From: Flavobacteriales bacterium
GTDB taxonomy: Bacteria > Bacteroidota > Bacteroidia > Flavobacteriales_D > Parvicellaceae
Length of the DNA stretch: 44,579 nt
Assembly: GCA_024635865.1 (NCBI GenBank)
Contig: JAGXIB010000230.1
Span: 1 to 44,579 of the forward strand
Direction of reading: 5' to 3'
Of this stretch, positions 1 to 44,579 are shown in pieces. The notes under the pieces were generated by a model that worked only from the letters and a program-made list of their open reading frames with translations, was not told the origin of the DNA and did not search any database. How positions within the stretch are numbered: position 1 is the stretch's first letter; each line of letters opens with the position of its first letter. The translations under genes were made by a program, and so were the position numbers.

Positions 1-1232
1 AGAAAAGAGATCATAGAAAAATAGGAAAAGAATTAGACTTATTTACTTTTTCTCAGAGAGTAGGCCAAGGATTGCCATTATGGCTTCCAAAAGGCGCTGC
101 ATTAAGAGAGCGTTTAATCGAGTTCATGAAAAAGACGCAAACTAAGGCTGGTTATGAGCCTGTAGTCACTCCCCACATAGGAAATAAGGAACTGTATGTT
201 TGTTCTGGACATTATGAAAAATATGGAGAAGATTCTTTTCAGGCAATAAAAACACCTAATGAAGGAGAAGAGTTCTTTTTAAAACCAATGAACTGTCCTC
301 ATCATTGTGAGATCTTTAAAGCGAGACCAAAATCATATAAAGATTTACCAGTTCGTTATGCAGAGTTTGGAACAGTTTATCGTTATGAACAAAGTGGAGA
401 GTTACATGGCTTAACAAGAGTTAGAGGGTTTACGCAAGATGATGCTCATATTTTTTGTGCCCCAGATCAAGTAGAGGAGGAGTTTAAAAAAGTAATCGAT
501 ATTGTGCTATATGTATTTAAAGCGCTAGAGTTTAATGAATATACAGCTCAAATTTCTTTAAGACATAAAACAGATAGAGATAAATATATTGGGAGCGAAG
601 AGAACTGGGATAAAGCAGAGCAAGCGATTATAAATGCTACAAAAGACAAAGAACTAAATACAGTCATAGAATATAACGAAGCTGCTTTTTATGGGCCTAA
701 GTTAGATTTTATGGTCAAAGATGCGTTGGGGAGAAGTTGGCAGTTAGGAACAATACAAGTAGATTATAACCTTCCAGAGCGTTTTGAACTGGAATATGTA
801 GGCGCAGATAATCAAAAGCATAGACCTGTAATGATACACAGAGCTCCATTCGGGTCTTTAGAGCGTTTTATTGCCGTTTTAATAGAGCATACTGCTGGTA
901 AATTTCCATTATGGCTAAATCCTGAGCAAGTTTCCATCTTGCCAATTAGCGATAAATACAATGATTATGCAAAAGAAGTTTTGAATTTGCTAAATAATTA
1001 CGATATTCGTGGAATTATTGACGAGCGTAGTGAAACAATGGGAAAGAAAATTAGAGATGCTGAGGTAAATAGAATACCTTACATGCTTATAGTTGGAGAA
1101 GAAGAGGAGAAAGCAAATAAAGTAGCAGTTCGTAAACAAGGAGAAGGAGATTTAGGAAGTTTTTCATTAGAAGAATTTTCAAAAATAATTCAAAAAGAAA
1201 TAGATGAGAAGCTGGTTCAACGGGTAGATTAA
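1..1232 (+). CDS. thrS: Threonyl-tRNA synthetase, 5'-truncated by the window edge
   Basis: This enzyme charges tRNA-Thr with threonine in the cytoplasm. The reading frame is open from base 3, with no stop before the edge, and the first codons already read [12 protein letters not shown], a signature inside the class II catalytic domain. The gene therefore starts outside the window, and the TTG at 72 is only an internal leucine codon. Visible motifs are LPLWLPKG, the zinc-site segment [10 protein letters not shown], class II motif 2 ([21 protein letters not shown]) split around the loop, and motif 3 near [12 protein letters not shown]. The last 110 or so residues form the anticodon-binding domain, seen at [18 protein letters not shown]. 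The N-terminal TGS and editing domains lie outside. It is followed after 40 bases by infC, giving the widespread thrS-infC-rpmI-rplT order. Confidence 0.97.
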
Positions 1233-1272
1233 CTACTTGTTAAACATTTTTAATAATTAAATACTTAGAACA

Positions 1273-1827
1273 ATTAGACCAAGAAGAAATAATTACCGAG
1301 GAAGAGTTGTAAAACAAGATCCGCACAGAATAAACGATAAAATCAGAGTCTCTGAAGTTCGTTTAGTAGGAGATGGTTTTGAACCTGGAGTTTACCCAAT
1401 CGATAAAGCAATGGAAATTGCTGATAGTCAAGATTTAGATTTGGTAGAAATATCTCCAAACGCTACACCTCCCGTTTGTAAAATTATCGATTATAAAAAA
1501 TTCTTATACGAGCAAAGGAAACGCGAGAAAGAATTAAAATCGAAACAAAGCAAAGTTGTGATAAAAGAAATTAGGTTTGGACCTAATACAGATGATCATG
1601 ATTTTGATTTTAAATTGAAGCATGCAATCGGCTTTTTAAAAGACGGGTCTAAACTTAAGGCGTATGTGTTTTTTAAAGGACGTACAATTGTGTTTAAAGA
1701 AAGAGGAGAGATTTTATTGTTAAGGTTTGCCCAAGCATTAGAAGAATATGCTACTGTAGAGCAAATGCCTCAATTAAATGGAAAGCGTATGATTATGCTT
1801 TTCGCACCAAAAAAGAAAAATAAGTAA
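1273..1827 (+). CDS. infC: Translation initiation factor IF-3 with a non-AUG start
   Basis: IF-3 binds the 30S subunit, prevents premature 50S joining and checks the start codon. The first ATG in this frame (1411) would remove most of the N-terminal domain. Upstream, the same frame reads [20 protein letters not shown], which is conserved IF-3 sequence, back to a stop at 1258-1260. Between that stop and the conserved block there is no ATG, GTG or TTG. The candidate starts are ATT at 1273 (giving [11 protein letters not shown], 184 residues) and ATA at 1261. I choose ATT because AUU is the known infC start in other bacteria, and IF-3 itself discriminates against it, giving autoregulation. The C-terminal domain with [19 protein letters not shown] is intact. 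No Shine-Dalgarno site is visible. The family is certain; the exact start codon is inferred. Confidence 0.93.
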
Positions 1828-1850
1828 TACTAATATAAAAAAGTACGATA

Positions 1851-2045
1851 ATGCCAAAGATGAAAACAAAATCTAGTGCCAAGAAACGTTTTAAGTTTAC
1901 TGGTTCTGGAAAAATTAAAAGAAAGCATGCATTTAAAAGCCATATCTTAACTAAGAAAAGTAAGAAACGAAAAAGAAATCTAACGAAATCTGGATTGGTT
2001 CACAAATCTGATGTTAGGCATATTAAAATTCAATTGTGTGCTTAA
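1851..2045 (+). CDS. rpmI: 50S ribosomal protein L35
   Basis: L35 is a small, very basic protein of the large ribosomal subunit. The 64-residue product starts [20 protein letters not shown], the typical L35 opening, and is about the usual length (near 65). It ends RHIKIQLCA instead of the more frequent RIKKLLPY-like ending, so the C-terminus is of the short Bacteroidota type. It lies 23 bases after infC, clearly in the same operon. The spacer to rplT, about 150 bases, is unusually long and structured. Confidence 0.97.
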
Positions 2046-2048
2046 TCC

Positions 2049-2179
2049 ATAAGAATTAATATTCTTATAAGATTAAAAAGAATAACACAAGTAGAGTGCT
2101 TGTGTTGGTTTATATTAATTTAACCCGGTACTTAGTCCATTGTAGAGAAGAACCAAATTAAAGTAGGACGCTAACTACC
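2049..2179 (+). promoter_or_regulatory. Structured rpmI-rplT spacer, candidate L20 autoregulatory element
   Basis: Three inverted repeats fill this spacer. The first is 2049-2056 with 2061-2068, a perfect 8-bp stem with a 4-base loop. The second is 2084-2091 with 2099-2106, a perfect 8-bp stem with a 7-base loop. The third joins 2127-2138 to 2166-2179: GGTA with TACC, a C-C mismatch, TTA with TAA, a two-base GC bulge, and GTCC with GGAC. The third stem ends 17 bases before the rplT start. In other phyla L20 represses its own operon by binding mRNA that mimics its 23S rRNA site. That this spacer does so is inference from position and structure. The first two stems could instead be attenuator-like or processing hairpins. 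Confidence 0.45.
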
Positions 2180-2196
2180 AAAAAAAAGAAAAAGTT

Positions 2197-2541
2197 ATGC
2201 CAAGAGCAAAAAATAGAGTTGCGAGTAGAAATCGCCGTAAAAAAATTCTTAAACAAACCAGAGGTTACTTTGGGAGAAGAAAAAATGTATACACAGTAGC
2301 TAAAAATGCCTTAGAAAAAGGGTTGGTTTATGCTTACCGTGATAGAAGACAAAAGAAGAGAAACTTCAGAGCTTTGTGGATTCAACGTATTAATGCAGGT
2401 GCAAGACAATATGATATGAGTTATTCTGAGTTCATTGGAAAAGTTAATAAAGCTAATGTTTCTTTAAATAGAAAAGTATTAGCAGATTTAGCAATGAATC
2501 ACCCAGAAGCTTTTAAAGCAGTTGTTGACGCAGTAAAATAA
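2197..2541 (+). CDS. rplT: 50S ribosomal protein L20
   Basis: L20 is an early assembly protein of the 50S subunit and binds 23S rRNA. The 114-residue product has the basic N-terminal extension [19 protein letters not shown] followed by GYFGRRKN, and the globular C-terminal domain with [20 protein letters not shown] and [17 protein letters not shown]. Length and motifs match the family. It is the last gene of the thrS-infC-rpmI-rplT operon and is followed 28 bases later by a rho-independent terminator. L20 is the known regulator of this operon in several bacteria, which makes the structured region just upstream notable. Confidence 0.98.
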
Positions 2542-2569
2542 ATCACATTAGATAATTACTTATTTTTTT

Positions 2570-2606
2570 AAAGCCGTTTCATTAATTTGAAGCGGCTTTT
2601 GTTTTT
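2570..2606 (+). terminator. Rho-independent terminator after rplT
   Basis: Bases 2570-2580 pair with 2589-2599 in an 11-bp stem (core AAGCCG/CGGCTT, one G-U pair) with an 8-base loop. The stem is followed by a T-rich tract (TGTTTTTT). It closes the ribosomal protein operon. Confidence 0.9.
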
Positions 2607-2630
2607 TCATTAAAATAGAAGCAAATACAT

Positions 2631-2638
2631 TATATTTG
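2631..2638 (+). promoter_or_regulatory. Candidate -7 promoter box (TATATTTG) for mvaD
   Basis: TATATTTG matches the Bacteroidota -7 consensus TAnnTTTG exactly. It ends 8 bases before the mvaD ATG, which implies a very short or absent leader. No clear TTTG box is seen at -33; only a T-run at 2602-2607 lies near the right distance. The identical octamer precedes tex and paaZ in this window. Confidence 0.55.
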
Positions 2639-2646
2639 TATAGACT

Positions 2647-3714
2647 ATGGAAGCAAGTAAATATATTTTTAATCAAGAGAGTTATTCAGTAAATGCAGGT
2701 GAAGTAACTTGGGAAAGTCCTTCAAACATTGCGTTAGTAAAATATTGGGGAAAGAAAGAAAATCAAATCCCCGCAAACCCTTCAATAAGTTTTACTTTAA
2801 ATAACTGTCACACACTGACTACCGTAAAGTATGAACAAGCTGAACAACTTTCCTTTGAAGTTTTTGTTAAAGGAAAAAGAGAAAAAAGTTTCGAACCTAA
2901 AATAGAGCAGTTCTTTAGTCGCATAAAAGAATATACTCCGTTTATTGTTAATTTAAAGCTAGAAATACATACCGAAAATACATTTCCACATAGTAGTGGT
3001 ATAGCATCTTCGGCTTCAGGGTTAAGTGCTTTGGCGTTGTGTATTGTTTCGATAGAAAAAGAGTTAGATAGTACTATGTCAGATGCTTTCTTCAAAGGAA
3101 AAGCTTCTTTTTTAGCTCGGTTAGGTTCTGGAAGTGCTTGTCGTTCTGTTTATCCAGAATTAGTTGTTTGGGGAGAGAATACCTCTTTTGAAAATAGTTC
3201 AGACTTAATAGCTTCTCCATTTAGTGGAGCACATGAAGTTTTTAAAGATTTTCAAGACACTATATTACTAGTAGATAAAGGTCAAAAAGTTGTAAGTAGT
3301 ACTGTTGGTCATAATTTAATGCATAATCACCCTTTTTCTGAACAACGATTTGCACAAGCTCACAATAATTTAAAAGACTTAAAAAAAGCATTAATAGAAG
3401 GGGATTTAAAAATGTTTACAAAAATTGTAGAGTCAGAAGCATTAACGTTGCATGCAATGATGATGACTTCTAACCCTTATTTTATATTAATGAAGCCGAA
3501 TACACTTAAAATTATTGAGAAAGTATGGGAATATCGAGTAAAACATAACTTAAATCTTACAATAACATTGGATGCTGGAGCAAATGTTCATTTATTATAC
3601 CCTAAAAGTGAATCAGAACAAGCATTAGCATTAATAGAAGGTACTTTGATTGACTTTTGTGAAAACAAGGGATATATTTGTGATGAGGTAGGTTTGGGAA
3701 GTGTGAAAGTATAA
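2647..3714 (+). CDS. mvaD: Diphosphomevalonate decarboxylase
   Basis: This cytoplasmic GHMP-family enzyme uses ATP to convert mevalonate 5-diphosphate to isopentenyl diphosphate, the last step of the mevalonate pathway. The 355-residue protein shows the substrate/ATP region SPSNIALVKYWGKK (about residues 24-37), PANPSISFTL, and the glycine/serine-rich ATP loop PHSSGIASSASGLSA (about 114-128). The Asp in TLDAGANVHLLYP (about D309) corresponds to the catalytic aspartate. Length fits the family, slightly long at the N-terminus. A TAnnTTTG promoter box lies just upstream. The next gene starts 8 bases downstream, suggesting cotranscription. Use of the mevalonate route is characteristic of many flavobacteria. 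Confidence 0.94.
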   Translation: MEASKYIFNQESYSVNAGEVTWESPSNIALVKYWGKKENQIPANPSISFTLNNCHTLTTVKYEQAEQLSFEVFVKGKREKSFEPKIEQFFSRIKEYTPFIVNLKLEIHTENTFPHSSGIASSASGLSALALCIVSIEKELDSTMSDAFFKGKASFLARLGSGSACRSVYPELVVWGENTSFENSSDLIASPFSGAHEVFKDFQDTILLVDKGQKVVSSTVGHNLMHNHPFSEQRFAQAHNNLKDLKKALIEGDLKMFTKIVESEALTLHAMMMTSNPYFILMKPNTLKIIEKVWEYRVKHNLNLTITLDAGANVHLLYPKSESEQALALIEGTLIDFCENKGYICDEVGLGSVKV

Positions 3715-3722
3715 TAAACGAA

Positions 3723-4475
3723 ATGGGAATACTTAATAAAATATTTGGAAAGAAAAAAGAAAGGTTGATTGAGCCTGCTGATATCTCTATTTTAAATGTT
3801 GACGTTCATTCTCATTTAATCCCAGGAATTGACGATGGATCTCAAACAATGGAGGAAACCATCGAATTATTAACTAATTTTCAAGAATTAGGATATAAAA
3901 AAGTTATTACAACTCCTCATATAATGAGCGATTATTATAAAAACACTCCTGAGATAATACTAGGAGGATTAGAGGAAGTTCGAATTGCATTAAAAGAAGC
4001 TGGGTTAACAATAACGATTGATGCAGCCGCAGAATATAACTTAGATGCAGATTTTGAAAAAATAATCGATACTGATAATTTATTAACTTTTGGAGATCAA
4101 TATGTCTTATTCGAGTTGCCTTTTTTTCAAGAGCCTCCAATGCTTAATGAGATTGTATGGAAGCTTCAAACAAAAGGGTTTAGACCTGTTTTAGCTCATG
4201 TAGAGCGTTATTCCTTTTGGTTCAATGACTGGGATCGGGTTATAGAGTTAAAAGATAGGGGTGTTTTATTCCAAGTGAATATAAACTCTTTGACTGGTCA
4301 TTACGGTCCCGAAGTAAAAACTATGGCAGAACGTCTTATTGATGAGAATTTAATTAGTTTAGTAGGGTCTGACTGTCACAACATGAACCACATGGAATTA
4401 ACAAAAAAGGCACTGACCTTTCCATACCTTCATCAAATAATCAAAAATGAAAACTTGATTAATAAAAAACTATGA
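3723..4475 (+). CDS. CpsB/CapC-type (PHP domain) tyrosine-protein phosphatase
   Basis: Members of this metal-dependent PHP family dephosphorylate tyrosine kinases and related proteins that control capsule and exopolysaccharide export. The 250-residue protein has the metal ligands in the expected order: DVHSHLIPGIDDGS (H29, H31), TTPH (H66), AAAEY (E104), LAHVERY (H159) and VGSDCHN (D217, H219). No signal peptide is present, so it should be cytoplasmic. It sits 8 bases after mvaD and overlaps the next start codon by 4 bases (ATGA), consistent with translational coupling. No cognate BY-kinase or Wza-like gene is in the window, so the substrate is unknown. Confidence 0.88.
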   Translation: MGILNKIFGKKKERLIEPADISILNVDVHSHLIPGIDDGSQTMEETIELLTNFQELGYKKVITTPHIMSDYYKNTPEIILGGLEEVRIALKEAGLTITIDAAAEYNLDADFEKIIDTDNLLTFGDQYVLFELPFFQEPPMLNEIVWKLQTKGFRPVLAHVERYSFWFNDWDRVIELKDRGVLFQVNINSLTGHYGPEVKTMAERLIDENLISLVGSDCHNMNHMELTKKALTFPYLHQIIKNENLINKKL

Positions 4476-5356
4476 GAAATTTTTCTTTTACCATTTTGTG
4501 CTTAATAATTGCTGTTTCCACTTTTGGACAAAGCAGTTATCATGATATTAAAAAAGGAGGTAAAGGTAAAGTTAGCATTGGTTATCGATTAAATAGTTTA
4601 GTTTCTGATAATGAAAAAAATGTAGAAAATTTAATAGAATACGAGATTCTTAATTTGTTTTTTGATTTTGTTGAGCAAAAAGATGATGTTACGATTTCTA
4701 GAGAATTTATAAAAGCGAAAAGTTTTTCTAGTTTATATCGGAACATAAAGAAAAATGAAACATATGATTTTGCTTTTTGTTTTTTTAGTCAAACAGAGCA
4801 GCGATTAAAAGAAGTCAGTTTCTCATCTGCTTATTTACCGGATATAGAGGTTATGATTTCGAATGCTAAACTCCCCATTTTAGTTGATACGAATGATTTT
4901 ATAACTCAGTTTAAAAATGCAACTGCTGTTTATGTACCTGGGAGTACTTTTGAGGCAGATGTTAATGAACTAGAACAAATGACCCCCAATTTATCTAAGA
5001 TTTCTGTAATGTCTTCAGCTCATGCTATAGATAAAATTAAATCTTGTGATAGTTGCTATGGTTTTATTGAACTACATCAATATTTTAATAATGCAAAAGA
5101 AATAGCAGAAATTAAAAGACAAAATCTATTTATAAAAAAGAGACATGGTTATGGTTTTATCTTTCCTCTAGATTCTGATTGGCAACCAAGTGTTAACGCT
5201 TTTTTTGATGATTCAATTTACTTCTCTAAAGTAAAAGCTATAATCAATAGAAAATTAGGAAAAGAAATGATTGACTTTATAGAGGAGTTAGAGGTTTCGG
5301 AAGTTGAAAATATGTCAACTTTTTATTGGCCAAAGAAGTGGATATTGAGAAAGTAA
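4472..5356 (+). CDS. Exported solute-binding-like sensor domain (N-terminal part of a frameshifted sensor phosphatase?)
   Basis: The 294-residue product begins with a signal peptide (MRNFSFTILCLIIAVSTFGQ). It continues with a fold resembling family 3 solute-binding proteins: VSIGYRLNSLV near the start, and a segment YDFAFCFFSQTEQRLKEVSF that corresponds to the typical 'D-hydrophobic...TxERxKxxxFS' block. No lipobox or transmembrane segment is present. The frame ends in WPKKWILRK, which looks non-native, while the overlapping -1 frame continues directly into a juxtamembrane coil, a membrane helix and a PP2C domain. The simplest reading is that this is the periplasmic sensor half of one protein of about 621 residues, split at a T5 run (5320-5324). 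Two separate overlapping genes remain possible. It overlaps the phosphatase gene before it by 4 bases. Confidence 0.7.
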   Translation: MRNFSFTILCLIIAVSTFGQSSYHDIKKGGKGKVSIGYRLNSLVSDNEKNVENLIEYEILNLFFDFVEQKDDVTISREFIKAKSFSSLYRNIKKNETYDFAFCFFSQTEQRLKEVSFSSAYLPDIEVMISNAKLPILVDTNDFITQFKNATAVYVPGSTFEADVNELEQMTPNLSKISVMSSAHAIDKIKSCDSCYGFIELHQYFNNAKEIAEIKRQNLFIKKRHGYGFIFPLDSDWQPSVNAFFDDSIYFSKVKAIINRKLGKEMIDFIEELEVSEVENMSTFYWPKKWILRK

Positions 5357-6336
5357 AAACCTTTGCTGCTGAGCTTCTTTATCAAAACCAGATGTTAGAG
5401 AATAAGAAAAACATAGAACATCAAGAAGAATTAAAAAGTTATCTATTTATTTTAATTCTTTCGTTTTTATTGATCGTTGTCATTGTTTTATTTGCATATA
5501 GATTAAAGCTAAAACACAATAAAATTGTCATGTTAAAGAATCAACAATTAAACATTCAAAAAACAATTGTTGAAGTCAAACATAAAGAAATTAAGGATAG
5601 TATTAACTATGCTAAAAGAATTCAAAACGCTTTATTACAAAGTGAAGAGCACAATAGTTTTTTGTTGCCAGAACACTTTATCTTTTTTAAACCAACAGGT
5701 GTTGTTAGTGGAGATTTCTATTGGAGTAAGACGTTTGATAAGCATTATTATATCTCAGTTACTGATTGTACAGGACATGGAGTGCCCGGAGGATTTATGA
5801 GTGTTTTAGGTATTGCGATGTTAAACGAAATTATTAGAACTAAGAAAAATATATTACCTAGCGATATGCTCTCTATGCTTAGAGACAAGATCATCTTAGA
5901 ATTAGACCAATCATCCTTAAGCGGCTCTAATAAAGATGGAATGAACACTACTATGATTAAGGTAAATAGAGAAACTTTAATGATGAACTATTCAGGGGCA
6001 TATCAAACTTTATTAATTATTAGAAAAGGAGAATTAATAGAGTTAAAAACAGATAAACAACCAATAGGTTATACGTATATTATGAGTCCTTTTACGAATA
6101 ATGATTTTCAACTAGAAAAAGAAGACCTTATTTACTTATACTCTGATGGGTACCCAGATCAGTTTGGAGGTGAACTTGGGAAAAAATTTAAATCAAGAAA
6201 TCTAAAAGAATTTATTGTCTCAATTAGTCATCAGCCGCTAGAAGAGCAAAAGATTATACTGTCTAATCGTTTTGATGAATGGAAGGGTGAAGAAGAACAA
6301 GTAGATGATGTTACTGTTTTAGGAATAAGATTATAA
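5326..6336 (+). CDS. SpoIIE/PP2C-family serine phosphatase with membrane anchor (C-terminal part of the split sensor)
   Basis: PP2C-type SpoIIE phosphatases remove phosphate from serine/threonine, often on anti-anti-sigma-like proteins. This frame is open from 5308, after a stop at 5305-5307, and contains no ATG before the conserved sequence; the TTG at 5326 is a nominal start. It shows a membrane helix (about residues 39-58), a coiled coil, then the Bacteroidota signature SINYAKRIQNALL. The catalytic motifs are VVSGDFYW, TDCTGHGVPGGFMSVLG, LYSDGYPDQFGG and QVDDVTVLGIRL. The usual DGMD is DGMN here. Without the preceding frame the protein would have a periplasmic stub and no sensor, which argues for an original fusion. 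A 1-base insertion, or a -1 ribosomal slip at the T5 run, would join both halves. Confidence 0.8.
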   Translation: MAKEVDIEKVKTFAAELLYQNQMLENKKNIEHQEELKSYLFILILSFLLIVVIVLFAYRLKLKHNKIVMLKNQQLNIQKTIVEVKHKEIKDSINYAKRIQNALLQSEEHNSFLLPEHFIFFKPTGVVSGDFYWSKTFDKHYYISVTDCTGHGVPGGFMSVLGIAMLNEIIRTKKNILPSDMLSMLRDKIILELDQSSLSGSNKDGMNTTMIKVNRETLMMNYSGAYQTLLIIRKGELIELKTDKQPIGYTYIMSPFTNNDFQLEKEDLIYLYSDGYPDQFGGELGKKFKSRNLKEFIVSISHQPLEEQKIILSNRFDEWKGEEEQVDDVTVLGIRL

Positions 6337-6360
6337 CATTGATAATTAATAGGTTATAAT
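6330..6360 (+). terminator. Weak hairpin at the end of the sensor-phosphatase gene
   Basis: Bases 6330-6337 (ATTATAAC) pair perfectly with 6353-6360 (GTTATAAT) around a 15-base loop, overlapping the stop codon. The stem is AT-only apart from one pair and has only a short T stretch after it, so terminator function is doubtful. Confidence 0.3.
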
Positions 6361-6397
6361 TTTAAATAAAAATAGTAGATGTTTTATTTGAAAATGT

Positions 6398-6428
6398 ATT
6401 GTAGATTTAAAAAAGTTTATTAAATTTG
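6398..6428 (+). promoter_or_regulatory. Candidate promoter for the tRNA-Gly/tRNA-Leu unit
   Basis: ATTG at 6398-6401, 19 bases, then TAAATTTG at 6421-6428 matches the Bacteroidota pattern TTTG-N19-TAnnTTTG with one mismatch in the -33 box. Transcription would begin near 6435, about 60 bases before tRNA-Gly. The same arrangement (ATTG, 18 bases, TAAATTTG) occurs at 37869-37898. Confidence 0.6.
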
Positions 6429-6496
6429 CCAACCCAATCAAACGAGATAGGGATTAAATTGAAATTAAAGTTAAGCACTACTAGTTTTTTAACTAA

Positions 6497-6569
6497 GCGA
6501 AAGTAGCTCAGCTGATAGAGCGCCACCTTGCCAAGGTGGAGGTCGCGGGTTTGAATCCCGTCTTCCGCT
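6497..6569 (+). tRNA. tRNA-Gly (anticodon GCC)
   Basis: A full 73-base cloverleaf is visible. The D arm is GCTC/GAGC, the anticodon stem is CCACC/GGTGG with loop TTGCCAA (anticodon 6530-6532), and the T arm is GCGGG/CCCGT with loop TTTGAAT. The acceptor stem GCGAAAG/CTTCCGC contains an A4-C69 mismatch (A at 6500, C at 6565), where G-C is usual. CCA is not encoded. It is followed by a short 8-bp hairpin (6582-6589 with 6596-6603) before tRNA-Leu. Confidence 0.95.
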
Positions 6570-6618
6570 CTATACTATACCAAAGGTTATCTAGGTAACC
6601 TTTAATCGTAAGATTGAT

Positions 6619-6702
6619 GCTCGAGTGGTGGAATTGGTAGACACGCAAGACTTAAAATCTTGTGTCCTTTGGGACGTGCGGGTTCAAGTCCCGCCTCGAG
6701 TA
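6619..6702 (+). tRNA. tRNA-Leu (anticodon UAA)
   Basis: This is a class II tRNA of 84 bases. The anticodon stem is CAAGA/TCTTG with loop CTTAAAA (anticodon TAA at 6653-6655). The variable arm (TGTCCTTTGGGACG region) is long, the T arm is GCGGG/CCCGC with loop TTCAAGT, and the discriminator is A (6702). The acceptor stem GCTCGAG/CTCGAGT closes with a G1-U72 pair. CCA is not encoded. It lies 49 bases after tRNA-Gly and is probably on the same transcript. Confidence 0.95.
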
Positions 6703-6738
6703 CGAATGTGTAAGCTTCCAATTTACACAAACAGGCTA

Positions 6739-6777
6739 AAACCCTTATTATCTTTGATAGTAAGGGTTTTTCTTTTT
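6739..6777 (+). terminator. Strong rho-independent terminator after the tRNA pair
   Basis: Bases 6739-6752 pair with 6756-6769 in a 14-bp stem (one G-T pair) with a 3-base loop, followed by TTTCTTTTTC. A smaller 7-bp hairpin (6707-6713 with 6723-6729, TGTGTAA/TTACACA) lies between tRNA-Leu and this terminator and may mark 3' processing. Confidence 0.92.
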
Positions 6778-6931
6778 CTAATTTAAATACTTTATTTTCA
6801 GGATTACTTGTTCAATAAAATCCTTTTTTATCTAAAAACATTTAAGTTAATATTTTCGACCGTATAATAGTTAAGAGTTTTTTTTAATATGTTTCTTGTT
6901 GGATTTTTCGGATCAAATGATTATTTTCAAG

Positions 6932-6969
6932 AATGAATAAAAAAGTCTATTGATTGTGTTTTATTCATT
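6932..6969. repeat. 11-bp perfect inverted repeat upstream of the secreted subtilase
   Basis: AATGAATAAAA at 6932-6942 is mirrored exactly by TTTTATTCATT at 6959-6969, with a 16-base spacer. It lies 23 bases before the ATG at 6993, so it could be a leader hairpin controlling translation or an operator. A possible promoter box TATTTTCG (TAnnTTTG with one mismatch) lies at 6851-6858. The rest of the spacer from 6778 shows nothing recognisable. Confidence 0.4.
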
Positions 6970-6992
6970 TTAACTAAAAATAAACATTTTTT

Positions 6993-9900
6993 ATGAAATC
7001 AATTCTTTTAGTAATTCTTAGTTTTTTAATCACTTCGTTATTCACTTCTCAAACCATTTACAAGGACTATCAAGACGGTATCATTATTTTTCAATTAAAG
7101 GTTGATAAATCATTTAAAATATTTCCTTCTCAAGGAGGAGAAGTCGCTTTCAAGTCTGTTCCTTTATTAAATAAAATGAATAGCAAGTATAAATTTGAAA
7201 AAGTAATTCAACTCTATCCTAATCATCAGAATGAATTACTTGAAAGAACTTATCAAATTAATTTTTTGGATCCTCATAAAATTGATCAATTTATAAAAGA
7301 ACTTGCAGCATTTAATGAAATTGAGTACGCAGAAAGAAAAGAATTGCACCATACTACATTGACACCAAACGATCCGGGTTATACTAATAGTACAAATAAT
7401 GGTCAGTGGGCTCTTTTTCAAATTAATGCCGCTCAAGCATGGGATATTTCAACTGGTTCTTCTGGAACAGTTGTCGCAGTTACTGATAATGCGATTAACA
7501 TTAATCACCCTGACTTAATAAATAAAATGCTACCAGGACATGATGCTGTGGACAATGACTCAGATCCTTCTCCTTGTGGATCTAATGATGGTTTTCATGG
7601 TTCTCACGTTTCAGGAATTGTAGGAGCAGAATCGAATAATAATCTTGGTATTGCCAGTATAGGATATGATGTAAGTATTTTACCCGTTAAAATTGGAGAT
7701 TGTAACGGGTCATTAACTGGAGGATATGAAGGAATAATATGGGCTGCAGATAATGGAGCAGACGTTATTAATATGTCATGGGGTGGAGGCGGCTCTAGTA
7801 ATTATGGACAAAATGTTTGTAATTATGCCTGGGGTCAAGGTGCTATACTTATCGCAGCAGCTGGAAATGATGGTGTAAACTCTGTATTTTATCCTGCCGG
7901 ATACAACAATGTGGTCTCTGTTGCTTCAACTAATGTGGGAGATGCAAAATCTAACTTTTCAAATTATGGAGGTTGGATAGATATTTCCGCTCCTGGAAGT
8001 AGTATTTTAAGTACAAATCAAGCAACGGGATACCAAGTAACGCAAGGAACATCGATGGCTTCTCCATTAGTAGCAGGTTTGGTTGGACTAATGAAGTCTC
8101 ATGCTACTGGAGCCACAAATACTGATATTATTAACTGTCTATATAGTTCTGCTGATAATATTGATGCAGCGAACACCAATTTTATTGGTCAACTTGGAGC
8201 AGGAAGAATTAATGCTCATCAAGCAATGATCTGTTCTAACTCTTTTGCTTACCAGCTGGATGTTGGAATATCTAATGTTAATTCTCCTGAAGGCAACCTA
8301 TGTAGTGATACTTATACCCCTGAAGTAATATTAAGAAATTTCGGAAGTAATAGCCTCACCTCTGTTGCTATAACTTACCAAGTGTCTGGAAGTCCTAGTC
8401 AAGTATTTAACTGGACTGGAAGTTTAACTACTGGGCAGACTGAGGTAATCGCTTTGCCTTCCATTACAACGGCTTCAGGTAGTTATACTTTTACAGCTGC
8501 AACTTCATCTCCTAATGGAGGTAGTGATCAAAATACTGCTAACGACCAAAGTACTTCTAACTTTAGTGTTATTCCTAGCGGAGATCAGGTTAGTTTATCT
8601 ATTTTAACAGATTGTTATGGAAGTGAAATTACCTGGACTATAATTGATACTCAAAGTTCTGTTATGGCTTCTGGTGGAGCTTATGCTGATGTTACAGGAG
8701 GTCAACTTGAAACTGCTATGATATGTTTAGCTCCTGGCTGTTATACTTTTAATATTAACGATTCTTATGGTGATGGACTTAATGGGTCACAATTTAATTG
8801 TAATGTAGACGGAAATTATTTTATGGAAGACGGTAGTGGAAATAATTTATTTTCGATGACTGCAAATAATGGAAACTTTGGGAATGGAACATCTCATAGC
8901 TTCTGTATTTCATCGCCTCTAGCAGATGATGCAGGAGTCATCAATGTAACAAGTCCTGCAGGAACTTATTGTAGCAATTCTGTTTCTCCTCAAGTAGTCA
9001 TTCAAAACTTAGGGAATCAAAATTTAACGAATTGTGTAATTAATTTCCAACTTACAGGAGGAACTGTTCAAACTTATAATTGGACGGGTTCATTAACCCC
9101 TAACCAGACAACTACTGTTACATTACCAGTTCTGAATACTATAAATGGAGTAAATAATTTTACTGCCTTTACTACACTTCCAAACGGAAGCATAGACGCT
9201 AATAACATAAACGATACTACAAGTGTTAGTTTTATGGTTTATTCTAATGGTTTGAACTTACCATTTACAGAAGATTTTGAAAATGGTTTTAATAATCAAA
9301 ATTGGAGTTTAAGAAACCCCGATGGTGCAACAACTTGGGAGTTGTCAACCGTCGCTGGAACTTCACCAGGAACTCAGGCTGCAAAAATGGATTTCTTCAA
9401 TTATGGACAACAGGGGCAAAGAGATTTTATGACTTCACCAATGTTAGATTTTTCCAATCAAACTTCAGTCAGCTTCTATTTTGAATATGCTTACAGAAGA
9501 TTTGCTCAGAATAATACTGATTCTCTTATTATATCAATATCCTCTGATTGTGGTCAAACTTATTCTAGATTATTAGAGTTGGGGGAAGATGGGACTGGAT
9601 CGTTTGCAACAGCTTTTACTAGTACTGCAGACTTTACTCCCGGAGTAGGAGACTGGTGCATGGGAACTGTCGGAGCTAATTGCTTTACGATAGATCTTAG
9701 TAGTTATGCTGGACAAAGCAATGTTTTTTTAAGGTTTGAAGGTTACAATGCGGGTACAACCGGAAATAATCTTTTTATAGATAATATTAACATTACCGGA
9801 GATTTTTTTTCTAATTGTCCAGAGTTAACGACTTCAAAAACTGATGTGAGTTGCTTTGGAGCATCCAACGGTCTAGTAAATATTTCATCAACTAATGGAG

Positions 9901-11231
9901 TCGCACCTGTTACCTTTAGTCTAGATAACATTACATATGGTTCAAACACAAGCTTTACTGGTTTATCTCAGGGAACATACAAAGCGTTTGTAAAAGGTGC
10001 TGACGGATGTGTTGATTCATTACAGTTTTTAATTAACGAGCCTTCAGCGATTGTTATTAATGCAGTCCCAACTGATGCTGATTGTGGTCAAACTAATGGT
10101 CAGATTTCTGTTAACGCTACTGGAGGAATTTCCGCTTATCAATATAGTATTGACGGTGGATCAACTTACAGTTCAATAACCTCTTATAGTAGCCTAGCTG
10201 CTGGTAGTTATAGTGTGTTTGTTCAAGATGCCAATAGCTGTGTCCAGTCAACTTCAACTTCAATTGCTAGTAACGCAAGTAGTTTTACATTATCAACCTC
10301 GGGAAATCAATCGATTTGCACTGGTGATGTTGTTGTTATATCTGCATCAGGCTTACCAAGTGGAGGAAGTTACACTTGGGGACAAGGAATTGGTAATGGT
10401 TCAACTCATAGTGTGTCACCTGCTTTAAGCACTACATACAGCGTAACAGGCACTGATTTAAACGGCTGTACTTCGACTGAAACCTTAGATGTAATAGTAA
10501 ATAGTATTCCATCGGTTTCAATAACATCAACTAGTGCTTCAATCTGCGATGGTGAAATAACAACTTTGATTGCTAGTGGAGCTCAAACATACTCTTGGAA
10601 CGGAGGTTCTACTGGTAGCAATTTAACAGTAAGTCCAAACAATACAACTACTTATACAGTAATAGGTCAAAACGGAACTTGTGGAAGTCTTCCTACTTCA
10701 CAAACCATTAATGTTAGTCCTTTGCCAACTGTTATTGCTAATGCTAACAGCACATCAGTACTTATAAATGAGTCTGTTAATTTTGATAATAACGGTTCAA
10801 ATGCTAGTAATTACGGATGGAATTTTGGTGATGGATCTAGCTCTTCAATTGCAAACGATAGTCATTCATATAGCTCAGTAGGGACTTATATCGTTACCCT
10901 TACAGGTGAATTAAACGGCTGTTCAGCAACAGATAATGTTACCATAATGGTTGGAGATGTAAGTAGTTTAGAAGAAAATCTTTCATGGTCAGCTGGTTTT
11001 TATCCGAACCCATCTGATGGAATACTAACAATTCAGATGAGTAGAGCTATAGGACAAACTCAACTTAATGTTTTTGATGTTCAAGGTAAATTAGTATTAC
11101 CTACAATTTACCTTAACTCAAACGAAAGCACCAAAATTGTCAATTTTTTAGATTTAAATGAAGGGGTTTACATATTGAGTTTTATAAATGGAAACGAAAG
11201 AATCAATAAAAGAATGACAATATTAAAATAG
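6993..11231 (+). CDS. Secreted multidomain S8 subtilase with type A T9SS sorting domain
   Basis: This is a 1412-residue exported serine protease. The signal peptide (residues 1-20) is followed by a propeptide-like region. The subtilisin domain has Asp165 (AVTDN), His202 (HGSHVSG), oxyanion Asn292 (AAAGND) and Ser354 (GTSMASP). After it come two CARDB-like adhesive domains (starting near SPEGNLCSDTYTPEVIL and SPAGTYCSNSVSPQVVI). A jelly-roll/MAM-like anchor domain follows (LPFTEDFENGFNNQNW), then SprB-type repeats (SKTDVSCFGASNGLVNIS), Ig-like segments and a PKD domain (YGWNFGDGSSSS). The final 80 or so residues (FYPNPSDGILTIQM...FDVQGKLV...VYILSFINGNERINKRMTILK) are a type A T9SS C-terminal signal. 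The catalytic triad is intact. Expected location is the cell surface or outside, where it may degrade protein for nutrition. It is monocistronic and ends at a strong bidirectional hairpin. Confidence 0.93.
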   Translation: MKSILLVILSFLITSLFTSQTIYKDYQDGIIIFQLKVDKSFKIFPSQGGEVAFKSVPLLNKMNSKYKFEKVIQLYPNHQNELLERTYQINFLDPHKIDQFIKELAAFNEIEYAERKELHHTTLTPNDPGYTNSTNNGQWALFQINAAQAWDISTGSSGTVVAVTDNAININHPDLINKMLPGHDAVDNDSDPSPCGSNDGFHGSHVSGIVGAESNNNLGIASIGYDVSILPVKIGDCNGSLTGGYEGIIWAADNGADVINMSWGGGGSSNYGQNVCNYAWGQGAILIAAAGNDGVNSVFYPAGYNNVVSVASTNVGDAKSNFSNYGGWIDISAPGSSILSTNQATGYQVTQGTSMASPLVAGLVGLMKSHATGATNTDIINCLYSSADNIDAANTNFIGQLGAGRINAHQAMICSNSFAYQLDVGISNVNSPEGNLCSDTYTPEVILRNFGSNSLTSVAITYQVSGSPSQVFNWTGSLTTGQTEVIALPSITTASGSYTFTAATSSPNGGSDQNTANDQSTSNFSVIPSGDQVSLSILTDCYGSEITWTIIDTQSSVMASGGAYADVTGGQLETAMICLAPGCYTFNINDSYGDGLNGSQFNCNVDGNYFMEDGSGNNLFSMTANNGNFGNGTSHSFCISSPLADDAGVINVTSPAGTYCSNSVSPQVVIQNLGNQNLTNCVINFQLTGGTVQTYNWTGSLTPNQTTTVTLPVLNTINGVNNFTAFTTLPNGSIDANNINDTTSVSFMVYSNGLNLPFTEDFENGFNNQNWSLRNPDGATTWELSTVAGTSPGTQAAKMDFFNYGQQGQRDFMTSPMLDFSNQTSVSFYFEYAYRRFAQNNTDSLIISISSDCGQTYSRLLELGEDGTGSFATAFTSTADFTPGVGDWCMGTVGANCFTIDLSSYAGQSNVFLRFEGYNAGTTGNNLFIDNINITGDFFSNCPELTTSKTDVSCFGASNGLVNISSTNGVAPVTFSLDNITYGSNTSFTGLSQGTYKAFVKGADGCVDSLQFLINEPSAIVINAVPTDADCGQTNGQISVNATGGISAYQYSIDGGSTYSSITSYSSLAAGSYSVFVQDANSCVQSTSTSIASNASSFTLSTSGNQSICTGDVVVISASGLPSGGSYTWGQGIGNGSTHSVSPALSTTYSVTGTDLNGCTSTETLDVIVNSIPSVSITSTSASICDGEITTLIASGAQTYSWNGGSTGSNLTVSPNNTTTYTVIGQNGTCGSLPTSQTINVSPLPTVIANANSTSVLINESVNFDNNGSNASNYGWNFGDGSSSSIANDSHSYSSVGTYIVTLTGELNGCSATDNVTIMVGDVSSLEENLSWSAGFYPNPSDGILTIQMSRAIGQTQLNVFDVQGKLVLPTIYLNSNESTKIVNFLDLNEGVYILSFINGNERINKRMTILK

Positions 11232-11267
11232 AGGAAAATAATAAAACGTTATTCAATAAAAAAAAAC

Positions 11268-11309
11268 ACACATAAAAACTCTATCCTTTATGATAGAGTT
11301 TTTATGTGT
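11268..11309. terminator. 18-bp hairpin between convergent genes
   Basis: Bases 11268-11285 pair perfectly with 11292-11309 around a 6-base loop. On the minus strand the stem is followed by a run of T residues (the A-run at 11258-11266), so it is a good terminator for the minus-strand operon ending at 11391. It also lies 36 bases after the subtilase stop and can serve both directions. Confidence 0.88.
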
Positions 11310-11390
11310 TTAAGTAGTTCGTCTTTTTTTTAATCAACATTCTACTCATTTAGAAGTTAAAAAAAGTGATGAAACTAAGAAAAAGAAGTG

Positions 11391-12845
11391 TTAATTCTCT
11401 TTACCTCCAACAGTTCTGTTGTTCTTCGGCTCTTTTTCCTTTTTAATGTAGAAAAAAGTTTTATCAATGCTTGGTCTTGGGTAGTTTGGAGCAGGACTCA
11501 TAGCCTGAGCTTCTTCAATGTTTCCTTCTTCGTCTATTAGAACATAATTGGGGACACTAGAAATATCATAATTTAATAAGATTTCATTCTCTCCTTTATA
11601 ATGGGCAAAATGCCACTTGTAGTTAGGGTGCTCTTTTTTAAATTTTATAAATTCATCTTCATCTTCATCAAGAGAAATACTAATGAACTGAATGTACTTC
11701 TTGTATTTAGATTGCATGTCTTCCATGATCTTTAGTTCTTGTAAGGCTGTTTGACTCCACGTTGCAAAGAATTGGATGTAAACATATTTACCTTTAAAAT
11801 CTGAAATTGAAACAGTGTCTAGGTCTGTAGTTATTAAAGTTATTTCTGGAGCTTCAGTTCCTTTTTTTAATAAGTTGATTTGAGAAAAAAGGTTTTTGAT
11901 AATTAACTGATGTTCTCTAATTTTTGTTTTTTTGCTAATTTGTTCTAAAATAGAGATGATGTTCGCTTGATTAAAGCTTTTTTTGTAGTAGCCATGGTAA
12001 AGGTTAATTATGGTTGCTAACTCTCTAATGCTGTCCTTTTTTAAGAAAGGACTATTTACCAAAACTTCGTCTAATTTTTCTGCACTACTAAAGTTGTTGA
12101 TGGCGTGTTTAATTCTATCATATAAACCTATATTACTCTGAAAGAAACCGTCAAAGTTTTGTTGAAAGAAATCCATGTAAGCATCGTTTTCATAAAGGAT
12201 AGGATGATTGTTTAAGTACATTTCAAACAGGTAAATCTTATTGTTAATCATTCCTCCTCCTATGTATAACTGCTCTAGACCCGCAATTGAATACTTGATG
12301 TACTCATGGAAGAATTTCTTTTTAATTGGGCCATATTCTTTAATCAAAACTTTTTTAAAGGAGTTAATACTATCTTTAAAAGAGTCGTCTTGTAAAATGA
12401 CACTTTGCATTTTTAATGAGTCTCCAAACAGGAAATCATCTATGCGATAATTTAGTTCTAAAATAAGGGTGTTTAAGTCATTTTTAGGTAAACTGTCGAA
12501 TAATAATTCTACTGAGTTGTTACTTGCTTTTTGACCACTGGTTTCCTCAGCAGGAAAATAGACTTTATACTTTGGAGTATTAGGGTCTAGATATAAGAAC
12601 GCTGAAGTACTGCCAATTTCTATATAAGTTTTTAGTGCTTTTTCTGTTGTTAAGTTAAAAGAAAAATAGCCTGTAGAATCTATGTATTGTTTGTCTATTT
12701 TCTTACTCTTAAAACTGACTAGGTCTTCAGAAGTGTTTAATAGTGCATATTTTCCTTTATAAGCTGGAGCATAAACGGCTATTGTTGTTTGGTTATAGCC
12801 AAAAACTGTAATAAAAATTAAAAGATGTAATAATAGTAACTTCAT
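11391..12845 (-). CDS. Exported TlpA-like thioredoxin-fold protein without redox cysteines
   Basis: The 484-residue product has a signal peptide (MKLLLLHLLIFITVFGYNQ), an N-terminal DUF4369-like beta domain, a long helical middle region and a C-terminal thioredoxin-fold domain from about residue 328. The fold is recognised by GTEAPEITLITTDLDTVSIS, FKGKYVYIQFFATW, ISISLDED and the cis-proline loop SSVPNYVLID (P432). Normal TlpA/ResA proteins carry WCxxC and act as periplasmic disulfide reductases. Here that position reads WSQTA (363-367), and the whole protein contains no cysteine. It therefore cannot do thiol-disulfide exchange and may be a binding or chaperone-like relative. It is the last gene of the minus-strand run, 38 bases after coaD. 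Confidence 0.85.
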   Translation of the reverse strand: MKLLLLHLLIFITVFGYNQTTIAVYAPAYKGKYALLNTSEDLVSFKSKKIDKQYIDSTGYFSFNLTTEKALKTYIEIGSTSAFLYLDPNTPKYKVYFPAEETSGQKASNNSVELLFDSLPKNDLNTLILELNYRIDDFLFGDSLKMQSVILQDDSFKDSINSFKKVLIKEYGPIKKKFFHEYIKYSIAGLEQLYIGGGMINNKIYLFEMYLNNHPILYENDAYMDFFQQNFDGFFQSNIGLYDRIKHAINNFSSAEKLDEVLVNSPFLKKDSIRELATIINLYHGYYKKSFNQANIISILEQISKKTKIREHQLIIKNLFSQINLLKKGTEAPEITLITTDLDTVSISDFKGKYVYIQFFATWSQTALQELKIMEDMQSKYKKYIQFISISLDEDEDEFIKFKKEHPNYKWHFAHYKGENEILLNYDISSVPNYVLIDEEGNIEEAQAMSPAPNYPRPSIDKTFFYIKKEKEPKNNRTVGGKEN

Positions 12846-12883
12846 AAGTTGTTTAGGCTGAATACAATAGTTGTACCACAGAT

Positions 12884-13345
12884 TTATTTATCTAAATTAA
12901 TTCCTTCAGGAATAAATGGACTAATGTTTCCTCCATGTTTGTGTATTTCCTTTACAATGGTAGATGAGATAGCACTGTATTCAGGATCTGTTATTAAGAA
13001 AAAAGATTCAACATTGTGGTTTAAGTTTTTGTTCATCTGTGCAATTGGCTGCTCATATTCAAAGTCGATAGCAGAACGTAAGCCCCTTAAGATATAATTC
13101 GCCTTTTGTTCCTTACAGAAATCTACCGTTAAACCCTTATAGGTCATGACTTCAATATTGGGCTCATTTTTAAATGTTTTTTTGATCCACTCTATTCTTT
13201 TTTCAAGGTCAAATAGCCTGTTTTTAGAAGAGTTGTCTCCAATTGCTACGATTATTTTATCGAATAAAGGAGCGGCTCTTTTTACGATAGATTCATGCCC
13301 TTTGGTTATCGGGTCAAATGAACCTGGAAATATGGCTGTTTTCAT
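12884..13345 (-). CDS. coaD: Phosphopantetheine adenylyltransferase
   Basis: CoaD transfers AMP from ATP to 4'-phosphopantetheine to form dephospho-CoA, the fourth step of coenzyme A synthesis, in the cytoplasm. The 153-residue protein has the nucleotidyltransferase motif GSFDPITKGH near the N-terminus, the phosphopantetheine-contact region NYILRGLRSAIDFEYE, and the second signature ISSTIVKEIHKHGG. Length (about 155-160 in the family) and motifs match. It is flanked by the NlpC/P60 gene upstream, across a 256-base spacer holding a palindrome, and by the TlpA-like gene downstream. Confidence 0.96.
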   Translation of the reverse strand: MKTAIFPGSFDPITKGHESIVKRAAPLFDKIIVAIGDNSSKNRLFDLEKRIEWIKKTFKNEPNIEVMTYKGLTVDFCKEQKANYILRGLRSAIDFEYEQPIAQMNKNLNHNVESFFLITDPEYSAISSTIVKEIHKHGGNISPFIPEGINLDK

Positions 13346-13504
13346 TTCTATTTCTTTTTATTTTTATTTTTTCTTTGTATAATCGCTTATTCCAATAGGT
13401 AGGAAAGGTTATAATTTTTGGTTACGAATATCCGCTTTAAATGTTACAAGTTTTAAGGTGAAATAATATTTTGCGTGAGAGGGAAAAGCGAACATCCTTT
13501 TTAG

Positions 13505-13547
13505 TCTCTTCGAGTATTTTGTAATAGCAAAATGTATCGAGAAGAGG
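13505..13547. repeat. REP-like imperfect palindrome in the 13346-13601 spacer
   Basis: The arms around TCTCTTCGAGTATTTTG and CAAAATGTATCGAGAAGAG fold into a long imperfect hairpin of about 17 pairs with a 6-base loop (TAATAG), one bulge and a few mismatches. A second small inverted repeat (TTCGAT...ATCGAA, 13573-13588) lies close by. The 256-base spacer has no credible gene: a 66-codon minus-strand frame at 13409-13609 has no family features and overlaps the NlpC/P60 gene end. The 'TCTCGATAC...CTCGAAGAG' style resembles dispersed intergenic palindromes of flavobacterial genomes; that is a recollection, not a search result. Only one copy was seen here. Confidence 0.45.
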
Positions 13548-13601
13548 AAAAAAGATACAGCGGATGACTCGGTTCGATTTTTTATCGAATACGCCCAAAT
13601 C

Positions 13602-14369
13602 TTAATCAAAATAACGCTTAATGATTCTTAGTTGATGAGTGTAGTTCTTTAATTCCTGATGGTAGATTCCTTGATGATCGATTAAGTCAATTCGAACTTT
13701 TCCCGAAGCATGAATTATTTTCCCGTCATTCAATATAATTCCCACATGTGTAATGTCACCTTCTGAATTGTCAAAAAAAGCTAAGTCTCCTAGTTTAGCA
13801 CTTTCTACAAAACCAACTGTTTCTCCTTGTTTAGCTTGTTGATATGCATCACGTGGTAGTTTGTAGCCACATAGTTTATAAACTAGTTGAGTATAACCCG
13901 AACAGTCGATTCCGGCAGGAGACTTTCCTCCCCATAAGTATGGAGAGTTGAGATAGCTTAATGCATATGTTTCCAATGAATTAAAGTCTTTTTTTGAAGT
14001 TAGTCCTTTAAAGCTATAAGTTTCTTGTCTAATTTTAATTTTTCCTTGATGTAAAAAGGGTAATGTAGCTCCGAGTGGAATCATCGATTTTCCTTTTTCT
14101 TGGTTGTTGATTTCTCCAAAATATTCTCCTACTAAGTCAAATTCATTAATAGAAAGAGCATCAAACTCTTGACTGTTTATTTCTGTAAACTGCTTTCTAC
14201 AAATCCAAGCTTCGTAATTATCATATTGGATCTTAATCTTAATCCATTTTTCTTGTTCTTCGATAACAGTATAGTGTTCTCCAAATAACAGTTGAGTAAC
14301 AATTTCTGCTCTATCATTAGGTTCAGCTCTGCAAGGAATAACTGATAAAGTACAAATACCGTAAGACAT
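13602..14369 (-). CDS. C40-family NlpC/P60 cell-wall hydrolase with SH3-like domains
   Basis: NlpC/P60 enzymes cut peptidoglycan stem peptides, typically between D-glutamate (or D-iso-Glu) and diaminopimelate. The 255-residue protein has an N-terminal bacterial SH3-like region (about residues 1-115, AEPNDRAEIVTQLLFGEHYTV). The papain-like domain follows, with Cys156 (GIDCSGYTQLVY), His208 (THVGIIL) and His220 (IIHASG). No signal peptide is evident, so it may act on recycled muropeptides in the cytoplasm like YkfC-type enzymes, or use another export route. It is 81 bases downstream of the transketolase C-subunit gene on the same strand. Confidence 0.9.
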   Translation of the reverse strand: MSYGICTLSVIPCRAEPNDRAEIVTQLLFGEHYTVIEEQEKWIKIKIQYDNYEAWICRKQFTEINSQEFDALSINEFDLVGEYFGEINNQEKGKSMIPLGATLPFLHQGKIKIRQETYSFKGLTSKKDFNSLETYALSYLNSPYLWGGKSPAGIDCSGYTQLVYKLCGYKLPRDAYQQAKQGETVGFVESAKLGDLAFFDNSEGDITHVGIILNDGKIIHASGKVRIDLIDHQGIYHQELKNYTHQLRIIKRYFD

Positions 14370-14450
14370 ATTCTTAAAGATAATAGAGAAGAGATAAAAG
14401 AAAAAAGAGGATTAATTCTTTGTTCTTTTGTCTCTATTCTTTGTTCAAAA

Positions 14451-15410
14451 TTATTTAATTTTCTTAGCGATTACTTTTCTAGCAGCTTCAACAATGTTTA
14501 TGGAGTCTAATCCATATTTAGTCATTAACTGGTCTGGTGTTGCGCTTTCTCCAAAAGAGTCATTTACGGCCACAAATTCCATTGGAGTTGGAAGGTTAGT
14601 TGCTAATACTTGAGCAATACTTTCTCCCAAACCACCTGCTTTTTGATGTTCTTCTGCGCTTACAACAGCACCTGTTTTTTTAGCTGATTCTATTATCGCT
14701 TGTGCATCTAGTGGTTTTATGGTGTGAATATTTATAACTTCAACACTAATTCCTTCTGCTTCTAATACCTTCGCAGCTTCTAGCGATTTCCAGACTAAAT
14801 GTCCTGTAGCAAAAATAGAAACATCTTTACCTTCTGTTAAATGAAGGGCTTTGCCAATTTCGAATGGTTGATCTTCTGGAATAAAGATAGGAACTTTAGG
14901 TCTGCCAAATCTTAAGTAAACTGGTCCTATATGTTTTGCAATTGCTATGGTTGCCGCTTTTGTTTGGTTATAATCACAAGGGTTAATAACCGTCATGCCA
15001 GGTAACATTTTCATCATTCCTAGATCTTCTAGTACTTGATGAGTTGCGCCATCTTCTCCCAATGTTAATCCAGCATGGGAAGCACAAATTTTCACATTCT
15101 TATCAGAGTAAGCAATAGACTGTCTTATTTGATCATAAACTCTACTGGTAGAAAAGTTAGCAAAAGTACCTGTAAATGGAATTTTACCTCCAATTGTCAT
15201 TCCAGCTGCGATACACATCATGTTTGCCTCTGCAATTCCAACTTGAAAAAAACGTTCTGGATTCTCATCCTCAAATTGATTCATTTTTAAAGAGCCAGTT
15301 AAATCAGCACACAATGCAACAACATCTTTGTTCGTTCTTCCTAGTTCAGTTAGTCCGTCTCCAAACCCAGAACGGGTATCTTTATTGCCTAATACAGGAT
15401 ATTCTTTCAT
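14451..15410 (-). CDS. Transketolase, C-terminal subunit of a split enzyme
   Basis: Together with the N-terminal subunit this forms a thiamine-diphosphate transketolase of the pentose phosphate pathway. The 319-residue protein covers the pyrimidine-binding domain, including the glutamate that activates the cofactor (E61 in [15 protein letters not shown]), the phenylalanine-rich [16 protein letters not shown] segment and [14 protein letters not shown]. It also covers the C-terminal domain ([22 protein letters not shown]). In most bacteria with a split transketolase the two genes are adjacent; here they are separated by a VWA gene. The VWA stop lies 10 bases before this start, so the three genes look cotranscribed. 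Confidence 0.92.
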
Positions 15411-15420
15411 AATTGGTTAT

Positions 15421-16806
15421 TTAAAATGTTATTCTTTCAGTTAGGTTTGGTGAAATTTTAATTTCCTTGTTTATTGTATGTGCTGTATTCATCGAGTTTT
15501 CAGATCGAAATATAATACGATATTTTCCAGGTTGTAATTTGTAGGCTAAATTTCCAGCTTCTTCAGAAATATTACACACCCAATTATTCTCCCCATTTTT
15601 TATGGAGAAAATGGCACAAGGACCTTCTCCTTTACTCATTTCAAGCGTTCCATTCTCAGGAATGGTAATAGAACTACTCTTGCTTTGATTTATTTTTACA
15701 TCATTAATATATATCCTAGGTAAAGTCAAAAATTCTAAATCATAAGTTCCTACAATGTACTTATGATCATAGTTCATGGCTTGCACATTTAAGGTGTTTA
15801 ATTCTCCTTGTTGTCGAACAATACAATTTATATTGGTGAATTTTGAATCAGAGCCTTGAATTCTTAAAGAAAGAGTTCCTTGTGGTGCATCAATTTCTAT
15901 GGTATTATGAACTCCTGATACTAATTTAATGTTTTCTTTTATTTGTTCAGGAGTAGTATGCACCACAACTTTATAAGTGTAAAGAGGATTTAAAGAAATG
16001 GTATCTGGAACTTGTTTTCTATTGATAGTATGCATGTAAGTATGCATTAGTTTTCCATTTTTTTGATTATAAATGGACATCGTAACATCAGTTTCTTTTG
16101 CTTTTCCTTGAGTGTCCAGTAAGTTTATTTGTACCGTAGTGTTATTTAGAGCTTGACTCACAACAAAATTCAATACACTTTGAAAAGAGTCTTCAGTTTC
16201 TGCACTCATGAACTCTCCAATACATTCAAATTGACTCAAATAACTAGTATCTAATCCCAACCCAATAATAAAGGGCTGAAGCTTAATACCTTTCTCTCTC
16301 AATGCTCTAGAAACAGCACATGGGTCTTCATCGCACGCTTCAATACCGTCTGAAATTAATATAATAACATTTCTACAGTTATCACAATCGGGAAAGTCCT
16401 CTGCAGCATATTCTAATGAACGAGCTATTGGTGTCGTTCCTTTAGGTTGTAACCCTCTAATTTTACTTTGAATTCTTGTAATGTTAGCGTCACCGCTTGC
16501 TAGAGGAACTTCTAGTTTTGTATCTGAACAATCTTGATGTCCGGGAATAATTCTAGTTTGATGTCCGTACATTCTTAAGCCTAACTCAATATTTTCTATG
16601 CCTTTTAAACTATCTAAGGTTTTTGTTAGTAAACGTTTTGCAATTTTAATTTTAGTTCCTTTCTCCCATTGTGCGTTCATACTGTTAGAACCATCAAAGA
16701 TAAATAGTATTCTAGTTTTTGTAGGTCCTTTTTCTTGGGCATGCAATGAACTCATTGCAAAAAAAGACAAGATAAAAAGTACTGATATTTTAATATACGT
16801 TTTCAT
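15421..16806 (-). CDS. Exported von Willebrand factor A domain protein
   Basis: The 461-residue product has a signal peptide (cleaved near LHAQ, residue 24) and a VWA domain directly after it. The metal-binding (MIDAS) residues are complete: DGSNS (D38, S40, S42), the threonine pair in KGTTP (T124/T125) and the aspartate in LISDG (D153). Several cysteines (CSD, CDNC, CDEDPC) suggest disulfides in the periplasm or outside. Residues from about 225 onward form beta-rich repeats of unknown family. There is no membrane anchor, lipobox or T9SS signal, so a soluble periplasmic role in metal-dependent protein binding is most likely. It lies between the two transketolase subunit genes, with gaps of 56 and 10 bases. 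Function is unknown and unlikely to be metabolic. Confidence 0.85.
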   Translation of the reverse strand: MKTYIKISVLFILSFFAMSSLHAQEKGPTKTRILFIFDGSNSMNAQWEKGTKIKIAKRLLTKTLDSLKGIENIELGLRMYGHQTRIIPGHQDCSDTKLEVPLASGDANITRIQSKIRGLQPKGTTPIARSLEYAAEDFPDCDNCRNVIILISDGIEACDEDPCAVSRALREKGIKLQPFIIGLGLDTSYLSQFECIGEFMSAETEDSFQSVLNFVVSQALNNTTVQINLLDTQGKAKETDVTMSIYNQKNGKLMHTYMHTINRKQVPDTISLNPLYTYKVVVHTTPEQIKENIKLVSGVHNTIEIDAPQGTLSLRIQGSDSKFTNINCIVRQQGELNTLNVQAMNYDHKYIVGTYDLEFLTLPRIYINDVKINQSKSSSITIPENGTLEMSKGEGPCAIFSIKNGENNWVCNISEEAGNLAYKLQPGKYRIIFRSENSMNTAHTINKEIKISPNLTERITF

Positions 16807-16862
16807 TTAGGTTAATTTTTAGAAGAAGTAAGTCAATAATGATTCCAAAAATTACTCTTCGT

Positions 16863-17708
16863 TTAATAATCACCTAAGGTTTCAGGATTTTGTGCTAAAG
16901 CTGAAGCTAGTTGCTCATCGTTTGGAGGTGAACCATGCCATTTATGTGTTCCCATCATAAAATCAACACCATTACCCATTTCTGTTTTCATGATGATAAC
17001 GATAGGCTTTCCTTGTCCTGTTAAGGATTTGGCTTTCTCTAAAGTTGTAATAACTTCTTCTATATTATTGCCATCCATATTTAAAACCGTCCAACCAAAA
17101 GCTTTCCACTTTGCATTTAAGTCTCCAAGAGGCATAACATCGTCAATATCACCATCAATTTGTTTGTGGTTATAATCTACTGTTGCAATTAAGTTGTCAA
17201 TTTTCTTACCCGCTGCATACATCATTGCTTCCCATATCTGACCTTCTTGTAACTCTCCATCACCATGAAGAGTAAAAATTAAACTTTTATCACCATTTAA
17301 TTTTTTGGTCTGAGCAGCACCTATAGCTACAGATAACCCCTGACCTAAAGAGCCACTCGCGATTCTAACTCCAGGAAGACCTTCATGAGTAGTTGGGTGA
17401 CCCTGTAGACGAGTATTTAATTTTCTAAAAGTTGCTAATTCTTCTTTAGGAAAGTATCCAGCATGTGATAGAACACTATAAAAAACAGGAGAAATGTGAC
17501 CGTTAGATAAAAAGAATAAATCTTCATCGATACCATCCATTTTAAAGTTAGAAGGATTATGGTTCATTATTTTGTTATACAAAACAGTTAAAAATTCAGT
17601 ACACCCTAGAGATCCCCCAGGATGACCGGATTGAACAGCGTGGACCATTCTAACAATATCTCGTCTAGTTTGTGTACATTTTTGATTTAGTTCTTCTATT
17701 TGATGCAT
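16863..17708 (-). CDS. Transketolase, N-terminal (ThDP-binding) subunit of a split enzyme
   Basis: This 281-residue protein is the pyrophosphate-binding half of transketolase, which moves two-carbon units between sugar phosphates. Seen motifs are SGHPGGSLG (H29), LSNGHISP (H71), LQGHPTTHEGLPGV (H104), SGSLGQGLSVA, and the ThDP/Mg signature that starts GDGELQEGQIWE (149-160) and ends at N180 in TVDYN. These match the family. It needs the C-terminal subunit encoded at 14451-15410. A TAnnTTTG promoter box lies about 30 bases before the start. It is the first gene of the minus-strand run that continues through VWA, the C subunit, NlpC/P60, coaD and the TlpA-like gene. Confidence 0.93.
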   Translation of the reverse strand: MHQIEELNQKCTQTRRDIVRMVHAVQSGHPGGSLGCTEFLTVLYNKIMNHNPSNFKMDGIDEDLFFLSNGHISPVFYSVLSHAGYFPKEELATFRKLNTRLQGHPTTHEGLPGVRIASGSLGQGLSVAIGAAQTKKLNGDKSLIFTLHGDGELQEGQIWEAMMYAAGKKIDNLIATVDYNHKQIDGDIDDVMPLGDLNAKWKAFGWTVLNMDGNNIEEVITTLEKAKSLTGQGKPIVIIMKTEMGNGVDFMMGTHKWHGSPPNDEQLASALAQNPETLGDY

Positions 17709-17738
17709 CTTTTTATCTCTTTAAATTCGTCTTAGAAA

Positions 17739-17746
17739 CAAATGTA
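17739..17746 (-). promoter_or_regulatory. Candidate -7 promoter box (TACATTTG) for the transketolase run
   Basis: On the minus strand this reads TACATTTG, an exact match to TAnnTTTG, 30 bases upstream of the ATG at 17708. No good TTTG is seen at -33. Confidence 0.55.
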
Positions 17747-17898
17747 AGTTTTTTGAGATAAAATCACCTTTTGTTTAATTCTATTTTTTCTAAATTTATA
17801 GAAGATTTGTTTTGTATGAAAATTGGATGACTGAATTCATAGAGAACTAAGAGAAATTTACTAACTTAGCGGACTGTTTTTAAACCCACATATACACT

Positions 17899-18282
17899 AT
17901 GGTAAATAAATTAATAACGCTTTTAATTGTTTTTATAACTTTTGGAAGTATATATGGTCAGGAAGTTAATCCTGATTCTAGGTTAGAAGTTAAGTATTCT
18001 AAGGCTCAGCTTAATGAGTTGAAAAGAACAAATCCAGAAGAATTAAAGTTTTTAAACTTTTGTATCGAAAATGCTTTTACTGTTATGCCTTTACCGCAAG
18101 AAAAGAAAGCTGTTTCGGAGATTAGAGGTAAAGTTAGTATTAGTAATTTGGAAGAAATTAATTTCTTTGATTTAGGATTAGAACTAGAAGAAACAAATTG
18201 GCAATATTATACGATAGAGGGAACTCAGGAAATGTTAGTCATTTTTTCTAAAGAAGAAATTGAGCGTAAAATCAATAAATAA
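17899..18282 (+). CDS. Small exported protein of unknown function
   Basis: I do not recognise this 127-residue protein. It has a clear signal peptide (MVNKLITLLIVFITFGSIYGQ). The mature part of about 106 residues is acidic and lysine-rich, with one cysteine and no membrane segment, lipobox or T9SS signal. The segment SKAQLNELKRTNPEELKFLNFCIENAF is predicted helical by eye, followed by a probable beta portion. It ends 6 bases before the CUB/P-domain T9SS cargo gene, so the two are almost certainly cotranscribed and the small protein may assist or bind that cargo. TAACTTAG at 17862-17869 is a one-mismatch match to TAnnTTTG. Confidence 0.8.
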   Translation: MVNKLITLLIVFITFGSIYGQEVNPDSRLEVKYSKAQLNELKRTNPEELKFLNFCIENAFTVMPLPQEKKAVSEIRGKVSISNLEEINFFDLGLELEETNWQYYTIEGTQEMLVIFSKEEIERKINK

Positions 18283-18288
18283 CAAAGA

Positions 18289-20724
18289 ATGAAAAAAATA
18301 ATATTAGCTAGTTTAATTTCGATATTTAGTCTGTCTTTTTATAGTCAAACTTTGATTTCGGACGCAGATACTCTTTGTGATTGCTCAAACACCACAAGTA
18401 GCTTTAATGATGGAAGTGTTGTAAATTTCCAAGATGCATCAGGTGGTACTGATTATCTTCCTGGATCGAATGATACAATTACTTTTTGTCCAGATGCAAC
18501 TACTTCAAAATTATTTGCAACATTTGCTATTGATCAAGGATTTTCTTGGAATGTTGATGCTTCAGATACTTTGTATGTCTATGATGGTCCTAACGCTTCT
18601 AGTCCACTTTTAGGAGCTTATAATTCTACTACTGATCCTAATGGAATGTTTTTGCAGTCTTCTTGGAACAATCCTAGTGGGTGTTTAACATTTGTATTTA
18701 TTAGTAATGGTGCAGATGAAGGAACAGGTTGGGATGCAAATATTTCATGTGGAAATCCACCTCAGCCTTTTGAAGTTCATATGGAAGCTTATATAACAGG
18801 AACATCTAACGGAGGGGATGACATTGTTAATGACTTAAATCCGATAGATACAGGATATGTTGATGTTTGCTTAGGAGACTCAATACAATTGGTGGCGTTG
18901 CCATTATTTCCAAACGACCCAAGTAATACAAATAATGGAGGGTATGATCAAATTAATAACTATGTTGCTACTTGGGAGTTTTCAGACGGAACAGTTTTAA
19001 CTGGTGATACAATTTTATTTGTTCCTCCATATAGAAGTGGTTTTTTAGTAAAGTTAAGAATAGATGATGGCTTTCCTCAAGTAGAAACTATTTCAGCGAT
19101 TATTAGGGTTTCAACAGTTCCTAGTTTTGCAACTTGTAGAGCTTTGAGTGATACTATTTGTGCAGGTGAAGCAACTCAATTATTTGGAGGAATAGTTGCA
19201 GGGGATACGGTTGGAGTTGAAGGACAACCAGGGAGTATTGATATTGATGGGTCTTTTGCTACACTAACCTACTTACCTGATGGGTCAGGACAGAATTATA
19301 CTACTGATATTGCCATCTCAGGTTTTCCGACTTCAACTACGATACAAAATGCTTCTGATATCAGTAGGATTTGTTTAAGTATGGAACATTCTTTTTTAGG
19401 TGATTTAGAAATGACTTTAACTTGTCCTAACGGTCAATCAGTTGTTATCTTCAATGCTTATTCAGGAACCAGCGCAGGGAGTTTAGCTGTAGGTGGATTT
19501 GGCGGTGGAGGGACATATATCGGTGGAGCGGATGATTCAGGAAATGGAACTGTCGGAGTATGCGAAGAATATTGTTTTTCTGAGCGACCTGGTTCTCTTC
19601 CATCATGGGCAAATGGTTATAATACGATGGTTGCATCAGGACCTAGTATAGGGACCATGATTGAACCAGGGATTTATAATCCTGAAGAAGCTTTCTTTCC
19701 TGCATTACAGGGGTGTCCAGTGAATGGAAATTGGACAATTACCGTAAGAGATAACCAAGGAATTGATGATGGTTATATTTGTGAATGGGGTATTTTTCTT
19801 AGTGGAACTTTAGATCCAAATACAGAAAACTACACCCCTAGTATTGTGAATGAATTTTGGTCTCCCGACCCAACTATCATAACAGGAGATAATGACACTG
19901 CTATTGTGGTATTGCCTCCTCTAGGTACAACTGGTTACACCTTTAATGTTGAAGATAACTTTGGGTGTACTTATGATACAACTATTAATGTTACTGCTAT
20001 TCAGGGACCTTCAGTAGAAGGACCATTAGAAGGCTGTGTTGGAGCTAATGCCGGGGTTCAGTTTGCTAATACCTATGCTCCAGAGGGAGGTTCTTGGGAG
20101 TATCCATCAGATCTAACTCTTAAATTTCCTAGTAGTTTTATTAACCAAGGGTTCACTTCTAATACCCCTGGAACATATACAGTTTCTTTTTTAGATAATC
20201 AATGTAGTGATACAACAACTGCTCAAATTACTTTTCTTCCGATTCCTACAGCAGAGATAGTATTAGAATCCGATACGATTTGTAGAGGAGACTCATTATT
20301 GTTAAAATTAGTGACTTCAGACCCAAACAACATAGTTTGGAATAATAATCCATTATTCAATACTCAAGCTATTTCAATATCTGAAGCTGGAATTTATACC
20401 GCAGAAGTAACTAATCAATGTGGAACAGCTACAGATGAGTTTGAATTGTTTATTCAAGATTGTGTTATTCCAAATGTGATTACTCCAAATGGAGATGGAC
20501 AGAATGACTACTTTTATACAAATATAGCTGAGAATTATACAGATACTCATGTAATTATTTACAATAGATGGGGAAGAAAAGTCTATGAGAATAAAAATTA
20601 CGATAACTCTTGGGATGGAGTAAATAATGGAGGTGGAAAGTTAGCTGCTGGAACCTATTATTATGTTCTTACTTATGATGGAGGGAGTATTGATGAAAAA
20701 GGATTTATTACTTTAATGAAATAA
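18289..20724 (+). CDS. Surface protein with CUB-like and P-domains and type B T9SS sorting domain
   Basis: The 811-residue protein has a signal peptide (MKKIILASLISIFSLSFYSQ) and then a CUB-like domain (DTITFCPDATTSKLFATFAI through TFVFISNGADEGTGWDANIS, about residues 60-155). A PKD-like stretch follows (YVATWEFSDGTVLTGDTI), then a proprotein-convertase P-like domain (SRICLSMEHSFLGDLEMTLT through GNWTITVRDNQGIDDGYICE), Ig-like repeats, and from about residue 725 the CHU_C/type B T9SS domain (VITPNGDGQNDYF, IYNRWGRKVYE, WDGVNNGG). Type B signals direct proteins through T9SS and usually need a PorP/SprF-like partner. There is no protease domain, so an adhesive or binding role on the cell surface is likely. 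It follows a small exported gene by 6 bases and ends before a strong terminator. Confidence 0.9.
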   Translation: MKKIILASLISIFSLSFYSQTLISDADTLCDCSNTTSSFNDGSVVNFQDASGGTDYLPGSNDTITFCPDATTSKLFATFAIDQGFSWNVDASDTLYVYDGPNASSPLLGAYNSTTDPNGMFLQSSWNNPSGCLTFVFISNGADEGTGWDANISCGNPPQPFEVHMEAYITGTSNGGDDIVNDLNPIDTGYVDVCLGDSIQLVALPLFPNDPSNTNNGGYDQINNYVATWEFSDGTVLTGDTILFVPPYRSGFLVKLRIDDGFPQVETISAIIRVSTVPSFATCRALSDTICAGEATQLFGGIVAGDTVGVEGQPGSIDIDGSFATLTYLPDGSGQNYTTDIAISGFPTSTTIQNASDISRICLSMEHSFLGDLEMTLTCPNGQSVVIFNAYSGTSAGSLAVGGFGGGGTYIGGADDSGNGTVGVCEEYCFSERPGSLPSWANGYNTMVASGPSIGTMIEPGIYNPEEAFFPALQGCPVNGNWTITVRDNQGIDDGYICEWGIFLSGTLDPNTENYTPSIVNEFWSPDPTIITGDNDTAIVVLPPLGTTGYTFNVEDNFGCTYDTTINVTAIQGPSVEGPLEGCVGANAGVQFANTYAPEGGSWEYPSDLTLKFPSSFINQGFTSNTPGTYTVSFLDNQCSDTTTAQITFLPIPTAEIVLESDTICRGDSLLLKLVTSDPNNIVWNNNPLFNTQAISISEAGIYTAEVTNQCGTATDEFELFIQDCVIPNVITPNGDGQNDYFYTNIAENYTDTHVIIYNRWGRKVYENKNYDNSWDGVNNGGGKLAAGTYYYVLTYDGGSIDEKGFITLMK

Positions 20725-20750
20725 AATAATTAATAGATAGAATATTTTAT

Positions 20751-20781
20751 AAAAAAAAGCCTCCAATTGGAGGCTTTTTTT
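20751..20781. terminator. Rho-independent terminator before ychF
   Basis: AAGCCTCC (20757-20764) pairs with GGAGGCTT (20769-20776) around AATT. It is flanked by A-run and T-run, so it can work on either strand. It ends the 17899-20724 unit. Confidence 0.93.
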
Positions 20782-20806
20782 GTTGGTATATGTTTTAAAA
20801 AAAACG

Positions 20807-20814
20807 TACTTTCG
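20807..20814 (+). promoter_or_regulatory. Candidate -7 promoter box (TACTTTCG) for ychF
   Basis: TACTTTCG matches TAnnTTTG in all but one position and lies 21 bases before the ychF ATG (20836). GTTG at 20782-20785, 21 bases upstream, could serve as the -33 element. Confidence 0.45.
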
Positions 20815-20835
20815 CACCTCAATAATTTATTTGAT

Positions 20836-21933
20836 ATGGCTTTAAAATGTGGAATAGTAGGATTACCGAATGTAGGGAAATCAACATTGTTTAATTGTTT
20901 ATCTAATGCAGTAGCTCAAAGTGCAAATTTTCCATTTTGTACCATAGAGCCTAATGTTGGAACGATAACAGTTCCAGATGAGAGAATAAATAAATTAGAA
21001 GGTCTTGTCTCTCCTGAGAGAGTTGTTCCCACTACGATAGAGATAGTTGATATAGCAGGATTAGTAAAAGGAGCTCATAAAGGAGAAGGGTTAGGAAATC
21101 AATTTTTAGCTAATATTAGAGAGGTTGATGCTATTATTCATGTTGTTCGTTGTTTTGATGATGGAAATATAATTCATGTTGACGGAAGTGTTAACCCCGT
21201 TAGAGATAAAGAAGTTATAGACATTGAATTACAATTAAAAGATTTAGAGACCGTTGAGAAAAGAATTTCTGGATTAGCCCGTAAGATTAAAACAGGAGAT
21301 AAAGAAGCTTTAAAGCAAAACGATCTATATGAACTTTTGCAAAAGACACTAGAAGAGGGTAGGTCTGCACGTTCTTTAGAGCTAGATGAAGACAGACAAG
21401 AGATCTTAGATGAGCTGCAATTAATTACTGCAAAGCCAGTGTTATATTTATGTAATGTAGATGAAGATTCGGTTAAAAATGGTAACGCTTATGTTGAGGC
21501 ATTAAAGGAAGCAGTAAAAGATGAAGGTGCTGAAGTTTTAGTTCTTGGAGCTGCAATTGAAGCTGACATTAATGAGTTGGAGAGCTATGAAGAACGTCAA
21601 ATGTTCTTGGATGATTTAGGCTTGACAGAGCCTGGAGTTAGTAAATTGATTAAGTCTGCATACAAGTTATTAAACCTTTATACTTACTTTACCGTAGGAG
21701 TAAAAGAAGTTAGAGCTTGGACTATTAAACAAGGAATGACAGCTCCACAAGCTGCAGGAGTGATTCATACTGATTTTGAAAAAGGTTTTATTCGTGCAGA
21801 GGTTATTAAGTATGAAGACTTTATTAAGTTTGAGTCAGAAGCTAAAATAAAAGAAGCTGGGAAAATGCAAGTAAACGGTAAAGAATATGTAGTAGAAGAT
21901 GGAGATATTATGCATTTTAGATTTAATGTATAA
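20836..21933 (+). CDS. ychF: Redox-regulated ATPase YchF (OLA1 family)
   Basis: YchF is a universally conserved P-loop NTPase that prefers ATP, binds ribosomes and is linked to stress responses. I place the start at 20836, giving MALKCGIVGLPNVGKST and 365 residues, close to the usual 363. The open frame extends further upstream only through the terminator and promoter sequence. Motifs are the P-loop GLPNVGKST (residues 9-17), NFPFCTIEPNVG, the G3-like DIAGLVKGAHKGEGLGNQF, the NVDED segment in place of NKxD, and the C-terminal TGS-like domain (FTVGVKEVRAWTI through GDIMHFRFNV). It is preceded by its own promoter and followed 51 bases later by porQ. Confidence 0.96.
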   Translation: MALKCGIVGLPNVGKSTLFNCLSNAVAQSANFPFCTIEPNVGTITVPDERINKLEGLVSPERVVPTTIEIVDIAGLVKGAHKGEGLGNQFLANIREVDAIIHVVRCFDDGNIIHVDGSVNPVRDKEVIDIELQLKDLETVEKRISGLARKIKTGDKEALKQNDLYELLQKTLEEGRSARSLELDEDRQEILDELQLITAKPVLYLCNVDEDSVKNGNAYVEALKEAVKDEGAEVLVLGAAIEADINELESYEERQMFLDDLGLTEPGVSKLIKSAYKLLNLYTYFTVGVKEVRAWTIKQGMTAPQAAGVIHTDFEKGFIRAEVIKYEDFIKFESEAKIKEAGKMQVNGKEYVVEDGDIMHFRFNV

Positions 21934-21984
21934 TTCTTTTAAAATCAAATACTATTTTTAATTTGTAGTCGTTACTATGATAGA

Positions 21985-23055
21985 ATGAAAACAAGCTTGT
22001 TAATTATTTTAGTGTTGTCTACTATCATTTCAGCTGCTCAAATTGGAGGTGAAAAAACCTATCAGTTTTTAAATTATGTTAACTCAGCCAGAGTAGAAGG
22101 AGCTGGAGGTTATTTGATTTCAGTTAGAGATAATGATCCTAGTTTAGGGGTCGAAAATCCTGCGTTATTAAATTGTTCGATGCATGGTTACTTGGTGTTA
22201 GATTATACCAGTCAATTTGCAGGTTCTAATTTTGGTTTTACTTCCTATACAAAACATTATAATAATGTAGGAACTTTCAATGCTAGTTTACTTTATGCTA
22301 ATTATGGAAGTTTTTCTACAGCTGACGTTGAAGGAAATCTAACAGGTGCAACTTTTACTGCGTCGGATATAGATTTAAGATTAAGTTATGGAAGACCAGT
22401 AAATGAAAGGTTAGCTGTTGGAGGAAACCTAAATGTTTTAGGTAGTTTTTATGAGCAGTACAATTCATTTGGTATTAGTTCTACTTTAGGAGCTAGTTAT
22501 TACAATAAAGAAAAAGAGTTTTCAGCAGGTTTAGTGATTAAAAATATAGGTTATCAATTAATATCGTATACTAAAAACAATACAGAAGCCTTACCTTTTA
22601 ATACAGTAATCGCTGTTTCTAAGAAACTAGCACATGCGCCTTTTCGTTTTTCATTAACCTATCATAACCTTCAACAATTTAATTTATTATTTTTTGATGA
22701 AAATGCACCGATTGAAACAGATCCTTTAACAGGAGAGATAATAGAAAACAAACCACCAGGATTTACGAAGAAGTTTGTTCAGCATTTAGTTATTGGAGGA
22801 GAGTTAATTCTTTCAGAGAATTTTCACATTCAAGCAGGCTATAATCACTATGTCAGAACTTTAAATAAAGCTATTGCTAAAACAGGAGCAACTGGTTTGT
22901 CCTGGGGGATAGGCTTTAAGGTTAAACGCTTTCACGTTAGTTATGGTATGGGGAAGAGGCATATTGCGGGAGCCAATAATCATATTACTATTTCAACCAA
23001 TATAGGAAAGAAAATAGTTGCAGAAGATACTTTCTACAGGCAAGACCCTAACTAA
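21985..23055 (+). CDS. porQ: Type IX secretion system protein PorQ
   Basis: PorQ is an outer-membrane beta-barrel of the FadL/PorV type and part of the T9SS attachment complex (PorU-PorV-PorQ-PorZ) that cleaves sorting signals and anchors cargo at the surface. The 356-residue protein has a signal peptide (MKTSLLIILVLSTIISAAQ), then the PorQ-like opening GGEKTYQFLNYVNSARVEGAGG and the block NDPSLGVENPALL. The remainder alternates beta strands with aromatic girdles and ends with strands such as GLSWGIGFKVKRFHVSYGM. The other attachment-complex genes are not in this window. Neighbours are the housekeeping genes ychF and tex, the latter with its own promoter box just after this stop. Confidence 0.86.
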   Translation: MKTSLLIILVLSTIISAAQIGGEKTYQFLNYVNSARVEGAGGYLISVRDNDPSLGVENPALLNCSMHGYLVLDYTSQFAGSNFGFTSYTKHYNNVGTFNASLLYANYGSFSTADVEGNLTGATFTASDIDLRLSYGRPVNERLAVGGNLNVLGSFYEQYNSFGISSTLGASYYNKEKEFSAGLVIKNIGYQLISYTKNNTEALPFNTVIAVSKKLAHAPFRFSLTYHNLQQFNLLFFDENAPIETDPLTGEIIENKPPGFTKKFVQHLVIGGELILSENFHIQAGYNHYVRTLNKAIAKTGATGLSWGIGFKVKRFHVSYGMGKRHIAGANNHITISTNIGKKIVAEDTFYRQDPN

Positions 23056-23066
23056 TGGATTAATCT

Positions 23067-23074
23067 TATATTTG
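23067..23074 (+). promoter_or_regulatory. Candidate -7 promoter box (TATATTTG) for tex
   Basis: TATATTTG is an exact TAnnTTTG match 17 bases before the tex start codon and 12 bases after the porQ stop, so any -33 element would lie inside porQ. Confidence 0.5.
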
Positions 23075-23091
23075 TAACTTAATTAGCTGTT

Positions 23092-25200
23092 ATGAATATT
23101 GAGGGTTTTGCAAAGGAATTAAATGTACACAATTGGCAAGTTAATAAGGCGAAACAACTCTTAGAAGAAGGAGCTACACTTCCTTTTATTGCTCGATATA
23201 GAAAAGATTTTACTGGTGGGTTAACAGATATTCAGTTAGAAAGATTAGTTGTTCTTTTTGATCTGGAAAAACAGTTTAGTACAAGAAAAAAATCGATAGT
23301 AAATTCAATAGAAAAACAAGGTTTTTTAACAGAAGAGTTAAAACAAAAAATAGGTACATGTTCTCTACTTCAGGAGTTAGAAGATGTTTATACTCCCTTT
23401 AAACCGAGAAGGAGAACAAAAGTAGATGTAGCTATTGAAAGCGGTTTAGAGCCTTTAGCTAAAATGCTTATGGCCCAAAATGGTTCTCATATAGAAACCT
23501 TGGCAAGTCGTTATTTAAAAAACGGATTAAAAACTGAAAATGAAGTCATAGAAGGGGTTCTAGAAATAGTAGCTTTGTGGATAAGTGAAAGAATACATTT
23601 AAAACAACAATTAAGACGTTTGTTTTGGCAATCAGCAGTTTTAAAAACGAAGCTAGTCAAAGGTAAAGAGGGAGAAGGACAAAAGTTTAAAGATTACTTT
23701 GATTATGAAGAAAAAGTAAGCCGATTGCGATCACATCGCTTTTTAGCAATTTTTAGAGCACAAGGTGAAGGTATTCTTAAAGTAAGTCTCGCTCCAGAAA
23801 AAAATGAAGCTTTAGCTATCATTAGCCGATCAGTTATAAAGGGAACTCAAAGCAATGATTTGCTAACCAAAGCAATTACTAAATCTTATTCACGCTATTT
23901 TAAGCCATCAATTGAGGCAGAGGTTAGAAACGAATTAAAAGATAAATTTGATGATGAAGCAATACTCGTATTTGCAAATAATTTAAGTCAACTACTACTA
24001 CAGTCTCCCTTGGGAGGAAAAAGAGTTTTAGCCGTAGACCCTGGTTTTAAATCGGGTTGTAAATTAGTTTGTTTAAATGAGAATGGAGATTTGCTCTCTA
24101 ATGCTACAATATATCCACACCCTCCACAGAAGGATACAGCTGCTGCAAAAAAGAAAGTAGCGACTTTGGTAGAACAGTATAAAATTGAAGCGATAGCTCT
24201 TGGTAACGGAACTGCTAGTAGAGAGTCAGAACAATTTTTAAAGTCTATTCATTACCGCCATGATATTTCCATCTATATCGTAAATGAAGCTGGGGCTTCT
24301 ATCTATTCAGCTTCAAAAATAGCAAGAGAGGAGTTTCCAGGGTATGATGTAACAGTAAGAGGAAGTGTTTCAATTGGAAGAAGACTAATGGACCCTTTAG
24401 CAGAGTTAGTTAAAATAGATCCTAAAAGTATTGGAGTAGGACAATATCAACACGATGTAAATCAGGTTAAATTAAAGGCGAAATTAGATTATACCGTTGA
24501 AAATTGTGTCAATAAAATTGGAGTAAACCTTAATACTGCGAGTAAATATTTATTATCTTATATTGCTGGAATTGGACCTCAATTAGCAGAAAATATTGTG
24601 GCTTATCGAACAGAAAAAGGAAATTTTAAATCAAGAAAAGAATTATTGAAAGTTTCAAAATTGGGACAGAAAGCTTTTGAACAAGCAGCTGGTTTTTTAA
24701 GGATTTCTGATCCGAAAAACCCTTTAGATAATAGTGGAGTTCACCCAGAAAATTATCATTTGATTGAACTAGTAGCTAAAGATTATAATGCTTCTGTGTT
24801 AGAATTGATTGGAAATAAGGAGTTGATTGAAAAAATAGACTGGAAGAAGTATCAAGGAGGACTAATAGGGGAGCTAACTTTAATTGATTTAAAGAAAGAG
24901 CTTCTGCAACCCAACAGAGATCCTAGAAGTAAAATAAAGGCTTTTGAATTTGCCAAAATCAAGTCTATTGATGATTTGTCAATTGGAATGACATTGCCAG
25001 GGATTGTTAATAATGTGACTAATTTTGGAGCATTTGTAGATTTAGGAATTAAAGTAAATGGATTAATACATATTTCTGAGTTAGCAAATGAATATGTTAG
25101 TAATCCTGCAAGTATTATTTCGTTACAACAACAAGTCAATGCAAGGGTAATTAGTATAGATAAAGAAAGAAATAGAATAAACTTAAGTTTAAAGACTTAA
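23092..25200 (+). CDS. tex: Tex-family RNA-binding transcription accessory protein
   Basis: Tex proteins bind nucleic acids and act in transcription and RNA metabolism. The 702-residue product has the expected order of parts. An N-terminal helical domain (LPFIARYRKDFTGGLTDIQL, near residues 30-49) comes first. The YqgF/RNase H-like domain follows (VLAVDPGFKSGCKLVCLN, then IALGNGTASRESEQF and VNEAGASIYSAS). Next are tandem helix-hairpin-helix motifs (LLSYIAGIGPQLAENIVAYR, LLKVSKLGQKAFEQAAGFLR). A C-terminal S1 domain (GMTLPGIVNNVTNFGAFVDL through RNRINLSL) ends the protein. It is complete but ends directly after S1, slightly shorter than versions with a C-terminal tail. Confidence 0.95.
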   Translation: MNIEGFAKELNVHNWQVNKAKQLLEEGATLPFIARYRKDFTGGLTDIQLERLVVLFDLEKQFSTRKKSIVNSIEKQGFLTEELKQKIGTCSLLQELEDVYTPFKPRRRTKVDVAIESGLEPLAKMLMAQNGSHIETLASRYLKNGLKTENEVIEGVLEIVALWISERIHLKQQLRRLFWQSAVLKTKLVKGKEGEGQKFKDYFDYEEKVSRLRSHRFLAIFRAQGEGILKVSLAPEKNEALAIISRSVIKGTQSNDLLTKAITKSYSRYFKPSIEAEVRNELKDKFDDEAILVFANNLSQLLLQSPLGGKRVLAVDPGFKSGCKLVCLNENGDLLSNATIYPHPPQKDTAAAKKKVATLVEQYKIEAIALGNGTASRESEQFLKSIHYRHDISIYIVNEAGASIYSASKIAREEFPGYDVTVRGSVSIGRRLMDPLAELVKIDPKSIGVGQYQHDVNQVKLKAKLDYTVENCVNKIGVNLNTASKYLLSYIAGIGPQLAENIVAYRTEKGNFKSRKELLKVSKLGQKAFEQAAGFLRISDPKNPLDNSGVHPENYHLIELVAKDYNASVLELIGNKELIEKIDWKKYQGGLIGELTLIDLKKELLQPNRDPRSKIKAFEFAKIKSIDDLSIGMTLPGIVNNVTNFGAFVDLGIKVNGLIHISELANEYVSNPASIISLQQQVNARVISIDKERNRINLSLKT

Positions 25201-25272
25201 AATAGGCAACTTTACAATAAAAAGACGTCTTTTAGTTACAATACAAGAGGTTTAATAACGTTAAGTTATAGA

Positions 25273-28200
25273 ATGAAGAATTATTTAGAAATCATACAAA
25301 GAAAATTATTTTCATTAGGTTTACTAGTGGTGCTACTTGTGCTTTCTAATTTTGTGAAAGCGAATCACTTAGTTGGAGGAGAATTAACTTGGGCTTGTTT
25401 AGGATCAGGACAGTATATCTTTCAGGTAAAAGTTTATCAAGATTGTAATGAATTTCAGCCGCCACCAACCTCTATGCAAATTAAAGTTTGGAACAACTCC
25501 AACCTTTCAATAATCCCTTTATCTAATGTAGGAAATAATGATTTCTCATTCTCATGTTCTGAAGTTATAGGTGGTAATCCTCAATATGATTGCAGTGCAC
25601 CAGGAGTTGGAAGTATAACAGAGTATATTTTACAAAGCGCCCCATTAACACTTACTGGTGTGCCACCTGCGAGTGGATGGCATTTCACTTGGGACGCTTA
25701 CTTTAGAACAGGTGTTGCTCAAAATTTAGATAATGCTCAAAATGCAGGGTTAACGCTTCATGCATCTATGTATAGTTATAATGGGCAAGATGCTTCTACC
25801 TGTTTTGATAGCTCTCCAGAGTTCATTAAACCTCCTTTGAATGTAGTTTGTTCATCAAAAAATATAAACTATAATATCGGGGCTTTTGATAGTAATTTAG
25901 ATTCTATTAGTTATCAATTTGCTAACCCTTTAAATAACGATTTTGGCTCTAGTTTTTCACCGCCAACTTCCCCTTCCGTAGTTCAATGGGCTGCAGGATT
26001 TAATACAACAAGTCAGCTTCCAAGTCAGACTCAAAATAGCTTAAATTCTGGTGCAGTTTTAAATGCTAATAATGGTGCATTAACTTTTAACTCTGTTACG
26101 TTAGGTAATTATAGCACAGTCATAAAGGTAGAATCGTGGCGATGTGGAAAATTAATTGCAGTAGTTTACAGAGAAATGCTCATTAATATAGTTAACTGTG
26201 CAGGGAGTAATGATTCTCCTAGTATAAGTTTAACTGGAATTACTAATAATTCCGTAACTGTAAATGCTGGAGATATTGTGTCGTTTGATATTGTAGCTCA
26301 AGACAACGATTTATTAGCTGACGGAACAAATCAAAGCGTTACGTTAAATATATATGGAGGTGAAGTAGGAGATGGCTTAACTAATCCAAACTTAGGGTGC
26401 CCATATACTCCATGTGCAACTACAAATACAGGTTTGCCTCAAACAAACGTGCAGTTAGTTAACACGACTTTTAGTTGGGAAACAAGTTGTAGTTTGTTTA
26501 CCGAAGATTGTTATCGTTCAAATAAAATATTCTACTTTACTATCGTAGCTCAAGATGACTACTGTTCTGTTCCTGGACAAAATGAAGTAACTATTGCTGT
26601 AAAAGTCATAAACAAACCTCCAGTAACTCCTCCAAAACTTCATTGCGCAACTATTGCTTTAAATGGAGATGTTATCTTGAATTGGGAACCGACAATAGAT
26701 GCTGATAATTCCTTTCAAGAGTATCGCGTTTATTCATCCAACAATACGAATTATAATTTAGTGGGTACTACTAACAATATAAATGCAACAACTTTTACGC
26801 ATGTTGGAGCTGATGCAAACGTTGCTCCAGTAAACTACATCGTAAAATCTGTTTATGGTTGTAATAATTCAGAGAGTGTTGTTTTGGATACTTTAACGAC
26901 GCTATTTTTAGTGGTTAATAACCCAAGTGACGGGACAGCTGTATTACAATGGAATCAAATGAGTAACCCTCCTTTAAATTCTGCTTCTGACTGGTATTAT
27001 ATTTATCAAGAATATCCAACAGGAACCTGGACGTTATTAGATTCAACTCAGTATGGGAGTGAATATTATAGAGATACTATTTCTGTCTGTGATGCCTTTT
27101 TAAATTATAAAATAGAACTAAAAGATCAGTTAGGATGTTCTTCATTTTCCAATGTAGCTGGAGATCAATTTCAAGACTTATTGCCTCCAAATTTACCTGA
27201 TTTAAATTGGGTGACTGTTGACACGGCATCAGGAAATGCTGCTTTAAACTGGTTCCCGAGCTCTTCTGGTGATGCTAGTGCTTACATCATTTTTCAATTT
27301 TTTGGAGGAGGATGGATTGCGGTAGATACTGTCCAGGGATACAACTCTACAGATTATACTTACCTTAATTCTAATGCAGATGAATACAGTGAAACATATG
27401 CTTTAGCAGTATATGATAGTTGTTTTAGTCCAACTCCTAATACTAGCCCATTAGGAGTTGGACAAGAAACGATGTTCCTAACCTCAAAGTTAGAAGTGTG
27501 CGATAAGTCCGTGGAGCTTAAGTGGAACTCATATGTAAACTGGAGTGATGGAGTAGATCGATATGAAATAGAAGCTTCTGTTGATGGAGGTGTTTATACT
27601 TTAGTAGGTTCAACTTCTGATACGACATTTAACTTTACTTCAGGGGTTCCTAATGCCAATTATTGCTTTCTAATAAAAGCTGTAGCAAACGATCAATTTA
27701 AGACTTCATTGTCTAGTCTTTCATGTTTGTTTTTACATCAACCGCCTACTCCTAAGTTTAATTATCTTCAAACAGTAACAGTATTGGATGATAATGAGAT
27801 CGAAGTACGTATTCATCAAGATTTAGCAGCTCAAATATCAAATTTCAGGTTAGAAAGGTCGCTAGAAAACATAAATACTAATTTTGAAGAAGTGCTAACA
27901 ACAACTTCAGCTAGTAACCCTGTGATTTTTAACGACGTTTCTGTAGAAACAAATGAAATGTCTTACTTCTATAGAGTCCTAGTAGAAGATAGTTGTGGAA
28001 GGCCTACTTTAACTTCTAATATCGGGAAGTCAATTTTACTTGATGTTTCTGGAAGCTCTACAAAATTAACAAATTTCTTACAATGGACTCCTTATCAGAA
28101 ATGGAATGGAAATTTACTTCGTTATGAAATATATCGTTCGGTCAATGGCGTATTTAGCTTAACACCAATAGCTGTATTGCCTCCAAGTAAATTATTTTAT

Positions 28201-28614
28201 AATGACGATATTAGTGGAATTGTTAATACAGATGTTGAAGGAGATTTTTGTTATTTTGTAAGAGCTGTAGAAAGTTTAAATACTTTTGGCATCAATGAAA
28301 TTAGTGAATCTAATGTTGGCTGTGCTCAGCAGAATCCAATAATTTATATTCCCAATGCTTTAGTGATTGGAGGCTATAACAATACATGGAGACCAGTAAT
28401 AAGTTTAATTAATTATGAAACGTATCAATTGAGGATTTTTAATCGATTTAGTGAAATTATTTTTGAATCTAATGATCCAAATGAAGCTTGGGATGGCGGT
28501 CATAAAAAAAATGGAAAAATTGTTCAACAAGGATTGTATATCTATCAAATTACTTTTAGAAAGTCAAATGGTGACTTTGAAGAAGTAAGAGGTCATATCA
28601 CTTTGGTTAAGTAA
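25273..28614 (+). CDS. Large fibronectin-like surface protein with a degenerate type B (gliding-motility) C-terminal domain
   Basis: The 1113-residue protein has a long signal peptide (about residues 1-31, ending FVKA). It opens with the domain NHLVGGELTWACLGSGQYIF, then VKVYQDCNEF, which recurs at the N-terminus of large Bacteroidota adhesins. After a cadherin/Ig-like part, four or more fibronectin type III-like modules follow (for example ALNGDVILNWEPTIDADN, VELKWNSYVNWSDGVDRYEI, NFLQWTPYQKWNGNLLRYEI). The last 90 or so residues align with the CHU_C type B domain: YIPNALVIGGYNNTWRP, LRIFNRFSEIIFES, AWDGGHKKNGKIVQQGLYIY. The usual PNGDG signature is missing. Expected location is the cell surface through T9SS. 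Its stop overlaps the next start by one base (TAATG). Confidence 0.85.
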   Translation: MKNYLEIIQRKLFSLGLLVVLLVLSNFVKANHLVGGELTWACLGSGQYIFQVKVYQDCNEFQPPPTSMQIKVWNNSNLSIIPLSNVGNNDFSFSCSEVIGGNPQYDCSAPGVGSITEYILQSAPLTLTGVPPASGWHFTWDAYFRTGVAQNLDNAQNAGLTLHASMYSYNGQDASTCFDSSPEFIKPPLNVVCSSKNINYNIGAFDSNLDSISYQFANPLNNDFGSSFSPPTSPSVVQWAAGFNTTSQLPSQTQNSLNSGAVLNANNGALTFNSVTLGNYSTVIKVESWRCGKLIAVVYREMLINIVNCAGSNDSPSISLTGITNNSVTVNAGDIVSFDIVAQDNDLLADGTNQSVTLNIYGGEVGDGLTNPNLGCPYTPCATTNTGLPQTNVQLVNTTFSWETSCSLFTEDCYRSNKIFYFTIVAQDDYCSVPGQNEVTIAVKVINKPPVTPPKLHCATIALNGDVILNWEPTIDADNSFQEYRVYSSNNTNYNLVGTTNNINATTFTHVGADANVAPVNYIVKSVYGCNNSESVVLDTLTTLFLVVNNPSDGTAVLQWNQMSNPPLNSASDWYYIYQEYPTGTWTLLDSTQYGSEYYRDTISVCDAFLNYKIELKDQLGCSSFSNVAGDQFQDLLPPNLPDLNWVTVDTASGNAALNWFPSSSGDASAYIIFQFFGGGWIAVDTVQGYNSTDYTYLNSNADEYSETYALAVYDSCFSPTPNTSPLGVGQETMFLTSKLEVCDKSVELKWNSYVNWSDGVDRYEIEASVDGGVYTLVGSTSDTTFNFTSGVPNANYCFLIKAVANDQFKTSLSSLSCLFLHQPPTPKFNYLQTVTVLDDNEIEVRIHQDLAAQISNFRLERSLENINTNFEEVLTTTSASNPVIFNDVSVETNEMSYFYRVLVEDSCGRPTLTSNIGKSILLDVSGSSTKLTNFLQWTPYQKWNGNLLRYEIYRSVNGVFSLTPIAVLPPSKLFYNDDISGIVNTDVEGDFCYFVRAVESLNTFGINEISESNVGCAQQNPIIYIPNALVIGGYNNTWRPVISLINYETYQLRIFNRFSEIIFESNDPNEAWDGGHKKNGKIVQQGLYIYQITFRKSNGDFEEVRGHITLVK

Positions 28615-29912
28615 TGATAACAGTATACGCTCCCATAAAGTCTAATCGTTTTTATTATGCTGTTAAGTTAGTTTTAAATCAGGTAGGGGGGGTAGATTAT
28701 CAAATAGTACATACAAAAGAAAAATTAGAGAAAGTAAACAGGGTAATTAATTACTCAGGAGAGAGAATAGAAGGAAGTTTCCAAATACACCCTTATGGAT
28801 TGTTGTCTGAAAAAGATTACAGAAAGTTTGATGTGAATTTTGATTATGGTGGAGAGGAAAAATTAAAATTATTTTTAACAGAATTTGATGACTTAGGTTT
28901 TGATGTCTTTTCTGCAGCATTTTTTTTAGCTTCACGTCTTGAAGAATACTGGAAGTTTGAACCTGACGAACATGGGCGTTATACCTCAGTAAATAGTGTC
29001 ATGCATAAACTAGGAGTATTGCATTTACCTCTAATTAATATTTGGGTTAAGGTATTATTGAAGAAAGTTTCATCTTTTTTTAAAGAAGAATACAACCTTA
29101 AGAGTCAGTTTAAGGTAATTAATACAATTGATATTGATAATGCTTGGGCCTATAAAAACAAAGGGGTTTATAGGAGTCTTGGAGGTGTAAGTAGAGCCAT
29201 TTTAAAAGGGAACCTTACTGAAGTTAAAGAGAGGCTAAAGATAATTGCTTTTGAAAAAAAAGATCCTTATGACACTTATAGTTATATCAATGAAACAACT
29301 AAAGAAAAACAAGTAGAAAGTATTTACTTTTTCTTATTAGGCGATAGGGCTGAGTATGATAAAAATGTATCTCATAAAGAACCTGAGTTAATAGCATTGA
29401 TTCAAAACTTGAGTAAAAAACATAAAATAGGAGTTCATCCATCTTATCAATCTTACTTAAATTTAGGTATTCAAAAACAAGAAAAAGAAAGATTAGAGAA
29501 AATAACGGGAAGTGAAGTTATTTTAGCACGAAAACATTTTTTAAAACTTTCAATTCCTGAAACTTATCGAATTTTTGAAAAAATTGGAATTAAAGAAGAT
29601 TACACCATGGGCTATGCCGATAATGTCGGATTTAGAGCAGGGATTTGTACTCCTTTTACTTTTTTCGATGTTTTAGAAGATAGAGAGACCTCTTTGGTTA
29701 TTCACTCATTCGCATATATGGATGGAACACTTAACCAATATTTAAAATTGAATAGAGAAGAGTCAATTCAAAAGATTAAACAACTAAAGGCCGAAGTAGA
29801 GGCTGCCCAAGGAGAATTCATAGGTGTTTGGCACAACGAAACATTAAATGATCGAGGTCTCTGGAAAGGTTGGAAAGCCGTTTATGAAGAAGGTTTATCA
29901 TCAGAAAGTTAA
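28614..29912 (+). CDS. Polysaccharide deacetylase-family protein
   Basis: The 432-residue protein resembles the Bacteroidota polysaccharide deacetylases that carry an extra N-terminal domain of about 130 residues (DUF7033-like; FDVFSAAFFLASRLEEYWKF, DEHGRYTS). The NodB-like metal site appears as NTIDIDNAWAYKNKG, with histidines in IGVHPSYQSYLN. Later family motifs are ARKHFLKLSIPETYRIFEKI, YTMGYADNVGFRAGICTPF and a C-terminal GVWHNETL. It is predicted cytoplasmic, with no signal peptide, and would remove acyl groups from a sugar polymer or lipid-linked precursor. It shares one base with the stop of the adhesin gene (TAATG), so translation is probably coupled. Whether its substrate relates to the adhesin is unknown. 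Confidence 0.82.
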   Translation: MITVYAPIKSNRFYYAVKLVLNQVGGVDYQIVHTKEKLEKVNRVINYSGERIEGSFQIHPYGLLSEKDYRKFDVNFDYGGEEKLKLFLTEFDDLGFDVFSAAFFLASRLEEYWKFEPDEHGRYTSVNSVMHKLGVLHLPLINIWVKVLLKKVSSFFKEEYNLKSQFKVINTIDIDNAWAYKNKGVYRSLGGVSRAILKGNLTEVKERLKIIAFEKKDPYDTYSYINETTKEKQVESIYFFLLGDRAEYDKNVSHKEPELIALIQNLSKKHKIGVHPSYQSYLNLGIQKQEKERLEKITGSEVILARKHFLKLSIPETYRIFEKIGIKEDYTMGYADNVGFRAGICTPFTFFDVLEDRETSLVIHSFAYMDGTLNQYLKLNREESIQKIKQLKAEVEAAQGEFIGVWHNETLNDRGLWKGWKAVYEEGLSSES

Positions 29913-30169
29913 GCTTAAATATACGATACATTGTTATAATGATTGATAGAGGTCTTCAAACACTAACGAAGTAATAGTCAATGGCTAAAAAGGATAGGCT
30001 TTATTTTTAAAGACTGGGAATCAGGGACAGAAGTGATTAAAGAAAGTATAAGAATTTGAGACAATTAACTTAATCAGGTAAACTTTTTGATACTGAATAA
30101 ATAATAGATTATTGTTTCAAGTTCATCAAAAAATAAGTAATTTGGCTTTAAATTTATTCAACCGAAGTA
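29913..30169. other. 257-base spacer with no recognisable gene
   Basis: This spacer between the deacetylase and the flavoprotein gene has stops in all plus frames and no strong hairpin. The only start with a short frame is ATGGCTAAAAAGG at about 29982, which ends after 9 codons. Its base composition is less AT-skewed in the middle than typical spacers here, so it may hold a decayed gene, but nothing can be identified. A 73-codon minus-strand frame overlapping its right end is a shadow of the downstream gene. Confidence 0.4.
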
Positions 30170-31693
30170 ATGGAAGATTTAGAAAAGTACGATGTGTGTA
30201 TAATAGGCGCAGGGCCAGCAGGTTATGCTGCTGCGATGCGAGCTGTTGATTTTGGTAAGAGAGTAATTTTAATTGAAAAAGATAAAGTAGGAGGGGCTGG
30301 ATTATACAATGGAGCATTATCTTCAAAAACACTTTGGGAATTATCACAAAAGGTAAGGTCAGTTAATGAAAGCATTGTTTCGGTCGGTAGGAGTAAGTTT
30401 GAAATTAGTTGGGAAGAAGCAAAAAAGACCGTTAACGAGGCTTTGTTTGATCGTAAATCACAATACTCTTGTCACATTAAATTATTAGAAACTGGATCGA
30501 ATAAGTTATTTCGTTACGAAAGAGGTTTAGGAAGCTTTATTGATAATAAGACGATTGAGATAAAAAAGAGTAATGGGAAAATAAAGAGAATACATTCTGA
30601 TTATACAATCATTGCTACAGGAAGTAAACCTCGTAAACTACCCAATATGGATGTCGACGAGAAGATTATTATGACCAGCGACGGAATTGATCATATAGAT
30701 GATTTTCCAAAAAGTATGGTAATTGTTGGTGCTGGAGTTATTGGTTGTGAATATGCAACCATCTTTTCAAACTTTGGTAAAACTAAAGTTTATATAATTG
30801 ATAGAGCAGATCATATTTTACCGTTTGAAGATGAGGATATTTCCAATATGGTAGAAGGGAATCTAGTCGATCATGGGGTAACGATTCACCATACCTCTCA
30901 ACTAGAAAGATTAGATATTGTAGATGGAGAAGTTGAATACGAACTTTCTTATAAAGATGGTAAAAGAGAAGTTATTCGAGTAGAAAAAGCATTGTTAGCA
31001 GTAGGTAGAACATTAAATGTTGAAGGCCTGAATATGGAGAACGCTGGCGTAGAGAAAAGTAAAAGAGGGAGACACATCGGAGATGTGGATACCCAAACAA
31101 ATGTTCCCAATATTTATGCTGTAGGAGATGCTAGTGGAAGAATCGCATTGGTAAACATGGGAGAGTTAGAAGGGCGTCAGGCAATAGAAAAAATATTTGG
31201 AAAAAAAGCAACACCACTTTCATACGATAACATAAGTACGATAATGTTTTTGCAACCTGAGGTAGCTGCTGTTGGATTAAACGAAAAACAGTGCGTAGAG
31301 AGAGGAATCCCCGTAAAGGTGGTTAAACTAGATTTTTCTTGTATTGCAAGGGCAATTGCAATGCGTAAAACGCAAGGATTCTTTAAAATTATAGTCACTA
31401 ATGATGATGAAATGAAGGTGCTCGGGATGCGTGCGATAGGAGAGCATGCGTCAAGTGCAATACAAGCCGTTGCACTATTAATTAAAACAGGACAAAGCAT
31501 TCGTGTGTTGGCAGATTTAGTTCATCCCCATCCATCTATTATTGAGGGTATTCAAGAATGTGTTAGAATGTTAATGAACCAATCAGTATTTAAGTCATCA
31601 GTATTTAAAGACAACCTTAAAGCTTATAGTTGTGTTGACGGGGTTTGTACTCCTTTACAGCATTTAACAGGAGGTAACAATCTAGACCTATAA
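30170..31693 (+). CDS. Lpd/SthA-like pyridine nucleotide-disulfide oxidoreductase family flavoprotein lacking the active-site disulfide
   Basis: The 507-residue protein has the FAD site IGAGPAGYAAAM (residues 12-23), ATGSKPRKLPN, the NAD(P) site VIVGAGVIGCEYATIF, the second FAD motif NIYAVGDASGR, and the dimerisation domain ending DLVHPHPSIIEGIQE. That end matches the His-Glu active-site strand of dihydrolipoamide dehydrogenase. The redox motif GGTCLNxGCIPSK is replaced by GGAGLYNGALSSK, with Gly44 and Ala49 in place of both cysteines. It therefore cannot be a standard dihydrolipoyl dehydrogenase. Transhydrogenase (SthA)-like activity, which does not need a disulfide, is a reasonable guess. 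The C-terminus (about 475-507) is an extension containing Cys488 and Cys493 with the same CX4C spacing. No lipoyl-complex genes are nearby. Confidence 0.85.
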   Translation: MEDLEKYDVCIIGAGPAGYAAAMRAVDFGKRVILIEKDKVGGAGLYNGALSSKTLWELSQKVRSVNESIVSVGRSKFEISWEEAKKTVNEALFDRKSQYSCHIKLLETGSNKLFRYERGLGSFIDNKTIEIKKSNGKIKRIHSDYTIIATGSKPRKLPNMDVDEKIIMTSDGIDHIDDFPKSMVIVGAGVIGCEYATIFSNFGKTKVYIIDRADHILPFEDEDISNMVEGNLVDHGVTIHHTSQLERLDIVDGEVEYELSYKDGKREVIRVEKALLAVGRTLNVEGLNMENAGVEKSKRGRHIGDVDTQTNVPNIYAVGDASGRIALVNMGELEGRQAIEKIFGKKATPLSYDNISTIMFLQPEVAAVGLNEKQCVERGIPVKVVKLDFSCIARAIAMRKTQGFFKIIVTNDDEMKVLGMRAIGEHASSAIQAVALLIKTGQSIRVLADLVHPHPSIIEGIQECVRMLMNQSVFKSSVFKDNLKAYSCVDGVCTPLQHLTGGNNLDL

Positions 31694-31740
31694 AGAAAAG
31701 TACATTATGAAATAATTACTATAAAAAGATTAAAAATTCA

Positions 31741-33405
31741 ATGAATAAACTTCTAACATTAATATTAATTGCATTAGGAGTTAATAGTGGGGCTTATTCT
31801 CAATCACAAAAATATTGGGTTCGATTTACCGATAAAAAAGAGGTAACTTTTAATCCGATCTCCTATTTTGATATTAAAGCAATTAATCGTAGGATTAAAA
31901 ACAATATTCCATTGGCAGAATATTCAGATCTTCCAATTCGAGAAGATTACTACCAACAAATAAATCAGCTTTCAGATTCTGTAACTGGAAGTACACGTTG
32001 GTTTAATGCTGTAGCATGCTGGTTGTCGGCTGAAGCTATTGCTGAGGTAAAAACTTTGCCATTTGTAAAAGAAGTAGTAAAAATGAACTCAACCCAGCAA
32101 TTAGCAGGTTTAGGAGAGGTCACGGCAACTAGTTTAAGCCGCGGGAAACAAGAGCTTTTAGAAGCTCAAATCAGTAATATGGAAGGTCAATTATTTGATC
32201 ATTTATATACTGGGAAAGGAATTCGAATATGTATTATTGATGCTGGTTTTCCAGATGTAGATGAATCGGATTTATTTAGTCATTTAAGAGAAAATAATAG
32301 GATAATAAAGACTTGGGATTTTAAAAAAAACAAGCCCAATGTTTATCGTTATAATTCACATGGTACTTCAGTATTGTCTTGCATTGCTGGAATTTTTGAA
32401 GGTCAAAAAATAGGATTGGCAACCGATGCAGAATTCTTATTAGCACGAACAGAACGAATAGCTTATGAAGGTATAGCAGAGGAAGAAGATTGGTTAGAAG
32501 CAGTAGAGTGGGCCGACAAAAATGGGGCAGATATAATTAACAGCTCATTAGGCTATACCAACGCCTCTCATTTTGTAGAAGATATGACTGGACATTCAAC
32601 GATTATTACTAGAGCAGCTAACTTAGCGGCTAGAAAAGGGATTTTAGTAGTTAACGCTGCCGGTAATGAGGGGGCTAGTGATTGGAAATATGTTGCAGCT
32701 CCAGGTGATGCAGATAGCGCTTTAACTGTTGGAGGAATTAATCCATGGACAGGATTGCATACCTCTTTTAGTTCTTATGGTCCAAATGCAAATTTTAAGT
32801 TAAAACCTAACGTGAGTGCATTTGGTCATGCACTTGGTTATGATGATTTTTCTAGTTTAGGAGAGTTAGCAGGCACTTCTTTTGCTAGTCCTTTAGTAGC
32901 TGGATTTGCTGCTTGTGTTTGGGAATCAGATTCGACTTTAACTAATATGCAATTGTATAAAGAGATTGAGAAATCAGCTTCCCTATATCCATACTATGAT
33001 TATGCTACTGGATATGGCGTTCCAAAAGCGAGCTATTTTATAGATTCATTAAAGAATAAAAAGATAGAACAAACTTTTATTATTGATACAACTGACGATG
33101 TTCAAATAAAAATTAGGATTAAAGAAGAGTATTTTATAGAGAATAAATGGGTGCATCCAATAAAACCATCTAAACTTTATCAATTTTTTCACTTGCTAGA
33201 TAATTTTAATATTGAAGCAAGTAATATTCCTAAAACGGAACCTGAAGTCCTTTATTTTCATGTAGAAAATGAGTTTGGATACTTAGACGAATATAAGGTA
33301 ATAGCAATTAATGATATAGAGGTATTACAGTTGTTTTATGATCAGTATAAAGGTAAAACATTAAGATTTAGTTATAAAGGTTGTTTGCAGGAGTTAAAAC
33401 TCTAA
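31741..33405 (+). CDS. Exported S8 family subtilase without a T9SS sorting domain
   Basis: The 554-residue protein has a signal peptide (MNKLLTLILIALGVNSGAYS) and a propeptide (KYWVRFTDKKEV). The subtilisin triad is Asp167 (CIIDAGFPDVD), His207 (NSHGTSVLSC) and Ser380 (GTSFASPLVAGFA), with oxyanion Asn309 (NAAGNEG). The 130 residues after the catalytic domain are beta-rich and end FSYKGCLQELKL. They lack the YPNP/GKLV/KKI features of a type A signal and the NGDG of type B, so the enzyme is probably periplasmic or released by another route, unlike the larger subtilase at 6993-11231. Its stop is 5 bases before the next gene, so both are cotranscribed. Confidence 0.9.
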   Translation: MNKLLTLILIALGVNSGAYSQSQKYWVRFTDKKEVTFNPISYFDIKAINRRIKNNIPLAEYSDLPIREDYYQQINQLSDSVTGSTRWFNAVACWLSAEAIAEVKTLPFVKEVVKMNSTQQLAGLGEVTATSLSRGKQELLEAQISNMEGQLFDHLYTGKGIRICIIDAGFPDVDESDLFSHLRENNRIIKTWDFKKNKPNVYRYNSHGTSVLSCIAGIFEGQKIGLATDAEFLLARTERIAYEGIAEEEDWLEAVEWADKNGADIINSSLGYTNASHFVEDMTGHSTIITRAANLAARKGILVVNAAGNEGASDWKYVAAPGDADSALTVGGINPWTGLHTSFSSYGPNANFKLKPNVSAFGHALGYDDFSSLGELAGTSFASPLVAGFAACVWESDSTLTNMQLYKEIEKSASLYPYYDYATGYGVPKASYFIDSLKNKKIEQTFIIDTTDDVQIKIRIKEEYFIENKWVHPIKPSKLYQFFHLLDNFNIEASNIPKTEPEVLYFHVENEFGYLDEYKVIAINDIEVLQLFYDQYKGKTLRFSYKGCLQELKL

Positions 33406-33410
33406 AAGAT

Positions 33411-34142
33411 ATGAAGGAGTTGTCATCAGTTATATTATTTATTTTTGTAGCACTAGTTTTTTGCTTTTCTAGCTATGGGCAAACTGTTTTGATTAAAGAT
33501 AAGACTCCTAAAAACTTTTCTAATATTGATAACAATTTTGGGCCAAATAGAAAACACTATAACTACTCTTATCTTGCGTTGGGTAAAGTCTTTTCAATTC
33601 CTGTTCCTGATTCAGTTTTGTCAGTAAAGTGGAATGCGATAAAACTTAGTTCTGGTTACACTAAAAAATATCAAGCAAATAAATATTTAGGACTTTTGTT
33701 TGATTTTGACTTTTCTGTTGAAAGCTATGCGCTTAAAAATATTGATTCAACGACAACATTAAAATATAATACGAATATAAATAAAGCGAGGTATGTTTTT
33801 TATAAAGTAAGTACAGATTTGGCTATGCAATTTAACCTTAAGCCAAAAAGAGGGAATCAGTTAGGAACATACATTACAATGGGAGCATATGTTGATTATA
33901 ACATTTCTAGACGATTTGTGACGAAGGCTAAATTTGAAAACGGTTACAAAGTAAATCAGAAAACAGTTTATAAAAAGCTTCCTTTTGCTCCTCCTTTTCA
34001 ATACGGAGCAGTTGTAAAGTTTGGGAAACATTATTTAGACTTTTTTGCTAGGTATAGAGTCTCAAATGCCTTTGATAATGGACAGTTAGAACTACCGAGG
34101 TTAATTGTAGGTGCAGAATTTCTAATTCATGATACAAATTAA
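33411..34142 (+). CDS. Exported protein, probable small outer-membrane beta-barrel
   Basis: I place the start at ATG 33411, which gives a proper signal peptide (MKELSSVILFIFVALVFCFSS) and 243 residues. A longer frame from 33381 would only add residues overlapping the previous gene. The mature part alternates amphipathic strands rich in Tyr and Phe (YSYLALGKVFSIPV, NKYLGLLFDFDFSVES, GTYITMGAYVDYNISRRF, FQYGAVVKFGKHYLDFFARY) and ends LIVGAEFLIHDTN, the look of an OmpW/PorT-size barrel. I cannot name the family. It starts 5 bases after the subtilase, so a link to that protease or its substrates is possible. It converges on tamL. Confidence 0.72.
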   Translation: MKELSSVILFIFVALVFCFSSYGQTVLIKDKTPKNFSNIDNNFGPNRKHYNYSYLALGKVFSIPVPDSVLSVKWNAIKLSSGYTKKYQANKYLGLLFDFDFSVESYALKNIDSTTTLKYNTNINKARYVFYKVSTDLAMQFNLKPKRGNQLGTYITMGAYVDYNISRRFVTKAKFENGYKVNQKTVYKKLPFAPPFQYGAVVKFGKHYLDFFARYRVSNAFDNGQLELPRLIVGAEFLIHDTN

Positions 34143-34147
34143 TTCTT

Positions 34148-34167
34148 TAATTAAGTGAGCTTAATTA
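34148..34167. terminator. Small hairpin between convergent genes
   Basis: TAATTAAG (34148-34155) pairs with CTTAATTA (34160-34167) around TGAG, in the 42-base gap between two convergent genes. The flanks are AT-rich but lack long T-runs, so it would be a weak bidirectional terminator. Confidence 0.4.
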
Positions 34168-34184
34168 TTCTTATGTTTAGTTTC

Positions 34185-36806
34185 TTAAAACGGATATCCA
34201 ATACCTAAATTAAATTGCCAAGGGAAAAACTCCTTTCTCAACCTGCCATCAGGATAACCAGCTGTTTCCCCCCATTTGCCAGCTGTAATCCATCGTTGAT
34301 TGGTTGGTAAAGAGGGGTTTTTAATCGGTACTGCAAAATCAAATCGAATAATAAAGAAGTCCAAATCCATTCTGACTCCAAGCCCTGCTCCTAAACCAAT
34401 TTCAGAGATGAAATTACTGGCTTTAAACTGTCCTCCAGTTCTTAATGAGTCTTCATTGATTAGCCAAATGTTCCCAGCATCTATAAATGCTGCTCCATTT
34501 ATCCAGCTAGAAATAGGAAAACGGATTTCTAAGTTTCCTTCTAGTTGAATGTCCCCAATTTTATCAAAACTATTAGTTGAATCATAATAAGAACCTGGTC
34601 CCATCGTTCTTGCTTTCCAAGCTCTCAAACCATTTGATCCACCTGAGAAAAAGCTTTCTTCAAATGGGAGAGCTTCTTTAAGGTTTTTTAAAGGAATACC
34701 AATACCTCCTGCTACTCTAGAAACGATTTTAATTCTTCTTGTAAGGCTATTGTAGTATCTGAAATCTCCAGATATTTTTGCGAATTGTGCAAAACGAATC
34801 CCTAAAAACTCATAAGCTCCTTGGCTATTTAATGGTTGATCTGTAAGGTTATAAAAAGCCCTTAAAGAGTTTCCAGCTACTTCTAATTCTGATTGGAAAT
34901 AAAAAACATTTTTTCTTTTCTTTTTTCTGTCTTGACCATTGTAGGTAAAGCTCAATCTAGTACTAGCAATAATATGATCTTGGTAACTAGCAGCCAATAG
35001 GCGATCGTTGAGTAAGTCTATACTTTCTTGAAATTTAGCTGACTTATCAATTTTAATCGCGCTAATATTAAAAGGAGTAAATCGGTAGGTAATCGGCGAT
35101 TTTTCGTGCCAGACGTAACCAAAAGAAAGGTTCTCTTTGTTGCGGGTAAAATCAGGTCTTCTCTGATAATTAATGACTCCAGAGAACTCTGTTTTAGGAT
35201 TGTACGCCTTAGGAAATAATTTTCCTAAGAAAACAAATCGAGGAATGGTTAACCTTAGGTTAGGTCCAAATTCGACAGTATTAAAACTAGGAAGGTTTTG
35301 TATAGAGGATTGTAAGCTTTCATCTACTTGGTTATCAACCAAAGACCGCTGCATCTCTAAACCACCGCTTAAACTGACTTCTAATTTTTCAGCCCCTTTA
35401 AAAATGTTTTTATGAGAATAAGCAAGTTTACCTTCTATTCCAAATAGTCCATTCCCAAAAGTTTTCCCATCTGTTGCTACCGTAAAGCTTTGCATTTTAT
35501 TTGGCTCTAGCTTTATTTTTGCAACTAAGTCATTGCAACCATTATTTAGAGTGTCAAACTCAATAGAAGAGGTTTTAAAGGTTCCTAATGATGAAAAAGT
35601 CTTGTAAGTAGTGATAGCATCGTCTTTACTGTATAAGTCTCCTTCCTGGAATCGTATAGAGTTATACAATAACTTGGGTTTAAATAGAAGTTCTTTACGG
35701 GAGATTAAAGAAATATTATTGCTAAATGTAAGAGTATCTTTAAAGTTGCTTTTAGAAGCTCTAGCAGAGTAGTCAGGGTATATTTCTACTTTCATGATGT
35801 TATATTGTGCGTGATTTTTCTCTAAAATAGTATCATAAACAGGGTCTTTAAATTTATAGTTCTGTATGCGAAGCTCAATATTGACCTGATTAGACTTAAG
35901 ATTACTGTCTATTTTAAAGTGAATAAATTCTTTGTTAAAAAATTTATATCCATTGTTTAATAAAAATGAAGTGATTCGTTCTCTTTCTTTGTTTAAATTT
36001 TCAGAATCATAAATTTGATTAGTATCAATAATAGATTTTGGCCGAATTGAATCTAAATAATGGGATAATAAAGTGTCTTTTACAATATAATGAATGCCTT
36101 TTATTCGATAAGGCTTCCCTAGTTTAATCAAGTAGTTAATTTCACCTCTATTTAATTTGTTTTTATGTTTTATTTTTACTTCCCCTTTCTCATTAGTAAT
36201 TGTGTCTGGAAATAAATTAATTTTATAATCTACTTTATTATTAAAATAGCCTCTATTAATTAGATAAATATTGAGCTGCTTAGCAGAATTAATAGTTTTT
36301 ATAGTGTCAATGATAACAGGTTTTTCTCCAGAAGAGCGAACTCTTTCTCCAAAAGTAGGTTTAGGGTCTTTGTATGGTTTAGGATAAAACTCTATTGGGT
36401 CATAATTAGTATTGTTTTCTTTTGCTTTTTTATTCTTTTTTTCAATTCGTTCTTTTTTCTTCGCATTTTTTTTCTCTATTTTTTCGTTTTTCTTTTCGGC
36501 TTTTCTTTCTTGTACAATGCTTCGTTTTTCAATTCGTTTTTCACTAGATAAGTTATAGAGCCTTAAGTAAAATCGTATACCCAGCACTAATTTTTTGTTG
36601 GGTTTTTGTTTCAAGATATTCTGCATTTCATCTTCGTCTACATTCTCATGTTTACTAAATAGAGCGTTACTGTCTTGTTTTATTTTAAAGTTGTTATTAT
36701 CCAATAAGTATTGACCTTCTGGCACGTGTTTAGTAATACTACATGAATGAACAATGAGTAGTATTGGAATAAGTATTCCTAGATATATTACGGCTCTTTT
36801 AATCAA
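34185..36806 (-). CDS. tamL: TamL-like BamA/TamA-family outer-membrane lipoprotein
   Basis: TamL is the lipidated TamA homologue of Bacteroidota and is thought to help insert outer-membrane proteins, with TamB. The 873-residue protein starts at a TTG codon (no ATG or GTG is available upstream in frame). It has a lipoprotein signal with lipobox IVHSC (Cys22). POTRA-like domains occupy the first half (KQLNIYLINRGYFNNKVDYK, RERITSFLLNNGYKFFNKEF). The C-terminal Omp85 barrel shows FGNGLFGIEGKLAYSHKNIF, the lid-lock type SFFSGGSNGLRAWKARTMGPG, and a final strand WQFNLGIGYPF. A highly charged Lys/Glu/Asn stretch (about residues 90-132) inserts between lipobox region and POTRA. Its start is close to the divergent methyltransferase gene; tamB is not in the window. 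Confidence 0.88.
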   Translation of the reverse strand: MIKRAVIYLGILIPILLIVHSCSITKHVPEGQYLLDNNNFKIKQDSNALFSKHENVDEDEMQNILKQKPNKKLVLGIRFYLRLYNLSSEKRIEKRSIVQERKAEKKNEKIEKKNAKKKERIEKKNKKAKENNTNYDPIEFYPKPYKDPKPTFGERVRSSGEKPVIIDTIKTINSAKQLNIYLINRGYFNNKVDYKINLFPDTITNEKGEVKIKHKNKLNRGEINYLIKLGKPYRIKGIHYIVKDTLLSHYLDSIRPKSIIDTNQIYDSENLNKERERITSFLLNNGYKFFNKEFIHFKIDSNLKSNQVNIELRIQNYKFKDPVYDTILEKNHAQYNIMKVEIYPDYSARASKSNFKDTLTFSNNISLISRKELLFKPKLLYNSIRFQEGDLYSKDDAITTYKTFSSLGTFKTSSIEFDTLNNGCNDLVAKIKLEPNKMQSFTVATDGKTFGNGLFGIEGKLAYSHKNIFKGAEKLEVSLSGGLEMQRSLVDNQVDESLQSSIQNLPSFNTVEFGPNLRLTIPRFVFLGKLFPKAYNPKTEFSGVINYQRRPDFTRNKENLSFGYVWHEKSPITYRFTPFNISAIKIDKSAKFQESIDLLNDRLLAASYQDHIIASTRLSFTYNGQDRKKKRKNVFYFQSELEVAGNSLRAFYNLTDQPLNSQGAYEFLGIRFAQFAKISGDFRYYNSLTRRIKIVSRVAGGIGIPLKNLKEALPFEESFFSGGSNGLRAWKARTMGPGSYYDSTNSFDKIGDIQLEGNLEIRFPISSWINGAAFIDAGNIWLINEDSLRTGGQFKASNFISEIGLGAGLGVRMDLDFFIIRFDFAVPIKNPSLPTNQRWITAGKWGETAGYPDGRLRKEFFPWQFNLGIGYPF

Positions 36807-36820
36807 AACAATTAAATGGT

Positions 36821-36828
36821 TAACTTTG
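36821..36828 (+). promoter_or_regulatory. Candidate -7 promoter box (TAACTTTG) for the RNA methyltransferase
   Basis: TAACTTTG is an exact TAnnTTTG match with TTTT 20 bases upstream (36797-36800) as a possible -33 element. Transcription starting near 36835 would leave the nominal ATG at 36816 untranscribed and supports the GTG start at 36849. The whole control region overlaps the start of tamL on the other strand. Confidence 0.6.
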
Positions 36829-36848
36829 CAGTTGTAAAAATAAGAAAG

Positions 36849-37571
36849 GTGCTAACAAAATCAGATATAAAACGAATTAATTCACTTAAACGAAAGTCAA
36901 AAAGGAATGAATATGGCTTATTCGTTGTTGAAGGAGTGAAAATTGTTCAAGAATTAATGGATTCTGATTTTAAAATTCAGCAAATCTTCGCGCTTCAATC
37001 AGAGTTAGATCAATTTAAAAATGCTATTTCAGTTTCTGAAAAAGACTTAGGACGAATTACTCATTTATCTAACCCTAATAAAGTTTTGGCATTGGTAGAA
37101 ATACCAAAGATGAACAAACTAGATAGACCCAATGAAACTATTTTAGTAATAGATGGCGTAAATGATCCTGGTAATTTAGGGACGATCATTCGAACTGCTG
37201 ACTGGTTCGGAATTAAACAAATTATTTGTTCTGAGAATAGCGTTGATTGTTACAACTCTAAAGTTATCATGTCGACAATGGGATCTATTTTTAGAATTAA
37301 TATTTCTTATCAACATTTGCCAAGCTATTTAGCTAAAGCAGATCTGCCAATTTATGGCGCTTTATTAGAAGGTGAATCTATTTATCAGACAGAATTCTCC
37401 TCTCCAAGTATCATTTTAATGGGAAGTGAGTCACATGGTATTTCAGAAGAACTTATCCCTTTTATTCATCATCCAGTAACCATTCCTGGTGCTGGAAATA
37501 CAGAGTCTTTAAATTTAGGAGTTTCTACCGCTATTTTTTGTTCGGAGTACTATCGACAGAAATCGAAATAG
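36849..37571 (+). CDS. SpoU/TrmH-family 2'-O-ribose RNA methyltransferase
   Basis: SpoU-class SPOUT enzymes methylate the 2'-oxygen of tRNA or rRNA nucleotides with S-adenosylmethionine. I choose the GTG at 36849 (240 residues, starting VLTKSDIKRINSLKRKS) because family members typically begin at this point, and a promoter box (36821-36828) overlaps the upstream ATG at 36816. An N-terminal substrate-binding domain (EYGLFVVEGVKIVQELM) precedes the knotted domain with motif 1 VIDGVNDPGNLGTIIRTADWFG, split here around IIRT, motif 2 IILMGSESHGISEELI and motif 3 IPGAGNTESLNLGVSTAI. All conserved residues are present. The exact substrate (for example 23S rRNA G2251 or a tRNA) cannot be told from sequence alone. 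Confidence 0.9.
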   Translation: MLTKSDIKRINSLKRKSKRNEYGLFVVEGVKIVQELMDSDFKIQQIFALQSELDQFKNAISVSEKDLGRITHLSNPNKVLALVEIPKMNKLDRPNETILVIDGVNDPGNLGTIIRTADWFGIKQIICSENSVDCYNSKVIMSTMGSIFRINISYQHLPSYLAKADLPIYGALLEGESIYQTEFSSPSIILMGSESHGISEELIPFIHHPVTIPGAGNTESLNLGVSTAIFCSEYYRQKSK

Positions 37572-37593
37572 GTTTTAGAAACAAATAGCTCTT

Positions 37594-37791
37594 TTACTTC
37601 ACTATTACCTTCTTAATTCCAAAGCCATTAGTTGTAACTGATTTTACAAAAGAGGTCTCAGCTTTCAACTTAGAGAAGTCAATGTTATTATTCGAAGTCT
37701 CTGGTATTAGTTTACCATCAATAGTCAAAATTTGAATGTTCTTTATTTTTAAATTATATAGAGAATAGGTTGCCAATTGTGTTTCTTTCAT
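37594..37791 (-). pseudogene. Orphan type A T9SS C-terminal sorting-domain fragment
   Basis: The 65-codon frame contains IQILTIDGKLIPETSNNNID, then FSKLKAETSFVK, and ends NGFGIKKVIVK. This aligns by eye with the second half of type A T9SS signals (VxIYDLxGKLV...IDLSxLxxGxYFVKVxTxNGxxxKKIxVK). The first half (YPNP motif) is absent. Upstream the frame meets a TAA stop 8 codons before the ATG, with no cargo domain or signal peptide. It therefore looks like the surviving 3' end of a lost secreted protein gene, lying between the methyltransferase gene and the promoter of the HYR adhesin. Translation is doubtful. Confidence 0.65.
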
Positions 37792-37868
37792 CAGAAAGAA
37801 ATAATGGAGACTTTAAGTAATTGATAATCTTTATTATAAGTCATCCTCGTTTTTAAAAGTAAAGATTT

Positions 37869-37898
37869 ATTGAAATATCGTTTTTTATTTTAAATTTG
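37869..37898 (+). promoter_or_regulatory. Candidate promoter for the PKD/HYR adhesin operon
   Basis: ATTG at 37869-37872, 18 bases, then TAAATTTG at 37891-37898 fits TTTG-N17-23-TAnnTTTG with one mismatch. The leader would be about 47 bases to the ATG at 37952. It closely resembles the promoter proposed for the tRNA pair. Confidence 0.6.
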
Positions 37899-37951
37899 CT
37901 TCCAAAAATTATTTTTAATTGTTTAAATAACTTCTTTCTAAATAATATTAG

Positions 37952-40432
37952 ATGAAATATTCTCTATTCTTGGTTTTATTTTTTTCTGCAATAAAACTAA
38001 ATGCGCAATGCGTTTCTAACTTCAGCTTAAACCCATCTACAGGTTGTTCTGTCCCTTATTCCGTTTTTTTTACTGATTTGTCAACCTTACCAGATACATG
38101 GCTATGGAATTTTGGGGATGGAAGTACTTCTACTTCTAAAAACCCTATACATAACTATACTGTTGCTGGAGGATTTAAAGTAACTTTGAGAATATCTGAT
38201 ACGATGACTGGTTGTACAAGTGTACATGTCGACAGTGTAAAAATTGGAGTCCCTACAGCTGACTTTTCAAGTTCTGGAACGTTTGGATGTGCACCTTTTA
38301 GTACAAGTTTTACAAATACATCATTTAATTCGGGGTATGGAAATCTTAGCAGTTGGGCTTGGGATTTTGGTGATGGTTCGACTTCAAATAGTCAAAACCC
38401 TAGTCACACATATAATAGTCCTGGAACATATAACGTGTCATTAACTGTAACAAATTCACTAGGCTGTACTATCACCAAAAATTCTACTAATTACATCCAA
38501 GTTATTGGCCCTGATGTTAATTTTGGGTCTTCTGATACAATCGCAGATTGCATACCACACACTGTTATTTATAAAGATAGTACTAGTTTTGGAGCCCCAA
38601 TTACCTCTTGGACGTGGAATTTTGGAGATGGAAATTCGAGTTCACTTCAAAACCCGTCTCATGTTTACACGAATTATGGTAACTACAGTGTAAGTCTTAA
38701 GGTAAATGACCTAGACGGTTGTAGTCGAACATTAACTTTTACAGATTATGTTAAAATTAATGACAATAGTAACCCTACAATAAATTGCCCTGGAAATCAA
38801 AATGTTAATCTTGATGGAAGCTGTCAGTACAGTTTATTAGATTATACCAGCTTAGCAACTTTTAGTGATAATTGTTCTGTTACGGTAACTCAAAGCCCTG
38901 TGGCAGGTACTTTAATAGCTTCCAGTCAAACGGTTACGCTAACTGCAACAGATGGAGTAGGAAATTCGACTAACTGTAGCTTTGATGTAGTTCCAACAGA
39001 TAATACTCCTCCAACGATAAATTGCCCTGGAAATCAAAACGTTAATTTTGATGGAAGCTGTCAGTACAGTTTATTAGATTATACAAGTTTAGGAACTTTT
39101 AGTGATAACTGTTCTGTTACGGTAACTCAAAGTCCTTTAGCAGGAACTATAATTGCTTCCAGTCAAACGATTACACTTACTGCAACAGATGGAACTGGTA
39201 ATTCGGCTAACTGTAGCTTTGATGTAGTTCCAACAGATAATATCTTCCCAACGATAAGTTGTCCAGGAAATCAAAATGTTAACCTTGACGGAAACTGTCA
39301 ATTTACCTTGCCGGATTATACCGCTATGGCTACAGCTAATGACAATTGTACTTTTGCAGTGAGCCAATCTCCAGTAATTGGGAGTATTATAACAACAAAT
39401 CAAACTATAACTTTAACAGTAGCAGATGGAGCTGGAAACGTTTCAACCTGTAGTTTTGCTGTTATTGTTAGTGACAATATTAATCCAACTATTACTTGTC
39501 CTGGGGATGTTACTCAAAATAATGATTTGAGTAGCTGTGGGGCAATTGTTAATTATTCATCTCCTGTTTTTAGTGATAATTGTTCAGGTGCATCTATGAC
39601 TCAGAATACTGGTTTAGCAAGTGGAGCTTTATTTCCGATAGGAACCACTGTTAATACCTATGAAGTGGTAGATGGAGCAGGCAATACTGCAACATGTTCG
39701 TCTACTGTAATAGTTATAGATAATGAGTTGCCTACAATTATTTGTCCTCCTGCAATTCAATCTTGTGATTCAATTATAACTTTTTCTGATCCAGTTGTAG
39801 CCGATAATTGTTCAGGAGAGTCACTTGTTCTAACTTCTGGAATTCCTTCAAATAATTTATTCCCTTTGGGTTTAACAACTAATACTTATACGGTGACAGA
39901 TGCTGCTGGAAATACTAATAGTTGCTTTTTTGATATAACTAGGTACGTTCAGCCCTATGTAGATGCAGGGGCTAATGTTCAAATTAATGCAGGAAACTCA
40001 ATTGCATTAAGTCCAACAAGTACGAATGCAACAACTTTTGATTGGTCTCCTTCAGTAGGCTTAAATGATCCAACTATTGAGAGTCCAGAGGCTTCACCAC
40101 AAGAAAATACTATCTACACCTTGACTGTAACTTCTGACGATGGATGCCAAGCAGCTGATGATGTTGAGATTACTGTCGACGTTGAAGTTGAAGTAAATAA
40201 CTTTATGAGTCCAAATGGAGATGGAAAGAATGATACTTGGATTATTAAAGGGAATTATCTTTTAACCGATTGTACGATTCAAATCTTTGACAGCTGGGGT
40301 AATAAGTTGATGGAAAGTATAGGATACCAAAACGATTGGGATGCCGATGGTTTGCCAGAAGGAAATTATTTTTACGTCATTACATGTAAAAGTGATCAAC
40401 CTATAACTGGGAGTGTTACCTTAATTAGATAA
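37952..40432 (+). CDS. PKD/HYR repeat adhesin with type B T9SS sorting domain
   Basis: The 826-residue protein begins with a signal peptide (MKYSLFLVLFFSAIKLNAQ) and has three PKD domains (WLWNFGDGSTSTSKNPIHNY, WAWDFGDGSTSNSQNPSHTY, WTWNFGDGNSSSLQNPSHVY). Five HYR-type modules follow; the first three are tandem 79-residue units, each beginning with a CPGNQNVN block. An Ig-like segment (VDAGANVQINAGNSIAL) comes next, then the type B domain with FMSPNGDGKNDTWIIKG, IQIFDSWGNKLME, WDADGLPEGNYFYVI. It has no enzymatic domain and is expected to be displayed on the surface as an adhesin, as SprB is for gliding. The PorP/SprF-OmpA gene starts 26 bases later, so cargo and secretion partner are cotranscribed. 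Confidence 0.92.
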   Translation: MKYSLFLVLFFSAIKLNAQCVSNFSLNPSTGCSVPYSVFFTDLSTLPDTWLWNFGDGSTSTSKNPIHNYTVAGGFKVTLRISDTMTGCTSVHVDSVKIGVPTADFSSSGTFGCAPFSTSFTNTSFNSGYGNLSSWAWDFGDGSTSNSQNPSHTYNSPGTYNVSLTVTNSLGCTITKNSTNYIQVIGPDVNFGSSDTIADCIPHTVIYKDSTSFGAPITSWTWNFGDGNSSSLQNPSHVYTNYGNYSVSLKVNDLDGCSRTLTFTDYVKINDNSNPTINCPGNQNVNLDGSCQYSLLDYTSLATFSDNCSVTVTQSPVAGTLIASSQTVTLTATDGVGNSTNCSFDVVPTDNTPPTINCPGNQNVNFDGSCQYSLLDYTSLGTFSDNCSVTVTQSPLAGTIIASSQTITLTATDGTGNSANCSFDVVPTDNIFPTISCPGNQNVNLDGNCQFTLPDYTAMATANDNCTFAVSQSPVIGSIITTNQTITLTVADGAGNVSTCSFAVIVSDNINPTITCPGDVTQNNDLSSCGAIVNYSSPVFSDNCSGASMTQNTGLASGALFPIGTTVNTYEVVDGAGNTATCSSTVIVIDNELPTIICPPAIQSCDSIITFSDPVVADNCSGESLVLTSGIPSNNLFPLGLTTNTYTVTDAAGNTNSCFFDITRYVQPYVDAGANVQINAGNSIALSPTSTNATTFDWSPSVGLNDPTIESPEASPQENTIYTLTVTSDDGCQAADDVEITVDVEVEVNNFMSPNGDGKNDTWIIKGNYLLTDCTIQIFDSWGNKLMESIGYQNDWDADGLPEGNYFYVITCKSDQPITGSVTLIR
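38784..39494 (+). repeat. Three tandem 237-bp repeats in the HYR region
   Basis: Units start at 38784, 39021 and 39258, an exact 237-base (79-codon) period. Units 1 and 2 are nearly identical over long stretches, for example AAATTGCCCTGGAAATCAAA and GATGGAAGCTGTCAGTACAG in both, with only scattered changes. Unit 3 is clearly related but diverged. The pattern fits recent duplication by unequal crossing-over within the gene and allows length variation without a frame change. Confidence 0.9.
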
Positions 40433-40458
40433 ACTTTTAATTCCTCTATAATAGAATT

Positions 40459-41901
40459 ATGAAAATAATTAAATCAATCTTTACCCTTTGTTCGCTAGTT
40501 TTATTATTAGATGGAAGGGCTCAGCAGATTAGCTTAAATACTTTATATAATCAAAATTTTCTTTTAATAAACCCTGCGGCTGCAGGAAAATCTGGTTGTT
40601 TCTCTGCTTATTTAAATCATAGAAATCAGTGGGTTGGAATTAATAATAGCCCATTAAGAAATCGGCTTACTTTAGATGGTAGAGTAAAAAATAATCATGG
40701 AATAGGGTTAGACCTAAGCATGCTTCAGGCTGGTTTGTTAAGTGATTTTAGTGCTAAAGCTACTTATGCACATCATATACAACTGTCTAAAAAGACTTTT
40801 TTAAGTGCTGGATTTTCGGCTGGAATTACTCAACAAAATTTTAACCTTTCAGATGTCATCGCTTCTGATTATTCGGATAATACCTTAGCTCAAGGGAATC
40901 AATCTGATATGGGATTTAATTCTGATGCAGGAGTGCTTTTTTATACCGATAGAATTAGGATTGGGGTCTCGATTCCGCAAGTTTACTCAACTGGAATTGG
41001 AATTCAAATGTCTGGAGTTGAAGAAGAATATAAATTAGTCAATCATATGATATTCGCTGCGGGAATAGATGTTGTTAGTTCTGACTCATGGAAAGTAACC
41101 CCTTCATTAGTATATAGGAATGCATCATTCAAAGCAAATCAGATGGATGTTTCAATGCGTGTGGGTTGGAATAATTTAGTTGGAATCTCTGTACTATATC
41201 GAAGTAGTTATGGTTTTGCAGGAGTTTTTGATCTTAATATTGCAGACAGGTTTAATTTAGCCTATAGTTATGGTTTTGGGACTTCAAGTAGTATTACAGG
41301 AATATCAAAAGGAGCACATGAATTAATGTTGGGAATTAAATTATGTAAGAAGGAAAAACCAATAGAAGATATTTTAACTGAAAACGCATTAGTAACTAAA
41401 GAGTTAGTCCCTGTTGTTAAGGATTCTTTATTGACGAAACAACATGTTATTGAAGACATCATAACTTCTGATAAAGTAATTATTCAGGATACTTTAATTG
41501 CTGAAATATCAAATGTTGAACCATGGGAAATTGATGTTGACTCTTTGAATGCAGCTTTTTTAAAGAAAGACAAGGTAATATTATTTAAACTGAACTCATC
41601 AAGAGATGTTATTTCAGGAAATCAAAAACAAGTTGTTGATGAGGTTGTGGTTTTATTACAAAACCATCTCGATTTAAATATTACTATTGAAGGGTTTACT
41701 TGTGATATAGGAACAACAGAGCAAAATATGGTTGTGTCTTCTGAACGAGCAGAAGCTATTAAAGATTTCTTGATAAAAAAAGGAGTAAGCCCAGGGAGGA
41801 TACAAGTTGCACCAAAAGGAGAGTCAAATCCACTTCGTTCAAATTCAAATGAAGAGAATCGATCTCAAAATAGACGTGTTATTATTGTGTTTAGAAGATG
41901 A
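40459..41901 (+). CDS. PorP/SprF-family T9SS membrane protein fused to an OmpA peptidoglycan-binding domain
   Basis: The 480-residue product has a signal peptide (MKIIKSIFTLCSLVLLLDGRA). A PorP/SprF barrel of about 275 residues follows, with the family opening QQISLNTLYNQNFLLINPAAAG, YLNHRNQWVGINNSPLRNRL, and strands such as GIGLDLSMLQAGLLSDFSAK. After a linker rich in Ile, Thr and Asp (about 300-365), a C-terminal OmpA-like domain spans about residues 370-480 (VILFKLNSSRDVISG, ITIEGFTCDIGTTEQNMVVS, SERAEAIKDFLIKKGV, final NRSQNRRVIIVFRR). SprF-like proteins are needed for export of type B cargo such as SprB. The gene lies 26 bases after such a cargo gene, making them a likely pair. The OmpA part would tie the channel to the cell wall. 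Confidence 0.9.
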   Translation: MKIIKSIFTLCSLVLLLDGRAQQISLNTLYNQNFLLINPAAAGKSGCFSAYLNHRNQWVGINNSPLRNRLTLDGRVKNNHGIGLDLSMLQAGLLSDFSAKATYAHHIQLSKKTFLSAGFSAGITQQNFNLSDVIASDYSDNTLAQGNQSDMGFNSDAGVLFYTDRIRIGVSIPQVYSTGIGIQMSGVEEEYKLVNHMIFAAGIDVVSSDSWKVTPSLVYRNASFKANQMDVSMRVGWNNLVGISVLYRSSYGFAGVFDLNIADRFNLAYSYGFGTSSSITGISKGAHELMLGIKLCKKEKPIEDILTENALVTKELVPVVKDSLLTKQHVIEDIITSDKVIIQDTLIAEISNVEPWEIDVDSLNAAFLKKDKVILFKLNSSRDVISGNQKQVVDEVVVLLQNHLDLNITIEGFTCDIGTTEQNMVVSSERAEAIKDFLIKKGVSPGRIQVAPKGESNPLRSNSNEENRSQNRRVIIVFRR

Positions 41902-41944
41902 GAATAAATGAAGTATTGTCTTTTTAGTGTAAATAAAACTAAAT

Positions 41945-43993
41945 TTACTTAGATTGATCTAATTTTCTTACCATTGTTAAAATAGTAGCTAAAGCGACTG
42001 TCTCTCCGGTTTCGTCATAAACATCAACTAAGAACTTTACGATTCCTTTTGCTATATCGTCTTCTGATTTTTTCTCCTGATCAATTTTCTCTTTTACAGT
42101 AAAACGAACTCCGATAGTTGTTCCTGGATAAACAGGCTTAACAAATCGACACTCATCAATACCATAATTTAATAATACTGGTCCTTTTTTAGGGTCAACA
42201 AACATTCCTGCAGCTTTAGAAAGAATGTAATACCCATGTGCTACTTTATTCTCGAAAATAGTACCTTCTAGTGAAGTTATGTCTACGTGTGCATAAAAGT
42301 TATCTCCACTCACTTGAGCAAAATTATTTATATCAGACTCTAGTACTGTATGTTTATGAGTAAAGACAGTATCTCCAATAGTTAGTTCTTCAAAGTGTTG
42401 TCTAAATACGTGAGGGTTAGCTTCTGGTTGGTTTGCTCCAACTTGAAACTGTTTTGTAATGGCTGTAATGGTTTGTGGGTGCCCTTGAATTGAAGTTCGT
42501 TGTAAGTAATGTAATATACCTCTTTTCCCTCCCATTTCTTCACCTCCACCAGCTCTTCCTGGTCCTCCATGTGTTAATAATGGCATTGGAGATCCGTGCC
42601 CTGTACTTTCTTTAGCACAAGATTCATTCAGTACTAAAATACGACCGTTGGTGTGAGCAGCTTCAACAACAAACTCGGTAGCGATATTATCATCAGCTGT
42701 AATGATCGAAGTAACTAATGATCCTTTCCCCATTTTGACTAATTCAACAGCTTCGTCTAAATTTTTGTAAGGAATTAAAGTAGAAACAGGTCCGAAAGCT
42801 TCAATATTGTGTACGTCTGTTTTTTCGAATGGTTTATTATTTCTAAATAGGATAGGAGAGAAGAATGCTCCTTTTTCTTTGTCACCGCCTATAATGTCAA
42901 AGTTGTCTAAATCTCCATAAACAACCTCTTGAGATTGCATCAATAACTCTACATTTTCTTTTACTCTTTCTACTTGTAGACGAGATGCTAAAGCTCCCAT
43001 TCTTACTCCTTCAATAGAAGGGTCTCCTATTGTGTTTTTAGCTAACCTTGAGTTTAAAGCAGTTTGCACGTCATCAATTAAATTCTCAGGAACTAGTATA
43101 CGTCTAATTGCAGTACATTTTTGACCGGCTTTTACGGTCATTTCTTTTTGAACTTCTTTTATGAAAATATCAAATTCAGGAGTTCCTGGTTTGGCATCTT
43201 CTCCAAGAACAGAAGCATTTAAAGAATCTGCCTCTAGGTTGAAAGGTACAGAGTTTTGTATAATATTATCTTGATTCTTTAATTTTCTACCTGTTAATGC
43301 TGACCCAGTAAAAGTAACAATGTCTTGATAGTTTACATGGTCAATGATGCCATGTCCTTTTCCAGTCACTAATTGTAAGGAACCTTCTGGTAGAATTTTA
43401 GCATCAATAATTTCCCTAACCATTAACTCAGTCAAATAACTAGTAAACTCTGAAGGTTTAACGACAGCAGGAACACCTGCCATTAAGTTAACGGCAATTT
43501 TTTCTAACATTCCCCAAATAGGAAAATTAAAAGCATTAATATGAACAGCAATTCCTTGTTTTGGAACCATGATATGATGTCCAATAAAACTTCCTCCTTT
43601 AGAAAGGGGAGCGGCATCACCGTCAACATAATAGGGTAAATCTGGGAATTGTTTTCTTAAAGAAGCATTGGCAAAAAGGTTTCCAATTCCTCCTTCAATA
43701 TCTATCCATGAATCAATCTTAGTTGCTCCAGTAGCAGCACTTAAAGCATAGAATTTTTTTTTCTGACCATTTAAGTGTAAAGCCAATGCTTTTAACATTA
43801 AACCTCTTTCTTGGAAAGTCATTTTACGTAATGCCTTTCCTCCAACTTTACGTCCATAATCTAAAATAGATTCATAATCTAAACCTGCACTAGAAACACT
43901 TCCAACAAAATCTCCATTAATCGAGTTAAAAACTTCTAATTCAGTTCCTTCTCCATTCATCCATTTTCCTTGTACATAGTTTTGTATGATCAT
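41945..43993 (-). CDS. paaZ: Bifunctional oxepin-CoA hydrolase / semialdehyde dehydrogenase PaaZ
   Basis: PaaZ opens the ring of oxepin-CoA and oxidises the resulting semialdehyde during aerobic phenylacetate degradation. The 682-residue protein has the N-terminal aldehyde dehydrogenase domain (INAFNFPIWG, TFTGSALTGRKLK, catalytic Glu254 in FNLEADSLN, catalytic Cys293 in VKAGQKCTAIRR). Its C-terminal MaoC hydratase domain (from about residue 530) has the catalytic pair Asp564 and His569 in VSGDNFYAHVD. Both active sites are complete and the length matches known PaaZ (about 680). It is cytoplasmic. The other paa genes (paaABCDE, paaG, paaH, paaJ, paaK) are not in the window, so it may be a detached member of the pathway. 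A TATATTTG box sits 28 bases upstream. Confidence 0.93.
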   Translation of the reverse strand: MIIQNYVQGKWMNGEGTELEVFNSINGDFVGSVSSAGLDYESILDYGRKVGGKALRKMTFQERGLMLKALALHLNGQKKKFYALSAATGATKIDSWIDIEGGIGNLFANASLRKQFPDLPYYVDGDAAPLSKGGSFIGHHIMVPKQGIAVHINAFNFPIWGMLEKIAVNLMAGVPAVVKPSEFTSYLTELMVREIIDAKILPEGSLQLVTGKGHGIIDHVNYQDIVTFTGSALTGRKLKNQDNIIQNSVPFNLEADSLNASVLGEDAKPGTPEFDIFIKEVQKEMTVKAGQKCTAIRRILVPENLIDDVQTALNSRLAKNTIGDPSIEGVRMGALASRLQVERVKENVELLMQSQEVVYGDLDNFDIIGGDKEKGAFFSPILFRNNKPFEKTDVHNIEAFGPVSTLIPYKNLDEAVELVKMGKGSLVTSIITADDNIATEFVVEAAHTNGRILVLNESCAKESTGHGSPMPLLTHGGPGRAGGGEEMGGKRGILHYLQRTSIQGHPQTITAITKQFQVGANQPEANPHVFRQHFEELTIGDTVFTHKHTVLESDINNFAQVSGDNFYAHVDITSLEGTIFENKVAHGYYILSKAAGMFVDPKKGPVLLNYGIDECRFVKPVYPGTTIGVRFTVKEKIDQEKKSEDDIAKGIVKFLVDVYDETGETVALATILTMVRKLDQSK

Positions 43994-44020
43994 CTTATAA
44001 ATCGTTTTAAATTAGGTAAA

Positions 44021-44028
44021 CAAATATA
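44021..44028 (-). promoter_or_regulatory. Candidate -7 promoter box (TATATTTG) for paaZ
   Basis: The minus strand reads TATATTTG, identical to the boxes before mvaD and tex, 28 bases from the paaZ ATG. No clear -33 TTTG is seen. Confidence 0.5.
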
Positions 44029-44074
44029 AGAAAAAAAGACGATTATATTAGATTCAACGGTAAGGGATTAAGTC

Positions 44075-44579
44075 TTAATAATTCCATTTATTAGAACCAG
44101 AATCATAAAAGTCAAAACCTACTTTAAATCTAAAGTTAGCATTGTCTAAATTATTGTCAGCTGTTACAAAGTACCCGCCTAATCTAAGTGGTTGTGTCTC
44201 CCCAAATAAACGAACATTAAAAATACGTTCTAATCCTCCAAAAGCTTCAAAATGTGCAAAGTTTTGATCTCTTATTAATAAAGTTCCTGCTCCTCCTACC
44301 AATTGTAATTTTAGTTTGTTAATTAACGGTACTTTATTTAATATGGCTCCTTCGAAATGGTGAATATAGTTGGCTTGAAAATACTCATTTCTTGTATCAA
44401 ATTGATAACCTAATAATTGAAATGAATTTAGTGGGTCAGCAAATAATCCCCTGTCTGAACCTCTAAAATACTTATGCTCTAGGATTCTTAAATTATTTTT
44501 ATTAGTAAAAGTACCAGCGCTTACTTTCCATGTTGAGTATCCTAGTTGTGGAAGTCGAAAGTCATCTTCGGCACTTAAC
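44075..44579 (-). CDS. DUF5686-family outer-membrane protein, 5' part beyond the window
   Basis: The frame is open from the right edge (first full codon ends at 44578) to the stop at 44075, giving the last 167 residues of a longer gene; the TTG at 44302 is an internal leucine. The segment reads LRILEHKYFRGSDRGLFADP, then LNSFQLLGYQF, RNEYFQANYIHHFEGAILNK and LKLQLVGGAG. This matches the C-terminal beta-barrel of Bacteroidota proteins with a carboxypeptidase-like regulatory domain followed by DUF5686. These are outer-membrane proteins of uncertain function. The end (FRFKVGFDFYDSGSNKWNY) looks like a normal final barrel strand plus a short tail. It is upstream of paaZ on the same strand, 81 bases away, but paaZ seems to have its own promoter. 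Confidence 0.82.
   Translation of the reverse strand, partial: LSAEDDFRLPQLGYSTWKVSAGTFTNKNNLRILEHKYFRGSDRGLFADPLNSFQLLGYQFDTRNEYFQANYIHHFEGAILNKVPLINKLKLQLVGGAGTLLIRDQNFAHFEAFGGLERIFNVRLFGETQPLRLGGYFVTADNNLDNANFRFKVGFDFYDSGSNKWNY

Follow-up and report, generated by a model that had tools for sequence, protein, structure and literature searches.

A PorP/SprF-OmpA fusion encoded beside a type B adhesin: a predicted shuttle that carries a periplasmic anchor in the same chain

The window, a 44,579-nucleotide stretch of Flavobacteriales DNA (contig JAGXIB010000230.1), encodes a type B adhesin of the T9SS and, 26 bp downstream on the same strand, a protein in which a PorP/SprF barrel and an OmpA-like domain occupy one reading frame. 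We consider it probable that the two genes specify an adhesin and its cognate PorP/SprF-type shuttle, the latter carrying its own periplasmic anchor. A preliminary description had recognized this gene order and the two-part protein, and both were confirmed by domain searches and by measurement of the gap. The features discussed below are as follows.

37952..40432, + strand: type B T9SS cargo, a PKD/HYR adhesin of 826 aa (Pfam PKD_4, HYR, CHU_C; NCBIfam TIGR04131)
40190..40432, + strand: type B sorting domain at the C terminus of the adhesin, residues 747-826 (CHU_C E 1.1e-19; TIGR04131 E 1.8e-14)
40459..41901, + strand: PorP/SprF-OmpA fusion of 480 aa, predicted to act as a shuttle and to carry a periplasmic anchor of its own (PF11751 and PF00691 in one frame)
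40519..41334, + strand: PorP/SprF barrel, residues 21-292, for which a FadL/PorV fold is predicted (PF11751 E 4.4e-54; AlphaFold2; VIA-align)
40597..40599, + strand: Cys47, just 5' of the first barrel strand (present in 33/34 fusions)
41344..41346, + strand: Cys296, directly past the last barrel strand (modelled up to residue 295) and predicted to form a disulfide with Cys47
41347..41568, + strand: mostly disordered acidic linker, residues 297-370 (pLDDT <50 over 321-354)
41569..41898, + strand: OmpA-like periplasmic domain, residues 371-480 (PF00691 E 7.5e-19; VIA-align to Pal)
41701..41703, + strand: Cys415, replacing the diaminopimelate-binding Asp (PorE Asp576, Acinetobacter baumannii OmpA D271)
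41746..41748, + strand: Arg430, second diaminopimelate-binding residue, retained (34/34 fusions)

The adhesin and the barrel

The adhesin is a type B T9SS cargo. Its sorting domain scored above the cut-offs of both models (CHU_C, 70.8 bits vs 27; TIGR04131, 53.7 vs 35), and the protein contains three PKD stretches (PKD_4, E 1.1e-49) and four HYR stretches (E 6.7e-35). The barrel likewise exceeded its curated cut-offs (PF11751, 184.3 bits vs 22.3; TIGR03519, 186.2 vs 90.55). All remaining PorP/SprF matches of the source genome that are readable whole are without the OmpA part. An assembly error as the origin of the fusion was ruled out, 33 other distinct full-length fusions being known from other genomes.

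An AlphaFold2 model of the barrel, with pLDDT mostly >90, was aligned by VIA-align with two T9SS entries, 8gl6_F (Z 24.8, rmsd 2.8 over 257) and 6h3i_F (Z 24.2), and with FadL (Z ~25). No solved relative emerged when the PDB was searched by sequence with the PorP profile; the fold is therefore assigned from the predicted model. The barrel belongs to a known kind, the type B shuttles, and is not an outlet. The preliminary description had portrayed the fusion as a possible outlet and the pair as self-contained, neither of which is supported. An export channel reserved for this adhesin and independent of the general T9SS pore would suit the strict one-to-one matching of cargo and barrel. Such a channel is extremely improbable, however: SprA is required for type B export, type B substrates leaving through SprA with a PorP-like protein serving as post-pore shuttle and anchor (PMC12635249, PMC9143113, PMC12618676), and the predicted barrel has the size and fold of FadL/PorV and nothing translocon-like.

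Two cysteines flank the barrel. Across PorPs, Cys47 and Cys296 are both present in 50 proteins, both absent in 164 and found singly in one (p 2e-48, a value not corrected for shared descent); from this co-occurrence and from the strand order in the model, the two appear to pair with each other. The linker that follows ranges from 57 to 87 aa among the fusions.

Cargo, PorE and the distribution of the fusions

Including the window's own, 34 distinct fusions were located, the searches having used the shuttle sequence rather than the cargo. Crocinitomix catalasitica ATCC 23190 is among the bacteria that carry the pair (L088). In all 34 a type B gene lies directly upstream on the same strand, at a gap of -1 to 43 bp. 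Divergence of the cargo signal tracks that of the barrel, with a Mantel r of 0.93 for the 34 fusions and of 0.73 for 181 pairs; for 167 of the 181, the class of the shuttle can be predicted from the nearest cargo signal. The preliminary description had held that the fusion is dedicated to its adhesin and had suggested a survey of adjacency and co-evolution, the contrary outcome being that most genomes encode the fusion far away from cargo genes. That outcome did not occur, and the dedication is borne out by adjacency together with co-divergence.

PorP/SprF genes, unfused ones included, usually lie directly 3' of a type B gene. Adjacency as something special to the fusion was therefore rejected, and adjacency alone is weak evidence because most unfused PorP genes adjoin cargo too, a point that can be set against an anchored shuttle. 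Another such point is that co-divergence can stem from shared descent of two linked genes without any contact between their products.

These data also bear on the idea that the OmpA domain is a general outer-membrane tether, serving envelope integrity as Pal and OmpA do, beside an adhesin gene that is there incidentally. The typical OmpA fold and the frequency of type B cargo beside unfused PorP genes would both agree with it, but we regard it as quite improbable, given that the barrel is of the PorP/SprF and not the OmpA type, that every one of the fusions follows type B cargo and co-diverges with its signal, and that the source genome encodes many other OmpA-domain proteins.

The preliminary description had noted that anchoring is otherwise supplied by separate proteins such as PorE, and gene neighborhoods agree. 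A PorE gene neighbors 58 of 65 PRxF-tailed shuttles and none of 42 Cys-tailed shuttles, and no PorE-like neighbor was found for any of the 31 fusions with enough flank. With PRxF tails accompanied by PorE and Cys tails not, the fusion resembles a shuttle that has incorporated the anchor of PorE. The PRxF tails fall nearly all in one clade and provide one to three independent contrasts; the link between tail and PorE is thus strong but largely inherited, and the tail code was dropped as independent proof of docking. The source genome encodes several PorE-like proteins, showing PD40, CarboxypepD_reg and OmpA, and an unlinked PorE is accordingly possible, which can also be held against an anchored shuttle.

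In the tree, the fusions make up a single clade that is frequent in Crocinitomicaceae but rarely found elsewhere, and whose nearest relatives include PorP-SPOR fusions; these are likewise downstream of type B cargo (7/7). We found no published description of either a PorP/SprF-OmpA or a PorP-SPOR fusion. A first search of the phylum, using a three-sequence profile, retrieved no other fusion. It was misleading about rarity, because an order-wide search for full-length matches placed fusions in at least about 77 of 399 genomes, a lower bound given that four candidates per genome were scored. A broader phylum search found none among the other 394 genomes.

The suggestion that the pair is transferable was upheld in part. 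No recombinase or other mobility gene was seen among those genes beside the pair that could be identified, and no direct repeat flanks it beyond short chance matches. The presence or absence of the pair at a single site is nonetheless evident from a genome of the same genus (G002), which has TamL-SpoU-PaaZ with ~70 bp from SpoU to PaaZ, where the window carries the pair, a difference that may reflect either gain or loss. With the same flanks and nothing between them in G002, the adhesin and fusion behave as a unit.

The OmpA domain and Cys415

The PF00691 match covers residues 383-472 of the fusion, and the domain model aligns with Pal/OmpA wall-binding domains, among them Pal 4g4w (Z 16.4, rmsd 1.6 over 108); by both measures the domain has an OmpA-like fold. 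It shares with OmpA/Pal domains this fold, as well as the Arg and, in most fusions, the Asn of the diaminopimelate site (Asn423 is retained in 31/34), but in the window and nine other fusions the Asp of that site is Cys, the remaining 24 of 34 having Asp. Set against PorE D576, N584 and R591, the window's domain has the Asn and the Arg, with Cys415 in place of the Asp. Of the nearest non-fused OmpA domains, the 28 that were scored all keep the Asp, and in A. baumannii OmpA it is reported to be critical for binding (Asp271; D271A, PMC6572160).

Judged by these residues, the fused OmpA domain is likely to bind peptidoglycan in the family as a whole, while binding by the Cys form of the window is uncertain. 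The earlier phrase "wall-anchored" is accordingly likely to suit the family and doubtful for the window, because the diaminopimelate-binding Asp is Cys there; the same substitution is a further observation against the anchored shuttle.

One alternative holds that the Cys-form domain has turned from wall binding to forming a disulfide, most plausibly with the conserved GldK Cys or else with a second copy of itself, in which case the adhesin would either travel on the gliding track or be held in a cross-linked patch. Cys415 is invariant in the 10 Cys-form fusions, down to ~30% identity with the window's, it stands where the non-fused relatives keep Asp, and no other conserved Cys of the chain is left to pair with it, as Cys47 and Cys296 appear to be each other's partners; in L156, both of those cysteines are lost and the OmpA Cys is retained. 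GldK of the source genome has a Cys in an SGCF motif resembling the published RGCF motif, whose Cys is disulfide-bonded to SprF and PorG (PMC12635249). We nevertheless judge this alternative unlikely: Arg430 and Asn423 are retained as if the pocket were still in use, the Asp form is nested within the Cys form in the tree, indicating that Cys is not essential to the family, and the known GldK partners present a short unstructured tail and no folded domain. A related notion, that the wall-binding pocket of the Cys lineage is a disulfide handle, for example to the GldK track, and that the shuttle might be switchable between wall and track, is doubtful.

Proposed mechanism and relation to known systems

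PorP/SprF-like proteins are known both to bind type B cargo and to anchor it (PMC9143113, PMC12618676); PorP binds PorE, and the OmpA domain of PorE has been crystallized with a peptidoglycan fragment (PMC9143113, PMC7192894). In an anchored-shuttle mechanism, the adhesin would undergo Sec export and then pass the general T9SS pore (SprA), and the barrel would take the type B signal from the pore, stay bound, and hold the adhesin at the surface. The flexible linker of ~60-85 residues and the OmpA domain would extend the barrel into shuttle and tether in one chain, replacing docking onto either (i) a separate OmpA-bearing PorE, or (ii) the moving GldK track. Adhesin so held would probably stay at one spot on the surface rather than travel. 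At the level of sequence, the analysis establishes the two domains, the constant type B adjacency, the lack of a neighboring PorE and the co-divergence with the cargo signal. We infer that the fused OmpA domain fastens the shuttle to the wall, likely in Asp-form members and uncertainly in the Cys form of the window.

SprF, the SprB shuttle of Flavobacterium johnsoniae, resembles the fusion in being a PorP/SprF barrel directly downstream of a large type B adhesin that it is predicted to collect and anchor. SprF ends, however, in a short Cys-x-Cys tail disulfide-bonded to the GldK track (PMC12635249), whereas the fusion has one post-barrel Cys, apparently paired within the barrel, and then the linker and OmpA domain. 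An SprF-like, GldK-linked mobile shuttle was rejected as an identity for the window gene, which has no Cys-x-Cys tail. The PorP-PorE systems (Porphyromonas gingivalis PorP, PorE, PG1035; F. johnsoniae Fjoh_3952/3951/3950) also combine a shuttle with an OmpA domain and would secure a type B protein to the wall as the fusion would, but they use two proteins, and PorE carries TPR, WD40, CRD and OmpA. The fusion is a single protein of barrel and OmpA without TPR, WD40 or CRD, and is not itself a PorE. Shuttling and tethering, which are the work of separate proteins in the studied gliding bacteria, would thus be joined in one. The nearby proteins of PorP, coiled coil and SPOR (L052-L058) share with the OmpA fusion a wall-binding-type domain and a position downstream of type B cargo, but have SPOR in place of OmpA and lack a post-barrel Cys at the position of C296.

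One question that gliding and T9SS research has yet to settle is whether an exported type B adhesin stays fixed or moves. Sorting of tails (PRxF with PorE, Cys without) offers a way to predict this fate from sequence. The proposal of a PorP-PorE link between static cargo and the wall came from one characterized complex and gene order, and the natural shuttle-OmpA fusion, with SPOR fusions near it in the tree, supports it independently.

The adhesin-shuttle pair and its site

In the window, an adhesin gene is followed by a gene for a protein joining a PorP/SprF barrel to an OmpA domain; gene coordinates, domains and the 26-bp intergenic distance all agree with the preliminary description.

34185-43993, conserved TamL-SpoU-PaaZ context, with the adhesin and shuttle inside it
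37952-40432, adhesin of 826 residues: PKD repeats, HYR repeats, type B T9SS signal
40459-41901, single protein with a PorP/SprF barrel (residues 21-292) and an OmpA domain (residues 383-472)

The window's genome yielded 21 PorP/SprF hits, about 50 type B signals and 18 OmpA hits, and none of the other PorP/SprF hits readable whole carries an OmpA part. Two more genes for type B cargo (18289-20724 and 25273-28614 of the window) are adjoined by no PorP gene, so that an unlinked shuttle would be needed. At another locus of this genome (L038, G000:C23, 643-1626), a Cys-tailed PorP gene is followed by the gene for a 634-aa GldK/GldJ-like protein, which suggests a second track-type locus.

The TamL-SpoU methylase-PaaZ order is kept in G002, a genome of the same genus (L292, G002:C19), with about 70 bp from SpoU to PaaZ; the window's adhesin and shuttle occupy the position of this gap. 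G002 has its own adhesin-shuttle pair at another place, with a barrel 36% identical to the window's, compared with 58% for Crocinitomix, which belongs to another family. Because the site is empty in G002 but occupied in the window, and G002's own pair elsewhere is divergent, the window's pair appears to come and go as a unit. This much of the proposed "transferable cassette" held; no mobility gene was identified beside the pair. A 65-aa frame lying between SpoU and the adhesin (37594-37791, minus strand) looks like a degraded type A T9SS sorting domain, with a sub-threshold match to TIGR04183 (E 0.04); it is missing at the corresponding G002 site.

Role of the fused barrel

In published work, SprA is the exit for type B substrates, and each substrate remains attached to a PorP/SprF-like carrier of its own, most often the product of the following gene (PMC12635249, PMC12618676, PMC9143113). 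The fusion had been read as an outlet for the adhesin; given these published roles, its barrel is instead predicted, by analogy, to be a shuttle and anchor. In an AlphaFold2 model of the fusion (mean pLDDT 82.9), most of the barrel and of the OmpA domain scores above 90, and the linker joining them is disordered. Structural alignment matched the model to the T9SS entries 8gl6_F (Z 24.8) and 6h3i_F (Z 24.2), which we take to be PorV chains, to FadL (Z about 25) and to Pal/OmpA domains (Z about 16). The window fusion is a predicted shuttle with a built-in OmpA anchor.

Cargo, tails and PorE-like neighbours

A type B gene lies directly upstream of all 34 distinct fusions (gap -1 to 43 bp), bearing out the suggested proximity to cargo. 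Shuttles that are unfused or carry a SPOR domain also adjoin type B genes, both in the discovery set (Cys tails 12/15, PRxF tails 17/18, SPOR 7/7, other 49/51) and in a fresh set (Cys 13/27, PRxF 44/47, other 6/11); since unfused shuttles usually do so, adjacency is not special to the OmpA fusion. Cargo and shuttle also co-diverge: cargo-signal and barrel distances are correlated (Mantel r 0.93 in the 34 fusions, 0.73 in 181 pairs), and shuttle class was correctly predicted from the closest cargo signal for 167 of the 181. Linked descent of the two genes would account for part of this co-divergence.

What varies between the shuttle classes is the presence of PorE. In P. gingivalis, PorP binds PorE as well, and crystals of the PorE OmpA domain have been obtained with a fragment of peptidoglycan (PMC7192894). 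The published proposal is that PorP-PorE holds static type B proteins in place and that the shuttle alone holds moving ones, such as SprB. Among the PorP/SprF C-termini of loci L031-L290, shuttles adjoining PorE-like genes end in PRxF, with the motif (S/T/N)PR[YF]F. This pattern, seen first in the initial set, was tested on a fresh phylum-wide sample of 80 regions and 85 PorP genes, in which a PorE-like neighbour accompanied 40/47 PRxF, 0/27 Cys and 3/11 other tails. With the first set included, the counts were 58/65 for PRxF and 0/42 for Cys; no PorE-like neighbour was found for OmpA fusions (0/31) or SPOR fusions (0/7). In a tree of 104 barrels the PRxF shuttles form nearly one clade, giving 1-3 independent contrasts, so the tail is a sound predictor of a PorE neighbour but weak proof of docking. 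The OmpA fusions form one clade through one change (support 66% strictly, 97% with two unfused sisters included), with the SPOR fusions as neighbours. The latter, a second PorP/SprF fusion family (L052-L058, e.g. L053:7128-8540), combine the barrel with a coiled coil and a SPOR-like domain. The SPOR match clears the Pfam threshold in L053 and L056, and the other members show a weak match or none; a type B gene is upstream in 7/7.

Distribution of the fusion and its cysteines

Profile searches, whose scoring covered four candidates from each genome and whose genome counts are thus lower bounds, found full-length fusions in at least about 77 of 399 genomes of the order, mostly in one family. The family is taken to be Crocinitomicaceae on the strength of two of its fusion proteins, which match exactly those of Crocinitomix catalasitica (L088) and an uncultured Crocinitomix (L085). 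The rest are spread over the window's genus, two more families of the same order, two Flavobacteriales MAGs, and Marinoscillum, which belongs to another family. Two phylum-wide draws, with four candidates scored in each genome, turned up no fusion in the remaining 394 or so genomes. The literature searched, mostly open papers and exclusive of preprints, yielded no description of an OmpA or SPOR fusion of PorP. In the Crocinitomix and G046 loci (L085, L086), the adhesin gene is preceded at a distance of about 100 bp by a gene for a hybrid two-component regulator of about 945 aa, with TPR, histidine kinase, receiver and AraC HTH parts; L087 and L088 have ORFs of similar size, and the window has no such regulator there.

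At the diaminopimelate site, the 34 fusions have Arg in 34 and Asn in 31, and the Asp position holds Asp in 24 and Cys in 10, the window's (Cys415) included; Asp was present in 28/28 of the nearest non-fused OmpA domains scored. In A. baumannii OmpA, diaminopimelate binding depends critically on this Asp and this Arg (PMC6572160), and with Cys in place of Asp, wall binding by the window's OmpA domain is uncertain. Two other cysteines flank the barrel, Cys47 ahead of its first strand and Cys296 behind its last one. Of 215 PorPs, 50 have both, 1 has a single one and 164 have neither, and the two probably form a structural disulfide. Such pairing would leave Cys415 without a partner in the chain, and a viable rival to wall binding is a disulfide joining it to GldK or to another copy of the fusion: the SprF C-tail forms a disulfide to the GldK track, and the window's genome encodes a GldK with a likely corresponding Cys. 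In one fusion (L156), the equivalents of Cys47 and Cys296 are both lost and the OmpA Cys is kept. Asp-form fusions are nested inside the Cys form in the tree; by parsimony alone, the fusion may have started out with Cys and later regained Asp.
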